Assembly (NCBI GenBank): GCA_964019135.1
Contig: OZ025257.1
Span: forward strand, 27,822,352-27,886,351
Length of the DNA stretch: 64,000 nucleotides
Source: Arenicola marina
Lineage: Eukaryota; Annelida; Polychaeta; Arenicolidae
Direction of reading: 5' to 3'
Under the pieces are notes generated by a model. That model was given only the letters and a program-made list of their open reading frames with translations. It did no database searches and was not told the origin of the DNA. Both the position numbers and the translations under genes were made by a program. Positions within the stretch are counted from its first letter, which is position 1, and each line of letters begins with the position of its first letter. This document shows positions 1 to 64,000 of the stretch, one piece after another.

Positions 1-3000
1 GAGAGGGTGACGACAAGAGAACGTCCGGTGCAGGGAGTGTGACGACAAGAGACCGTCTGGTGCAGGGAGTGTGACGACAAGAGACCGTCTGGTGCAGAGA
101 GGGTGACGACAAGACACCGTCTGGTGCAGGGAGTGTGACGACAAGAGACCGTCTGGTGCAGAGAGGGTGACGACAAGAGACCGTCTGGTGCGGAGAGGGT
201 GACGACAAGAGACCGTCTGGTGCAAAGAGGGTGACGACAAGACACCGTCTGGTGCAGGGAGTGTGACGACAAGAGACCGTCTGGTGCAGAGAGGGTGACG
301 ACAAGAGACCGTCTGGTGCAGAGAGGGTGACGACAAGACACCGTTTGGTGCAGAGGGTGTGACGATAAGAGACCGTCTGGTGCAGAGAGGATGACGACAA
401 GAGACCGTCTGGTGCAAAGAGGGTGACGACAAGACACCGTCTGGTGCAGGGAGTGTGACGACAAGAGACCGTCTGGTGCACAGAAGGTGACGACAAGAGA
501 CCGTCTGGTGCAGGGAGTGTGACGACAAGAGACCGTCTGGTGCAGAGAGGGTGACGACAAGAGACCGTCTGGTGCAGAGAGGGTGACGACAAGACACCGT
601 CTGGTGCAGAGAGGGTGACGACAAGAGAACGTCTGGTGCAGGGAGTGTGACGACAAGAGACCGTCTGGTGCAGGGTGTGTGACGACAAGAGACCGTCTGG
701 TGCAGGGAGTGTGACGACAAGAGACCGTCTGGTGCAGAGAGGGTGACGACAAGAGACCGTCTGGTGCAGAGAGGGTGACGACAAGACACCGTCTGGTGCA
801 GGGAGTGTGACGACAAGACACCGTCTGGTGCAGGGAGTGTGACGACAAGAGACCGTCTGGTGCAAAGAGGGTGACGACAAGAGACCGTCTGGTGCAGAGA
901 GTGTGGCTACAAGAGACCGTCTGGTGCACAGAGGGTGACGACAAGAGACCGTCCGGTGCAGAGATTGTGACGACAAGAGACCGTCTGGTGCAGAGAGTGT
1001 GACGACAAGAGACCGTCTGGTGCAGAGAGTGTGACGACAAGAGACCGTCTGGTGCAGAGAGGGTGACGACAAGAGACCATCTGGTGCAGAGAGGGTGACG
1101 ACAAGACACCGTCTGGTGCAGGGAGTGTGACGACAAGAGACCGTCTGGTGCCGGGAGTGTGACGACAAGAGACCGTCTGGTGCAGAGAGGGTGACGACAA
1201 GAGACCGTCTGGTGCAGAGAGTGTGACGACAAGACACCGTCTGGTGCAGGGAGTGTGACGACAAGAGACCGTCTGGTGCAGAGAGTGTGACGACAAGAGA
1301 CGGTCTGGTGCAGAGAGGGTGACGACAAGAGACCGTCTGGTGCAGCGAGGGTGACGACAAGAGACCGTCTGGTGCAGAGAGGGTGACGACAAGACACCGT
1401 CTGGTGCAGGGAGTGTGACGACAAGAGACCGTCTGGTGCAGAGAGGGTGACGACAAGAGACCGTCTGGTGCAGAGAGTGTGACGACAAGAGACGGTCTGG
1501 TGCAGAGAGGGTGACGACAAGACACCGTCTGGTGCAGGGAGTGTGACGACAAGAGACCGTCTGGTGCAGGGAGTGTGACGACAAGAGACCGTCTGGTGCA
1601 GGGAGTGTGACGACAAGAGACCGACTGGTGCAGGGAGTGTGACGACAAGAGACCGTCTGGTGCAGAGAGGGTGGCGACAAGAGACCGTCTGGTGCAGAGA
1701 GGGTGACGACAAGACACCGTCTGGTGCAGGGAGTGTGACGACAAGACACCGTCTGGTGCAGGGAGTGTGACGACAAGAGACCGTCTGGTGCAGAGAGGGT
1801 GACGACAAGAGACCGTCTGGTGCACAGAGGGTGACGACAAGACACCGTCTGGTGCAGGGAGTGTGACGACAAGAGACCGTCTGGTGCAGAGAGTGTGACG
1901 ACAAGAGACGGTCTGGTGCAGAGAGTGTGACGACAAGAGACCGTCTGGTGCAGCGAGGGTGACGACAAGAGACCGTCTGGTGCAGAGAGGGTGACGACAA
2001 GACACCGTCTGGTGCAGGGAGTGTGACGACAAGAGACCGTCTGGTGCAGAGAGGGTGACGACAAGAGACCGTCTGGTGCAGAGAGTGTGACGACAAGAGA
2101 CCGTCTGGTGCAAAGAGGGTGACGACAAGACACCGTCTGGTGCAGGGAGTGTGACGACAAGAGACCGTCTGGTGCAGAGAGTGTGGCGACAAGAGACCGT
2201 CTGGTGCAGAGGGTGTGACGACAAGAGACCGTCTGGGGCACAGAGGGTGACGACAAGAGACCGTCTGGTGCAGAGAGTGTGGCTACAAGAGACCGTCTGG
2301 TGCACAGAGGGTGACGACAAGAGACCGTCCGGTGCAGAGAGTGTGACGACAAGAGACCGTCTGGTGCAGAGAGTGTGACGACAAGAGACCGTCTGGTGCA
2401 GAGAGTGTGACGACAAGAGACCGTCTGGTGCAGAGAGGGTGACGACAAGAGAACGTCCGGTGCAGGGAGTGTGACGACAAGAGACCGTCTGGTGCAGGGA
2501 GTGTGACGACAAGAGACCGTCTGGTGCAGAGAGGGTGACGACAAGACACCGTCTGGTGCAGGGAGTGTGACGACAAGAGACCGTCTGGTGCAGAGAGGGT
2601 GACGACAAGAGACCGTCTGGTGCGGAGAGGGTGACGACAAGAGACCGTCTGGTGCAAAGAGGGTGACGACAAGACACCGTCTGGTGCAGGGAGTGTGACG
2701 ACAAGAGACCGTCTGGTGCAGAGAGGGTGACGACAAGAGACCGTCTGGTGCAGAGAGGGTGACGACAAGACACCGTTTGGTGCAGAGGGTGTGACGATAA
2801 GAGACCGTCTGGTGCAGAGAGGATGACGACAAGAGACCGTCTGGTGCAAAGAGGGTGACGACAAGACACCGTCTGGTGCAGGGAGTGTGACGACAAGAGA
2901 CCGTCTGGTGCACAGAAGGTGACGACAAGAGACCGTCTGGTGCAGGGAGTGTGACGACAAGAGACCGTCTGGTGCAGAGAGGGTGACGACAAGAGACCGT

Positions 3001-4612
3001 CTGGTGCAGAGAGGGTGACGACAAGACACCGTCTGGTGCAGAGAGGGTGACGACAAGAGAACGTCTGGTGCAGGGAGTGTGACGACAAGAGACCGTCTGG
3101 TGCAGGGTGTGTGACGACAAGAGACCGTCTGGTGCAGGGAGTGTGACGACAAGAGACCGTCTGGTGCAGAGAGGGTGACGACAAGAGACCGTCTGGTGCA
3201 GAGAGGGTGACGACAAGACACCGTCTGGTGCAGGGAGTGTGACGACAAGACACCGTCTGGTGCAGGGAGTGTGACGACAAGAGACCGTCTGGTGCAAAGA
3301 GGGTGACGACAAGAGACCGTCTGGTGCAGAGAGTGTGGCTACAAGAGACCGTCTGGTGCACAGAGGGTGACGACAAGAGACCGTCCGGTGCAGAGATTGT
3401 GACGACAAGAGACCGTCTGGTGCAGAGAGTGTGACGACAAGAGACCGTCTGGTGCAGAGAGTGTGACGACAAGAGACCGTCTGGTGCAGAGAGGGTGACG
3501 ACAAGAGACCATCTGGTGCAGAGAGGGTGACGACAAGACACCGTCTGGTGCAGGGAGTGTGACGACAAGAGACCGTCTGGTGCCGGGAGTGTGACGACAA
3601 GAGACCGTCTGGTGCAGAGAGGGTGACGACAAGAGACCGTCTGGTGCAGAGAGTGTGACGACAAGACACCGTCTGGTGCAGGGAGTGTGACGACAAGAGA
3701 CCGTCTGGTGCAGAGAGTGTGACGACAAGAGACGGTCTGGTGCAGAGAGGGTGACGACAAGAGACCGTCTGGTGCAGCGAGGGTGACGACAAGAGACCGT
3801 CTGGTGCAGAGAGGGTGACGACAAGACACCGTCTGGTGCAGGGAGTGTGACGACAAGAGACCGTCTGGTGCAGAGAGGGTGACGACAAGAGACCGTCTGG
3901 TGCAGAGAGTGTGACGACAAGAGACGGTCTGGTGCAGAGAGGGTGACGACAAGACACCGTCTGGTGCAGGGAGTGTGACGACAAGAGACCGTCTGGTGCA
4001 GGGAGTGTGACGACAAGAGACCGTCTGGTGCAGGGAGTGTGACGACAAGAGACCGACTGGTGCAGGGAGTGTGACGACAAGAGACCGTCTGGTGCAGAGA
4101 GGGTGGCGACAAGAGACCGTCTGGTGCAGAGAGGGTGACGACAAGACACCGTCTGGTGCAGGGAGTGTGACGACAAGACACCGTCTGGTGCAGGGAGTGT
4201 GACGACAAGAGACCGTCTGGTGCAGAGAGGGTGACGACAAGAGACCGTCTGGTGCACAGAGGGTGACGACAAGACACCGTCTGGTGCAGGGAGTGTGACG
4301 ACAAGAGACCGTCTGGTGCAGAGAGTGTGACGACAAGAGACGGTCTGGTGCAGAGAGTGTGACGACAAGAGACCGTCTGGTGCAGCGAGGGTGACGACAA
4401 GAGACCGTCTGGTGCAGAGAGGGTGACGACAAGACACCGTCTGGTGCAGGGAGTGTGACGACAAGAGACCGTCTGGTGCAGAGAGGGTGACGACAAGAGA
4501 CCGTCTGGTGCAGAGAGTGTGACGACAAGAGACCGTCTGGTGCAAAGAGGGTGACGACAAGACACCGTCTGGTGCAGGGAGTGTGACGACAAGAGACCGT
4601 CTGGTGCAGAGA
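1..4612 (+). repeat. Higher-order duplication, 2,432 bp (76 monomers)
   Basis: Positions 1-2,180 recur almost base for base at 2,433-4,612, an offset of exactly 2,432 bp or 76 monomers. Rare marker variants fall at matching places: the ACGTCCGG monomer at 1 and 2,433, and GAGATTGTGA at 961 and 3,393. The copies diverge after 2,180/4,612, where the first has GTGTGGCGAC and the second GGGTGACGAC. Confidence 0.93.
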
Positions 4613-7600
4613 GGGTGACGACAAGAGACCGTCTGGTGCAGAGAGGGTGACGACAAGACACCGTCTGGTGCAGAGGGTGTGACGACAAGAGACCGTCTGG
4701 TACAGAGAGGGTGACGACAAGAGACCGTCTGGTGCAGAGAGGGTGACGACAAGACACCGTCTGGTGCAGGGAGTGTGACGACAAGAGACCGTCTGGTGCA
4801 CAGAGGGTGACGACAAGAGACCGTCTGGTGCAGAGAGGGTGACGACAAGACACCGTCTGGTGCAGAGAGGGTGACGAGAAGAGAACGTCTGGTGCAGGGA
4901 GTGTGACGACAAGAGACCGTCTGGTGCAGGGAGTGTGACGACAAGAGACCGTCTGGTGCACAGAAGGTGACGACAAGAGACCGTCTGGTGCAGGGAGTGT
5001 GACGACAAGAGACCGTCTGGTGCAGAGAGGGTGACGACAAGAGACCGTCTGGTGCAGAGAGGGTGACGACAAGACACCGTCTGGTGCAGAGAGGGTGACG
5101 ACAAGAGACCGTCTGGTGCAGGGAGTGTGACGACAAGAGACCGTCTGGTGCAGAGAAGGTGACGACAAGAGACCGGCTGGTGCAGAGAGGGTGACGACAA
5201 GACACCGTCTGGTGCAGGGAGTGTGACGACAAGACACCGTCTGGTGCAGGGAGTGTGACGACAAGAGACCGTCTGGTGCAGAGAGGGTGACGACAAGAGA
5301 CCGTCTGGTGCAGAGAGGGTGACGACAAGCGACCGTCTGGTGCAGAGAGTGTGACGACAAGACACCGTCTGGTGCAGAGGGTGTGACGACAAGCGACCGT
5401 CTGGTGCAGAGAGTGTGACGACAAGACACCGTCTGGTGCAGAGAGGGTGACGACAAGAGACCGTCTGGTGCAGAGAGTGTGGCGACAAGAGACCGTCTGG
5501 TGCAGAGGGTGTGACGACAAGAGACCGTCTGGGGCACAGAGGGTGACGACAAGAGACCGTCTGGTGCAGAGAGTGTGACGACATGACACCGTCTGGTGCA
5601 GAGAGTGTGACGACAAGAGACCGTCTGGTGCACAGAGGGTGACGACAAGAGACCGTCTGGTGCACAGAGTGTGGCGACAAGAGACCGTCTGGTGCAGAGG
5701 GTGTGACGACAAGAGACCGTCTGGTGCACAGAGGGTGACGACAAGAGACCGTCTGGTGCAGAGAGTGTGACGACAAGAGACCGTCTGGTGCAGAGAGTGT
5801 GACGACAAGAGACCGTCTGGTGCAGAGAGTGTGACGACAAGAGACCGTCTGGTGCACAGAGGGTGACGACAAGAGACCGTCTGTTGCAGAGGGTGTGACG
5901 ACAAGAGACCGTCTGGTGCAGAGAGGGTGACGACAAGAGACCGTCTGGTGCAGAGAGTGTGACGACAAGAGACGGTCTGGTGCAGAGAGTGTGACGACAA
6001 GAGACCGTCTGGTGCAGAGAGTGTGACGACAAGACACCGTCTGGTGCAGAGAGTGTGACGACAAGAGACCGTCTGGTGCAGAGAGGGTGACGACAAGAGA
6101 CCGTCTGGTGCAGAGAGTGTGACGACAAGAGACCGTCTGGTGCAGAGGGTGTGACGACAAGAGAACGTCTGGTGCAGAGAGTGTGACGACAAGAGACCGT
6201 CTGGTGCAGAGAGGGTGACGACAAGAGAACGTCTGTTGCAGAGAGTGTGACGACAAGAGGCCGTCTGGTGCAGAGGGGGTGACGACCAGAAACCGTCTGG
6301 TGCAGAGAGTGTGACGACAAGAGACCGTCTGGTGCAGAGAGGGTGACGACAAGAGACCGTCTGATGCAGAGGGTGTGACGACAAGACACCGTCTGGTGCA
6401 GAGGGTGTGACGACAAGAGACCGTCTGGTGCATAGAGGGTGACGACAAGACACCGTCTGGTGCAGAGGGTGACGACAAGAGACCGTCTGGTGCAGAGAGT
6501 GTGACGACAAGAGACCGTCTGGTGCAGAGAGGGTGACGACAAGAGACCGTCGGGTGCAGGGGGTGTGACGACAAGAGACCGTCTGGTGCAGAGTCTGTGA
6601 CGACAAGAGACCGTCTGGTGCAGAGCGTGTGACGACAAGAGACCGTCTGATGCAGAGGGTGTGACGACAAGACACCGTCTGGTGCAGAGGGTGTGACGAC
6701 AAGAGACCGTCTGGTGCACAGAGGGTGACGACAAGACACCGTCTGGTGCAGAGGGTGACGACAAGAGACCGTCTGGTGCAGAGAGTGTGACGACAAGAGA
6801 CCGTCTGGTGCACAGAGGGTGACGACAAGACACCGTCTGGTGTAGAGGGTGACGACAAGAGACCGTCTGGTGCAGAGAGGGTGACGACAAGAGACCGTCT
6901 GGTGCAGAGAGTGTGACGACAAGAGACCGTCTGGTGCAGAGGGTGTGACGACAAGAGACCGTCTGGTGCAGAGAGTGTGACGACAAGAGACCGTCTGGTG
7001 CAGAGGGTGTGACGACAAGAGACCGTCTGGTGCAGAGAGTGTGACGACAAGACACCGTCTGGTGCAGAGAGTGTGACGACAAGAGACCGTCTCGTGCACA
7101 GAGGGTGACGACAAGACACCGTCTGGGGCAGAGTGTGACGACAAGAGACCGTCTGGTGCAGAGGGTGTGACGACAAGAAAATGTCTGGTGCACAGAGGGT
7201 GACGACAAGAGACCGTCTGGTGCAGAGGGTGTGACGACAAGAGACCGTCTGGTGCAGAGAGTGTGGCGACAAGAGACCGTCTGGTGCAGAGGGTGTGACG
7301 ACAAGAGACCGTCTGGTGCACAGACGGTGACGACAAGAGACAGTCTGGTGCAGAGGGTGTGACGACAAGAGACCGTCTGGTGCAGAGAGCGTGACGACAA
7401 GAGACCGTCTGGTGCAGAGCGTGTGACGACAAGACACCGTCTGGTGCAGAGGGTGTGACGACAAGAGAACGTCTGGTGCAGAGAGTGTGACGACAAGACA
7501 CCGCCTGGTGCAGAAAGTGTGACGACAAGAGACCGTCTGGTGCAGAAGGTGTGACGACAAGACACCGTCTGGTGCAGAGTGTGTGACGACAAGAGACCGT

Positions 7601-8100
7601 CTGGTGCAGAGAGGGTGACGACAAGAGACCGTCTGGTGCAGAGGGTGTGACGACAAGAGACGGTCTGGTGCAGAGAGTGTGACGACAAGACACCGTCTGG
7701 TGCAGAGGGTGACGACAAGAGACCGTCCGGTGCAGAGAGTGTGACGACAAGACACCGTCTGGTGCAGAGGGTGTGACGACAAGACACCGTCTGGTGCAGA
7801 GAGGGTGACGACAAGAGACCGTCTGGTGCAGAGCGTGTGACGACAAGAGACCGTCTGATGCAGAGGGTGTGACGACAAGACACCGTCTGATGCAGAGGGT
7901 GACGACAAGAGACCGTCTGGTGCAGAGAGTGTGACGACAAGAGACCGTCTGGTGCACAGAGGGTGACGACAAGACACCGTCTGGTGTAGAGGGTGACGAC
8001 AAGAGACCGTCTGGTGCAGAGAGGGTGACGACAAGCGACCGTCTGGTGCAGAGAGTGTGACGACAAGAGACCGTCTGGTGCAGAGGGTGTGACGACAAGA

Positions 8101-11100
8101 GACCGTCTGGTGCACAGAGGGTGACGACAAGACACCGTCTGATGCAGAGGGTGACGACAAGAGACCGTCTGGTGCAGAGAGTGTGACGACAAGAGACCGT
8201 CTGGTGCACAGAGGGTGACGACAAGACACCGTCTGGTGTAGAGGGTGACGACAAGAGACCGTCTGGTGCAGAGAGGGTGACGACAAGCGACCGTCTGGTG
8301 CAGAGAGTGTGACGACAAGAGACCGTCTGGTGCAGAGGGTGTGACGACAAGAGACCGTCTGGTGCAGAGAGTGTGACGACAAGAGACCGTCTGGTGCAGA
8401 GGGTGTGACGACAAGAGACCGTCTGGTGCAGAGAGTGTGACGACAAGACACCGTCTGGTGCAGAGAGTGTGACGACAAGAGACCGTCTCGTGCACAGAGG
8501 GTGACGACAAGACACCGTCTGGTGCAGAGGGTGTGACGACAAGACACCGTCTGGTGCAGAGAGGGTGACGACAAGAGACCGTCTGATGCAGAGGGTGTGA
8601 CGACAAGAGAACGTCTGGTGCACAAAGGGTGACGAGAAGACACCGTCTGCTGCAGAGAGTGTGACGACAAGAGACCGTCTGGTGCAGAGAGGGTGACGAC
8701 AAGAGATCGTCTGGTGCAGAGGGTGTGACGGCAAGAGAACGTCTGGTGCAGAGAGTGTGACGACAAGACACCGTCTGGTGCAGAGAGGGTGACGACAAGA
8801 GACCGTCTGATGCAGAGGGTGTGACGACAAGACACCGTCTGGTGCAGAGGGTGTGACGACAAGAGACCGTCTGGTGCACAGAGGGTGACGACAAGACACC
8901 GTCTGGTGCAGAGGGTGACGACAAGAGACCGTCTGGTGCAGAGAGTGTGACGACAAGAGACCGTCTGGTGCACAGAGGGTGACGACAAGACACCGTCTGG
9001 TGCAGAGGGTGACGACAAGAGACCGTCCGGTGCAGAGAGTTTGACGACAAGACACCCTCTGGTGCAGAGGGTGTGACGACAAGAGACCGTCTGGTGCAGA
9101 GAGTGTGACGACAAGACACCGTCTGGTGCAGATAGTTTGACAACAAGAGACCGTCTCGTGCACAGAGTGTGACGACAAGACACCGTCTGGGGCAGAGTGT
9201 GACGACAAGAGACCGTCTGGTGCAGAGGGTGTGACGACAAGAGAATGTCTGGTGCACAGAGGGTGACGACAAGAGACCGTCTGGTGCAGAGGGTGTGACG
9301 ACAAGAGACCGTCTGGTGCAGAGAGTGTGGCGACAAGAGACCGTCTGGTGCAGAGGGTGTGACGACAAGAGACCGTCTGGTGCACAGAGGGTGACAACAA
9401 GAGACAGTCTGGTGCAGAGGGTGTGACGAAAAGAGACCGTCTGGTGCAGAGAGGGTGACGACAAGACACGTCTGGTGCAGGGAGTGTGACGACAAGAGAC
9501 CGTCTGGTGCAGAGAGGGTGACGACAAGAGACCGTCTGGTGCAGAGAGTGTGACGACAAGAGACGGTCTGGTGCAGAGAGTGTGACGACAAGAGACCGTC
9601 TGGTGCAGCGAGGGTGACGACAAGAGACCGTCTGGTGCAGAGAGGGTGACGACAAGACACCGTCTGGTGCAGGGAGTGTGACGACAAGAGACCGTCTGGT
9701 TCAGAGAGGGTGACGACAAGAGACCGTCTGGTGCAGAGAGTGTGACGACAAGAGACCGTCTGGTGCAGAGAGGGTGACGACAAGACACCGTCTGGTGCAG
9801 GGAGTGTGACGACAAGAGACCGTCTGGTGCAGGGAATGTGACGACAAGAGACCGTCTGGTGCAGGGAGTGTGACGACAAGAGACCGACTGGTGCAGGGAG
9901 TGTGACGACAAGAGACGGTCTGGTGCAGAGAGGGTGACGACGAGAGACCGTCTGGTGCAGAGAGGGTGACAACAAGACACCGTCTGGTGCAGGGAGTGTG
10001 ACGACAAGACACCGTCTGGTGCAGGGAGTGTGACGACAAGAGACCGTCTGGTGCAGAGAGGGTGACGACAAGAGACCGTCTGGTGCACAGAGGGTGACGA
10101 CAAGACACCGTCTGGTGCAGGGACTGTGACGACAAGAGACCGTCTGGTGCAGAGAGTGTGACGACAAGAGACGGTCTGGTGCAGAGAGTGTGACGACAAG
10201 AGACCGTCTGGTGCAGCGAGGGTGACGACAAGAGACCGTCTGGTGCAGAGAGGGTGACGACAAGACACCCTCTGGTGCAGGGAGTGTGACGACAAGAGAA
10301 CGTCTGGTGCAGAGAGGGTGACGACAAGAGACCGTCTGGTGCAGAGAGTGTGACGACAAGAGACCGTCTGGTGTAAAGAGGGTGACGACAAGACACCGTC
10401 TGGTGCAGGGAGTGTGACGACAAGAGACCGTCTGGTGCAGAGAGGGTGACGACAAGAGACCGTCTGGTGCAGAGAGGGTGACGACAAGAGACAGTCTGGT
10501 GCAGAGGGTGTGACGACAAGAGACCGTCTGGTGCACAGAGGGTGACGACAAGAGACAGTCTGGTGCAGAGGGTGTGACGACAAGAGACCGTCTGGTGCAG
10601 AGAGGGTGACGACAAGAGACCGTCTGGTGCAGAGAGTGTGACGACAAGACACCGTCTGGTGCAGAGGGTGTGACGACAAGAGAACGTCTGGTGCAGAGAG
10701 TGTGACGACAAGACACCGCCTGGTGCAGAGAGTGTGACGACAAGAGACCGTCTGGTGCAGAAGGTGTGACGACAAGACACCGTCTGGTGCAGAGGGTGTG
10801 ACGACAAGACACCGTCTGGTGCAGAGGGTGTGACGACAAGAGACGGTCTGGTGCAGAGAGTGTGACGACAAGACACCGTCTGGTGCAGAGGGTGTGACGA
10901 CAAGAGACGGTCTGGTGCAGAGAGGGTGACGACAAGAGACCGTCTGGTGCAGAGAGTGTGACGACAAGAGAACGTCTGGTGCACAAAGGGTGACGAGAAG
11001 ACACCGTCTGCTGCAGAGAGTGTGACGACAAGACACCGTCTGGTGCAGAGGGTGTGACGACAAGGGAACGTCTGGTGCAGAGAGTGTGACGACAAGAGAC

Positions 11101-14100
11101 CGTCTGGTGCAGAGAGGGTGACGACAAGAGACCGTCTGATGCAGAGTGTGTGACGACAAGACACCGTCTGGTGCAGAGGGTGTGACGACAAGAGACCGTC
11201 TGGTGCACAGAGGGTGACGACAAGACACCGTCTGGTGCAGAGGGTGACGACAAGAGACCGTCTGGTGCAGAGAGTGTGACGACAAGAGACCGTCTGGTGC
11301 ACAGAGGGTGACGACAAGAGACCGTCCGGTGCAGAGAGTTTGACGACAAGACACCCTCTGGTGCACAAAGGGTGACGACAAGACACCGTCTGGTGCAGAG
11401 GGTGACGACAAGAGACCGTCCGGTGCAGAGAGTTTGACGACAAGACACCCTCTGGTGCAGAGGGTGTGACGACAAGAGACCGTCTGGTGCAGAGAGTGTG
11501 ACGACAAGACACCGTCTGGTGCAGATAGTGTGACAACAAGAGACCGTCTCGTGCACAGAGTGTGACGACAAGACACCGTCTGGGGCAGAGTGTGACGACA
11601 AGAGACCGTCTGGTGCAGATGGTGTGACGACAAGAGAATGTCTGGTGCACAGAGGGTGACGACAAGAGACCGTCTGGTGCAGAGGGTGTGACGACAAGAG
11701 ACCGTCTGGTACAGAGAGTGTGGCGACAAGAGACCGTCTGGTGCAGAGGGTGTGACGACAAGAGACCGTCTGGTGCACAGAGGGTGACGACAAGACACCG
11801 TCTGGTGCAGAGGGTGTGACGACAAGAGACGGTCTGGTGCAGAGAGTGTGACGACAAGACACCGTCTGGTGCAGAGGTTGTGACGACAAGAGACCGTCTG
11901 GTGCAGAGGGTGTGACGACAAGACACCGTCTGGTGCAGAGGGTGTGACGACAAGGGAACGTCTGGTGCAGAGAGGGTGACGACAAGAGACCGTCTGGTGC
12001 AGAGAGTGTGACGACAAGAGAACGTCTGGTGCACAAAGGGTGACGAGAAGACACCGTCTGCTGCAGAGAGTGTGACGACAAGAGACGGTCTGGTGCAGAG
12101 AGGGTGACGACAAGAGATCGTCTGGTGCAGAGGGTGTGACGGCAAGAGAACGTCTGGTGCAGAGAGTGTGACGAGAAGAGACCGTCTGGTGCAGAGAGGG
12201 TGACGACAAGAGACCGTCTGATGCAGAGGGTGTGACGACAAGACACCGTCTGGTGCAGAGGGTGTGACGACAAGAGACCGTCTGGTGCAGAGAGGGTGAC
12301 GACAAGACACCGTCTGGTGCAGAGGGTGACGACAAGAGACCGTCTGGTGCACAGAGTGTGACGACAAGAGACCGTCTGGTGCACAGAGGGTGACGACAAG
12401 ACACCGTCTGGTGCAGAGGGTGACGACAAGAGACCGTCCGGTGCAGAGAGTTTGACGACAAGACACCCTCTGGTGCAGAGGGTGTGACGACAAGAGACCG
12501 TCTGGTGCAGAGAGTGTGACGACAAGACACCGTCTGGTGCAGATAGTGTGACAACAAGAGACCGTCTCGTGCACAGAGTGTGACGACAAGACACCGTCTG
12601 GGGCAGAGTGTGACGACAAGAGACCGTCTGGTGCAGAGGGTGTGACGACAAGAGAATGTCTGGTGCACAGAGGGTGACGACAAGAGACCGTGTGGTGCAG
12701 AGGGTGTGACGACAAGAGACCGTCTGGTGCAGAGAGTGTGGCGACAAGAGACCGTCTGGTGCAGAGGGTGTGACGACAAGAGACCGTCTGGTGCACAGAG
12801 GGTGACGACAAGAGACAGTCTGGTGCAGAGGGTGTGACGACAAGAGACCGTCTGGTGCAGAGAGGGTGACGACAAGAGACCGTCTGGTGCAGGGAGTGTG
12901 ACGACAAGAGACCGTCTGGTGCAGAGAGGGTGACGACAAGAGACCGTCTGGTGCAGAGAGTGTGACGACAAGAGACGGTCTGGTGCAAAGAGTGTGACGA
13001 CAAGAGACCGTCTGGTGCAGCGAGGGTGACGACAAGAGACCGTCTGGTGCAGAGAGGGTGACGACAAGACACCGTCTGGTGCAGGGAGTGTGACGACAAG
13101 AGACCGTCTGGTGCAGAGAGGGTGACGACAAGAGACCGTCTGGTGCAGAGAGTGTGACGACAAGAGACCGTCTGGTGCAGAGAGGGTGACGACAAGACAC
13201 CGTCTGGTGCAGGGAGTGTGACGACAAGAGACCGTCTGGTGCAGGGAGTGTGACGACAAGAGACCGTCTGGTGCAGGGAGTGTGACGACAAGAGACCGAC
13301 TGGTGCAGGGAGTGTGACGACAAGAGACGGTCTGGTGCAGAGAGGGTGACGACGAGAGACCGTCTGGTGCAGAGAGGGTGACGACAAGACACCGTCTGGT
13401 GCAGGGAGTGTGACGACAAGACACCGTCTGGTGCAGGGAGTGTGACGACAAGAGACCGTCTGGTGCAGAGAGGGTGACGACAAGAGACCGTCTGGTGCAC
13501 AGAGGGTGACGACAAGACAACGTCTGGTGCAGGGACTGTGACGACAAGAGACCGTCTGGTGCAGAGAGTGTGACGACAAGAGACGGTCTGGTGCAGAGAG
13601 TGTGACGACAAGAGACCGTCTGGTGCAGCGAGGGTGACGACAAGAGACCGTCTGGTGCAGAGAGGGTGACGACAAGACACCGTCTGGTGCAGGGAGTGTG
13701 ACGACAAGAGACCGTCTGGTGCAGAGAGGGTGACGACAAGAGACCGTCTGGTGCAGAGAGTGTGACGACAAGAGACCGTCTGGTGCAAAGAGGGTGACGA
13801 CAAGACACCGTCTGGTGCAGGGAGTGTGACGACAAGAGACCGTCTGGTGCAGAGAGGGTGACGACAAGAGACCGTCTGGTGCAGAGAGGGTGACGACAAG
13901 ACACCGTCTGGTGCAGAGAGTGTGACGACAAGAGACCGTCTGGTGCAGAGAGGGTGACGACAAGAGACCGTCTGGTGCAGAGAGGGTGACGACAAGACAC
14001 CGTCTGGTGCAGGGAGTGTGACGACAAGAGACCGTCTGGTGCACAGAGTGTGACGACAAGAGACGGTCTGGTGCAGAGAGTGTGACGACAAGAGACCGTC

Positions 14101-17100
14101 TGGTGCAGCGAGGGTGACGACAAGAGACCGTCTGGTGCAGAGAGGGTGACGACAAGACACCGTCTGGTGCAGGGAGTGTGACGACAAGAGAACGTCTGGT
14201 GCAGAGAGGGTGACGACAAGAGACCGTCTGGTGCAGAGAGTGTGACGACAAGAGACCGTCTGGTGTAAAGAGGGTGACGACAAGACACCGTCTGGTGCAG
14301 GGAGTGTGACGACAAGAGACCGTCTGGTGCAGAGAGGGTGACGACAAGAGACCGTCTGGTGCAGAGGGTGTGACGACAAGAGACGGTCTGGTGCAGAGAG
14401 TGTGACGACAAGACACCGTCTGGTGCAGAGGGTGACGACAAGAGACCGTCCGGTGCAGAGAGTGTGACGACAAGACACCGTCTGGTGCAGAGGGTGTGAC
14501 GACAAGACACCGTCTGGTGCAGAGAGGGTGACGACAAGAGACCGTCTGGTGCAGAGCGTGTGACGACAAGAGACCGTCTGATGCAGAGGGTGTGACGACA
14601 AGACACCGTCTGGTGCAGAGGGTGTGACGACAAGAGACCGTCTGGTGCACAGAGGGTGACGACAAGACACCGTCTGATGCAGAGGGTGACGACAAGAGAC
14701 CGTCTGGTGCAGAGAGTGTGACGACAAGAGACCGTCTGGTGCACAGAGGGTGACGACAAGACACCGTCTGGTGTAGAGGGTGACGACAAGAGACCGTCTG
14801 GTGCAGAGAGGGTGACGACAAGCGACCGTCTGGTGCAGAGAGTGTGACGACAAGAGACCGTCTGGTGCAGAGGGTGTGACGACAAGAGACCGTCTGGTGC
14901 AGAGAGTGTGACGACAAGAGACCGTCTGGTGCAGAGGGTGTGACGACAAGAGACCGTCTGGTGCAGAGAGTGTGACGACAAGACACCGTCTGGTGCAGAG
15001 AGTGTGACGACAAGAGACCGTCTCGTGCACAGAGGGTGACGACAAGACACCGTCTGGTGCAGAGGGTGTGACGACAAGACACCGTCTGGTGCAGAGAGGG
15101 TGACGACAAGAGACCGTCTGATGCAGAGGGTGTGACGACAAGAGAACGTCTGGTGCACAAAGGGTGACGAGAAGACACCGTCTGCTGCAGAGAGTGTGAC
15201 GACAAGAGACCGTCTGGTGCAGAGAGGGTGACGACAAGAGATCGTCTGGTGCAGAGGGTGTGACGGCAAGAGAACGTCTGGTGCAGAGAGTGTGACGACA
15301 AGACACCGTCTGGTGCAGAGAGGGTGACGACAAGAGACCGTCTGATGCAGAGGGTGTGACGACAAGACACCGTCTGGTGCAGAGGGTGTGACGACAAGAG
15401 ACCGTCTGGTGCACAGAGGGTGACGACAAGACACCGTCTGGTGCAGAGGGTGACGACAAGAGACCGTCTGGTGCAGAGAGTGTGACGACAAGAGACCGTC
15501 TGGTGCACAAAGGGTGACGACAAGACACCGTCTGGTGCAGAGGGTGACGACAAGAGACCGTCCGGTGCAGAGAGTTTGACGACAAGACACCCTCTGGTGC
15601 AGAGGGTGTGACGACAAGAGACCGTCTGGTGCAGAGAGTGTGACGACAAGACACCGTCTGGTGCAGATAGTTTGACAACAAGAGACCGTCTCGTGCACAG
15701 AGTGTGACGACAAGACACCGTCTGGGGCAGAGTGTGACGACAAGAGACCGTCTGGTGCAGAGGGTGTGACGACAAGAGAATGTCTGGTGCACAGAGGGTG
15801 ACGACAAGAGACCGTCTGGTGCAGAGGGTGTGACGACAAGAGACCGTCTGGTGCAGAGAGTGTGGCGACAAGAGACCGTCTGGTGCAGAGGGTGTGACGA
15901 CAAGAGACCGTCTGGTGCACAGAGGGTGACAACAAGAGACAGTCTGGTGCAGAGGGTGTGACGACAAGAGACCGTCTGGTGCAGAGAGGGTGACGACAAG
16001 ACACGTCTGGTGCAGGGAGTGTGACGACAAGAGACCGTCTGGTGCAGAGAGGGTGACGACAAGAGACCGTCTGGTGCAGAGAGTGTGACGACAAGAGACG
16101 GTCTGGTGCAGAGAGTGTGACGACAAGAGACCGTCTGGTGCAGCGAGGGTGACGACAAGAGACCGTCTGGTGCAGAGAGGGTGACGACAAGACACCGTCT
16201 GGTGCAGGGAGTGTGACGACAAGAGACCGTCTGGTGCAGAGAGGGTGACGACAAGAGACCGTCTGGTGCAGAGAGTGTGACGACAAGAGACCGTCTGGTG
16301 CAGAGAGGGTGACGACAAGACACCGTCTGGTGCAGGGAGTGTGACGACAAGAGACCGTCTGGTGCAGGGAATGTGATGACAAGAGACCGTCTGGTGCAGG
16401 GAGTGTGACGACAAGAGACCGACTGGTGCAGGGAGTGTGACGACAAGAGACGGTCTGGTGCAGAGAGGGTGACGACGAGAGACCGTCTGGTGCAGAGAGG
16501 GTGACAACAAGACACCGTCTGGTGCAGGGAGTGTGACGACAAGACACCGTCTGGTGCAGGGAGTGTGACGACAAGAGACCGTCTGGTGCAGAGAGGGTGA
16601 CGACAAGAGACCGTCTGGTGCACAGAGGGTGACGACAAGACACCGTCTGGTGCAGGGACTGTGACGACAAGAGACCGTCTGGTGCAGAGAGTGTGACGAC
16701 AAGAGACGGTCTGGTGCAGAGAGTGTGACGACAAGAGACCGTCTGGTGCAGCGAGGGTGACGACAAGAGACCGTCTGGTGCAGAGAGGGTGACGACAAGA
16801 CACCGTCTGGTGCAGGGAGTGTGACGACAAGAGAACGTCTGGTGCAGAGAGGGTGACGACAAGAGACCGTCTGGTGCAGAGAGTGTGACGACAAGAGACC
16901 GTCTGGTGTAAAGAGGGTGACGACAAGACACCGTCTGGTGCAGGGAGTGTGACGACAAGAGACCGTCTGGTGCAGAGAGGGTGACGACAAGAGACCGTCT
17001 GGTGCAGAGAGGGTGACGACAAGAGACAGTCTGGTGCAGAGGGTGTGACGACAAGAGACCGTCTGGTGCACAGAGGGTGACGACAAGAGACAGTCTGGTG

Positions 17101-17870
17101 CAGAGGGTGTGACGACAAGAGACCGTCTGGTGCAGAGAGGGTGACGACAAGAGACCGTCTGGTGCAGAGAGTGTGACGACAAGACACCGTCTGGTGCAGA
17201 GGGTGTGACGACAAGAGAACGTCTGGTGCAGAGAGTGTGACGACAAGACACCGCCTGGTGCAGAGAGTGTGACGACAAGAGACCGTCTGGTGCAGAAGGT
17301 GTGACGACAAGACACCGTCTGGTGCAGAGGGTGTGACGACAAGACACCGTCTGGTGCAGAGGGTGTGACGACAAGAGACGGTCTGGTGCAGAGAGTGTGA
17401 CGACAAGACACCGTCTGGTGCAGAGGGTGTGACGACAAGAGACGGTCTGGTGCAGAGAGGGTGACGACAAGAGACCGTCTGGTGCAGAGAGTGTGACGAC
17501 AAGAGAACGTCTGGTGCACAAAGGGTGACGAGAAGACACCGTCTGCTGCAGAGAGTGTGACGACAAGACACCGTCTGGTGCAGAGGGTGTGACGACAAGG
17601 GAACGTCTGGTGCAGAGAGTGTGACGACAAGAGACCGTCTGGTGCAGAGAGGGTGACGACAAGAGACCGTCTGATGCAGAGGGTGTGACGACAAGACACC
17701 GTCTGGTGCAGAGGGTGTGACGACAAGAGACCGTCTGGTGCACAGAGGGTGACGACAAGACACCGTCTGGTGCAGAGGGTGACGACAAGAGACCGTCTGG
17801 TGCAGAGAGTGTGACGACAAGAGACCGTCTGGTGCACAGAGGGTGACGACAAGACACCGTCTGGTGCAGA
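8101..17870 (+). repeat. Higher-order duplication, offset 6,535 bp
   Basis: About 8,101-11,330 recurs at about 14,636-17,865. Markers at a constant 6,535-bp offset are GATGCAGAGG at 8,141/14,676, CACAAAGGGT at 8,621/15,156, the 31-bp monomer with ACACGTCTGG near 9,470/16,005, AGGGAATGTG at 9,831/16,366 and GTGTAAAGAG at 10,371/16,906. Further left the match continues at offset 6,723, because the first copy carries 188 extra bases. Further right the offset becomes 6,473 after a two-monomer (62-bp) difference. Confidence 0.88.
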
Positions 17871-20800
17871 GGGTGACGACAAGAGACCGTCCGGTGCAGA
17901 GAGTTTGACGACAAGACACCCTCTGGTGCAGAGGGTGTGACGACAAGAGACCGTCTGGTGCAGAGAGTGTGACGACAAGACACCGTCTGGTGCAGATAGT
18001 GTGACAACAAGAGACCGTCTCGTGCACAGAGTGTGACGACAAGACACCGTCTGGGGCAGAGTGTGACGACAAGAGACCGTCTGGTGCAGATGGTGTGACG
18101 ACAAGAGAATGTCTGGTGCACAGAGGGTGACGACAAGAGACCGTCTGGTGCAGAGGGTGTGACGACAAGAGACCGTCTGGTACAGAGAGTGTGGCGACAA
18201 GAGACCGTCTGGTGCAGAGGGTGTGACGACAAGAGACCGTCTGGTGCACAGAGGGTGACGACAAGACACCGTCTGGTGCAGAGGGTGTGACGACAAGAGA
18301 CGGTCTGGTGCAGAGAGTGTGACGACAAGACACCGTCTGGTGCAGAGGTTGTGACGACAAGACACCGTCTGGTGCAGAGGGTGTGACGACAAGACACCGT
18401 CTGGTGCAGAGGGTGTGACGACAAGAGACCGTCTGGTGCAGAGAGTGTGACGACAAGACACCGTCTGGTGCAGAGGGTGTGACGACAAGAGACGGTCTGG
18501 TGCAGAGAGGGTGACGACAAGAGACCGTCTGGTGCAGAGAGTGTGACGACAAGAGAACGTCTGGTGCACAAAGGGTGACGAGAAGACACCGTCTGCTGCA
18601 GAGAGTGTGACGACAAGACACCGTCTGGTGCAGAGGGTGTGACGACAAGGGAACGTCTGGTGCAGAGAGTGTGACGACAAGAGACCGTCTGGTGCAGAGA
18701 GGGTGACGACAAGAGACCGTCTGATGCAGAGGGTGTGACGACAAGACACCGTCTGGTGCAGAGGGTGTGACGACAAGAGACCGTCTGGTGCACAGAGGGT
18801 GACGACAAGACACCGTCTGGTGCAGAGGGTGACGACAAGAGACCGTCTGGTGCAGAGAGTGTGACGACAAGAGACCGTCTGGTGCACAGAGGGTGACGAC
18901 AAGACACCGTCTGGTGCAGAGGGTGACGACAAGAGACCGTCCGGTGCAGAGAGTTTGACGACAAGACACCCTCTGGTGCAGAGGGTGTGACGACAAGAGA
19001 CCGTCTGGTGCAGAGAGTGTGACGACAAGACACCGTCTGGTGCAGATAGTGTGACAACAAGAGACCGTCTCGTGCACAGAGTGTGACGACAAGACACCGT
19101 CTGGGGCAGAGTGTGACGACAAGAGACCGTGTGGTGCAGATGGTGTGACGACAAGAGAATGTCTGGTGCACAGAGGGTGACGACAAGAGACCGTCTGTTG
19201 CAGAGGGTGTGACGACAAGAGACCGTCTGGTACAGAGAGTGTGGCGACAAGAGACCGTCTGGTGCAGAGGGTGTGACGACAAGAGACCGTCTGGTGCACA
19301 GAGGGTGACGACAAGACACCGTCTGGTGCAGAGGGTGTGACGACAAGAGACGGTCTGGTGCAGAGAGTGTGACGACAAGACACCGTCTGGTGCAGAGGTT
19401 GTGACGACAAGAGACCGTCTGGTGCAGAGGGTGTGACGACAAGACACCGTCTGGTGCAGAGGGTGTGACGACAAGGGAACGTCTGGTGCAGAGAGGGTGA
19501 CGACAAGAGACCGTCTGGTGCAGAGAGTGTGACGACAAGAGAACGTCTGGTGCACAAAGGGTGACGAGAAGACACCGTCTGCTGCAGAGAGTGTGACGAC
19601 AAGAGACGGTCTGGTGCAGAGAGGGTGACGACAAGAGATCGTCTGGTGCAGAGGGTGTGACGGCAAGAGAACGTCTGGTGCAGAGAGTGTGACGAGAAGA
19701 GACCGTCTGGTGCAGAGAGGGTGACGACAAGAGACCGTCTGATGCAGAGGGTGTGACGACAAGACACCGTCTGGTGCAGAGGGTGTGACGACAAGAGACC
19801 GTCTGGTGCACAGAGGGTGACGACAAGACACCGTCTGGTGCAGAGGGTGACGACAAGAGACCGTCTGGTGCACAGAGTGTGACGACAAGAGACCGTCTGG
19901 TGCACAGAGGGTGACGACAAGACACCGTCTGGTGCAGAGGGTGACGACAAGAGACCGTCCGGTGCAGAGAGTTTGACGACAAGACACCCTCTGGTGCAGA
20001 GGGTGTGACGACAAGAGACCGTCTGGTGCAGAGAGTGTGACGACAAGACACCGTCTGGTGCAGATAGTGTGACAACAAGAGACCGTCTCGTGCACAGAGT
20101 GTGACGACAAGACACCGTCTGGGGCAGAGTGTGACGACAAGAGACCGTCTGGTGCAGAGGGTGTGACGACAAGAGAATGTCTGGTGCACAGAGGGTGACG
20201 ACAAGAGACCGTCTGGTGCAGAGGGTGTGACGACAAGAGACCGTCTGGTGCAGAGAGTGTGGCGACAAGAGACCGTCTGGTGCAGAGGGTGTGACGACAA
20301 GAGACCGTCTGGTGCACAGAGGGTGACGACAAGAGACAGTCTGGTGCAGAGGGTGTGACGACAAGAGACCGTCTGGTGCAGAGAGGGTGACGACAAGAGA
20401 CCGTCTGGTGCAGGGAGTGTGACGACAAGAGACCGTCTGGTGCAGAGAGGGTGACGACAAGAGACCGTCTGGTGCAGAGAGTGTGACGACAAGAGACGGT
20501 CTGGTGCAAAGAGTGTGACGACAAGAGACCGTCTGGTGCAGCGAGGGTGACGACAAGAGACCGTCTGGTGCAGAGAGGGTGACGACAAGACACCGTCTGG
20601 TGCAGGGAGTGTGACGACAAGAGACCGTCTGGTGCAGAGAGGGTGACGACAAGAGACCGTCTGGTGCAGAGAGTGTGACGACAAGAGACCGTCTGGTGCA
20701 GAGAGGGTGACGACAAGACACCGTCTGGTGCAGGGAGTGTGACGACAAGAGACCGTCTGGTGCAGGGAGTGTGACGACAAGAGACCGTCTGGTGCAGGGA

Positions 20801-21569
20801 GTGTGACGACAAGAGACCGACTGGTGCAGGGAGTGTGACGACAAGAGACGGTCTGGTGCAGAGAGGGTGACGACGAGAGACCGTCTGGTGCAGAGAGGGT
20901 GACGACAAGACACCGTCTGGTGCAGGGAGTGTGACGACAAGACACCGTCTGGTGCAGGGAGTGTGACGACAAGAGACCGTCTGGTGCAGAGAGGGTGACG
21001 ACAAGAGACCGTCTGGTGCACAGAGGGTGACGACAAGACACCGTCTGGTGCAGGGACTGTGACGACAAGAGACCGTCTGGTGCAGAGAGTGTGACGACAA
21101 GAGACGGTCTGGTGCAGAGAGTGTGACGACAAGAGACCGTCTGGTGCAGCGAGGGTGACGACAAGAGACCGTCTGGTGCAGAGAGGGTGACGACAAGACA
21201 CCGTCTGGTGCAGGGAGTGTGACGACAAGAGACCGTCTGGTGCAGAGAGGGTGACGACAAGAGACCGTCTGGTGCAGAGAGTGTGACGACAAGAGACCGT
21301 CTGGTGCAAAGAGGGTGACGACAAGACACCGTCTGGTGCAGGGAGTGTGACGACAAGAGACCGTCTGGTGCAGAGAGGGTGACGACAAGAGACCGTCTGG
21401 TGCAGAGAGGGTGACGACAAGACACCGTCTGGTGCAGAGAGTGTGACGACAAGAGACCGTCTGGTGCAGAGAGGGTGACGACAAGAGACCGTCTGGTGCA
21501 GAGAGGGTGACGACAAGACACCGTCTGGTGCAGGGAGTGTGACGACAAGAGACCGTCTGGTGCACAGAG
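11820..21569 (+). repeat. Higher-order duplication, offset 7,521 bp
   Basis: About 11,820-14,049 recurs at 19,341-21,569. Matching markers are TGCAGAGGTT at 11,870/19,391, GGGCAGAGTG at 12,601/20,122, TGGTGCAAAG at 12,981/20,502 and CAGGGACTGT at 13,530/21,051. A nested duplication of about 1,050 bp (marker at 18,341/19,391) lies just to the left. The copies part at 14,049/21,570. Confidence 0.87.
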
Positions 21570-21744
21570 GGTGACGACAAGAGACAGTCTGGTGCAGGGA
21601 GTGTGACGACAAGACACCGTCTGGTGCAGAGAGGGTGACGACAAGAGACCGTCTGGTGCAGAGAGGGTGACGACAAGACACCGTCTGGTGCAGAGAGGGT
21701 GACGACAAGAGAACGTCTGGTGCAGGGAGTGTGACGACAAGAGA

Positions 21745-23240
21745 CCGGCTGGTGCAGGGAGTGTGACGACAAGAGACCGTCTGGTGCAGGGAGTGTGACG
21801 ACAAGAGACCGTCTGGTGCAGAGAGGGTGACGACAAGAGACCGGCTGGTGCAGGGAGTGTGACGACAAGAGACCGTCTGGTGCAGGGAGTGTGACGACAA
21901 GAGACCGTCTGGTGCAGAGAGGGTGACGACAAGAGACCGTCTGGTGCAGAGAGGGTGACGACAAGACACCGTCTGGTGCAGGGAGTGTGACGACAAGACA
22001 CCGTCTGGTGCAGGGAGTGTGACGACAAGAGACCGTCTGGTGCAGAGAGGGTGACGACAAGGGACCGTCTGGTGCAGAGAGGGTGACGACAAGAGACCGT
22101 CTGGTGCAGAGAGTGTGACGACAAGACACCGTCTGGTGCAGAGGGTGTGACGACAAGCGACCGTCTGGTGCAGAGAGGGTGACGACAAGAGACCGTCTGG
22201 TGCAGAGAGTGTGGCGACAAGAGACCGTCTGGTGCAGAGGGTGTGACGACAAGAGACCGTCTGGGGCACAGAGGGTGACGACAAGAGACCGTCTGGTGCA
22301 GAGAGTGTGAAGACAAGACACCGTCTGGTGCAGAGAGTGTGACGACAAGAGACCGTCTGGTGCACAGAGAGTGACGACAAGAGACCGTCTGGTGCACAGA
22401 GTGTGGCGACAAGAGACCGTCTGGTGCAGAGGATGTGACGACAAGAGACCGTCTGTTGCCCAGAGGGTGACGACAAGAGACGGTCTGGTGCAGAGGGTGT
22501 GACGACAAGAGACCGTCTGGTGCAGAGAGGGTGACGACAAGAGACCGTCTGGTGCAGAGAGGGTGACGACAAGAGAACGTCTGGTGCAGGGAGTGTGACG
22601 ACAAGAGACCGGCTGGTGCAGGGAGTGTGACGACAAGAGACCGTCTGGTGCAGGGAGTGTGACGACAAGAGACCGTCTGGTGCAGAGAGGGTGACGACAA
22701 GAGACCGTCTGGTGCAGAGAGGGTGACGACAACACACCGTCTGGTGCAGGGAGTGTGACGACAAGACACCGTCTGGTGCAGGGAGTGTGACAACAAGAGA
22801 CCGTCTGGTGCAGAGAGGGTGACGACAAGGGACCGTCTGGTGCAGAGAGGGTGACGACAAGAGATCGTCTGGTGCAGAGAGTGTGACGACAAGACACCGT
22901 CTGGTGCAGAGGGTGTGACGACAAGCGACCGTCTGGTGCAGAGAGGGTGACGACAAGAGACCGTCTGGTGCAGAGAGTGTGGCGACAAGAGACCGTCTGG
23001 TGCAGAGGGTGTGACGACAAGAGACCGTCTGGGGCACAGAGGGTGACGACAAGAGACCGTCTGGTGCAGAGAGTGTGAAGACAAGACACCGTCTGGTGCA
23101 GAGAGTGTGACGACAAGAGACCGTCTGGTGCACAGAGAGTGACGACAAGAGACCGTCTGGTGCACAGAGTGTGGCGACAAGAGACCGTCTGGTGCAGAGG
23201 ATGTGACGACAAGAGACCGTCTGGTGCCCAGAGGGTGACG
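21745..23240 (+). repeat. Tandem higher-order repeat, 768 bp (24 monomers)
   Basis: Two adjacent 768-bp units. Markers are CCGGCTGG at 21,841/22,609, GGGACCGTCT at 22,061/22,829, and GGATGTGACG at 22,431/23,199. A third CCGGCTGG marker at 21,745 suggests a further partial unit on the left. Confidence 0.88.
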
Positions 23241-26200
23241 ACAAGAGACCGTCTGGTGCAGAGGGTGTGACGACAAGAGACCGTCTGGTGCAGAGAGTGT
23301 GACGACAAGAGACCGTCTGGTGCAGAGAGTGTGACGACAAGAGACCGTCTGGTGCAGAGAGGGTGACGACAAGAGACCGTCTGGTGCAGAGAGGGTGACG
23401 ACAAGAGACCGTCTGGTGCAGAGAGTGTGACGACAAGAGACGGTCTGGTGCAGAGAGTGTGACGACAAGAGACCGTCTGGTGCAGAGTGTGTGACGACAA
23501 GACACCGTCTGGTGCAGAGGGTGACGACAAGAGATCGTCTGGTGCAGGGAGTGTGACGACAAGAGACCGTCTGGTGCAGAGAGTGTGACGACAAGACACC
23601 GTCTGGTGCAAAGGGTGTGACGACAAGAGAACGTCTGGTGCAGAGAGTGTGACGACAAGACACCGTCTGGTGCAGAGGGTGTGACGACAAGAGAACGTCT
23701 GGTGCACAGAGGGTGACGACAAGAGACCGTCTGGTGCAGAGGGTGTGACGACAAGAGACCGTCCGGTGCAGAGAGTGTGACGACAAGACACCGTCTGGTG
23801 CAGAGAGTGTGACGACAAGAGACCGTCTGGTGCACAGAGGGTGACGACAAGAGACCGTCTGGTGCAGAGAGTGTGACGACAAGAGACCGTCTGGTGCAGA
23901 GGGTGTGACGACAAGAGAACGTCTGGTGCAGAGAGTGTGACGACAAGAGACCGTCTGGTGCAGAGAGGGTGACGACAAGAGAACGTCTGTTGCAGAGAGT
24001 GTGACGACAAGAGGCCGTCTGGTGCAGAGGGGGTGACGACAAGAAACCGTCTGGTGCAGAGAGTGTGACGACAAGAGACCGTCTGGTGCAGAGAGGGTGA
24101 CGACAAGAGACCGTCTGATGCAGAGGGTGTGACGACAAGACACCGTCTGGTGCAGAGGGTGTGACGACAAGAGAACGTCTGGTGCAGAGAGTGTGACGAC
24201 AAGAGACCGTCTGGTGCAGAGAGGGTGACGACAAGAGAACGTCTGTTGCAGAGAGTGTGACGACAAGAGGCCGTCTGGTGCAGAGGGGGTGACGACAAGA
24301 AACCGTCTGGTGCAGAGAGTGTGACGACAAGAGACCGTCTGGTGCAGAGAGGGTGACGACAAGAGACCGTCTGATGCAGAGGGTGTGACGACAAGACACC
24401 GTCTGGTGCAGAGGGTGTGACGACAAGAGACCGTCTGGTGCATAGAGGGTGACGACAAGACACCGTCTGGTGCAGAGGGTGACGACAAGAGACCGTCTGG
24501 TGCAGAGAGTGTGACGACAAGAGACCGTCTGGTGCAGAGAGGGTGACGACAAGAGACCGTCGGGTGCAGGGGGTGTGACGACAAGAGACCGTCTGGTGCA
24601 GAGTCTGTGACGACAAGAGACCGTCTGGTGCAGAGCGTGTGAGGACAAGAGACCGTCTGATGCAGAGGGTGTGACGACAAGACACCGTCTGGTGCAGAGG
24701 GTGTGACGACAAGAGACCGTCTGGTGCACAGAGGGTGACGACAAGACACCGTCTGGTGCAGAGGGTGACGACAAGAGACCGTCTGGTGCAGAGAGTGTGA
24801 CGACAAGAGACCGTCTAGTGCACAGAGGGTGACGACAAGACACCGTCTGGTGTAGAGGGTGACGACAAGAGACCGTCTGGTGCAGAGAGGGTGACGACAA
24901 GAGACCGTCTGGTGCACAGGGGGTGACGACAAGAGACCGTCTGGTGCAGAGGGTGTGACGACAAGAGACCGTCTGGTGCAGAGAGTGTGACGACAAGAGA
25001 CCGTCTGGTGCAGAGGGTGTGACGACAAGAGACCGTCTGGTGCAGAGAGTGTGACGACAAGACACCGTCTGGTGCAGAGAGTGTGACGACAAGAGACCGT
25101 CTCGTGCACAGAGGGTGACGACAAGACACCGTCTGGGGCAGAGTGTGACGACAAGAGACCGTCTGGTGCAGAGGGTGTGACGACAAGAAAATGTCTGGTG
25201 CACAGAGGGTGACGACAAGAGACCGTCTGGTGCAGAGGGTGTGACGACAAGAGACCGTCTGGTGCAGAGAGTGTGGCGACAAGAGACCGTCTGGTGCAGA
25301 GGGTGTGACGACAAGAGACCGTCTGGTGCACAGAGGGTGACGACAAGAGACCGTCTGGTGCAGAGAGGGTGACGACAAGAGACCGTCTGGTGCAGAGAGT
25401 GTGACGACAAGACACCGTCTGGTGCAGAGGGTGTGACGACAAGAGAACGTCTGGTGCAGAGAGTGTGACGACAAGACACCGTCTGGTGCAGAGGGTGTGA
25501 CGACAAGGGAACGTCTGGTGCAGAGAGGGTGACGACAAGAGACCGTCTGGTGCAGAAGGTGTGACGACAAGACACCGTCTGGTGCAGAGGGTGTGACGAC
25601 AAGAGACCGTCTGGTGCAGAGGGTGTGACGACAAGAGAACGTCTGGTGCAGAGGGTGTGACGACAAGAGACCGTCTGATGCAGAGGGTGTGACGACAAGA
25701 GAACGTCTGGTGCACAAAGGGTGACGACAAGACACCGTCTGCTGCAGAGAGTGTGACGACAAGAGACCGTCTGGTGCAGAGAGGGTGACGACAAGAGACC
25801 GTCTGATGCAGAGGGTGTGACGACAAGACACCGTCTGGTGCAGAGGGTGTGACGACAAGAGACCGTCTGGTGCAGAGGGTGTGACGACAAGAGAACGTCT
25901 GGTGCACAAAGGGTGACGACAAGACACCGTCTGGTGCAGAGAGTGTGACGACAAGAGACCGTCTGGTGCAGAGAGGGTGACGACAAGACACCGTCTGGTG
26001 CAGAGGGTGTGACGACAAGAGAACGTCTGGTGCAGAGAGGGTGACGACAAGACACCGTCTGGTGCAGAGAGTGTGACGACAAGAGACCGTCTGGTGCAAA
26101 GAGGGTGACGACAAGAGACCGTCTGATGCAGAGGGTGTGACGACAAGACACCGTCTGGTGCAGAGGGTGTGACGACAAGACACCGTCTGGTGCAGAGGGT

Positions 26201-26399
26201 GTGACGACAAGAGAACGTCTGGTGCACAAAGGGTGACGACAAGACACCGTCTGCTGCAGAGAGTGTGACGACAAGAGACCGTCTGGTGCAGAGAGTGTGA
26301 CGACAAGAGACCGTCTGATGCAGAGGGTGTGACGACAAGACACCGTCTGGTGCAGAGGGTGTGACGACAAGAGACCGTCTGGTGCAGAGGGTGTGACGA

Positions 26400-29300
26400 C
26401 AAGAGACCGGCTGGTGCAGGGAGTGTGACGACAAGACACCGTCTGGTGCAGAGGGTGACGACAAGAGACCGTCTGGTGCAGAGAGTGTGACGACAAGAGA
26501 CCGTCTGGTGCACAGAGGGTGACGAAAAGACACCGTCTGGTGCAGAGGGTGACGACAAGAGACCGTCCGGTGCAGAGAGTTTGACGACAAGACACCCTCT
26601 GGTGCAGAGGGTGTGACGACAAGAGACCGTCTGGTGCAGAGAGTGTGACGACAAGACACCGTCTGGTGCAGATAGTGTGACAACAAGAGACCGTCTCGTG
26701 CACAGAGTGTGACGACAAGACACCGTCTGGGGCAGAGTGTGACGACAAGAGACCGTCTGGTGCAGAGGGTGTGACGACAAGAGAATGTCTGGTGCACAGA
26801 GGGTGACGACAAGAGACCGTCTGGTGCAGAGGGTGTGACGACAAGAGACCGTCTGGTGCAGAGAGTGTGGCGACAAGAGACCGTCTGGTGCAGAGGGTGT
26901 GACGACAAGAGACCGTCTGGTGCACAGAGGGTGACGACAAGAGACAGTCTGGTGCAGAGGGTGTGACGACAAGAGACCGTCTGGTGCAGAGAGGGTGACG
27001 ACAAGAGACCGTCTGGTGCAGAGAGTGTGACGACAAGACACCGTCTGGTGCAGAGGGTGTGAAGACAAGAGAACGTCTGGTGCAGAGAGTGTGACGACAA
27101 GACACCGCCTGGTGCAGAGAGTGTGACGACAAGAGACCGTCTGGTGCAGAGGGTGTGACGACAAGACACCGTCTGGTGCAGAGGGTGTGACGACAAGGGA
27201 ACGTCTGGTGCAGAGAGGGTGACGACAAGAGACCGTCTGATGCAGAGGGTGTGACGACAAGAGAACGTCTGGTGCACAAAGGGTGACGACAAGACACCGT
27301 CTGGTGCAGAGAGGGTGACGACAAGAGACCGTCTGGTGCAGAGAGGGTGACGACAAGAGACCGTCTGGTGCAGAGGGTGTGACGGCAAGAGAACGTCTGG
27401 TGCACAAAGGGTGACGACAAGACACCGTCTGGTGCAGAGAGTGTGACGACAAGAGACCGTCTGGTGCAGAGAGGGTGACGACAAGAGACCGTCTGATGCA
27501 GAGGGTGTGACGACAAGAGAACGTCTGTTGCACAAAGGGTGACGACAAGACACCGTCTGCTGCAGAGAGTGTGACGACAAGAGACCGTCTGGTGCAGAGA
27601 GGGTGACGACAAGAGACCGTCTGATGCAGAGGGTGTGACGACAAGACACCGTCTGGTGCAGAGGGTGTGACGACAAGAGACCGTCTGGTGCAGAGGGTGT
27701 GACGACAAGAGAACGTCTGGTGCACAAAGGGTGACGACAAGACACCGTCTGGTGCAGAGAGTGTGACGACAAGAGACCGTCTGGTGCAGAGAGGGTGACG
27801 ACAAGACACCGTCTGGTGCAGAGGGTGTGACGACAAGAGAACGTCTGGTGCAGAGAGGGTGACGACAAGACACCGTCTGGTGCAGAGGGTGTGACGACAA
27901 GAGAACGTCTGGTGCACAAAGGGTGACGACAAGACACCGTCTGCTGCAGAGAGTGTGACGACAAGAGACCGTCTGGTGCAGAGAGGGTGACGACAAGACA
28001 CCGTCTGGTGCAGAGAGGGTGACGACAAGAGACCGTCTGCTGCAGAGAGTGTGACGACAAGAGACCGTCTGGTGCAGAGAGGGTGACGACAAGACACCGT
28101 CTGGTGCAGAGAGGGTGACGACAAGAGACCGTCTGATGCAGAGGGTGTGACGACAAGAGAACGTCTGGTGCACAAAGGGTGACGACAAGACACCGTCTGC
28201 TGCAGAGAGTGTGACGACAAGAGACCGTCTGGTGCAGAGAGGGTGACGACAAGAGATCGTCTGGTGCAGAGGGTGTGACGGCAAGAGAACGTCTGGTGCA
28301 GAGAGTGTGACGACAAGAGACCGTCTGGTGCAGAGAGGGTGACGACAAGAGACCGTCTGATGCAGAGGGTGTGACGACAAGACACCGTCTGGTGCAGAGG
28401 GTGTGACGACAAGAGACCGGCTGGTGCAGGGAGTGTGACGACAAGACACCGTCTGGTGCAGAGGGTGACGACAAGAGACCGTCTGGTGCAGAGAGTGTGA
28501 CGACAAGAGACCGTCTGGTGCACAGAGGGTGACGAAAAGACACCGTCTGGTGCAGAGGGTGACGACAAGAGACCGTCCGGTGCAGAGAGTTTGACGACAA
28601 GACACCCTCTGGTGCAGAGGGTGTGACGACAAGAGACCGTCTGGTGCAGAGAGTGTGACGACAAGACACCGTCTGGTGCAGATAGTGTGACAACAAGAGA
28701 CCGTCTCGTGCACAGAGTGTGACGACAAGACACCGTCTGGGGCAGAGTGTGACGACAAGAGACCGTCTGGTGCAGAGGGTGTGACGACAAGAGAATGTCT
28801 GGTGCACAGAGGGTGACGACAAGAGACCGTCTGGTGCAGAGGGTGTGACGACAAGAGACCGTCTGGTGCAGAGAGTGTGGCGACAAGAGACCGTCTGGTG
28901 CAGAGGGTGTGACGACAAGAGACCGTCTGGTGCACAGAGGGTGACGACAAGAGACAGTCTGGTGCAGAGGGTGTGACGACAAGAGACCGTCTGGTGCAGA
29001 GAGGGTGACGACAAGAGACCGTCTGGTGCAGAGAGTGTGACGACAAGACACCGTCTGGTGCAGAGGGTGTGAAGACAAGAGAACGTCTGGTGCAGAGAGT
29101 GTGACGACAGGACACCGTCTGGTGCAAGGAGTGTGACGACAAGACACCGTCTGGTGCAGAGGGTGTGAAGACAAGAGAACGTCTGGTGCAGAGGGTGTGA
29201 CGACAAGAGACCGTCTGGTGCAGAGGGTGTGACGACAAGACACCGTCTGGTGCAGAGGGTGTGACGACAAGGGAACGTCTGGTGCAGAGAGGGTGACGAC

Positions 29301-32300
29301 AAGAGACCGTCTGATGCAGAGGGTGTGACGACAAGAGAACGTCTGGTGCACAAAGGGTGACGACAAGACACCGTCTGGTGCAGAGAGTGTGACGACAAGA
29401 GACCGTCTGGTGCAGAGAGGGTGACGACAAGAGACCGTCTGGTGCAGAGGGTGTGACGGCAAGAGAACGTCTGGTGCAGAGAGTGTGACGACAAGAGACC
29501 GTCTGGTGCGGAGAGGGTGACGACAAGAGACCGTCTGATGCAGAGGGTGTGACGACAAGACACCGTCTGGTGCAGAGGGTGTGACGACAAGAGACCGTCT
29601 GGTGCACAGAGGGTGACGACAAGACACCGTCTGGTGCAGAGGGTGACGACAAGAGACCGTCTGGTGCAGAGAGTGTGACGACAAGAGACCGTCTGGTGCA
29701 CAGAGGGTGACGACAAGACACCGTCTGGTGCAGAGGGTGACGACAAGAGACCGTCTGGTGCAGAGAGTGTGACGACAAGAGACCGTCTGGTGCAGAGAGT
29801 GTGACGACAAGAGACCAGCTGGTGCAGAGGGTGTGACGACAAGAGACCGTCTGGTGCAGAGAGTGTGACGACAAGAGACCGTCTGGTGCAGAGGGTGTGA
29901 CGACAAGAGACCGTCTGGTGCAGAGAGTGTGACGACAAGACACCGTCTGGTGCGGAGGGTGTGACGACAAGAGACCGTCTGGTGCACAGAGGGTGACGAC
30001 AAGACACCGTCTGGTGCAGAGGGTGACGACAAGAGACCGTCTGGTGCAGAGAGTGTGACGACAAGAGACCGTCTGGTGCAGAGAGTGTGACCACAAGAGA
30101 CCGTCTGGTGCAGAGGGTGTGACGACAAGAGACCGTCTGATGCAGAGGGTGTGACGACAAGAGACCGTCTGGTGCACAAAGGGTGACGACAAGAGACCGT
30201 CTGGTGCAGAGAGTGTGACGACAAGAGACCGTCTGGTGCAGAGAGTGTGACGACTAGAGACCGTCTGGTGCAGAAAAGGTGACGACAAGAGACCGTCTGG
30301 TGCAGAGGGTGTGACGACAAGACACCGTCTGGTGCAGAGAGTGTGACGACAAGAGACCGTCTGGTGCAGAGGGTGTTACGACAAGATAACGTCTGGTGCA
30401 GAGAGTGTGACGACAAGAGACCGTCTGGTGCAGAGAGGGTGACGACAAGAGACCGTCTGGTGCAGAGGGTGTGACGACAAGAGAACGTCTGGTGCAGAAA
30501 GTGTGACGACAAGAGACCGTCTGGTGCAGAGGGTGTGACGAGAAGAGAACGTCTGGTGCAGAAAGTGTGACGACAAGACACCGTCTGGTGCAGAGAGGGT
30601 GACGACAAGAGAACGTCTGGTGCAGAGAGTGTGACGACAAGAGGCCGTCTGTTGCAGAGGGGGTGACGACAAGAGACCGTCTGTTGCAGAGAGTGTCACG
30701 ACAAGAGACCGTCTGGTGCAGAGAGGGTGACGACAAGAGACCGTCTGATGCAGAGGGTGTGACGACAAGACACCGTCTGGTGCAGAGGGTGTGACGACAA
30801 GAGACCGTCTGGTGCACAGAGTGTGACGACAAGAGACCGTCTGGTGCAGAGAGTGTGACGACAAGACACCGTCTGGTGCAGAGAGTGTGACGACAAGAGA
30901 CCGTCTGGCGCAGAGGGTGTGACGACAAGAGACCGTCTGGTGCTGAGATTGTGACGACAAGAGACCGTCTGGTGCAGAGTGTGTGACGACAAGAGACCGT
31001 CTGGTGCAGAGAGGGTGACGACAAGAGACCGTCTGGTGCAGAGGGTGTGACAACAAGAGACCGTCTCGTGCACAGAGTGTGACGACAAGACACCGTCTGG
31101 GGCAGAGTGTGACGACAAGACACCGTCTGGTGCAGATAGTGTGACAACAAGAGACCGTCTCGTGCACAGAGTGTGACGACAAGACACCGTCTGGGGCAGA
31201 GTGTGACGACAAGAGACCGTCTGGTGCAGAGGGTGTGACGACAAGAGAATGTCTGGTGCACAGAGGGTGACGACAAGAGACCGTCTGGTGCAGAGGGTGT
31301 GACGACAAGAGACCGTCTGGTGCAGAGAGTGTGGCGACAAGAGACCGTCTGGTGCAGAGGGTGTGACGACAAGAGACCGTCTGGTGCACAGAGGGTGACG
31401 ACAAGAGACAGTCTGGTGCAGAGGGTGTGACGACAAGAGACCGTCTGGTGCAGAGAGGGTGACGACAAGAGACCGTCTGGTGCAGAGAGTGTGACGACAA
31501 GACACCGTCTGGTGCAGAGGGTGTGAAGACAAGAGAACGTCTGGTGCAGAGAGTGTGACGACAAGACACCGCCTGGTGCAGAGAGTGTGACGACAAGAGA
31601 CCGTCTGGTGCAGAGGGTGTGACGACAAGACACCGTCTGGTGCAGAGGGTGTGACGACAAGGGAACGTCTGGTGCAGAGAGGGTGACGACAAGAGACCGT
31701 CTGATGCAGAGGGTGTGACGACAAGAGAACGTCTGGTGCACAAAGGGTGACGACAAGACACCGTCTGGTGCAGAGAGGGTGACGACAAGAGACCGTCTGG
31801 TGCAGAGAGGGTGACGACAAGAGACCGTCTGGTGCAGAGGGTGTGACGGCAAGAGAACGTCTGGTGCACAAAGGGTGACGACAAGACACCGTCTGGTGCA
31901 GAGAGTGTGACGACAAGAGACCGTCTGGTGCAGAGAGGGTGACGACAAGAGACCGTCTGATGCAGAGGGTGTGACGACAAGAGAACGTCTGTTGCACAAA
32001 GGGTGACGACAAGACACCGTCTGCTGCAGAGAGTGTGACGACAAGAGACCGTCTGGTGCAGAGAGGGTGACGACAAGAGACCGTCTGATGCAGAGGGTGT
32101 GACGACAAGACACCGTCTGGTGCAGAGGGTGTGACGACAAGAGACCGTCTGGTGCAGAGGGTGTGACGACAAGAGAACGTCTGGTGCACAAAGGGTGACG
32201 ACAAGACATCGTCTGGTGCAAAGAGTGTGACGACAAGAGACCGTCTGGTGCAGAGAGGGTGACGACAAGACACCGTCTGGTGCAGAGGGTGTGACGACAA

Positions 32301-35300
32301 GAGAACGTCTGGTGCAGAGAGGGTGACGACAAGACACCGTCTGGTGCAGAGGGTGTGACGACAAGAGAACGTCTGGTGCACAAAGGGTGACGACAAGACA
32401 CCGTCTGCTGCAGAGAGTGTGACGACAAGAGACCGTCTGGTGCAGAGAGGGTGACGACAAGACACCGTCTGGTGCAGAGAGTGTGACGACAAGAGACCGT
32501 CTGGTGCAGAGAGGGTGACGACAAGACACCGTCTGGTGCAGAGAGTGTGACGACAAGAGACCGTCTGGTGCAGAGAGGGTGACGACAAGACACCGTCTGG
32601 TGCAGAGGGTGTGACGACAAGAGAACGTCTGGTGCAGAGAGGGTGACGACAAGACACCGTCTGCTGCAGAGAGTGTGACGACAAGAGACCGTCTGGTGCA
32701 GAGAGGGTGACGACAAGATACCGTCTGGTGCAGAGAGGGTGACGACAAGAGACCGTCTGATGCAGAGGGTGTGACGACAAGAGAACGTCTGGTGCACAAA
32801 GGGTGACGACAAGACACCGTCTGCTGCAGAGAGTGTGACGACAAGAGACCGTCTGGTGCAGAGAGGGTGACGACAACAGATCGTCTGGTGCAGAGGGTGT
32901 GACGGCAAGAGAACGTCTGGTGCAGAGAGTGTGACGACAAGAGACCGTCTGGTGCAGAGAGGGTGACGACAAGAGACCGTCTGATGCAGAGGGTGTGACG
33001 ACAAGACACCGTCTGGTGCAGAGGGTGTGACGACAAGAGACCGGCTGGTGCAGGGAGTGTGACGACAAGACACCGTCTGGTGCAGAGGGTGACGACAAGA
33101 GACCGTCTGGTGCAGAGAGTGTGACGACAAGAGACCGTCTGGTGCACAGAGGGTGACGAAAAGACACCGTCTGGTGCAGAGGGTGACGACAAGAGACCGT
33201 CCGGTGCAGAGAGTTTGACGACAAGACACCCTCTGGTGCAGAGGGTGTGACGACAAGAGACCGTCTGGTGCAGAGAGTGTGACGACAAGACACCGTCTGG
33301 TGCAGATAGTGTGACAACAAGAGACCGTCTCGTGCACAGAGTGTGACGACAAGACACCGTCTGGGGCAGGGTGTGACGACAAGAGACCGTCTGGTGCAGA
33401 GGGTGTGACGACAAGAGAATGTCTGGTGCACAGAGGGTGACGACAAGAGACCGTCTGGTGCAGAGGGTGTGACGACAAGAGACCGTCTGGTGCAGAGAGT
33501 GTGGCGACAAGAGACCGTCTGGTGCAGAGGGTGTGACGACAAGAGACCGTCTGGTGCACAGAGGGTGACGACAGGAGACAGTCTGGTGCAGAGGGTGTGA
33601 CGACAAGAGACCGTCTGGTGCAGAGAGTGTGACGACAAGACACCGTCTGGTGCAGAGGGTGTGAAGACAAGAGAACGTCTGGTGCAGAGAGTGTGATGAC
33701 AAGACACCGTCTGGTGCAAGGAGTGTGACGACAAGACACCGTCTGGTGCAGAGGGTGTGAAGACAAGAGAACGTCTGGTGCAGAGGGTGTGACGACAAGA
33801 GACCGTCTGGTGCAGAGAGTGTGACGACAAGAGACCGTCTGGTGCACAGAGGGTGACGAAAAGACACCGTCTGGTGCAGAGGGTGACGACAAGAGACCGT
33901 CCGGTGCAGAGAGTTTGACGACAAGACACCCTCTGGTGCAGAGGGTGTGACGACAAGAGACCGTCTGGTGCAGAGAGTGTGACGACAAGACACCGTCTGG
34001 TGCAGATAGTGTGACAACAAGAGACCGTCTCGTGCACAGAGTGTGACGACAAGACACCGTCTGGGGCAGGGTGTGACGACAAGAGACCGTCTGGTGCAGA
34101 GGGTGTGACGACAAGAGAATGTCTGGTGCACAGAGGGTGACGACAAGAGACCGTCTGGTGCAGAGGGTGTGACGACAAGAGACCGTCTGGTGCAGAGAGT
34201 GTGGCGACAAGAGACCGTCTGGTGCAGAGGGTGTGACGACAAGAGACCGTCTGGTGCACAGAGGGTGACGACAAGAGACAGTCTGGTGCAGAGGGTGTGA
34301 CGACAAGAGACCGTCTGGTGCAGAGAGTGTGACGACAAGACACCGTCTGGTGCAGAGGGTGTGAAGACAAGAGAACGTCTGGTGCAGAGAGTGTGATGAC
34401 AAGACACCGTCTGGTGCAAGGAGTGTGACGACAAGACACCGTCTGGTGCAGAGGGTGTGAAGACAAGAGAACGTCTGGTGCAGAGGGTGTGACGACAAGA
34501 GACCGTCTGGTGCAGAGGGTGTGACGACAAGACACCGTCTGGTGCAGAGGGTGTGACGACAAGGGAACGTCTGGTGCAGAGAGGGTGACGACAAGAGACC
34601 GTCTGATGCAGAGGGTGTGACGACAAGAGAACGTCTGGTGCACAAAGGGTGACGACAAGACACCGTCTGGTGCAGAGAGTGTGACGACAAGAGACCGTCT
34701 GGTGCAGAGAGGGTGACGACAAGAGACCGTCTGGTGCAGAGGGTGTGACGGCAAGAGAACGTCTGGTGCAGAGAGTGTGACGACAAGAGACCGTCTGGTG
34801 CAGAGAGGGTGACGACAAGAGACCGTCTGATGCAGAGGGTGTGACGACAAGACACCGTCTGGTGCAGAGGGTGTGACGACAAGAGATCGTCTGGTGCACA
34901 GAGGGTGACGACAAGACACCGTCTGGTGCAGAGGGTGACGACAAGAGACCGTCTGGTGCAGAGAGTGTGACGACAAGAGACCGTCTGGTGCACAGAGGGT
35001 GACGACAAGACACCGTCTGGTGCAGAGGGTGACGACAAGAGACCGTCTGGTGCAGAGAGTGTGACGACAAGAGACCGTCTGGTGCAGAGAGTGTGACGAC
35101 AAGAGACCAGCTGGTGCAGAGGGTGTGACGACAAGAGACCGTCTGGTGCAGAGAGTGTGACGACAAGAGACCGTCTGGTGCAGAGGGTGTGACGACAAGA
35201 GACCGTCTGGTGCAGAGAGTGTGACGACAAGACACCGTCTGGTGCGGAGGGTGTGACGACAAGAGACCGTCTGGTGCACAGAGGGTGACGACAAGACACC

Positions 35301-36250
35301 GTCTGGTGCAGAGGGTGACGACAAGAGACCGTCTGGTGCAGAGAGTGTGACGACAAGAGACCGTCTGGTGCAGAGAGTGTGACCACAAGAGACCGTCTGG
35401 TGCAGAGGGTGTGACGACAAGAGACCGTCTGATGCAGAGGGTGTGACGACAAGAGACCGTCTGGTGCACAAAGGGTGACGACAAGAGACCGTCTGGTGCA
35501 GAGAGTGTGACGACAAGAGACCGTCTGGTGCCGAGAGTGTGACGACTAGAGACCGTCTGGTGCAGAAAAGGTGACGACAAGAGACCGTCTGGTGCAGAGG
35601 GTGTGACGACAAGACACCGTCTGGTGCAGAGAGTGTGACGACAAGAGACCGTCTGGTGCAGAGGGTGTTACGACAAGATAACGTCTGGTGCAGAGAGTGT
35701 GACGACAAGAGACCGTCTGGTGCAGAGAGGGTGACGACAAGAGACCGTCTGGTGCAGAGGGTGTGACGACAAGAGAACGTCTGGTGCAGAAAGTGTGACG
35801 ACAAGAGACCGTCTGGTGCAGAGGGTGTGACGAGAAGAGAACGTCTGGTGCAGAAAGTGTGACGACAAGACACCGTCTGGTGCAGAGAGGGTGACGACAA
35901 GAGAACGTCTGGTGCAGAGAGTGTGACGACAAGAGGCCGTCTGGTGCAGAGGGGGTGACGACAAGAGACCGTCTGTTGCAGAGAGTGTGACGACAAGAGA
36001 CCGTCTGGTGCAGAGAGGGTGACGACAAGAGACCGTCTGATGCAGAGGGTGTGACGACAAGACACCGTCTGGTGCAGAGGGTGTGACGACAAGAGACCGT
36101 CTGGTGCACAGAGTGTGACAACAAGAGACCGTCTGGTGCAGAGAGTGTGACGACAAGACACCGTCTGGTGCAGAGAGTGTGACGACAAGAGACCGTCTGG
36201 CGCAGAGGGTGTGACGACAAGAGACCGTCTGGTGCTGAGATTGTGACGAC
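26400..36250 (+). repeat. Overlapping duplications with offsets 2,010, 4,464 and 5,292 bp
   Basis: Three layers are visible. 26,400-27,100 recurs at 28,410-29,110 (offset 2,010; GACGAAAAGA at 26,521/28,531). 26,650-27,980 recurs at 31,114-32,444 (offset 4,464; GATAGTGTGA at 26,671/31,135), then continues at offset 4,624 after a five-monomer indel. 29,120-30,950 recurs at 34,412-36,242 (offset 5,292; CGACTAGAGA at 30,251/35,543 and GGGTGTTACG at 30,371/35,663). The different offsets mean successive amplification events, not one simple higher-order unit. Confidence 0.85.
33120..34510 (+). repeat. Tandem higher-order repeat, 700 bp
   Basis: Two adjacent copies lie at an offset of 700 bp. GGGTGACGAA at 33,151/33,851 and CTGGGGCAGG at 33,361/34,061 are shared private variants. 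The offset is not a multiple of 32 because the unit includes several 30-bp monomers. Confidence 0.88.
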
Positions 36251-39200
36251 AAGAGACCGTCTGGTGCAGAGTGTGTGACGACAAGAGACCGTCTGGTGCA
36301 GAGAGGGTGACGACAAGAGACCGTCTGGTGCAGAGGGTGTGACGACAAGAGACCGTCTGGTGCAGAGGGTGTGACGACAAGAGACCGTCTGGCGCAGAGG
36401 GTGTGACGACAAGAGACCGTCTGGTGCTGAGATGGTGACGACAAGAGACCGTCTGGTGCAGAGGGTGTGACGACAAGAGACCGTCTGGTGCAGAGAGGGT
36501 GACGACAAGAGACCGTCTGGTGCAGAGGGTGTGACGACAAGAGACCGTCTGGTGCAGAGGGTGTGACGACAAGAGACCGTCTGGTGCAGAGGGTGTGACG
36601 ACAAGAGACCGTCTGGTGCAGAGAGGGTGACGACAAGAGACCGTCTGGTGCAGAGGGTGTGACGACAAGACACCGTCTGGTGCTGAGATTGTGACGACAA
36701 GAGACCGTCTGGTGCAGATGTTGTGGCGACAAGACACGGTCTGGTGCAGAGAGGGTGACGACAAGACACCGTCTGGTGCAGAGGGTGTGACGACAAGCGA
36801 CCGTCTGGTGCAGAGAGTGTGACGACAAGAGACCGTCTGGTGCAGAGAGTGTGACGACAAGAAACCGTCGGGTGCAGAGTGTGTGACGACAAGAGACCGT
36901 CTGGTGCAGAGGGTGTGACGACAAGAGAACGTCTGGTGCAGAGGGTGTGACGACAAGACACCGTCTGGTGCAGAGAGGGTGACGACAAGAGACCGTCTGG
37001 TGCACAGAGGGTGACGACAGGAGACCGTCTGGTGCAGAGAGTGTGACGACAAGAGACCGTCGGGTGCAGAGGGTGTGACGACAAGACACCGTCTGGTGCA
37101 GAGAGTGTGACGACAAGAGACCGTCTGGTGCAGAGGGTGTGACGACAAGAGACCGTCTGGTGCACAGAGGGTGACGACAAGAGACCGTCTGGTGCAGAGG
37201 GTGTGACGACAAGAGACCGTCGGGTGCAGAGGGTGTGACGACAAGAGAACGTCTGGTGCAGAGAGTGTGACGACAAGACACCGTCTGGTGCAGAGAGTGT
37301 GACGGCAAGAGAACGTCTGGTGCAGAGAGGATGACGACAAGAGACCGTCTGGTGCAGAGAGTGTGACGACAAGGGAACGTCTGGTGCAGAGAGTGTGACG
37401 ACAAGAGACCGTCTGGTGCACAGAGGGTGACGACAAGAGACCGTCTGGTGCAGAGAGTGTGGCGACAAGAGAACGTCTGGTGCAGAGGGTGTGACGACAA
37501 GAGACCGTCTGGGGCACAGAGGGTGACGACAAGAGACCGTCTGGTGCAGAGAGTGTGACGACAAGACCCCGTCTGGTGCAGAGAGTGTGACGACAAGAGA
37601 CCGTCTGGTGCACAGAGGGTGACGACAAGAGACCGTCTGGTGCAGAGAGTGTGACGACAAGAGACCGTCTGGTGCACAGAGGGTGACGACAAGAGACCGT
37701 CTGGTGCAGAGAGGGTGACGACAAGACACCGTCTGGTGCACAGAGGGTGACGACAAGAGACCGTCTGGTGCAGATAGTGTTACGACAAGAGACGGTCTGG
37801 TGCAGAGAGTGTGACGACAAGAGACCGTCTGGTGCAGAGAGTGTGACGACAAGACACCGTCTGGTGCAGAGGGTGACGACAAGAGACCGTCTGGTGCAGA
37901 GAGTGTGACGACAAGACACCGTCTGGTGCAGAGGGTGACGACAAGAGACCGTCTGGTGCAGAGAGTGTGACGACAAGAGACCGTCTGGTTCTGAGATTGT
38001 GACCACAAGAGACCGTCTGGTGCAGAGGGTGTGACGACAAGAGCCCGTCTGGTACAGAGAGGGTGACGACAAGAGACCGTCTGGTGCAGAGGGTGTGACG
38101 ACAAGAGACCGTCTGGTGCAGAGGGTGTGACGACAAGAGACCGTCTGGTGCAGAGGGTGTGACGACAAGAGACCGTCTGGTGCAGAGAGGGTGACGACAA
38201 GAGACCGTCTGGTGCTGAGATTGTGACGACAAGAGACCGTCTGGTGCAGATGGTGTGGCGACAAGACACGGTCTGGTGCAGAGAGAGTGACGACAAGACA
38301 CCGTCTGGTGCAGAGGATGTGACGACAAGCGACCGTCTGGTGCAGAGAGTGTGACGACAAGAGACCGTCTGGTGCAGAGAGTGTGACGACAAGAGACCGT
38401 CGGGTGCAGAGTGTGTGACGACAAGAGACCGTGTGGTGCAGAGGGTGTGACGACAAGAGAACGTCTGGTGCAGAGGGTGTGACGACAAGACACCGTCTGG
38501 TGCAGAGAGGGTGACGACAAGAGACCGTCTGGTGCAGAGGGTGTGACGACAAGAGACCGTCTGGTGCAGAGGGTGTGACGACAAGACACGGTCTGGTGCA
38601 GAGAGGGTGACGACAAGACACCGTCTGGTGCAGAGGATGTGACGACAAGCGACCGTCTGGTGCAGAGAGTGTGACGACAAGAGACCGCCTGGTGCAGAGG
38701 GTGTGACGACAAGACACCGTCGGGTGCAGAGTGTGTGACGACAAGAGACCGTCGGGTGCAGAGAGTGTGACGACAAGAGACCGTCGGGTGCAGAGTGTGT
38801 GACGACAAGAGACCGTCTGGTGCAGAGGGTGTGACGACAAGAGACCGTCTGGTGCAGAGAGTGTGACGACAAGAGACCGTCTGGTGCAGAGAGTGTGACG
38901 ACAAGAGACCGTCTGGTGCACAGAGGGTGACGACAAGAGACCGTCTGGTGCAGAGAGTGTGGCGACAAGAGACCGTCTGGTGCAGAGGGTGTGACGACAA
39001 GAGACCGTCTGGGGCACAGAGGGTGACGACAAGAGACCGTCTGGTGCAGAGAGTGTGACGACAAGAGACCGTCTGGTGCAGAGAGTGTGACGACAAGAGA
39101 CCGTCTGGTGCACAGAGGGTGACGACAAGAGACCGTCTGGTGCAGAGAGTGTGGCGACAAGAGACCGTCTGGTGCAGAGGGTGTGACGACAAGAGACCGT

Positions 39201-39497
39201 CTGGGGCACAGAGGGTGACGATAAGAGACCGTCTGGTGCAGAGAGTGTGACGACAAGACCCCGTCTGGTGCAGAGAGTGTGACGACAAGAGACCGTCTGG
39301 TGCACAGAGGGTGACGACAAGAGACCGTCTGGTGCAGAGAGTGTGACGACAAGAGACCGTCTGGTGCACAGAGGGTGACGACAAGAGACCGTCTGGTGCA
39401 GAGAGGGTGACGACAAGACACCGTCTGGTGCAGAGAGGGTGACGACAAGAGACCGTCTGGTGCAGAGAGTGTGACGACAAGAGACCGTCTGGTGCAG

Positions 39498-40317
39498 TAT
39501 TGTCTCGGGGGGAGAGAGGGCATGGGGCTGACCGAGGGTGTATTGTCTTGGGGGGAGGGTGCATGGGGCTGACCGAGGAAGTATTGTCATGAGGAGGGAG
39601 GGGGCGTCGGGCTGACCGAGGAGGTATTGTCATGGGAAAAGGGGGCATGGGGCTACCCGAGGGATTATAGCCGTGGGGAGTGGGGAGGAATGAAGCATGG
39701 GGCTGATCGAGGGAGTATTGCCTTGGGGGGGGGGCATGGGGCTGACCGAGGGATTATTGCCATGAGGGAGGAGGGGGCGTGGGGCTGATCGCAGGAGCAT
39801 AGCCTTGGGGTGGGGGGAAGGAGCATGGGGTTCACCGAGGGAGCACTGTCATGAGGGGGGAGGGGGCGTGGGGCTGACCGAGGGAGTTTTGTCACGGGGG
39901 GAGGGGGCATGGGGCTGACCGATGGAGGATTGTCATGAGGGAGGAGGGGGCGTGGGGCTGATCGCAGGAGCATAGCCTTGGGGTGGGGGGAAGGAGCATG
40001 GGGTTCACCGAGGGAGCACTGTCATGAGGGGGGAGGGGGCGTGGGGCTGACCGAGGGAGTTTTGTCACGGGGGGGGGGGGGCATGGGGCTGACCGATGGA
40101 GGATTGTCATGAGGGCGGAGGGAGCGTGGGGCTGACCGCGGAAGCATTGTCATGAGGGAGTAGGTGCATGGGGCTGACCGAGGGAGCATTGTCATGAGGG
40201 GGGAGGGGGCGTGGGGCTGACCGAGGGAGTATTGTCATGTCGGGAGGGGGTATGGGACTGACCGAGGGAGTATTGTCATAAAGGGGGTGGGGGGGGGGGG
40301 CGTGGGGCTGATCGAGG
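39498..40317 (+). repeat. Second satellite, about 43-bp unit, about 19 copies, G-rich
   Basis: Units run from TATTGTCATGAGGG through a G-rich stretch to GGGGCTGACCGAGGGAG, with spacing between successive GGGGCTGA motifs of about 41-45 bp. It starts directly at the last base of the 32-bp satellite. A 173-bp segment is duplicated within it (ATCGCAGGAG at 39,788 and 39,961). The opposite strand is stop-poor and gives small proline-rich frames that are not genes. Confidence 0.93.
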
Positions 40318-41300
40318 GTTAAGTGATCTGTAGATGCTTATTGGCAACTAGTTGGCGAAAAGATTGCAATTTTAACATTTTTATCTGATTGTTGACGATT
40401 TTTCTTTCAATGTCAAGAATCTGTATGTTTATCATTAGACCAGTGGCTTCGTTGCCATGGAAGCAAAAAGTAATACAGAGATCGCCGTGTTTTTCTTATA
40501 CCTTGATTTAAGGTGATATTACCTCACTGTGAAGGAGACTGAAATAGCTTGAGCGGAAGTAGGTCATGTTCACCCAAGTTCATTTTTTCCTATAGGGCTA
40601 TAAAGTCTCGTTCGCCTAGACTTCCGGTTTACTCATTTTGGGGACAAACAAACGAAGCACGTCTTCGGAACGAGTTTAGAATCTCTGCGCACACTGGTAT
40701 CCTGACTATCTGTGACGTAGGCGTGACGTGTATGTTAAGCAAAGAAAGAGACTGGGAACTACCTGCGCAAAAGCCAGGCGCCGAGGGGTGGGTCCATTGC
40801 GGAAGGCCTAGAGATATGATGAAGAATATTTAAGAAATATAGCTTCACAAAACGGATAGATGACATCTTTTTTATTCGTTTGCGCCATCACAATGACGAA
40901 TATTTGTTACGACGGGACAATACGACTAAGAAACTAACGTTTCTTTTGCATTTCCTACGAAAACGAGGCATTATGACGTCACACGGATTCTCCCAGGTAA
41001 CAACGTTGGCGCAACGATTCAAACAGAAAACTTACAAAAATGAAGAAACTTGGTCTTTTCGTGATCCAAAAGTGATACGAAAACATCCAACTTGCCTTAT
41101 TTTATCTTTCCCATGTGGTTTAATGACGCACCCCTGTATACACTCCATGGACCGCACATTTTGACAGCGGAATGGTTAAGGCGCATCACTAAGAAACGGG
41201 TTGTCAATTCTCATAACGTCTTCAGTTCAATACAGCACAGTACATACTACCAGCACCAGCCCAGTGGCTAAAAAGTTGTGCTGCCCTCTATTGAGCCATC
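40318..41300. other. Low-copy interval, no supported gene
   Basis: AT-richer, non-repetitive sequence between the satellites and the LINE. Two short open frames of 94 codons (40,549-40,833 and 40,880-41,164) show no motif I recognise, and I see no convincing splice or promoter context. The interval may contain decayed transposon sequence, but nothing in it identifies a family. Confidence 0.5.
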
Positions 41301-41364
41301 GCGCAGTTAACTGGTGAGTTGTGCTTCCATATAGCGGGTCTTTTGGTAACGATATGGTAAGTGT

Positions 41365-42052
41365 CACGGTGTGGGTTTTGCCGTCAAAAATAATTTGGCA
41401 AGAACAATCGAAACGCCTGTCGCAGTTTCTGAAAGAATGATGCCACTTCGCATGCAATCAAATGGGGCGTCCGCTACGATAATCAGCATATACGCTCCAA
41501 CCCTTTATGCTACCGCTGACGACAAAGACCGTTTTTATGACTCTGAGGGAGGTCATAAATCAGGCGCCAAAGGGCGATCATTTGTTCATTCTCGGGGATT
41601 TTAACGCACGCGTTGGGGATGACCATGGGTCTTGGCCGAGTTGCATAGGTCATTTTGGCGTTGGCAAGGTCAACGAGAACGGACAACGTTTATTGGACCT
41701 ATGCGCGCTGAGCGAACTCTGTATCACAAACACTTTTTTCCAAGGTAGTTTTAGGCATAAGGTGTCATGGCGCCACCCAAGGTCAGGTCATTGGCATCAG
41801 CTAGATCTGATCCTGGCAAAACGGCGAGATCTGTCCCGTGTCCTAAACACACGAGCGTATCACAGCGCAGATTGCGATACCGATCACTCGCTTGTCGGGA
41901 GCAGGGTAATGATTACCCCTAGAAAAATGTATACCACAAGACATAAATCTCAATCTCGGATTGACTCACTCGGCACGCAAGAGAGCGACAAGCGTCGTCT
42001 CTTTCGGCAAAAGTTGGAGCAGACGCTGCCAGCAAATCAAACAATCTTCTGA
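41365..42052 (+). pseudogene. LINE endonuclease domain (APE-type), frameshifted
   Basis: The N-terminal piece (41,365-41,545, one frame) reads HGVGFAVKN and IISIYAPTL, strand motifs of APE-like endonucleases. The next frame (41,507-42,052) continues with FILGDFNARVG (GDFN at 41,594), then WHQLDLIL and CDTDHSLV, the Asp-His pair at residues 126-127 of that piece. These match the metal-binding and catalytic motifs of LINE endonucleases that nick target DNA for target-primed reverse transcription. The shift between pieces lies around 41,541-41,548, where one base appears to be missing. A second shift near 42,040 separates this domain from the reverse transcriptase. Confidence 0.88.
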
Positions 42053-43595
42053 TGTAGAAGAATGCTGGGCGACGCTGCGCTCTGCCATTTACGGCGCTGC
42101 GTTGACATCGTTCGGGAAAATGAAATCTATCAACAAGGATTGGTTCGCCACTCACTCAGCAGAGATGGAACCTGTTATTGAAGCCAAAAATGAAAAACAC
42201 ATACAACACAATCAATATCCGACAAACACGTCTCTGTTAGAGCTGAGGCTGGCGAGAAATGCAGTTCAAAAAGCCGCGCGTTACTGCGCCAATCAGTACT
42301 GGATAAGACTTTGCGAGGAGATCCAGGAGGCGTCTGATAGAGGGAATATGCGGGCAATGTATACCGGAATTAAGAAAGCCCTGGGCCCCAAGGTCACTAA
42401 AACAGCCCTCTTAAAGTCACTTGATGGCGAGGTGATTACGGATCGTAGCAAGCAGCTGTCTCGCTGGGTGGAACACTATGTCTCATTGTACGCGCACGAG
42501 TCTCATGTATCGGCAACGGCGCTTGACGCATTACCCCGACTGCCGGTCATGAACGATCTGGACAGAGTTCCCTCAGTTCGCGAGCTGAGTGATGCAATCG
42601 ATTCATTGGGCAGCGGAAAATCGCCTGGCAACGACAGGATTCCCGCTGAAGTAATAAAGTGTGGGAAAACTATGTTGCTCCCTCACCTTCACCAACTTCT
42701 CGTCCTTTGCTGGAACAACGGTATTGTTCCACAGGACATGCGTGATGCGAATATAGTTACACTCTACAAAAACAAAGGAGACCGGGGTGATTGTAACAAT
42801 TACCGCGGAATATCACTCTTAAGTGTTACTGGTAAGCTCTTCGCCAGAATTGCCTTAAAGAGACTGCAACTCCTTGCACATAGAGTATATCCGGAAGCGC
42901 AGTGTGGATTCAGATCCGGAAGATCGACTGTTGACATGATATTTTCGTTGCGTCAACTTCAAGAGAAATGTAGAGAACAATACAAGCCCCTCTACCTTGC
43001 TTTTGTTGATCTTACCAAGGCTTTTGATACTGTCAGCAGATCTGGCTTGTACAAAATCTTGGAGTCTATTGGGTGCCCCCGCAGACTACTTAACCTTATC
43101 CGCTCCTTTCATGAACACTCGTTCAGCACAGTACAGTTCGACGGAGCAACGTCCGAGAGCTTCCAAGTCAGAAATGGCGTGAAGCAGGGTTGTGTTCTTG
43201 CGCCAACTTTATTTGGCATCTTCTTCTCTATGCTTCTTTCTCACGTATTTATTGAGGATGCGGAGGGTGTTTACTTGCACACCAGATCTGATGGGAAGCT
43301 GTACAACCTTTCAAGGTTGCGCGCTAAGTCAAAGCGGAGGCGCTTCCTAATAAGAGAACTGCTATTCGCTGACGACGCAGCGTTGGTTGCGCACTCAGAA
43401 AGCCAGCTACAGAGACTCATGGATCGGCTCTCAAATGCGTGTACTTTATTTGCTTTGACTATTAGTGTTCAAAAAACAGTCGTGCTGAGCCAAGGGGCTA
43501 TCACACCGCCAGTGATTACCCTTAACAACATGCCTTTAGAGGTGGTTAATAAGTTTTGTTACCTGGGAATAATCTATCCCTGGACGAGGAAATAA
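41961..43595 (+). pseudogene. LINE reverse transcriptase domain
   Basis: An open stretch of 544 codons. The real domain begins near residue 30, after the frameshift. RT motifs follow in order: GKSPGNDRIPAEVIK, NYRGISLLSVTGKLFARI, CGFRSGRSTVDMIF, FVDLTKAFDTV (catalytic Asp about residue 350), GVKQGCVLAPTLFGIFF, and FADDAALVA (residues 469-472 are FADD, DNA 43,365-43,376). The catalytic aspartates are intact, so the damage is only in the frame. The frame ends after FCYLGI, where a shift near 43,568 moves the continuation to another frame. Confidence 0.93.
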
Positions 43596-44191
43596 ATACT
43601 CGAATTGGAAAGGCAGCCACCATGTTTGGTAGGTTAAACAAACGTGCTTGGCGTAATTCAAAACTTACCATTCGCACCAAAATGCTAATCTACAGGGCGT
43701 GCGTTCTAAGTAGCTTGCTGTATGGCAGTGAAACGTGGACTACGTATTGTAGCCAAGAAAGTAAATTGAATAACTTCCATTTTCGTTGCCTGCGAAACAT
43801 TTTAGGCATATCTTGGCAAGACAAGGTCACAAATGCTGAAGTGTTAGCCCTGGCCAACCTACCAAGTATTCTTGCTCTTGTGAAGTAAAGTCGTCTACGT
43901 TGGCTTGGGAACGTTCATCGTATGCAAGATGAACGCATTCCCAAGGATGTGCTATACGGTGAACTCATCGACGGCAAAAGGGCAACTGGACGGCCAAAGC
44001 TTAGGTTTAAGGATGTTTGTAAGCGGGACATAAAGGCTTTCGGCATCGATCCAGATTCTTGGGAGGACTTGGCATCCCAAAAGAGGGGATGGGCACGTGT
44101 CGTGCGTGACGGAATGGCCCACCACGACTCGCTATGGTTTGTGAAAGTGGGCTTGAAACGCCAATCTAGACGCTTTTTTTTGTCGAATTAG
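43556..44191 (+). pseudogene. LINE C-terminal region with in-frame stop
   Basis: This piece continues the polyprotein after the third frameshift: EEINTRIGKA, LLYGSETW, NFHFRCLRNILGISW, then a TAA at 43,886-43,888, then RLRWLGNVHRMQDERIPKDV, GRPKLRFKDVCKRDIKAFG and a terminal stop at 44,189-44,191. Both halves are in the same frame, so the TAA is a simple nonsense change. The RLRWLGxVxRM and GRPKLRFKDVCKRD motifs are typical of the tail of this LINE type, after the RT thumb. Confidence 0.88.
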
Positions 44192-44218
44192 TGCATCTCA
44201 TTTGGAAAAGTGTGGCTT

Positions 44219-44516
44219 TCTTGTGTAGAGCGCATTTGTTTATTCTCAACCTGTTGAAGGTTTAATGTTTACGTTTAGCTCTGTTGAAGAATCTTCAACG
44301 TAAACCTGTTTAAGATAAAAAAAACGCGTTTATTGTGTGTTGGGATTTCCGTTGAACATGTTGACGTCATGATGTAAACCAATGTGTCAACAAGGTTGAA
44401 CTTGTTGACGAAGTTGAAGTAAACGTTTTGAAGTAAAAAAACGCGCTTGAGCAGGTTTACGTTTAAGGTTTGTTCAAACGTAAACCTGTTGAGAATAAAC
44501 AAACGTGCTCTTGCAA
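44219..44516. mobile_element. MITE-like element with 24-bp terminal inverted repeats
   Basis: The left end at 44,227-44,250 (AGAGCGCATTTGTTTATTCT plus CAAC) is the inverse of the right end at 44,488-44,511 with two mismatches; a TCTTG just outside may extend the arms. Inside are further inverted repeats: GTTGAAGA/TCTTCAAC around one base at 44,283-44,299, and CAGGTTTACGTTT/AAACGTAAACCTG at 44,452-44,464 and 44,476-44,488. The internal segment 44,299-44,332 also resembles the right end. It has no coding capacity. It lies just 3' of the LINE. Confidence 0.75.
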
Positions 44517-45224
44517 GACCAATCCCAAGATAGGTCATACGGCGATTTCCTTGTAATCCTTCTCCGGTGGCGCCGCCAAGTGGTGAGCGCGTAGTGTTGC
44601 ACAGAACCGCCGTCGACAGGCATCAACTTCAAGTTTGTTCTGCCATAAATTGCGCGAATTCACGAAAGAAATGTCCAGGAAAGCGAAACGTAAAAGGAAA
44701 CGTAAGGCCAGCTTCTTGCGTTAATTTATCAGTCATGATTGATATCGTGCATCGTTTATCACCACCACAATTTCTGATAATTCTCTATTATCGCCCACAT
44801 CGAAGCGGGCGGCTCATGTGAGCAAACCAAGTCAAAGATCTATCGTTGCCACTACCTATTACTCACCAATTACCAGAAGACAACAAGCTCTAAGTGCCGG
44901 CTAATGCCTAACGAATGTGTAATGAGGTTTCCTAATCGATGTCCTGGGGTTTTAATAAACATTGGGTGAACTCATACAGTATGATCATGGACCTACTGTC
45001 TTGGCCTGGGTGTTCGGCTCCCGGGCTCTGGTTAAATTTGACACAGCTAGCCAGACCGGGGGAAAAGCAAAGTCTTTGTCTGCATTTCTACTGAACGCTT
45101 GTCGAGTAATTTTTTTTATGTGTATAAGCATTTGCATTTATAAAACGTTTTTTTTATTGTTACCTTTTAGAGGCCAGAGATGGGTGGTCAATGCAAGAAG
45201 GAAAGAATTGTTCAATAAGTCCAG
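44517..45224. other. Low-copy interval, possible THAP-like fragment
   Basis: No gene is supported. The frame at 44,567-44,821 contains CSAINCANSRKKCPG, whose spacing of cysteines vaguely recalls the start of a THAP zinc finger, but the downstream residues of that fold are absent. I would not call it a gene. The rest shows no motif. Confidence 0.3.
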
Positions 45225-45229
45225 TAGGC

Positions 45230-45394
45230 CAGGGGCTGATCCAGGTTGGATGCCGACCCGACCCGGACCCCCCTTTTAGGACCGAGATGTATTCCATTTA
45301 ACATATAAAAACTACCCCCCCCTATCTAGCATATCTATATCTGCCCCTGAAAGCGCCCCCCCCCCCGTATCCAGATTTTCTGGATCCGCCCCTG
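45230..45394. mobile_element. 165-bp MITE with TAGGC target duplication
   Basis: The left end CAGGGGCTGATCCAG and the right end, which reads CAGGGGCGGATCCAG on the other strand, form terminal inverted repeats with one difference in 15. TAGGC flanks both sides directly (45,225-45,229 and 45,395-45,399), as expected for a 5-bp target-site duplication. The inside is C-rich and non-coding. Confidence 0.78.
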
Positions 45395-45564
45395 TAGGCC
45401 TATCCCTATCCGCTGACGTAGTATATATTCTTAAAAGCTGCTCATGTCTAAGAGTTTCTGTAGAAATAAACAATCTTGTTGATGTTCGTACTTTTGTATT
45501 GAAAATATCAATTGGTTAAGCATGGCTTTGTTGTTTTCATTCATATTTAGGCTCAGGATATATC

Positions 45565-45721
45565 TCTGGGCGGATCTAGGAATTTTGAAGCGGAAGGGGG
45601 GGGGGGGGTGGCGTAAAAATGGCCGCACATGTCCACCAATTTTTACAACCAGCGGGAAGGGTGGAAAAAATGTCGACTTTAACATCCCTAAATAACCCTT
45701 CTCTCCTTGAATCCGCCTCTG
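45565..45721. mobile_element. Second, more decayed MITE with related ends
   Basis: The left end TCTGGGCGGATCTAGGAA and the inverted right end CAGAGGCGGATTCAAGGA resemble each other and the ends of the element at 45,230-45,394. The size is also similar (about 157 bp). No clear target duplication remains. Likely an older member of the same family. Confidence 0.55.
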
Positions 45722-45942
45722 GGTTTTATCTACAACATGTCTCTTTCAAGTGTATTTCGTCGGAAAGCCATTTTTTTTTACTTCTGAGACTGAACGGGCG
45801 TCGTTGTGTTTCTTGTACACTTGTTGGGAAACTGTTTGCAGTGGCGTTGAAAGGTAGACGAATCTAATTAGGGAAGCCAAACTGTTGACTGCCAGTCAAT
45901 GACGTTCTCGGAATATGACACCCGATCCGCCACTATTTCACC

Positions 45943-46057
45943 TGTTACTCCTGTTCCAAGAGGAGTAACATATATCGCGACCACCTAACATATATTTTTG
46001 GCCCTTTCGGAGGGTACATGGTGGATATATGTTACCCCTGTTCGAACAGGAGTAACA
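45943..46057. repeat. Pair of 28-bp palindromes with nested inverted repeat
   Basis: 45,943-45,970 and 46,030-46,057 are each built on TGTTACTCCT/AGGAGTAACA-type arms (TGTTACCCCTGTTC in the second, matching its partner arm at 13 of 14 positions). Each is followed by a TAT run and CGCGAC. Between them TAACATATAT (45,986-45,995) and ATATATGTTA (46,025-46,034) form another inverted repeat. No gene overlaps. Confidence 0.7.
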
Positions 46058-46196
46058 TATCCGCGACGCCTTGATGACACTAACAACTATTTATTGCCGC
46101 ACAAAAAATACAAAATTATATATATTTAATGTAAAATATACCTGAAAGCATGAAAGAACATCACCAGGCTTTATATCACCCGAATTAATAGAGCTG

Positions 46197-46333
46197 AAAG
46201 CCAATTTGTAGTTCACGGGGCGCCGCTTATCACGCAGTCTGCGTTATCGTCAGCGCAGTGGCAGACCAACGTTACGCGTTCGCCGCATAGCGGCGCCACT
46301 ACTCGTCGCATTACACATGTTACAATTGGCTTT
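46197..46333. mobile_element. 137-bp MITE-like element
   Basis: AAAGCCAATTTGTAG at the left is the near inverse of the right end (GTTACAATTGGCTTT). The inside is GC-rich, with short palindromes such as CGCCGCATAGCGGCG. I find no clear target duplication and no coding capacity. Confidence 0.55.
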
Positions 46334-46643
46334 GCCCGTATGACCTATCTTGGTGTACTAATATCTTTGGTACTACGTCATCAAAATGTGCACATTACGA
46401 CAGTTTTTAGCATTTAAGATGTGATGCCACCTGTATTTTTTAATACAGCTAACATTTACAGTCAGACAATGTGTCCCGAAGGTATGTTTCAAAATATTTC
46501 GAAAATCATGATGTAATTGAACAATTGCTGTTTGAGCAGCTTTAAGCTAATTTGCTCAAGAAAGAATCAATTCGTATTCTCTTTGTGTAACGAAGGTAAC
46601 TTTTCTGGAGCCCTTTTCTCACAATGTCCTAAATTTACTTTTC

Positions 46644-46900
46644 CCCAAGGCGGTATGTGTTACACCACAAAACCAAGGGCAGTCACTGTAAGGACCCTTC
46701 CAGGTAGTCACGGCTCACGCCATCTCCTGGGGGCAACTTCCCCCAAGGCGGTGTGTGTTACACCACAAAACCAAGGGCACTCACTGTAAGGACCCTTCCA
46801 GGTAGTGACGGCTCACGCCATCTCCTGGTGGGAACTTCTCCCAAGGCGGTGTGTGTTACACCACAAAACCAAGGTCAGTCACTGTGTGATAATTTCCTAA
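46644..46900 (+). repeat. 98-bp tandem repeat, about 2.6 copies
   Basis: Units begin CCCAAGGCGG at 46,644, 46,742 and 46,840, exactly 98 bp apart, and include CTTCCAGGTAGTGACGGCTC. Fragments of the same family lie at 48,091-48,113 and 50,898-50,937, on either side of the DNA transposon at 48,114-50,897. That shows the family is dispersed and that the transposon landed in one copy. Confidence 0.9.
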
Positions 46901-46939
46901 CCCACGGTAATAACCGCAGGCAGAAAATTACCACGTTTT

Positions 46940-48110
46940 GGTCGGGTACTTCACCCAGGTTCGTTTGACGATCTCTTTATCGGGTAGGAGGAAAACACAA
47001 ACGACTTAGCGAGTGTTTAATTCGAGGGCCCTATTTACGCTATAAGTAAACAACCCAAATACAACAAACAACTACTCTTTAGATCATACACTCAGGAACT
47101 AAACAGCGGAGCCGGGGCCTGCAGGCTTACAATCACCTAAGCCTACAGGACCCGACCTTATTAGAGGTATAAGACCCCCTGAATTACCATTAATTTGAAG
47201 GCCACCTGACACATAGGACACGCCATTAAGTTATGTGTTTCCCATTTAGTTTTAACCACTTTAAATAATACAATAATGATCGAACTTCTTCATTTAGCTC
47301 TTTTCAAGCTACTGAGTTGTTGTTGTTGAGTCAATTCATGCGTCATACCTCACTGTTTAGTGTCAAGGGTAAAAAAATAAATCTATCACACAAAGCCAAG
47401 AAACAAAATGGTGACTATCATTGGCCTTGGGCAAGGCGGGATCTGGAAGGGCCATCTGGTTTCAATGTCATCTTCACTAGACCATGCAATATCCAGATAG
47501 GATACCGGTAGGCCTTGCCAAGCGACGACGTGTTACTATTAGTGACTGTCCAATGTAGGGTCAGTGTTCCAAGTAAACTAAATTTTATGCGATACATTCG
47601 ACTATTCTCTTCAAATAAGTGAACGAATACCTAGAAATTAGGCCCACCATCACTTCGGATTATTACCATCCATTCTTGGCGTATTTTTTTGTCCTTTAGC
47701 AATTAGTGGAAGCTGTTTTCAGCTGCCATTAACACAGTAGGGAACACATCAGTGCGCCATGTTGCCACCGACGCTTCGCGTTGCTGCGCGGGCAGCCTCG
47801 TTCTGGTGCCGCATGCATAAATTTTGAGAAGGGCCTATATAACTGTTAGTCCGGAGTCTTTTAGTCGGATCCCAACAGGCGAGCACGCCGCCCCACCTGT
47901 CGCTCCTGCTCCTTGATCCCGACTCACGCGAACCGCCTGAGGGGTTCTGGATCACCCCTGGCCCCAGCGCAGGGGGAATCGGAGTGGCCCAGCCCTGCCC
48001 GCGGGCTGGACCAGCGATGTCACCGGCCTCTTCCTTGGGGCTATGGCAAGCCGCGTCGTATTTATTAAGATTAAATATATAAAATATTACAACTGTAAGA
48101 ACTCTTCCAG
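46940..48110. other. Interval without recognisable genes
   Basis: I see no supported coding region. An 11-of-12 hairpin (CCTGCAGGCTTA at 47,118 with TAAGCCTACAGG at 47,138) and a GC-rich patch at 47,755-48,050 stand out. The patch has no RNA-gene signature I recognise; a 68-codon minus-strand frame in it has no motif. Confidence 0.5.
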
Positions 48111-48239
48111 GTATAGTGGAGCAGATAAGGGTGTTTTTTTAGCGGAATCGTTCACATTGTGAGACAAGCACCAAATTTGGCATAGACGATCCCCTGGGAC
48201 TAGTTTTCTAAAAAAGCCCGTTAGCCACTCAAATTTCTA

Positions 48240-48706
48240 AAATGGCGGCCATTTTTTAAGATGGCCGCCATTTTCACCATAAAAATACGATTTTCGCTGT
48301 TAAAGTTGACTGAGTAGTCCGACTTTAATGATTTTTGATGTCGATTTATGTGTTATAGACCACGCTAAAACCGAATTGCAGATCTTAAAATCAAAATGGC
48401 TGCCATTTTTGAAGATAAGATGGCCGCCAATTTCATCATAAAAATACGATTTTCGCCGTTAAAGTTCACTGAGTAGTCCGACTTTATTGATTTTGATGTC
48501 GATTTATATGTTTTAGACCACGCTAAAAACGAATTTCCAGGTCTTAAAACCGAAATGGCTGCCATTTTTGAAGATAAGATGGCCGCCAATTTCATCATAA
48601 AAATATGATTTTCGCCATTAAAGTTGACTGAGTAGTCCGACTTTAGTTATTTTGATGTCGATTTATATGTTTTAGACCACGACAAACCCGAATTAGCAGA
48701 TCTTAA
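48240..48706 (+). repeat. Subterminal tandem repeats in the left TIR
   Basis: Three units carrying GATGGCCGCCA (48,260, 48,419, 48,588) and ACTGAGTAGTCCGACTTTA. They are the inverse of the units in the right TIR at 50,244-50,800. The unit contains its own small palindrome (AAAATGGC-GGCCATTTT). Confidence 0.88.
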
Positions 48707-49144
48707 GGTCATCAGAGAACTGTTATACCATTTCAATATCGTTTATTTCCAAAAAGTACATATATAGAGTCATACAATATTACAAGATGAATACCAGTTT
48801 AACATAGAATAAAATAAAATGTCCCGCACTATTTAAAGGATACTAAGTAAAGTGCCCTTGATCTGCACAGAAACCGTGTCTATGTTTTGGCGCTAACAGA
48901 ATGCCAATATGCACTTAATTATCATTTATTCTGTCCATATGAGGCCATATGTCCGATAAGATAACTATTATCTATGGCATGCGTTGCCCACGTGTCATTC
49001 TTGGGAGTTAATATGATCCACTGAAACTATCCACGACAATGCGGGCTAGTTCTCACATCTGCAACTGCACAAAGCTGTGCAGAGTAAAACCAAAACGATA
49101 GCACTTGCACCTGCTACAGCATTCTGTTTTGCAGCCACATTTTG

Positions 49145-50162
49145 TCATCTGTGCAATTGGTGGAAGCTTTGTCCAGAAGGTCTGCCACGTTTCACCTTGT
49201 TTCGTCCATCCCTAGTCAGCAGGACTTCGTGTATCAGTCTCGCACGCTGCCTGGCCCCATATGCACCCTGCCTGGTAGGCGGACCGCTTGGCGTGCTGAA
49301 AGAGGGCTGCTCGAATTGGTGGAATGGCTTCGTAAGGTCTCTGCTTTCGTGCAAACATGCACTGGACCTGTCATACAGTGTGATTACAAACATCTCGAGA
49401 ATCTTCAGGTCTTCGTCTTCCACCACTGGTATGTAATGACTGAGTTTTCTGAGGACATCCCAGGTTTGCCATGCAGTCTTCTTCCTTTTCCCACGAAAAG
49501 GCCGACACAACATCACAACCAGTGAAGACATGAAAGAAGAGAATGCCCTTTGTCTTCTCTGGTCCAACGGAGAGGGTGAGATCATGAATGAGAATCCACT
49601 GCAGGTTCTGTCCCCGACCAAACGCAATCCACAGCTTCTCCAGACTAATGTTCTGCAAGGCTGACAGAACACTGACTGCTATGACTAGAACATCTGTGGC
49701 ATTTGCTTTGATCGTGATAACTTTGCCCTAGTCTGCCTTCAGACGGGATGATCGGTAGAGATCAAACACAACTTCTGTCCATTTGTACTTGGCAGAATAT
49801 GCTTGTAATGTAGGGAACACGTCTAAGGTTGCATATTCTTCAAACGTCCTTGAGGTACGGGGTGGTAAGGAGTGCACCAAGGCTGAACCGTCAATGATGA
49901 TGACATCATCATCTGGTTCCGCGTGTGGAAGTGTAGAATGAGCCTGAAGAATAACAGCAAGCTGGTACTTCTGACATGTGTGGAGTTTTCCACTGTCACT
50001 TAATGCAGCGGGGTAAGATTGGTTCTCATGTCGAAAGAACTCCCGCAGGTCACACTCTTTGGACTGGCAGGATATGAACAACTCGGAGAAGAGATGATAG
50101 TCCTCTTTCAGAAACTTTTTTCTTTGGATCGCCAGAAGCCTGTTATTCATCGCCTTGTACAA
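49145..50162 (-). pseudogene. Broken transposon gene with XPG/FEN-like nuclease motifs
   Basis: Read on the minus strand from 50,162, a 144-codon piece contains LFSELFISCQSKECDLREFF, then IIIDGSALVH (Asp 91) and VVFDLYRSSRLKAD (Asp 134). These resemble the two N-terminal acidic motifs of FEN1/XPG nucleases. A TAG at 49,725-49,727 follows. The same frame resumes with TDVLVIAV and FHVFTGCDVVSAF (the GCD motif), then a one-base shift in a T-run near 49,488 moves the rest (RGKRKKTAWQTW, LKILEMFVITLYDRSS) to another frame. Relatives in other animal genomes, as I remember them, have some 150 residues between the VFD and DTDV motifs, including an E-A-D motif. They are missing here, so this is an internal deletion derivative and inactive. 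Confidence 0.75.
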
Positions 50163-50243
50163 TTGTCTTCGTTCTCAAAGAATACTCGTTGAGCCGTTCT
50201 CTCTGCTCATGGTGTCTGCCGCGTTCGTTTGCATCTTTAGCTA

Positions 50244-50800
50244 CATCAAAATAATTAAAGTCTGACTACTCAGTCAACTTTAATGGCAAAATTATTTTTT
50301 ATGCTGAAATTGGCGGCCATCTTGAAAAATGGCAGCCATTTTGATTTTAAGATCTGGAAATTCGGTTTTGGCGTGGTCTAAAACATATAAATCGACATCA
50401 AAATCATTAAAGTCGGACTACTCAGTCAACTTTAACGGCGAAAATCGTATTATTATGGTAAAATGGCGGCCATCTTGAAAAATAACAGCCATTTTGATTT
50501 TAAGATCTGGAAATTTGGTTTTGGCGTGGTCTAAAACATATAAATCGACATCAAAATCATTAAAGTCGGACCACTCAGTCTACTTTAACGGCGAAAATCG
50601 TATTTTTATGGTAAAATGGCGGCCATCTTGAAAAATGGTAGCCATTTTGATTTTAAGATCTGGAAATTCGGTTTTGGCGGGGTCTAAAACATATAAATCG
50701 ACATGAAAATCTTTAAAGTTGGACTACTCAGTCAATTTTAACGGCGAAAATCGTATTTTTATGATGAAAATGGCGGCCATTTTGCATTTTTAAGTGGCTA
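50244..50800 (-). repeat. Subterminal tandem repeats in the right TIR
   Basis: Four units of about 153 bp (TGGCGGCCAT at 50,311, 50,464, 50,617 and 50,771), the inverse of the left array. The right side has one more unit than the left and is more uniform in length. Confidence 0.88.
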
Positions 50801-50900
50801 ACGGGCTTTTTTTATAAACTAGACCCAGGGGAACGTCCTTGCCAAATTTGGTGCTTGTCTCACAACTGAACGATTTTTTCACGTATCTGCTCCACTAGTA

Positions 50901-51365
50901 GTGACGGCTCACGCCATCTCCGGGGGGCAACTTCAGGCAGTGAAGTAGGCATATCGTTGGATGGCACGTTTCAAAGTATATATTGGTTCGTGCAGAGAAA
51001 GTATAGCTATCAACTTTGCATAAGATTACAAGTGTTTGGTAATTCCTGGTGATGTGGTGGGTGTGAGGCCGGGTTTGGGGGCGTGGGGAGAGGGGGGGGG
51101 GGGCTGGGTGATGCGGAGTGGGGTTAGTGACGGCGGGTGATGTAGTGTGGAGGGGTTTAGCCATGGTGATGAGGTATGACACCCGACAACATAACGGGAT
51201 CTGGACAGACTGACTCAGACTGAATGTGACGTCACAGCTCCGGGTGTCACGTGTCAAGTCACATTAATAACGCGGCTTCCCCCTCTGTGGCTTGGTTACT
51301 CACAGCTGGAGGTGGCTGTGACGTCACGCGACCAGTGTGTGGTCGGACTGCAGCAGATTGAGGTC
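50901..51365 (+). promoter_or_regulatory. Upstream region of the MS4A-like gene with CRE and E-box motifs
   Basis: The region runs from the transposon to the first possible start codon of the MS4A-like gene. It contains two perfect CRE palindromes TGACGTCA (51,227-51,234 and 51,319-51,326) and an E-box CACGTG (51,248-51,253), within 100 bp of one another. G-rich runs lie at 51,060-51,120. I see no TATA box. Promoter function is inferred only from position and motifs. Confidence 0.4.
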
Positions 51366-51914
51366 ATGCAGAAGCGGATAAGGGCACGGGTACATCGTAA
51401 CCCCCCCCCACCCCCACCCCTCCTATTTGATGGTCCGGTGTTTCCCATAACGTACGGTGTCGGTGAACTCTCGGGTTTAGCGGATACTCCGTCAGGGCAC
51501 TGGGCAGTGAAGGCTGGTTGCGATGAAGCCCCGAGCAGTAATGGTCGGGTACGCGCAACTGGACGACCCCAACGTCACCCCCAGGCTGGATACACACACG
51601 CCGCTGGCGATGGAGAGGTGGGGTCCCGGGACTCGGGGTGCCCGCCCCGGGGTGGGACCGAGTCGTTGCCAAGGAGCCCAGAGGATGGGGCCGAGGCACC
51701 ACCTTCCATCTACCTCCAACCACAAGTGAGGGTGCCTCCTACTTACCCGAGGTACCGCCAGAGGGCGTCCATGGTGCTGGGGGCGCTCCAGGTGACATTG
51801 GCTTTGTGTGCCATGATCATCAACCTGGTGGTCATCGTGAGAATAGTGACCGCCAACGGGCATGGATACAGTCGTTCCTTTCTCATAGGCTATGGACTAT
51901 GGTGCTCCGTCCTG
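51366..51914 (+). CDS. MS4A-like four-pass membrane protein, exon 1 (TM1)
   Basis: The frame is open to 51,914 and encodes a hydrophobic helix, about residues 135-160 (MVLGALQVTLALCAMIINLV and on), then a short loop ending GYGLWCSVL. The exon ends at CTG|GCAAGT, a GC-type donor, in phase 0. Joined to exon 2 it reads LWCSVLYVISGALAIEA, which fits the signature around TM2 of MS4A (CD20-like) proteins (xLWGxxxxIISGSL). The start is uncertain. ATG 51,366 gives a long Pro- and Arg-rich leader. A better-placed ATG at 51,523 is in another frame and would need a small intron (for example 51,618-51,751) to reach TM1, giving a 38-residue leader more like the family. Confidence 0.72.
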
Positions 51915-51968
51915 GCAAGTCTTAACGCCGAGGGCCCTCTGGGGGGGGGGGGGGCGGAGAGGGAGTGA

Positions 51969-54900
51969 GGGACATGAGAGAGGCGAGGTGGGGTCTAAGA
52001 GAGGGTGGTGGGCGGATGGGTGAGTGAGGGGGGACATGAGAGAGGCGAGGTGAGGTCTAGGGGAGGGTATATGGGTTTATGGGTGGAGACATGAGAGAGG
52101 CGAGGTGGGGTCTGGGCGAGGGCATATAGGTTTATGGGTGGAGACGTGTGAGAGGCGAGGTTTGGTCTGGGGGAGGGTATATGGCTATATGGGTGAGGAC
52201 ATGTGAGAGGCGAGGTGGGGTCTGGGGGAGGGTAGATGGGTATATGGATTGGAACATGTGAAAGGCGAGGTGGGGTCTGGGGGAGGGTATGTGGGTTTAT
52301 TGGTTGGGACACGAGAGAGGCGAGGTGGGGTCTGGGGGAGGGTAAATGGGTTGGGACATATGAGAGCGGTCTGGGGGAGGGTATATGGGTTTATGGGTTG
52401 GGACGCGAGAGAGGCGAGGTGGGGTCTCGGGGAGGGTATATGGGTTTATGGGTGGGGACGTGTGAGAGGCGAGGTGGGGTCTGGGGCAGGGTATATGGGT
52501 TTATGGGTGGGGACGTGTGAGAGGCGAGGTGGGGTCTGGGGGAGGGTATATGGGTTTATGGGTGGAGACATGAGAGAGGCGAGGTGGGGTCTGGGGGAGG
52601 GTATATAGGTTTATGGGTGGGGACGTGTGAGAGGCGAGGTTTGGTCTGGGGGAGGGTATATGGCTATATGGGTGAGGACATGTGAGAGGCGAGGTGCGGT
52701 CTAGGGGAGGGTATATGGGTATATGGGTTGGAACATGTGAGAGGCGAGGTGGGGTCTGGGGGAGGGTATGTGGGTTTATTGGTGGAGACATGTGAGAGGC
52801 GAGGTGGGGTCTCGGGGAGGGTAAATGGGTTGGGACATATGAGAGCGGTCTGGGGGAGGGTATATGGGTTTATGGGTTTGGACGCGAGAGAGGCGAGGTG
52901 GGGTCTCGGGGAAGGTAAATGAGTTTATGGGTTGGAACATGTGAGAGCCGAGGTTTGGTCTGGGGGAGGGTATATGGGTATATGGGTATATCGGTTGGAA
53001 CATGTGAGAGGCGAGGTGGGGTCTGGGGGAGGGCTTATGGGTATATTGGTGGGGACACGAGAAAGGCGAGGTGGGGTCTGGGGGAGGGTATATGGGTTTA
53101 TGGGTGGGGACGTGTGAGAGGCGAGGTGGGGTCTAGGGGAGGGTATATGGGTTTCATGGCTGGGGACGTGTGAGAGGCGAGGTGGGGTCTGGGGGAGGGC
53201 ATATAGGTTTATGGGTGGGGACGTGTGAGAGGCGAGGTTTGGTCTGGGGGAGGGTATATGGCTATATGGGTGAGGACATGTGAGAGGCGAGGTGGGGTCT
53301 GGGGGAGGGTATATGGGTATATGGATTGGAACATGTGAGAGGCGAAGTGGGGTCTGGGGGAGGGTATATGGGTTGATGATTTGGGACGCGAGAGAGGCGA
53401 GGTGGGGTCTCGGGGAGGGTATATGGGTTTATGGGTGGGGACGTGTGAGAGGCGAGGTGGGGTCTGGGGGAGGGTATATGGGTTTATGGGTGGGGACGTG
53501 TGAGAAGCGAGGTGGGGTCTAGGGGAGGGTATATGGGTTTATGGCTGGGGACGTGTGAGAGGCGAGGTGGGGTCTGGGGGAGGGTATATGGGTTTATGGG
53601 TGGAGACATGAGAGAGGCGAGGTGGGGTCTGGGGGAGGGTATTTAGGTTGATGGGTGGGGACGTGTGAGAGGCGAGGTTTGGTCTGGGGGAGGGTATATG
53701 GCTATATGGGTGAGGACATTTGAGAGGCGAGGTGGGGTCTGGGGGAGGGTATATGGGTATATGGATTGGAACATGTGAGAGGCGAGGTGGGGTCTGGGGG
53801 AGGGTATATGGGTTTATGGGTGGAAACATGAGAGAGGCGAGGTGGGGTCTGGGGGAGGGTATATAGGTTTATGGGTGGGGACGTGTGAGAGGCGAGGTTT
53901 GGTCTGGGGGAGGGTATATGGCTATATGGGTGAGGGCATGTGAGAGGCAAGGTGCGGTCTAGGGGAGGGTATATGGGTTGGAAAATGTGAGAGGCGAGGT
54001 GGGGTCTGGGGGAGGGTATATGGGTATATGGATTGGAACATGTGAAAGGCGAGGTGGGGTCTGGGGGAGGGTATGTGGGTTTATTGGTTGGGACACGAGA
54101 GAGGCGAGGTGGGGTCTGGGGAAGGGTAAATGGGTTGGGACATATGAGAGCGGTCTGGGGGAGGGTATATGGGTTTATGGGTTTGGACGCGAGAGAGGCG
54201 AGGTGGGGTCTCGGGGAAGGTATATGAGTTTATGGGTTGGAACATGTGAGAGGCGAGGTTTGGTCTGGGGGAGGGTATATGGGTATATGGGTATATCGGT
54301 TGGAAGATGTGAGAGGCGAGGTGGGGTCTGGGGGAGGGTTTATGGGTATATTGGTGGGGACACGAGAAAGGCGAGGTGGGGTCTGGGGGAGGGTATATGG
54401 GTTTATGGGTGGGGACGTGTGAGAGGCGAGGTGGGGTCTAGGGGAGGGTATATGGGTTTATGGCTGGGGACGTGTGAGAGGCGAGGTGGGGTCTGGGGGA
54501 GGGTATATGGGTTTATGGGTGGAGACATGAGAGAGGCGAGGTGGGGTCTGGGGGAGGGCATGTAGGTTTATGGGTGGGGACGTGTGAGAGGCGAGGTTTG
54601 GTCTGGGGGAGGGTATATGGCTATATGGGTGAGGACATGTGAGAGGCGAGGTGGGGTCTGGGGGAGGGTATATGGGTATATGGATTGGAACATGTGAGAG
54701 GCGAGGTGGGGTCTGGGGGAGGGTATATGGGTTGATGATTTGGGACGCGAGAGAGGCGAGGTGGGGTCTCGGGGAGGGTATATGGGTTTATGGGTGGGGA
54801 CGTGTGAGAGGCGAGGTGGGGTCTGGGGGAGGGTATATGGGTTTATGGGTGGGGACGTGTGAGAGGCGAGGTGGGGTCCAGGGGAGGGTATGTGGGTTTA

Positions 54901-57900
54901 TTGGTTGGGACACGAGAGAGGCGAGGTGGGGTCTGGGGGAGGGTAAATGGGTTGGGACATATGAGAGCGGTCTGGGGGAGGGTATATGGGTTTATGGGTT
55001 GGGACGCGAGAGAGGCGAGGTGGGGTCTCGGGGAGGGTATATGGGTTTATGGGCGGGGACGTGTGAGAGGCGAGGTGGGGTCTGGGGGAGGGTATATGGG
55101 TTTATGGGTGGGGACGTGTGAGAAGCCAGGTGGGGTCTGGGGGAGGGTATATGGGTTTATGGGTGGAGACATGAGAGAGGCGAGGTGGGGTCTGGGGGAG
55201 GGTATATAGGTTTATGGGTGGGGACGTGTGAGAGGCGAGGTTTGGTCTGGGGGAGGGTATATGGCTATATGGGTGAGGACATGTGAGAGGCGAGGTGGGG
55301 TCTAGGGGAGGGTATATGGGTATATGGGTTGGAACATGTGAGAGGCAAGGTGGGGTCTGGGGGAGGGTATGTGGGTTTATTGGTTGGGACACGAGAGAGG
55401 CGAGGTGGGGTCTGGGGGAGGGTATATGGGTTTATGGGTGGGGACATATGAGAGGCGAGGTGGGGTCTGGGGGAGGGTATATGGGTTTATTGGTGGGGAC
55501 ACGAGAGAGGCGAGGTGGGGTCTGGGGGAGGATATATGGGTTGGGACATGTGAGAGGCGAGGTTTGGTCTGGGGGAGGGTATATGGCTATATGGGTGAGG
55601 ACATGTGAGAGGCGAGGTGGGGTCTAGGGGAGGGTATATGGGTATATGGGTTGGAACATGTGAGAGGCGAAGTGGGGTCTGGGGGAGGGTATGTGGGTTT
55701 ATTGGTTGGGACACGAGAGAGGCGAGGTGGGGTCTGGGGGAGGGTATATGGGTTGGGACATGTGAGAGCGGTCTGGGGGAGGGTATATGTGTTTATTGGT
55801 GGGGACATGTGAGAGGCGAGGTGGGGTCTCGGGGAGGGTATATGGGTTTATGGGTGGGGACATATGAGAGGCGAGGTGGGGTCTGGGGGAGGGTATATGG
55901 GTTTATTGGTGGGGACACGAGAGAGGCGAGGTGGGGTCTGGGGGAGGATATATGGGTTGGGACATGTGAGAGGCGAGGTGGGGTCTGGGGGAAGGTATAT
56001 GGGTATATGGGTTGGAACATGTGAGAGGCGAGGTGGGGTCTGGGGGAGGGTATATGGGTTTATGGGTGGGGACATGTGAGAGGCGAAGTGGGGTCTGGGG
56101 GAAGGTATATGGGTTGGGACATGTGAGAGGCGAGGTGGGGTCTGCAGGAGGGTATATGGGTTTATTGGTGGGGACACGAGAGGTGCGAGGTGGGGTCTTG
56201 GGGAAGGTATATGAGTTTATGGGTTGAAACATGTGAGAGGCGAGGTTTGGTCTGGGGGAGGGTATATGGGTGTATGGGTATATCGGTTGGAACATGTGAG
56301 TGGCGAGGTGGGGTCTGGGAGAGGGTTTATGGGTTTATTGGTGGGGACACGAGAAAGGCGAGGTGGGGTCTGGGGGAGGGTATATGGGTATATGGGTTGG
56401 AACATGTGAGAGGCGAAGTGGGGTCTGGGGGAGGGTATATGGGTTTATGGGTGGGGACCTGTGAGAGGCGGGGTGGGGTCTGGGGCGGGTATATGGGTTT
56501 ATGGGTGGGGACATGTGAGAGGCGAGGTGGGGTCTGGGGGAAGGTATATGAGTTGGGACATGTGAGAAGCGAGGTGGGGTCTGGGGGAGGGTATATGGGT
56601 TTATGGGTGGGGACATATGAGAGGCGAGGTGGGGTCTGGGGGAGGGTATATAGGTTTATGGGTGGGGCCGTGTGAGAGGCGAGGTTTGGTCTGGGGGAGG
56701 GTATATGGCTATATGGGTTGAGACATGTGAGAGGCGAGGTGCGGTCTGGGGGGGTATATGGGTATATGGGTTGGAACATGTGAGAGGCGAGGTGGGGTCT
56801 GGGGGAGGGTATATGGGCTTATGGGTGGGGACATGTGAGAGGCGAGGTGGGGTCTGGGGGAGGGTATATAGGTTTATCGGTGGGGCCGTGTGAGAGGCGA
56901 GGTTTGGTCTGGGGGAGGGTATATGGCTATATGGGTTGGGACATGTGAGAGGCGAGGTGCGGTCTGAGGCGGGGGGGGTATATGGGTATATGGGTTGGAA
57001 CATATGAGAGGCGAGGTGGGGTCTGGGGGAGGGTATGTGGGTTTATTGGTGGGGACACGAGAGAGGCGAGGTGGGGTCTGGGGGAGGATATATGGGTTGG
57101 AACATATGAGAGGCGAGGTGGGGTCTGGGGGAGGGTATGTGGGTTTATTGGTGGGGACACGAGAGAGGCGAGGTGGGGTCTGGGGGAGGATATATGGGTT
57201 GGGACATGTGAGAGGCGAGGTGGGGTCTGGGGGAGGGTACATGGGTTTATTAGTGAGGACACGAGAGAGGCGAGGTGGGGTCTGGGGGAGGGTATATGGG
57301 TATATGGGTTGGAACATGTAAGAGGCGAGGTGGGGTCTGGGGGAGGGTATACGGGCTTATGGGTGGGGACATGTGAGAGGCGAGGTGGGGTCTGGGGGAA
57401 GGTATATGGGTTGGGACATGTGAGAGGCGAGGTGGGGTCTGGGGGAGGGTATATTGGTATATGGGTGGGGACATGAGAGAGGCGAGGTGGGGTCTGGGGG
57501 AGGGTATATGGGTATATTTGTTGGAACATGTGAGAGGCGAGGTTTGGTCTGGGGGAGGGTAGATGGATTTATGGGTGGGGACACGTGAAAGGCGAGGCGG
57601 GGTCTGGGGGAGGGTATATTGGTTTATGGGTGGAGACATGTGAGAGGCGAGGTTTGGTCTGGGGCAGGGTATATTGGTATATGGGTGGGGACATGAGAGA
57701 GGCGAGGTGGGGTCTGGGGAGGGTATATGGGTTGGAACATGTGAGAGGCGAGGTGGGGTCTGGGGGAGGGTATATGGGTTTATTGGTGGGGACACGAGAG
57801 AGGCGAGGTTTGGTCTGGGGGAGGGTATATGGGTATATGGGTTGGAACATGTCAGAGGCGAGGTGGGGTCTGGGGGAAGGTGTATGGGTTGGGACATGTG

Positions 57901-58458
57901 AGAGGCGAGGTGGGGTCTGGGGGAGGGTATGTGGGTTTATGGGTGGGGACATGTAAGAGACGAGGTGGGGTTTGGGGGAGGGCATATAGGTTTATGGGTT
58001 GGGAACGTGAAAGGCGAGGTGGGGTCTGGGGGAGGGTATGTAGGTTTATGGGTGGGGATATGTGACAGTCGAGGTTTGGTCTGGGGGAGGGTATATTGGT
58101 TTATGGGTTGGGACATGTGAGAGGCGAGGTGGGGTCTGGGGGAGGGTATATAGGTTTATGGGTGGGGATATGTGACAGTCGAGGTTTGGTCTGGGGAAGG
58201 GTATATTGGTTTATGGGTTGGGAAATGTGAGAGGCGAGGTGGGGTCTGGGGGAGGGTATATTAGTTTATGGGTGGGGACATGTGAGAGGCGAGGAGGGGT
58301 CTGGGGGAGGGTATATGGGTTTATGTGTGGGGACATGTGAGAGGCGAGGTGGGGTCTGGGGGAGGGTATGTAGGTTTATGGGTGGGGACATGTGAGAGGC
58401 GAGGTGGGGTCTGGAGGAGGGTATATGGGTTTATGGGTTGGGACATGTGGGAGGCGAG
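51969..58458 (+). repeat. Intron 1 minisatellite A, 55-bp unit, about 118 copies
   Basis: Units contain GGACATGTGAGAGGCGAGG, then TGGGGTCTGGGGGAGGG and TATATGGGTTTATGGG. The array starts about 55 bp after the exon 1 donor. Variants alternate between TTTATGGG, TATATGGG and shorter forms. Each typical unit has four or more G-runs with loops of 1-5 bases, so it meets the usual G-quadruplex pattern on the transcript-sense strand. Because 55 is not a multiple of three, frames rotate; the many Pro-rich minus and Gly-rich plus frames are not genes. Confidence 0.96.
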
Positions 58459-59320
58459 CCTCAAACCTCACACCAAGACATTACCCCCAAATCACACATC
58501 AAACGCCACCCCCGGACTCCGGCCCCTGACCTCACCCTAAGACGTTACCCCCAATTCCTCACCAAACGCCACCCCCGGACTCCAGCCCCTGACCTCACCC
58601 TAAGACGTTGCCCCCAATTTCTCACCAAACGCCACTCCCGGACTCCAGCCCCTGACCTCACCCAAAGACGTTACCCCCAATTCCTCACCAAACGCCACCC
58701 CCGGACTCCAGCCCCTGACCTCACCCTAAGACGTTACCCCCAAATCCTCACCAAACGCCACCCCCGGACTCCAGCCCCTGACCTCACCCTAAGACGTTAC
58801 CCTCAAATCCTCACCAAACGCCACCCCCGGACTCCAGCCCCTGACCTCACCCTAAGACGTTACCCTCAAATCCTCACCAAACGCCACCCCCGGACTCTAG
58901 CCCCTGACCTCACCCTAAGACGTTACCCCCAAATCCTCACCAAACGCCACCCCCGGACTCCAGCGCCTGACCTCACCCTAAGACGTTACCCCCAAATCCT
59001 CACCAAACACCACCCCCGGACTCCAGCCCCTGACCTCACCCTAAGACGTTACCCCCAAAGTCCTCATCAAAACGCCACCCCCGGACTCCAGCCCCTGACC
59101 TAACCCTAAGGCGTTACCCCCAAAGCCCTCGTCAAACGCCACCCCCGTACACCAGCCCCTGACCTCACCCCAAGACGTTACCCCCAAACTCTCATCAAAC
59201 GCCACCGCCGGACTCCAGCCCCTGACCTCACCCCAAGACGTTACCCCCAAAGCCTTCATCAAACGCCACCCCCAAAGCCCTCATCAAACGCCACCCCTGG
59301 ACTCCAACCCCTGACATCAG
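58459..59320 (+). repeat. Intron 1 minisatellite B, 63-bp unit, about 13 copies
   Basis: Units contain GCCACCCCCGGACTCCAGCC, CTGACCTCACCCTAAGACG and TTACCCCCAAATCCTCACC, spaced 63 bp (for example 58,505 and 58,568). The array abuts minisatellite A directly but is C-rich on the same strand. Since 63 is 21 codons, one plus frame stays open for 221 codons; this reflects the unit length and is not evidence of coding. Confidence 0.95.
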
Positions 59321-59370
59321 ACCTTGCTTCCATACTTCGCTCATGCCCCCCTACCCAACACCATCCACCC

Positions 59371-60097
59371 GTCCGTTAACGGATGCCCACCTGGCCGTTA
59401 ACGGATGCCCCTCACCCGTTAACGGATGCTCACCTGGCCGTTAACGGATGCCCCTCACCCGTGAACGGATGCCCACCTGGCCGTTAACGGATGCCCCTCA
59501 CCCGTTAACGGATGCCCCTCACCCGTTAACGGATGCCCACCTGGCCGTTAACGGATGCCCCTCACCCGTTAACGGATGCCCCTCACCCGTTAACGGATGC
59601 CCCTCACCCGTTAACGGATGCCCACCTGGCCGTTAACGGATGCCCCTCACCCGTTAACGGATGCCCCTCACCCGTTAACGGATGCCCCTCACCCGTAACG
59701 GATGCCCACCTGGCCGTTAACGGATGCCCCTCACCCGTTAACGGATGCCCCTCACCCGTTAACGGATGCCCACCTGGCCGTTAACGGATGCCCCCCGCCC
59801 GTTAACGGATACCCCCCGCCCGTTAACGGATACCCCCGCCCGTTAACGGATACCCCCCGCCCGTTAACGGATGCCCCCCGCCCGTTAGCGGATGTCCCCC
59901 TGGCCGTTACCGGATGCCCTCCGCCCGGTAACGGATACCCCCGCCTCTTAACGGATGCCCGCCTGGCCGTTACCGGAGGGTTAACGGATGCCCACCTGCC
60001 CGTTACCGGATGCCCACCGCCAGTTAACGGATGCCCGCCTGCCCTTTAACGGATACCAAGCTGACCGTTAACGGATGCCCACCGCCCGTTAACGGAT
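59371..60097 (+). repeat. Intron 1 minisatellite C, 21/22-bp unit around CCGTTAACGG
   Basis: About 34 units, alternating CCCCTCACCCGTTAACGGAT (21 bp) and CCCACCTGGCCGTTAACGGA (22 bp) types. About two dozen keep the perfect 10-bp palindrome CCGTTAACGG; those between 59,880 and 60,040 are degenerate. The array ends about 30 bp before the exon 2 acceptor. TAACGG matches the known MYB recognition element (YAACNG), once on each strand of the palindrome. Confidence 0.95.
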
Positions 60098-60130
60098 GCC
60101 CTTTGTACATTTTGTACTTCCTGCTTGCAG

Positions 60131-60313
60131 TACGTCATCTCTGGGGCCCTGGCGATAGAGGCCGGGAGGCGCGCCAGACGAGGGGTGGTGGTGGGCAGCC
60201 TGGTGATGGGCACTATGTCGGCCGTCATGGCTTGGGTCCACATTGTCTGCGCCCTCGTGGCTATCCTGTTCCATGGGGTACACCCGAGGGGTGGCCCCAC
60301 CCATCATATAAAG
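60131..60313 (+). CDS. MS4A-like protein, exon 2 (TM2 and TM3)
   Basis: The acceptor CTTCCTGCTTGCAG precedes 60,131 and the donor AAG|GTAAGT follows 60,313. The 183-bp exon is phase 0 at both ends, 61 codons. It begins YVISGALAIEAGRRARRG: the second half of TM2 with the ISG motif of the MS4A family, then a basic cytosolic turn. TM3 follows (VVVGSLVMGTMSAVMAW and VHIVCALVAILF), then a short extracellular loop, HGVHPRGGPTHHIK. The loop is shorter than in CD20 itself and has no cysteine pair. MS4A proteins are plasma-membrane or endosomal tetraspans that act as receptor adaptors or channels; the role here is unknown. Confidence 0.88.
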
Positions 60314-60721
60314 GTAAGTATGGTCTACTATATATTGCTATAACCTCTTTGTTGCCAGTATATACACATTCTGGACAGAGAATCAGTCCGATTTGTTATG
60401 CCAGGCGAAATGTGCGGATATATTTGTTCAAAGATCAAATGGGCAATTAACAACCTTGTGGAAGCCTTTTCAACTTGTATCTTGCATTATATATGTGATC
60501 ATCCATGATAGCATTCAGCATCTTATGAGTTAACCAAGGACGTTTTCTCAATGGCCCCGGACTGAACCACTGCCCTATTAACTGTCATAGTGTTTAACAC
60601 TGAACCTTGGGCCTCCGGGTGATTCCAGCGACAGCGATCTGAAAGGTCTTAGCTCCATGGCGAAGCTTAGGGCGGTAACTTATATATAGAGTCATATCCC
60701 TTTATAATGACGTCTTTTCAG
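60314..60721 (+). other. Intron 2 of the MS4A-like gene
   Basis: A 408-bp intron with GTAAGT at the start and a CTTTTCAG end. It contains no repeat array or open frame of note, unlike its two neighbours. Confidence 0.8.
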
Positions 60722-60826
60722 GTCAGCGAAGCTCTCAGCATAGTGTTGCTGGTTATTGGGTTCGTGGAGTTCATCGCCACCCTCACGACAGCGGCACTAG
60801 GGTGTGCCGTCGCGTGCTGCAGACAG
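60722..60826 (+). CDS. MS4A-like protein, exon 3 (TM4)
   Basis: The acceptor GTCTTTTCAG precedes VSEALSIVLLVIGFVEFIAT, and the donor CAG|GTGAGC follows CCRQ. The 105-bp, phase 0/0 exon encodes 35 residues, nearly all of TM4, ending in a cysteine-containing juxtamembrane stretch (GCAVACCRQ) that could be acylated. The glutamate at residue 16 of the exon lies within the helix, as polar residues do in TM4 of several family members. Exon boundaries that split the protein by membrane helix match the usual MS4A gene plan. Confidence 0.86.
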
Positions 60827-60831
60827 GTGAG

Positions 60832-60950
60832 CGGGACCTCTTTGGTCTAGTCGTTAGCGCACTAGAGCGCAGATTGTCGGTTTGAATCCGGCCCTGCATG
60901 GCCGCCTAATCTGCGGCCTTTTTATGACGAAAATCGTCAGATGTCGGTTC
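60832..60950 (+). mobile_element. tRNA-like SINE head in intron 3
   Basis: TGGTCTAGTCG (60,843-60,853) resembles a pol III A box, and GGTTTGAATCC (60,879-60,889) is a close match to the B box (GGTTCGANTCC) at suitable spacing. The flanks do not form a full acceptor stem, so this is more likely a tRNA-derived SINE than a tRNA gene. Its 3' end is not clear. Confidence 0.42.
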
Positions 60951-61292
60951 ATTCGGTGTCTGTGTGTCTTTCTGTTTGTAACGCATCATCGCATTATATG
61001 TCGAATGTCTTAAGATATCGACTCCCAACATTACTGAAAGATGGCGATCGGCAGGCTGTTCGTAGGACAAGGCCCCGTCAAGGGCACACTAATTTTCTGA
61101 AATTCGGTTAACCATTGATTGATAGGACCAACAATATAGATAGTGCTATAACGTATACAGTTTTCACTTAATCAAGCTTGAAGATATTTCACGTATTGGG
61201 CCCAAAGATACCTTATATACCATCTTTAAATTTTGCAAATTGCCGGAATAGTTTTTCGGCAAAGAGATTAAGATGGGACCCTACGATACCAT

Positions 61293-62570
61293 TTAGACGG
61301 GTGGGTGGTGGGACGTGACTTGTGGTGGACGGGTGAGTGGTGGGACGTGACTTGTGGGGGACGGGTGAGTGGTGGGACGTGACTTGTGGTGGACGGGTGA
61401 GTGGTGGGACGTGACTTGTGGGGGACGGGTGAGTGGTGGGACGTGACTTGTGGTGGACGGGTGAGTGGTGGGACGTGACTTGTGGGGGACGGGTGAGTGG
61501 TGGGACGTGCCTTGTGGTGGACGGGTGAGTGGTGTGACGTGACTTGGGGTGGACTGGTGAGTGGTGGGACGTGACTTGAGGTGGACGGGTGAGTGGTGTG
61601 ACGTGACTTGTGGTGGACGGGTGAGTGGTGTGACGTGACATGGGGTGGACTGGTGAGTGGTGTGACGTGACTTGAGGTGGACGGGTGAGTGGTGTGACGT
61701 GACTTGTGGTGGACGGGTGAGTGGTGGGACGTGACTTGTGGTGGACGGGTGAGTGGTGTGACGTGACTTGTGGTGGACGGGTGAGTGGTGTGACGTTACA
61801 TGGGGTGGACTGGTGAGTGGTGTGACGTGACTTGTGGTGGACGGGTGAGTGGTGGGACGTGACTTGTGGTGGACGGGTGAGTGGTGGGACGTGACTTGTG
61901 CTGGACAAGTGAGTGGTGGGACGTGACTTGTGGGGGACGGTGAGTGGTGGGACGTGACTTGTGGTTGGACGGGTGAGTGGTGTGACGTGACTTGTGGGGG
62001 ACGGTGAGTGGTTCGACGTGGCTTGTGGTGGACGGTGAGTGGTGGGACGTGACTTGTGGTGGACGGGTGAGTGGTGGGACGTGACTTGTTGTAGAGGAGT
62101 GAGTGGTGGGACGTGACTTGGGGTGGACGGGTGAGTGGTGGAACGTGACTTGTGGTGGACGGGTGAGTGGTGGGACGTGACTTGTTGTAGAGGAGTGAGT
62201 GGTGGGACGTGACTTGGGGTGGACGGGTGAGTGGTGGAACGTGACTTGTGGTGGACGGGTGAGTGGTGGAACGTGACTTGTTGTGGACGGGTGAGTGGTG
62301 GGACGTGACTTGTGGTGGACGGGTGAGTGGTGGAACGTGACTTGTTGTGGACGGGTGAGTGGTGGGACGTGACTTGCGGTGGACGGGTGAGTGGTGGGAC
62401 GTGCATTGTGGTGGACGGGTGAGTGGTGGGACGTGACCTTTGGTGGACGGGTGAGTGGTGGGACGTGACTTGTGCTGGACAAGTGAGTGGTGTGACGTGA
62501 CTTGTGGTGGACGGGTGAGTGGTGGGACGTGACTTGTGGTGGACGGGTGAGTGGTGGGACGTGACTTGGT
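61293..62570 (+). repeat. Intron 3 minisatellite D, 32-bp unit, about 40 copies
   Basis: Units contain GGACGGGTGAGTGGTGGGAC and GTGACTTGTGG, spaced 32 bp (for example GGGTGAGT at 61,331 and 61,363). Variants replace GTGG with GGGG or TTGT. A few units lose one or two bases. Each unit includes G|GTGAGT in sense orientation. The minus strand is nearly stop-free (a 523-codon frame), again because of the repeat. Confidence 0.96.
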
Positions 62571-62733
62571 ATGAGTGGGCCGACCCCCTCCCCACCCCGC
62601 CCTGTCCCAATAAGTTGTAGTGCCGTCTGCAGGAAGCCGTTAAAGATGCACCAACCCCCTTTCCCGTCTCCACTGCCGATCCCTTTGCTGTGCTGTTCTT
62701 GGAGTCTGTCTGATTAATGGCTGTTCCTTGCAG

Positions 62734-62802
62734 GCGACGACTGTCGTGACGGAGACGAAGGTCGTGTATGTGCCAGACCCTCACATTGCCGTGACGTCAT
62801 AG
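62734..62802 (+). CDS. MS4A-like protein, exon 4 (C-terminal tail and stop)
   Basis: The acceptor TGTTCCTTGCAG precedes ATTVVTETKVVYVPDPHIAV, then TS and a TAG at 62,800-62,802. Exon 3 ends in phase 0, so the tail joins in frame. The 22-residue cytosolic tail is short for the family and contains a single tyrosine (VVYVPDP). No canonical AATAAA was seen in the next 400 bp. With ATG 51,366 the protein is about 301 residues; with the spliced alternative start it is about 204. Confidence 0.8.
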   Translation, partial: ATTVVTETKVVYVPDPHIAVTS

Positions 62803-63265
62803 ACCTAGCTCTGGCGGATATGACGTCACTTCTGACAATTGTCCTAAAGTCCCGTGTTTATAATAACTTCAGAATCCAGACAGATCTTCTGTGTATTGTA
62901 TGAGTAGAGATAATTACATTCGAAAGCCGTTGTTAGGAAATATTTGTTGACAACGTTATTAACATAGAAGTCAGTTGATAATTGATAGTTGATAACTTAC
63001 AGGTCAGTGAAGCGTTAATTGATGAAATGATGTGAGAGCAGCGATATCTGTTAGACTCGTGTTTTCTTGTTTCTTTTCCTGCTTATTGTAACAGCTAAGA
63101 AAGATGTAGTTAGGTTTTGTATGTAATGCCACACATGTCGCCACTCGTCTTATTGCTGCCAATACCGCTGGCCACGAGGAGGGAACCATTTAAAAATATA
63201 TTACGAGTTGCACAGAAACGGTTCTCAGTGAAACGAGAAAAAGAAGAACGGCTCACTGTGTAAGC
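62803..63265 (+). other. 3' flank of the MS4A-like gene
   Basis: Probable 3' untranslated and downstream sequence. It contains TGACGTCAC at 62,821 and short AT-rich direct repeats (TTGATAATTGATAGTTGATA near 62,975). I see no canonical polyadenylation signal and no other gene. Confidence 0.45.
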
Positions 63266-64000
63266 GGCAGTGAGCGTCGAGCAGGTCATGCTGTTAATTG
63301 GAGCGATCGCCGTTTACCAGCGTTTCCTCCCCTCGCCACCACCCCCTCCCCCGCGCCAGGAAATCAACATCTTCAGCTCGGAAAGCATAATTGAGCGTCG
63401 AGCAGGCGGTCTACAGGAGCGGACATTCTACGAGGGCCGTTCACCAGCGCTTCCTGCCCTCACCCCCCACCCCCCACCCCTCCTCAATGAGCGTCGAGCA
63501 GATTACGCGGTTTACGGCTGAGTGATTGGCGATCAGCGCGACACTTGCATCACCCCCCAACCGCCATCGCCCAGCACCCTTTATCCCGAATGCGACCCAG
63601 CCCCCCGCCCCCACCCCCTCGACCCTGCATGCATCCCCCCTGTCCCCCGCACGCGTGCGCCTTCTCCATCGCCGTCAGCTGCGTCAGGCAACATCACCGG
63701 GTGAGCGTCCGCGAGCGTCAGCGAGTGTCGAGCAAGGCATGCGGTCCACGGTTGAATGGACTTCTTGGGAGTCCAAGTACCCCCAAGTCTCTCACCCAGC
63801 CGCCCGGCCGTGAGTCCGTGACACAGACTACAGTACCCCCCCCCCCACCCCCTATATGCAACCGTCAACGGCGATCAGCTGGTGGGACGACAACACGTGG
63901 CGAACTGATCTACCGGCGCCAGTGTTCAACGGGCGATGACCCAGCAGCCATGAGCAGCAGTCAAACTGGACCACAGGGAGCAGGCGACAAAGACACCATC
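63266..64000 (+). repeat. Degenerate GC-rich repeats around GAGCGTCGAGCA
   Basis: TGAGCGTCGAGCAGG-like motifs recur near 63,272, 63,391, 63,487 and, altered, 63,703-63,735, each followed by GCGGTTTACGG-like sequence and a C-rich stretch. Spacing varies from about 95 to 220 bp, so this is a decayed tandem repeat. The small open frames here have no recognisable motifs. Confidence 0.6.

Follow-up and report, generated by a model that had tools for sequence, protein, structure and literature searches.

AcademX transposons encode an XPG-like nuclease. The lineage reportedly has its source in work by Kojima (2020, Mob DNA 11:15). As the account of Academ lineages in PMC10045372 has it, AcademX elements make target-site duplications of 3 or 4 bp and AcademH elements of 9 or 10 bp, and the length is tied there to the encoded protein, a helicase in AcademH and a nuclease in AcademX; a 3-bp duplication is attributed to Zator in the same account. 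A listing in PMC9587614 places Academ among the superfamilies with a DDD/E transposase, and the curated bivalve Academ elements in PMC10294476 are given a mean of 5,565 bp.

The element described here lies in a 64,000-nt stretch of the lugworm Arenicola marina (contig OZ025257.1, positions 27,822,352 to 27,886,351), which we call the window. It is likely a decayed, non-autonomous AcademX-type transposon, the family being placed by the published description of AcademX. A 3-bp duplication (22 of 25 copies), terminal inverted repeats and a nuclease were all found in the family. An Academ-like element had been proposed in a sequence-only reading of this DNA; that proposal holds and can be narrowed to AcademX in the sense of the PMC10045372 account.

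Ends, surroundings and dispersal of the element

The features of the window copy are collected in Table 1. Its left terminus opens with TAGTGGAGCAGATA and its right terminus closes with TATCTGCTCCACTA at 50897, both abutting GTA exactly. The cores of the left units were located at 48302, 48461 and 48620 and those of the right units, in inverse orientation, at 50256, 50408, 50561 and 50714, with a unit size of 152-159 bp across both ends. The 26-nt unit core had no match in five base-shuffled versions of the 64-kb window (forward strand, up to 6 mismatches). The coordinates, the 3-bp duplication and the three left and four right units of the sequence-only reading are confirmed. Of its inverted-repeat lengths, 540 and 650 bp, the right one was approximately correct and the left one somewhat short; the ends are now put at about 600 and 655 bp.

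Table 1. Features of the transposon copy in window coordinates
Feature	Position	Strand	Remarks
Left target-site duplication	48111..48113	.	GTA
Transposon copy	48114-50897		2,784 bp, GTA flanking either side
Left terminal inverted repeat	48114..48711 (approx.)	+	3 tandem units, 159-bp spacing
Cys-rich (CXC-like) C-terminal end of nuclease gene, remnant	49053..49211	-	ORF
XPG/FEN-like region, C-terminal part, remnant	49145..49678	-	in different frame
XPG/FEN-like core remnant	49371..49727	-	KANATDV (KANDTDV in fuller copy L035) and FTGCDVV
Internal deletion point	49722..49725	.	about 276 bp of L035 gone, including HEEAD motif; common to L010
XPG/FEN-like core remnant	49731..50174	-	IIIDG and VVFD
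Second internal deletion point	50146..50148	.	about 210 bp of L035 gone; common to L010
Founder deletion junction	50242..50243	.	about 3.26 kb gone, the Zn-finger-like and DDE-like gene half
Right terminal inverted repeat	50243..50897 (approx.)	-	4 tandem units, 152-153-bp spacing
Right target-site duplication	50898..50900	.	GTA

Elsewhere in the window, positions 1-39753 are occupied by a very long tandem satellite with repeats like HQTVSCRHTLCTRRSLVVTLSAPDGLLSS. Open frames on its minus strand reach 9,822 codons; most likely they represent stop-free repeat units and not a gene. Adjoining the satellite at 41483-43592, ORFs resembling those of LINE retrotransposons were recognized by eye (an endonuclease-like GDFNARVGDD, then a 560-aa frame). 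More stretches of minisatellite-like sequence, whose long open frames lie on either strand, occur at 53963-59100 and 61216-62796.

With the outer left end as query, at least 171 candidate places were found in the host genome of 867 Mb, and the 40 that were scored (58 rows) matched most of the query at 92-100% identity. Long regions were taken from these 40 places, 26 in number (L009-L034) besides the window, with the 13 remaining places excluded; the copies were thus picked by similarity to the left end of the window copy, and the fuller copy L035, which lay outside the 40, came from a protein search. Target-site duplications were assessed in 28 sequences (the window and L009-L035), 25 with both ends readable and three with one (L022, L024 and L029). 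A matching 3-bp duplication was present in 22 of the 25 two-ended copies and a 4-bp duplication in none of them, in keeping with the earlier claim of a transposon that duplicates 3 bp; the other three two-ended copies, L011, L020 and L031, had no clean target-site duplication. L022 and L024 were considered as long copies and rejected, with a single end each within the 9.9 kb examined.

With L035 set aside, copies are 1.0 to 3.6 kb long. The first 18 copies, the window included, carry 1-5 units at the left end and 2-4 at the right, and this variation suggests that recombination or slippage has expanded and contracted the arrays. The one fuller copy has a single unit at each end as against these numbers in 18 short copies, and multi-unit ends could also be regarded as adaptive for the non-autonomous copies. 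By attracting more transposase, additional units may give deleted copies an advantage over the copy that makes the enzyme, with the FEN-like domain acting in trans to resolve branched DNA at the ends. We consider this reading rather unlikely.

The gene and its two halves

In the window copy the gene remnant lies on the minus strand and is spread over several frames. The IIIDG, VVFD and GCD motifs by which it had been recognized are all present in minus-strand ORFs. The frame of the relative L036 that is equivalent to 49053..49211 gave a weak match to the Tesmin/TSO1 CXC family (E 0.48), below the cut-off. A genome search with the first nuclease piece of the window yielded at least 87 rows from 118 candidates. 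L035, found through a 602-aa open frame, spans 5,822 bp and has the termini of the window copy, GTT duplications and one unit at each end. Its gene, also on the minus strand, is contained in two overlapping frames of 840 and 602 aa and is decayed yet nearly complete; inspected by eye, it runs from two Cys/His motif pairs (Zn-finger-like) through a region with DNID, ADQP and DQ..E to the XPG/FEN-like part. Compared with L035 by BLAST, the window copy lacks bases ~1338-1613, ~2041-2250 and ~2349-5607, and this confirms the view that the middle of the gene had been deleted. The expectation of an active relative elsewhere was satisfied in part: a longer copy with the ends of the window element exists in L035, but that copy is decayed and an intact active member of the family was not found.

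The order of the halves in L035 recurs in diverged relatives. In L036 the DDE-like and nuclease halves occupy a single 967-aa frame, and in L043 they were read over 966 aa within a frame listed with a length of 1,600 aa and 24% identity; the D...D...E pattern is conserved across L035, L036, L038 and L043. The distant relatives in this genome have open frames of about 1,450-1,600 aa. Four of them (C13:12936330, C13:36457108, C3:49760934 and C1:12350631) are 24% identical and have open frames of 1,520-1,600 aa, L043 covering part of the first. These four fall into two pairs whose members score equally, a sign that an Academ-like family in a more intact state may have been copied recently. Another locus, L037:148-1647 (C399:126200-130500), has an unbroken 500-aa frame with nuclease and Cys-rich parts, and among gene-strand frames of at least 90 aa no DDE-like frame was seen within 2.6 kb upstream; it is a decayed copy or possibly a stand-alone gene.

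The core of the nuclease half is predicted to adopt a 5'-nuclease (FEN/XPG/XRN) fold. In a structural search with a predicted model of a relative's nuclease half, 49 of the 50 listed matches were 5'-nucleases, in line with the XPG/FEN-like nuclease suggested before; the model has a mean pLDDT of 53.5, with 126 of its 500 residues scoring at least 70, and the modelled relative shares 45-49% identity with the window pieces. No XPG family was matched at the cut-off when pieces of the window copy and relatives were scanned against Pfam (20 alignment rows in one scan). Searches of the PDB by phmmer, with a window piece and with the L035 half, and a profile search gave weak unrelated matches alone (best E 0.53). 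A tblastn comparison of a single nuclease piece with phages gave no match, and a search of viral contigs with an L028 piece found no relative.

The structure prediction for the DDE-like half (9 rows) produced a poor model, with a mean pLDDT of 35.8, and for this reason its putative assignment as a DDE domain is drawn from the motif pattern and the literature. No Pfam transposase family matched this half at the cut-off. The sole family hint was DUF6589, which L043 matched with an E-value of 2.1e-4 and 20.6 bits, below the cut-off of 27; a link between DUF6589 and these transposases is possible, and a literature search on DUF6589 found no paper. The sequence-only reading had envisaged a mobility protein unlike DDE transposases. 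This is not supported: L035 and the diverged relatives carry the D...D...E pattern upstream of the nuclease, and Academ is entered under DDD/E in the PMC9587614 listing. Most likely, then, the XPG/FEN-like nuclease acts as a partner domain.

Origin of the short copies and competing explanations

When mapped onto L035 by BLAST, most short copies were without bases ~2349-5607, which comprise the Zn-finger-like and DDE-like half. For this map overlapping pieces were thinned and L027, whose alignment with the window crosses the founder junction, was excluded; the comparison of copies omitted outer-end matches of 70 nt or less. Of the 24 short copies on the map, 20 have this deletion. The join is identical in 14 sequences, including the window, and six others break within 12 nt, and hence a single founder deletion has spread. 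L009, L015, L016 and L025 have larger deletions. The window copy and L010 are 99.2% identical across the nuclease region and have two extra deletions in common (~1338-1613 and ~2041-2250). The DDE-like half is rare: among the 57 matches listed only the source copy exceeded 80% identity, the next being a 53-aa fragment with 72%, and these counts are lower bounds from 54 scored of 227 candidates. The nuclease half is commoner, with at least 45 of 87 listed rows at 80% identity or more, where some copies yield two rows.

The part that was left behind has decayed. None of the 24 short copies (L027 excluded) retains the full set of FEN-type motifs, and the pattern in which motif residues were lost differs between two groups of them. 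Read in the frame of L035, 19 of 22 short copies have in-frame stops, and frameshifts are found in addition. Among copies with the nuclease half pN/pS was 0.79 (23 of 25 sequences, L009 and L016 having too little sequence; gap and stop codons skipped).

In view of the above, the window element is very probably dead and non-autonomous, an internally deleted copy within an AcademX-type family of cut-and-paste DNA transposons. The autonomous copy would have made a single protein, the Zn-finger-like N-terminus of which would bind the ends. The DDE domain, going by the superfamily, could cut and join the ends using a stagger of 3 bp, and the FEN/XPG-like domain, as its fold alone would suggest, may trim flaps or branched DNA at ends or gaps. 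A deleted copy with its ends retained but its transposase half gone would then be moved in trans by the enzyme of the autonomous copy; movement in trans is supported by the finding that deleted copies share the join and carry duplications. The end units of the deletion copies would subsequently expand and contract while the leftover nuclease half decayed.

Three other explanations can be considered. The element could belong to a different superfamily that makes 3-bp duplications, such as Zator or an EnSpm/CACTA-like group, and have gained a nuclease gene. EnSpm/CACTA-like elements have 3-bp duplications. Such a duplication is unspecific, as its mention for Zator in PMC10045372 illustrates, and the Academ placement here was made by description. 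However, the missing Pfam transposase match in the DDE-like half speaks against it, and the nuclease and DDE-like halves share one frame in diverged families too, which disfavours a recent pick-up of the nuclease; we regard this explanation as improbable.

A second explanation supposes that the nuclease-only short copies are under selection for a functional or regulatory truncated protein, such as a repressor. The KP element of the P family encodes a truncated protein of this type, a repressor. The persistence of the nuclease half in many copies and a pN/pS slightly below 1 would be consistent with this scenario, but differences that predate the founder deletion can by themselves push the ratio below 1, and the in-frame stops, the frameshifts and the unlike loss of motif residues in the two groups make it highly improbable. 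The last possibility, a non-DDE transposon mobilized by the XPG/FEN-like protein alone, could draw on short copies that hold at most the nuclease half, on the predicted 5'-nuclease fold of its core and on the poor model of the DDE-like half, but we give it almost no credence in view of the D...D...E half upstream in L035 and the diverged relatives, the lack of a complete motif set in any short copy, the deletion shared by 20 of 24, as expected for movement in trans, and the DDD/E entry for Academ in PMC9587614.

Comparison with known systems

For an animal AcademX-type family, transposase-like and FEN/XPG-like halves in one gene are here documented closely, in an arrangement that relatives as little as about 24% identical still preserve, together with the spread of a founder deletion copy lacking the transposase half. 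We know of no experimental test of the role of the FEN-like domain in transposition; the distant relatives with open frames of about 1,450-1,600 aa in the same genome could serve to probe it. The 5'-nucleases FEN1, XPG, EXO1 and XRN resemble the nuclease half in the predicted core fold and in having motif counterparts of the metal-binding acids of FEN1. The family differs from these enzymes in that the nuclease has no Pfam XPG match and is part of a transposon gene, and the window copy differs from FEN1-type nucleases in lacking the HEEAD stretch and in having A in place of the first D of NDTD.

The element is a further example of an already known kind of animal transposon. With AcademX as described in PMC10045372 the family has the 3-bp duplication, the inverted ends and the nuclease gene in common, its D...D...E pattern would suit the DDD/E listing of Academ in PMC9587614, and L035, at 5.8 kb, is close to the bivalve mean in PMC10294476; the window copy departs from AcademX by its internal deletions, its multi-unit ends and its broken nuclease half, the only half left. 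AcademH belongs to the same superfamily, but in the PMC10045372 account it makes duplications of 9 or 10 bp, compared with 3 bp here, and carries a helicase; no helicase family was matched when two ORFs of L035 and three of L036 were scanned against Pfam, which misses the nuclease too. KolobokP, in the description of PMC9587614, is like the present family a eukaryotic transposon that combines a DDD/E transposase with a second nuclease, whereas its second nuclease is a His-Me finger homing endonuclease.
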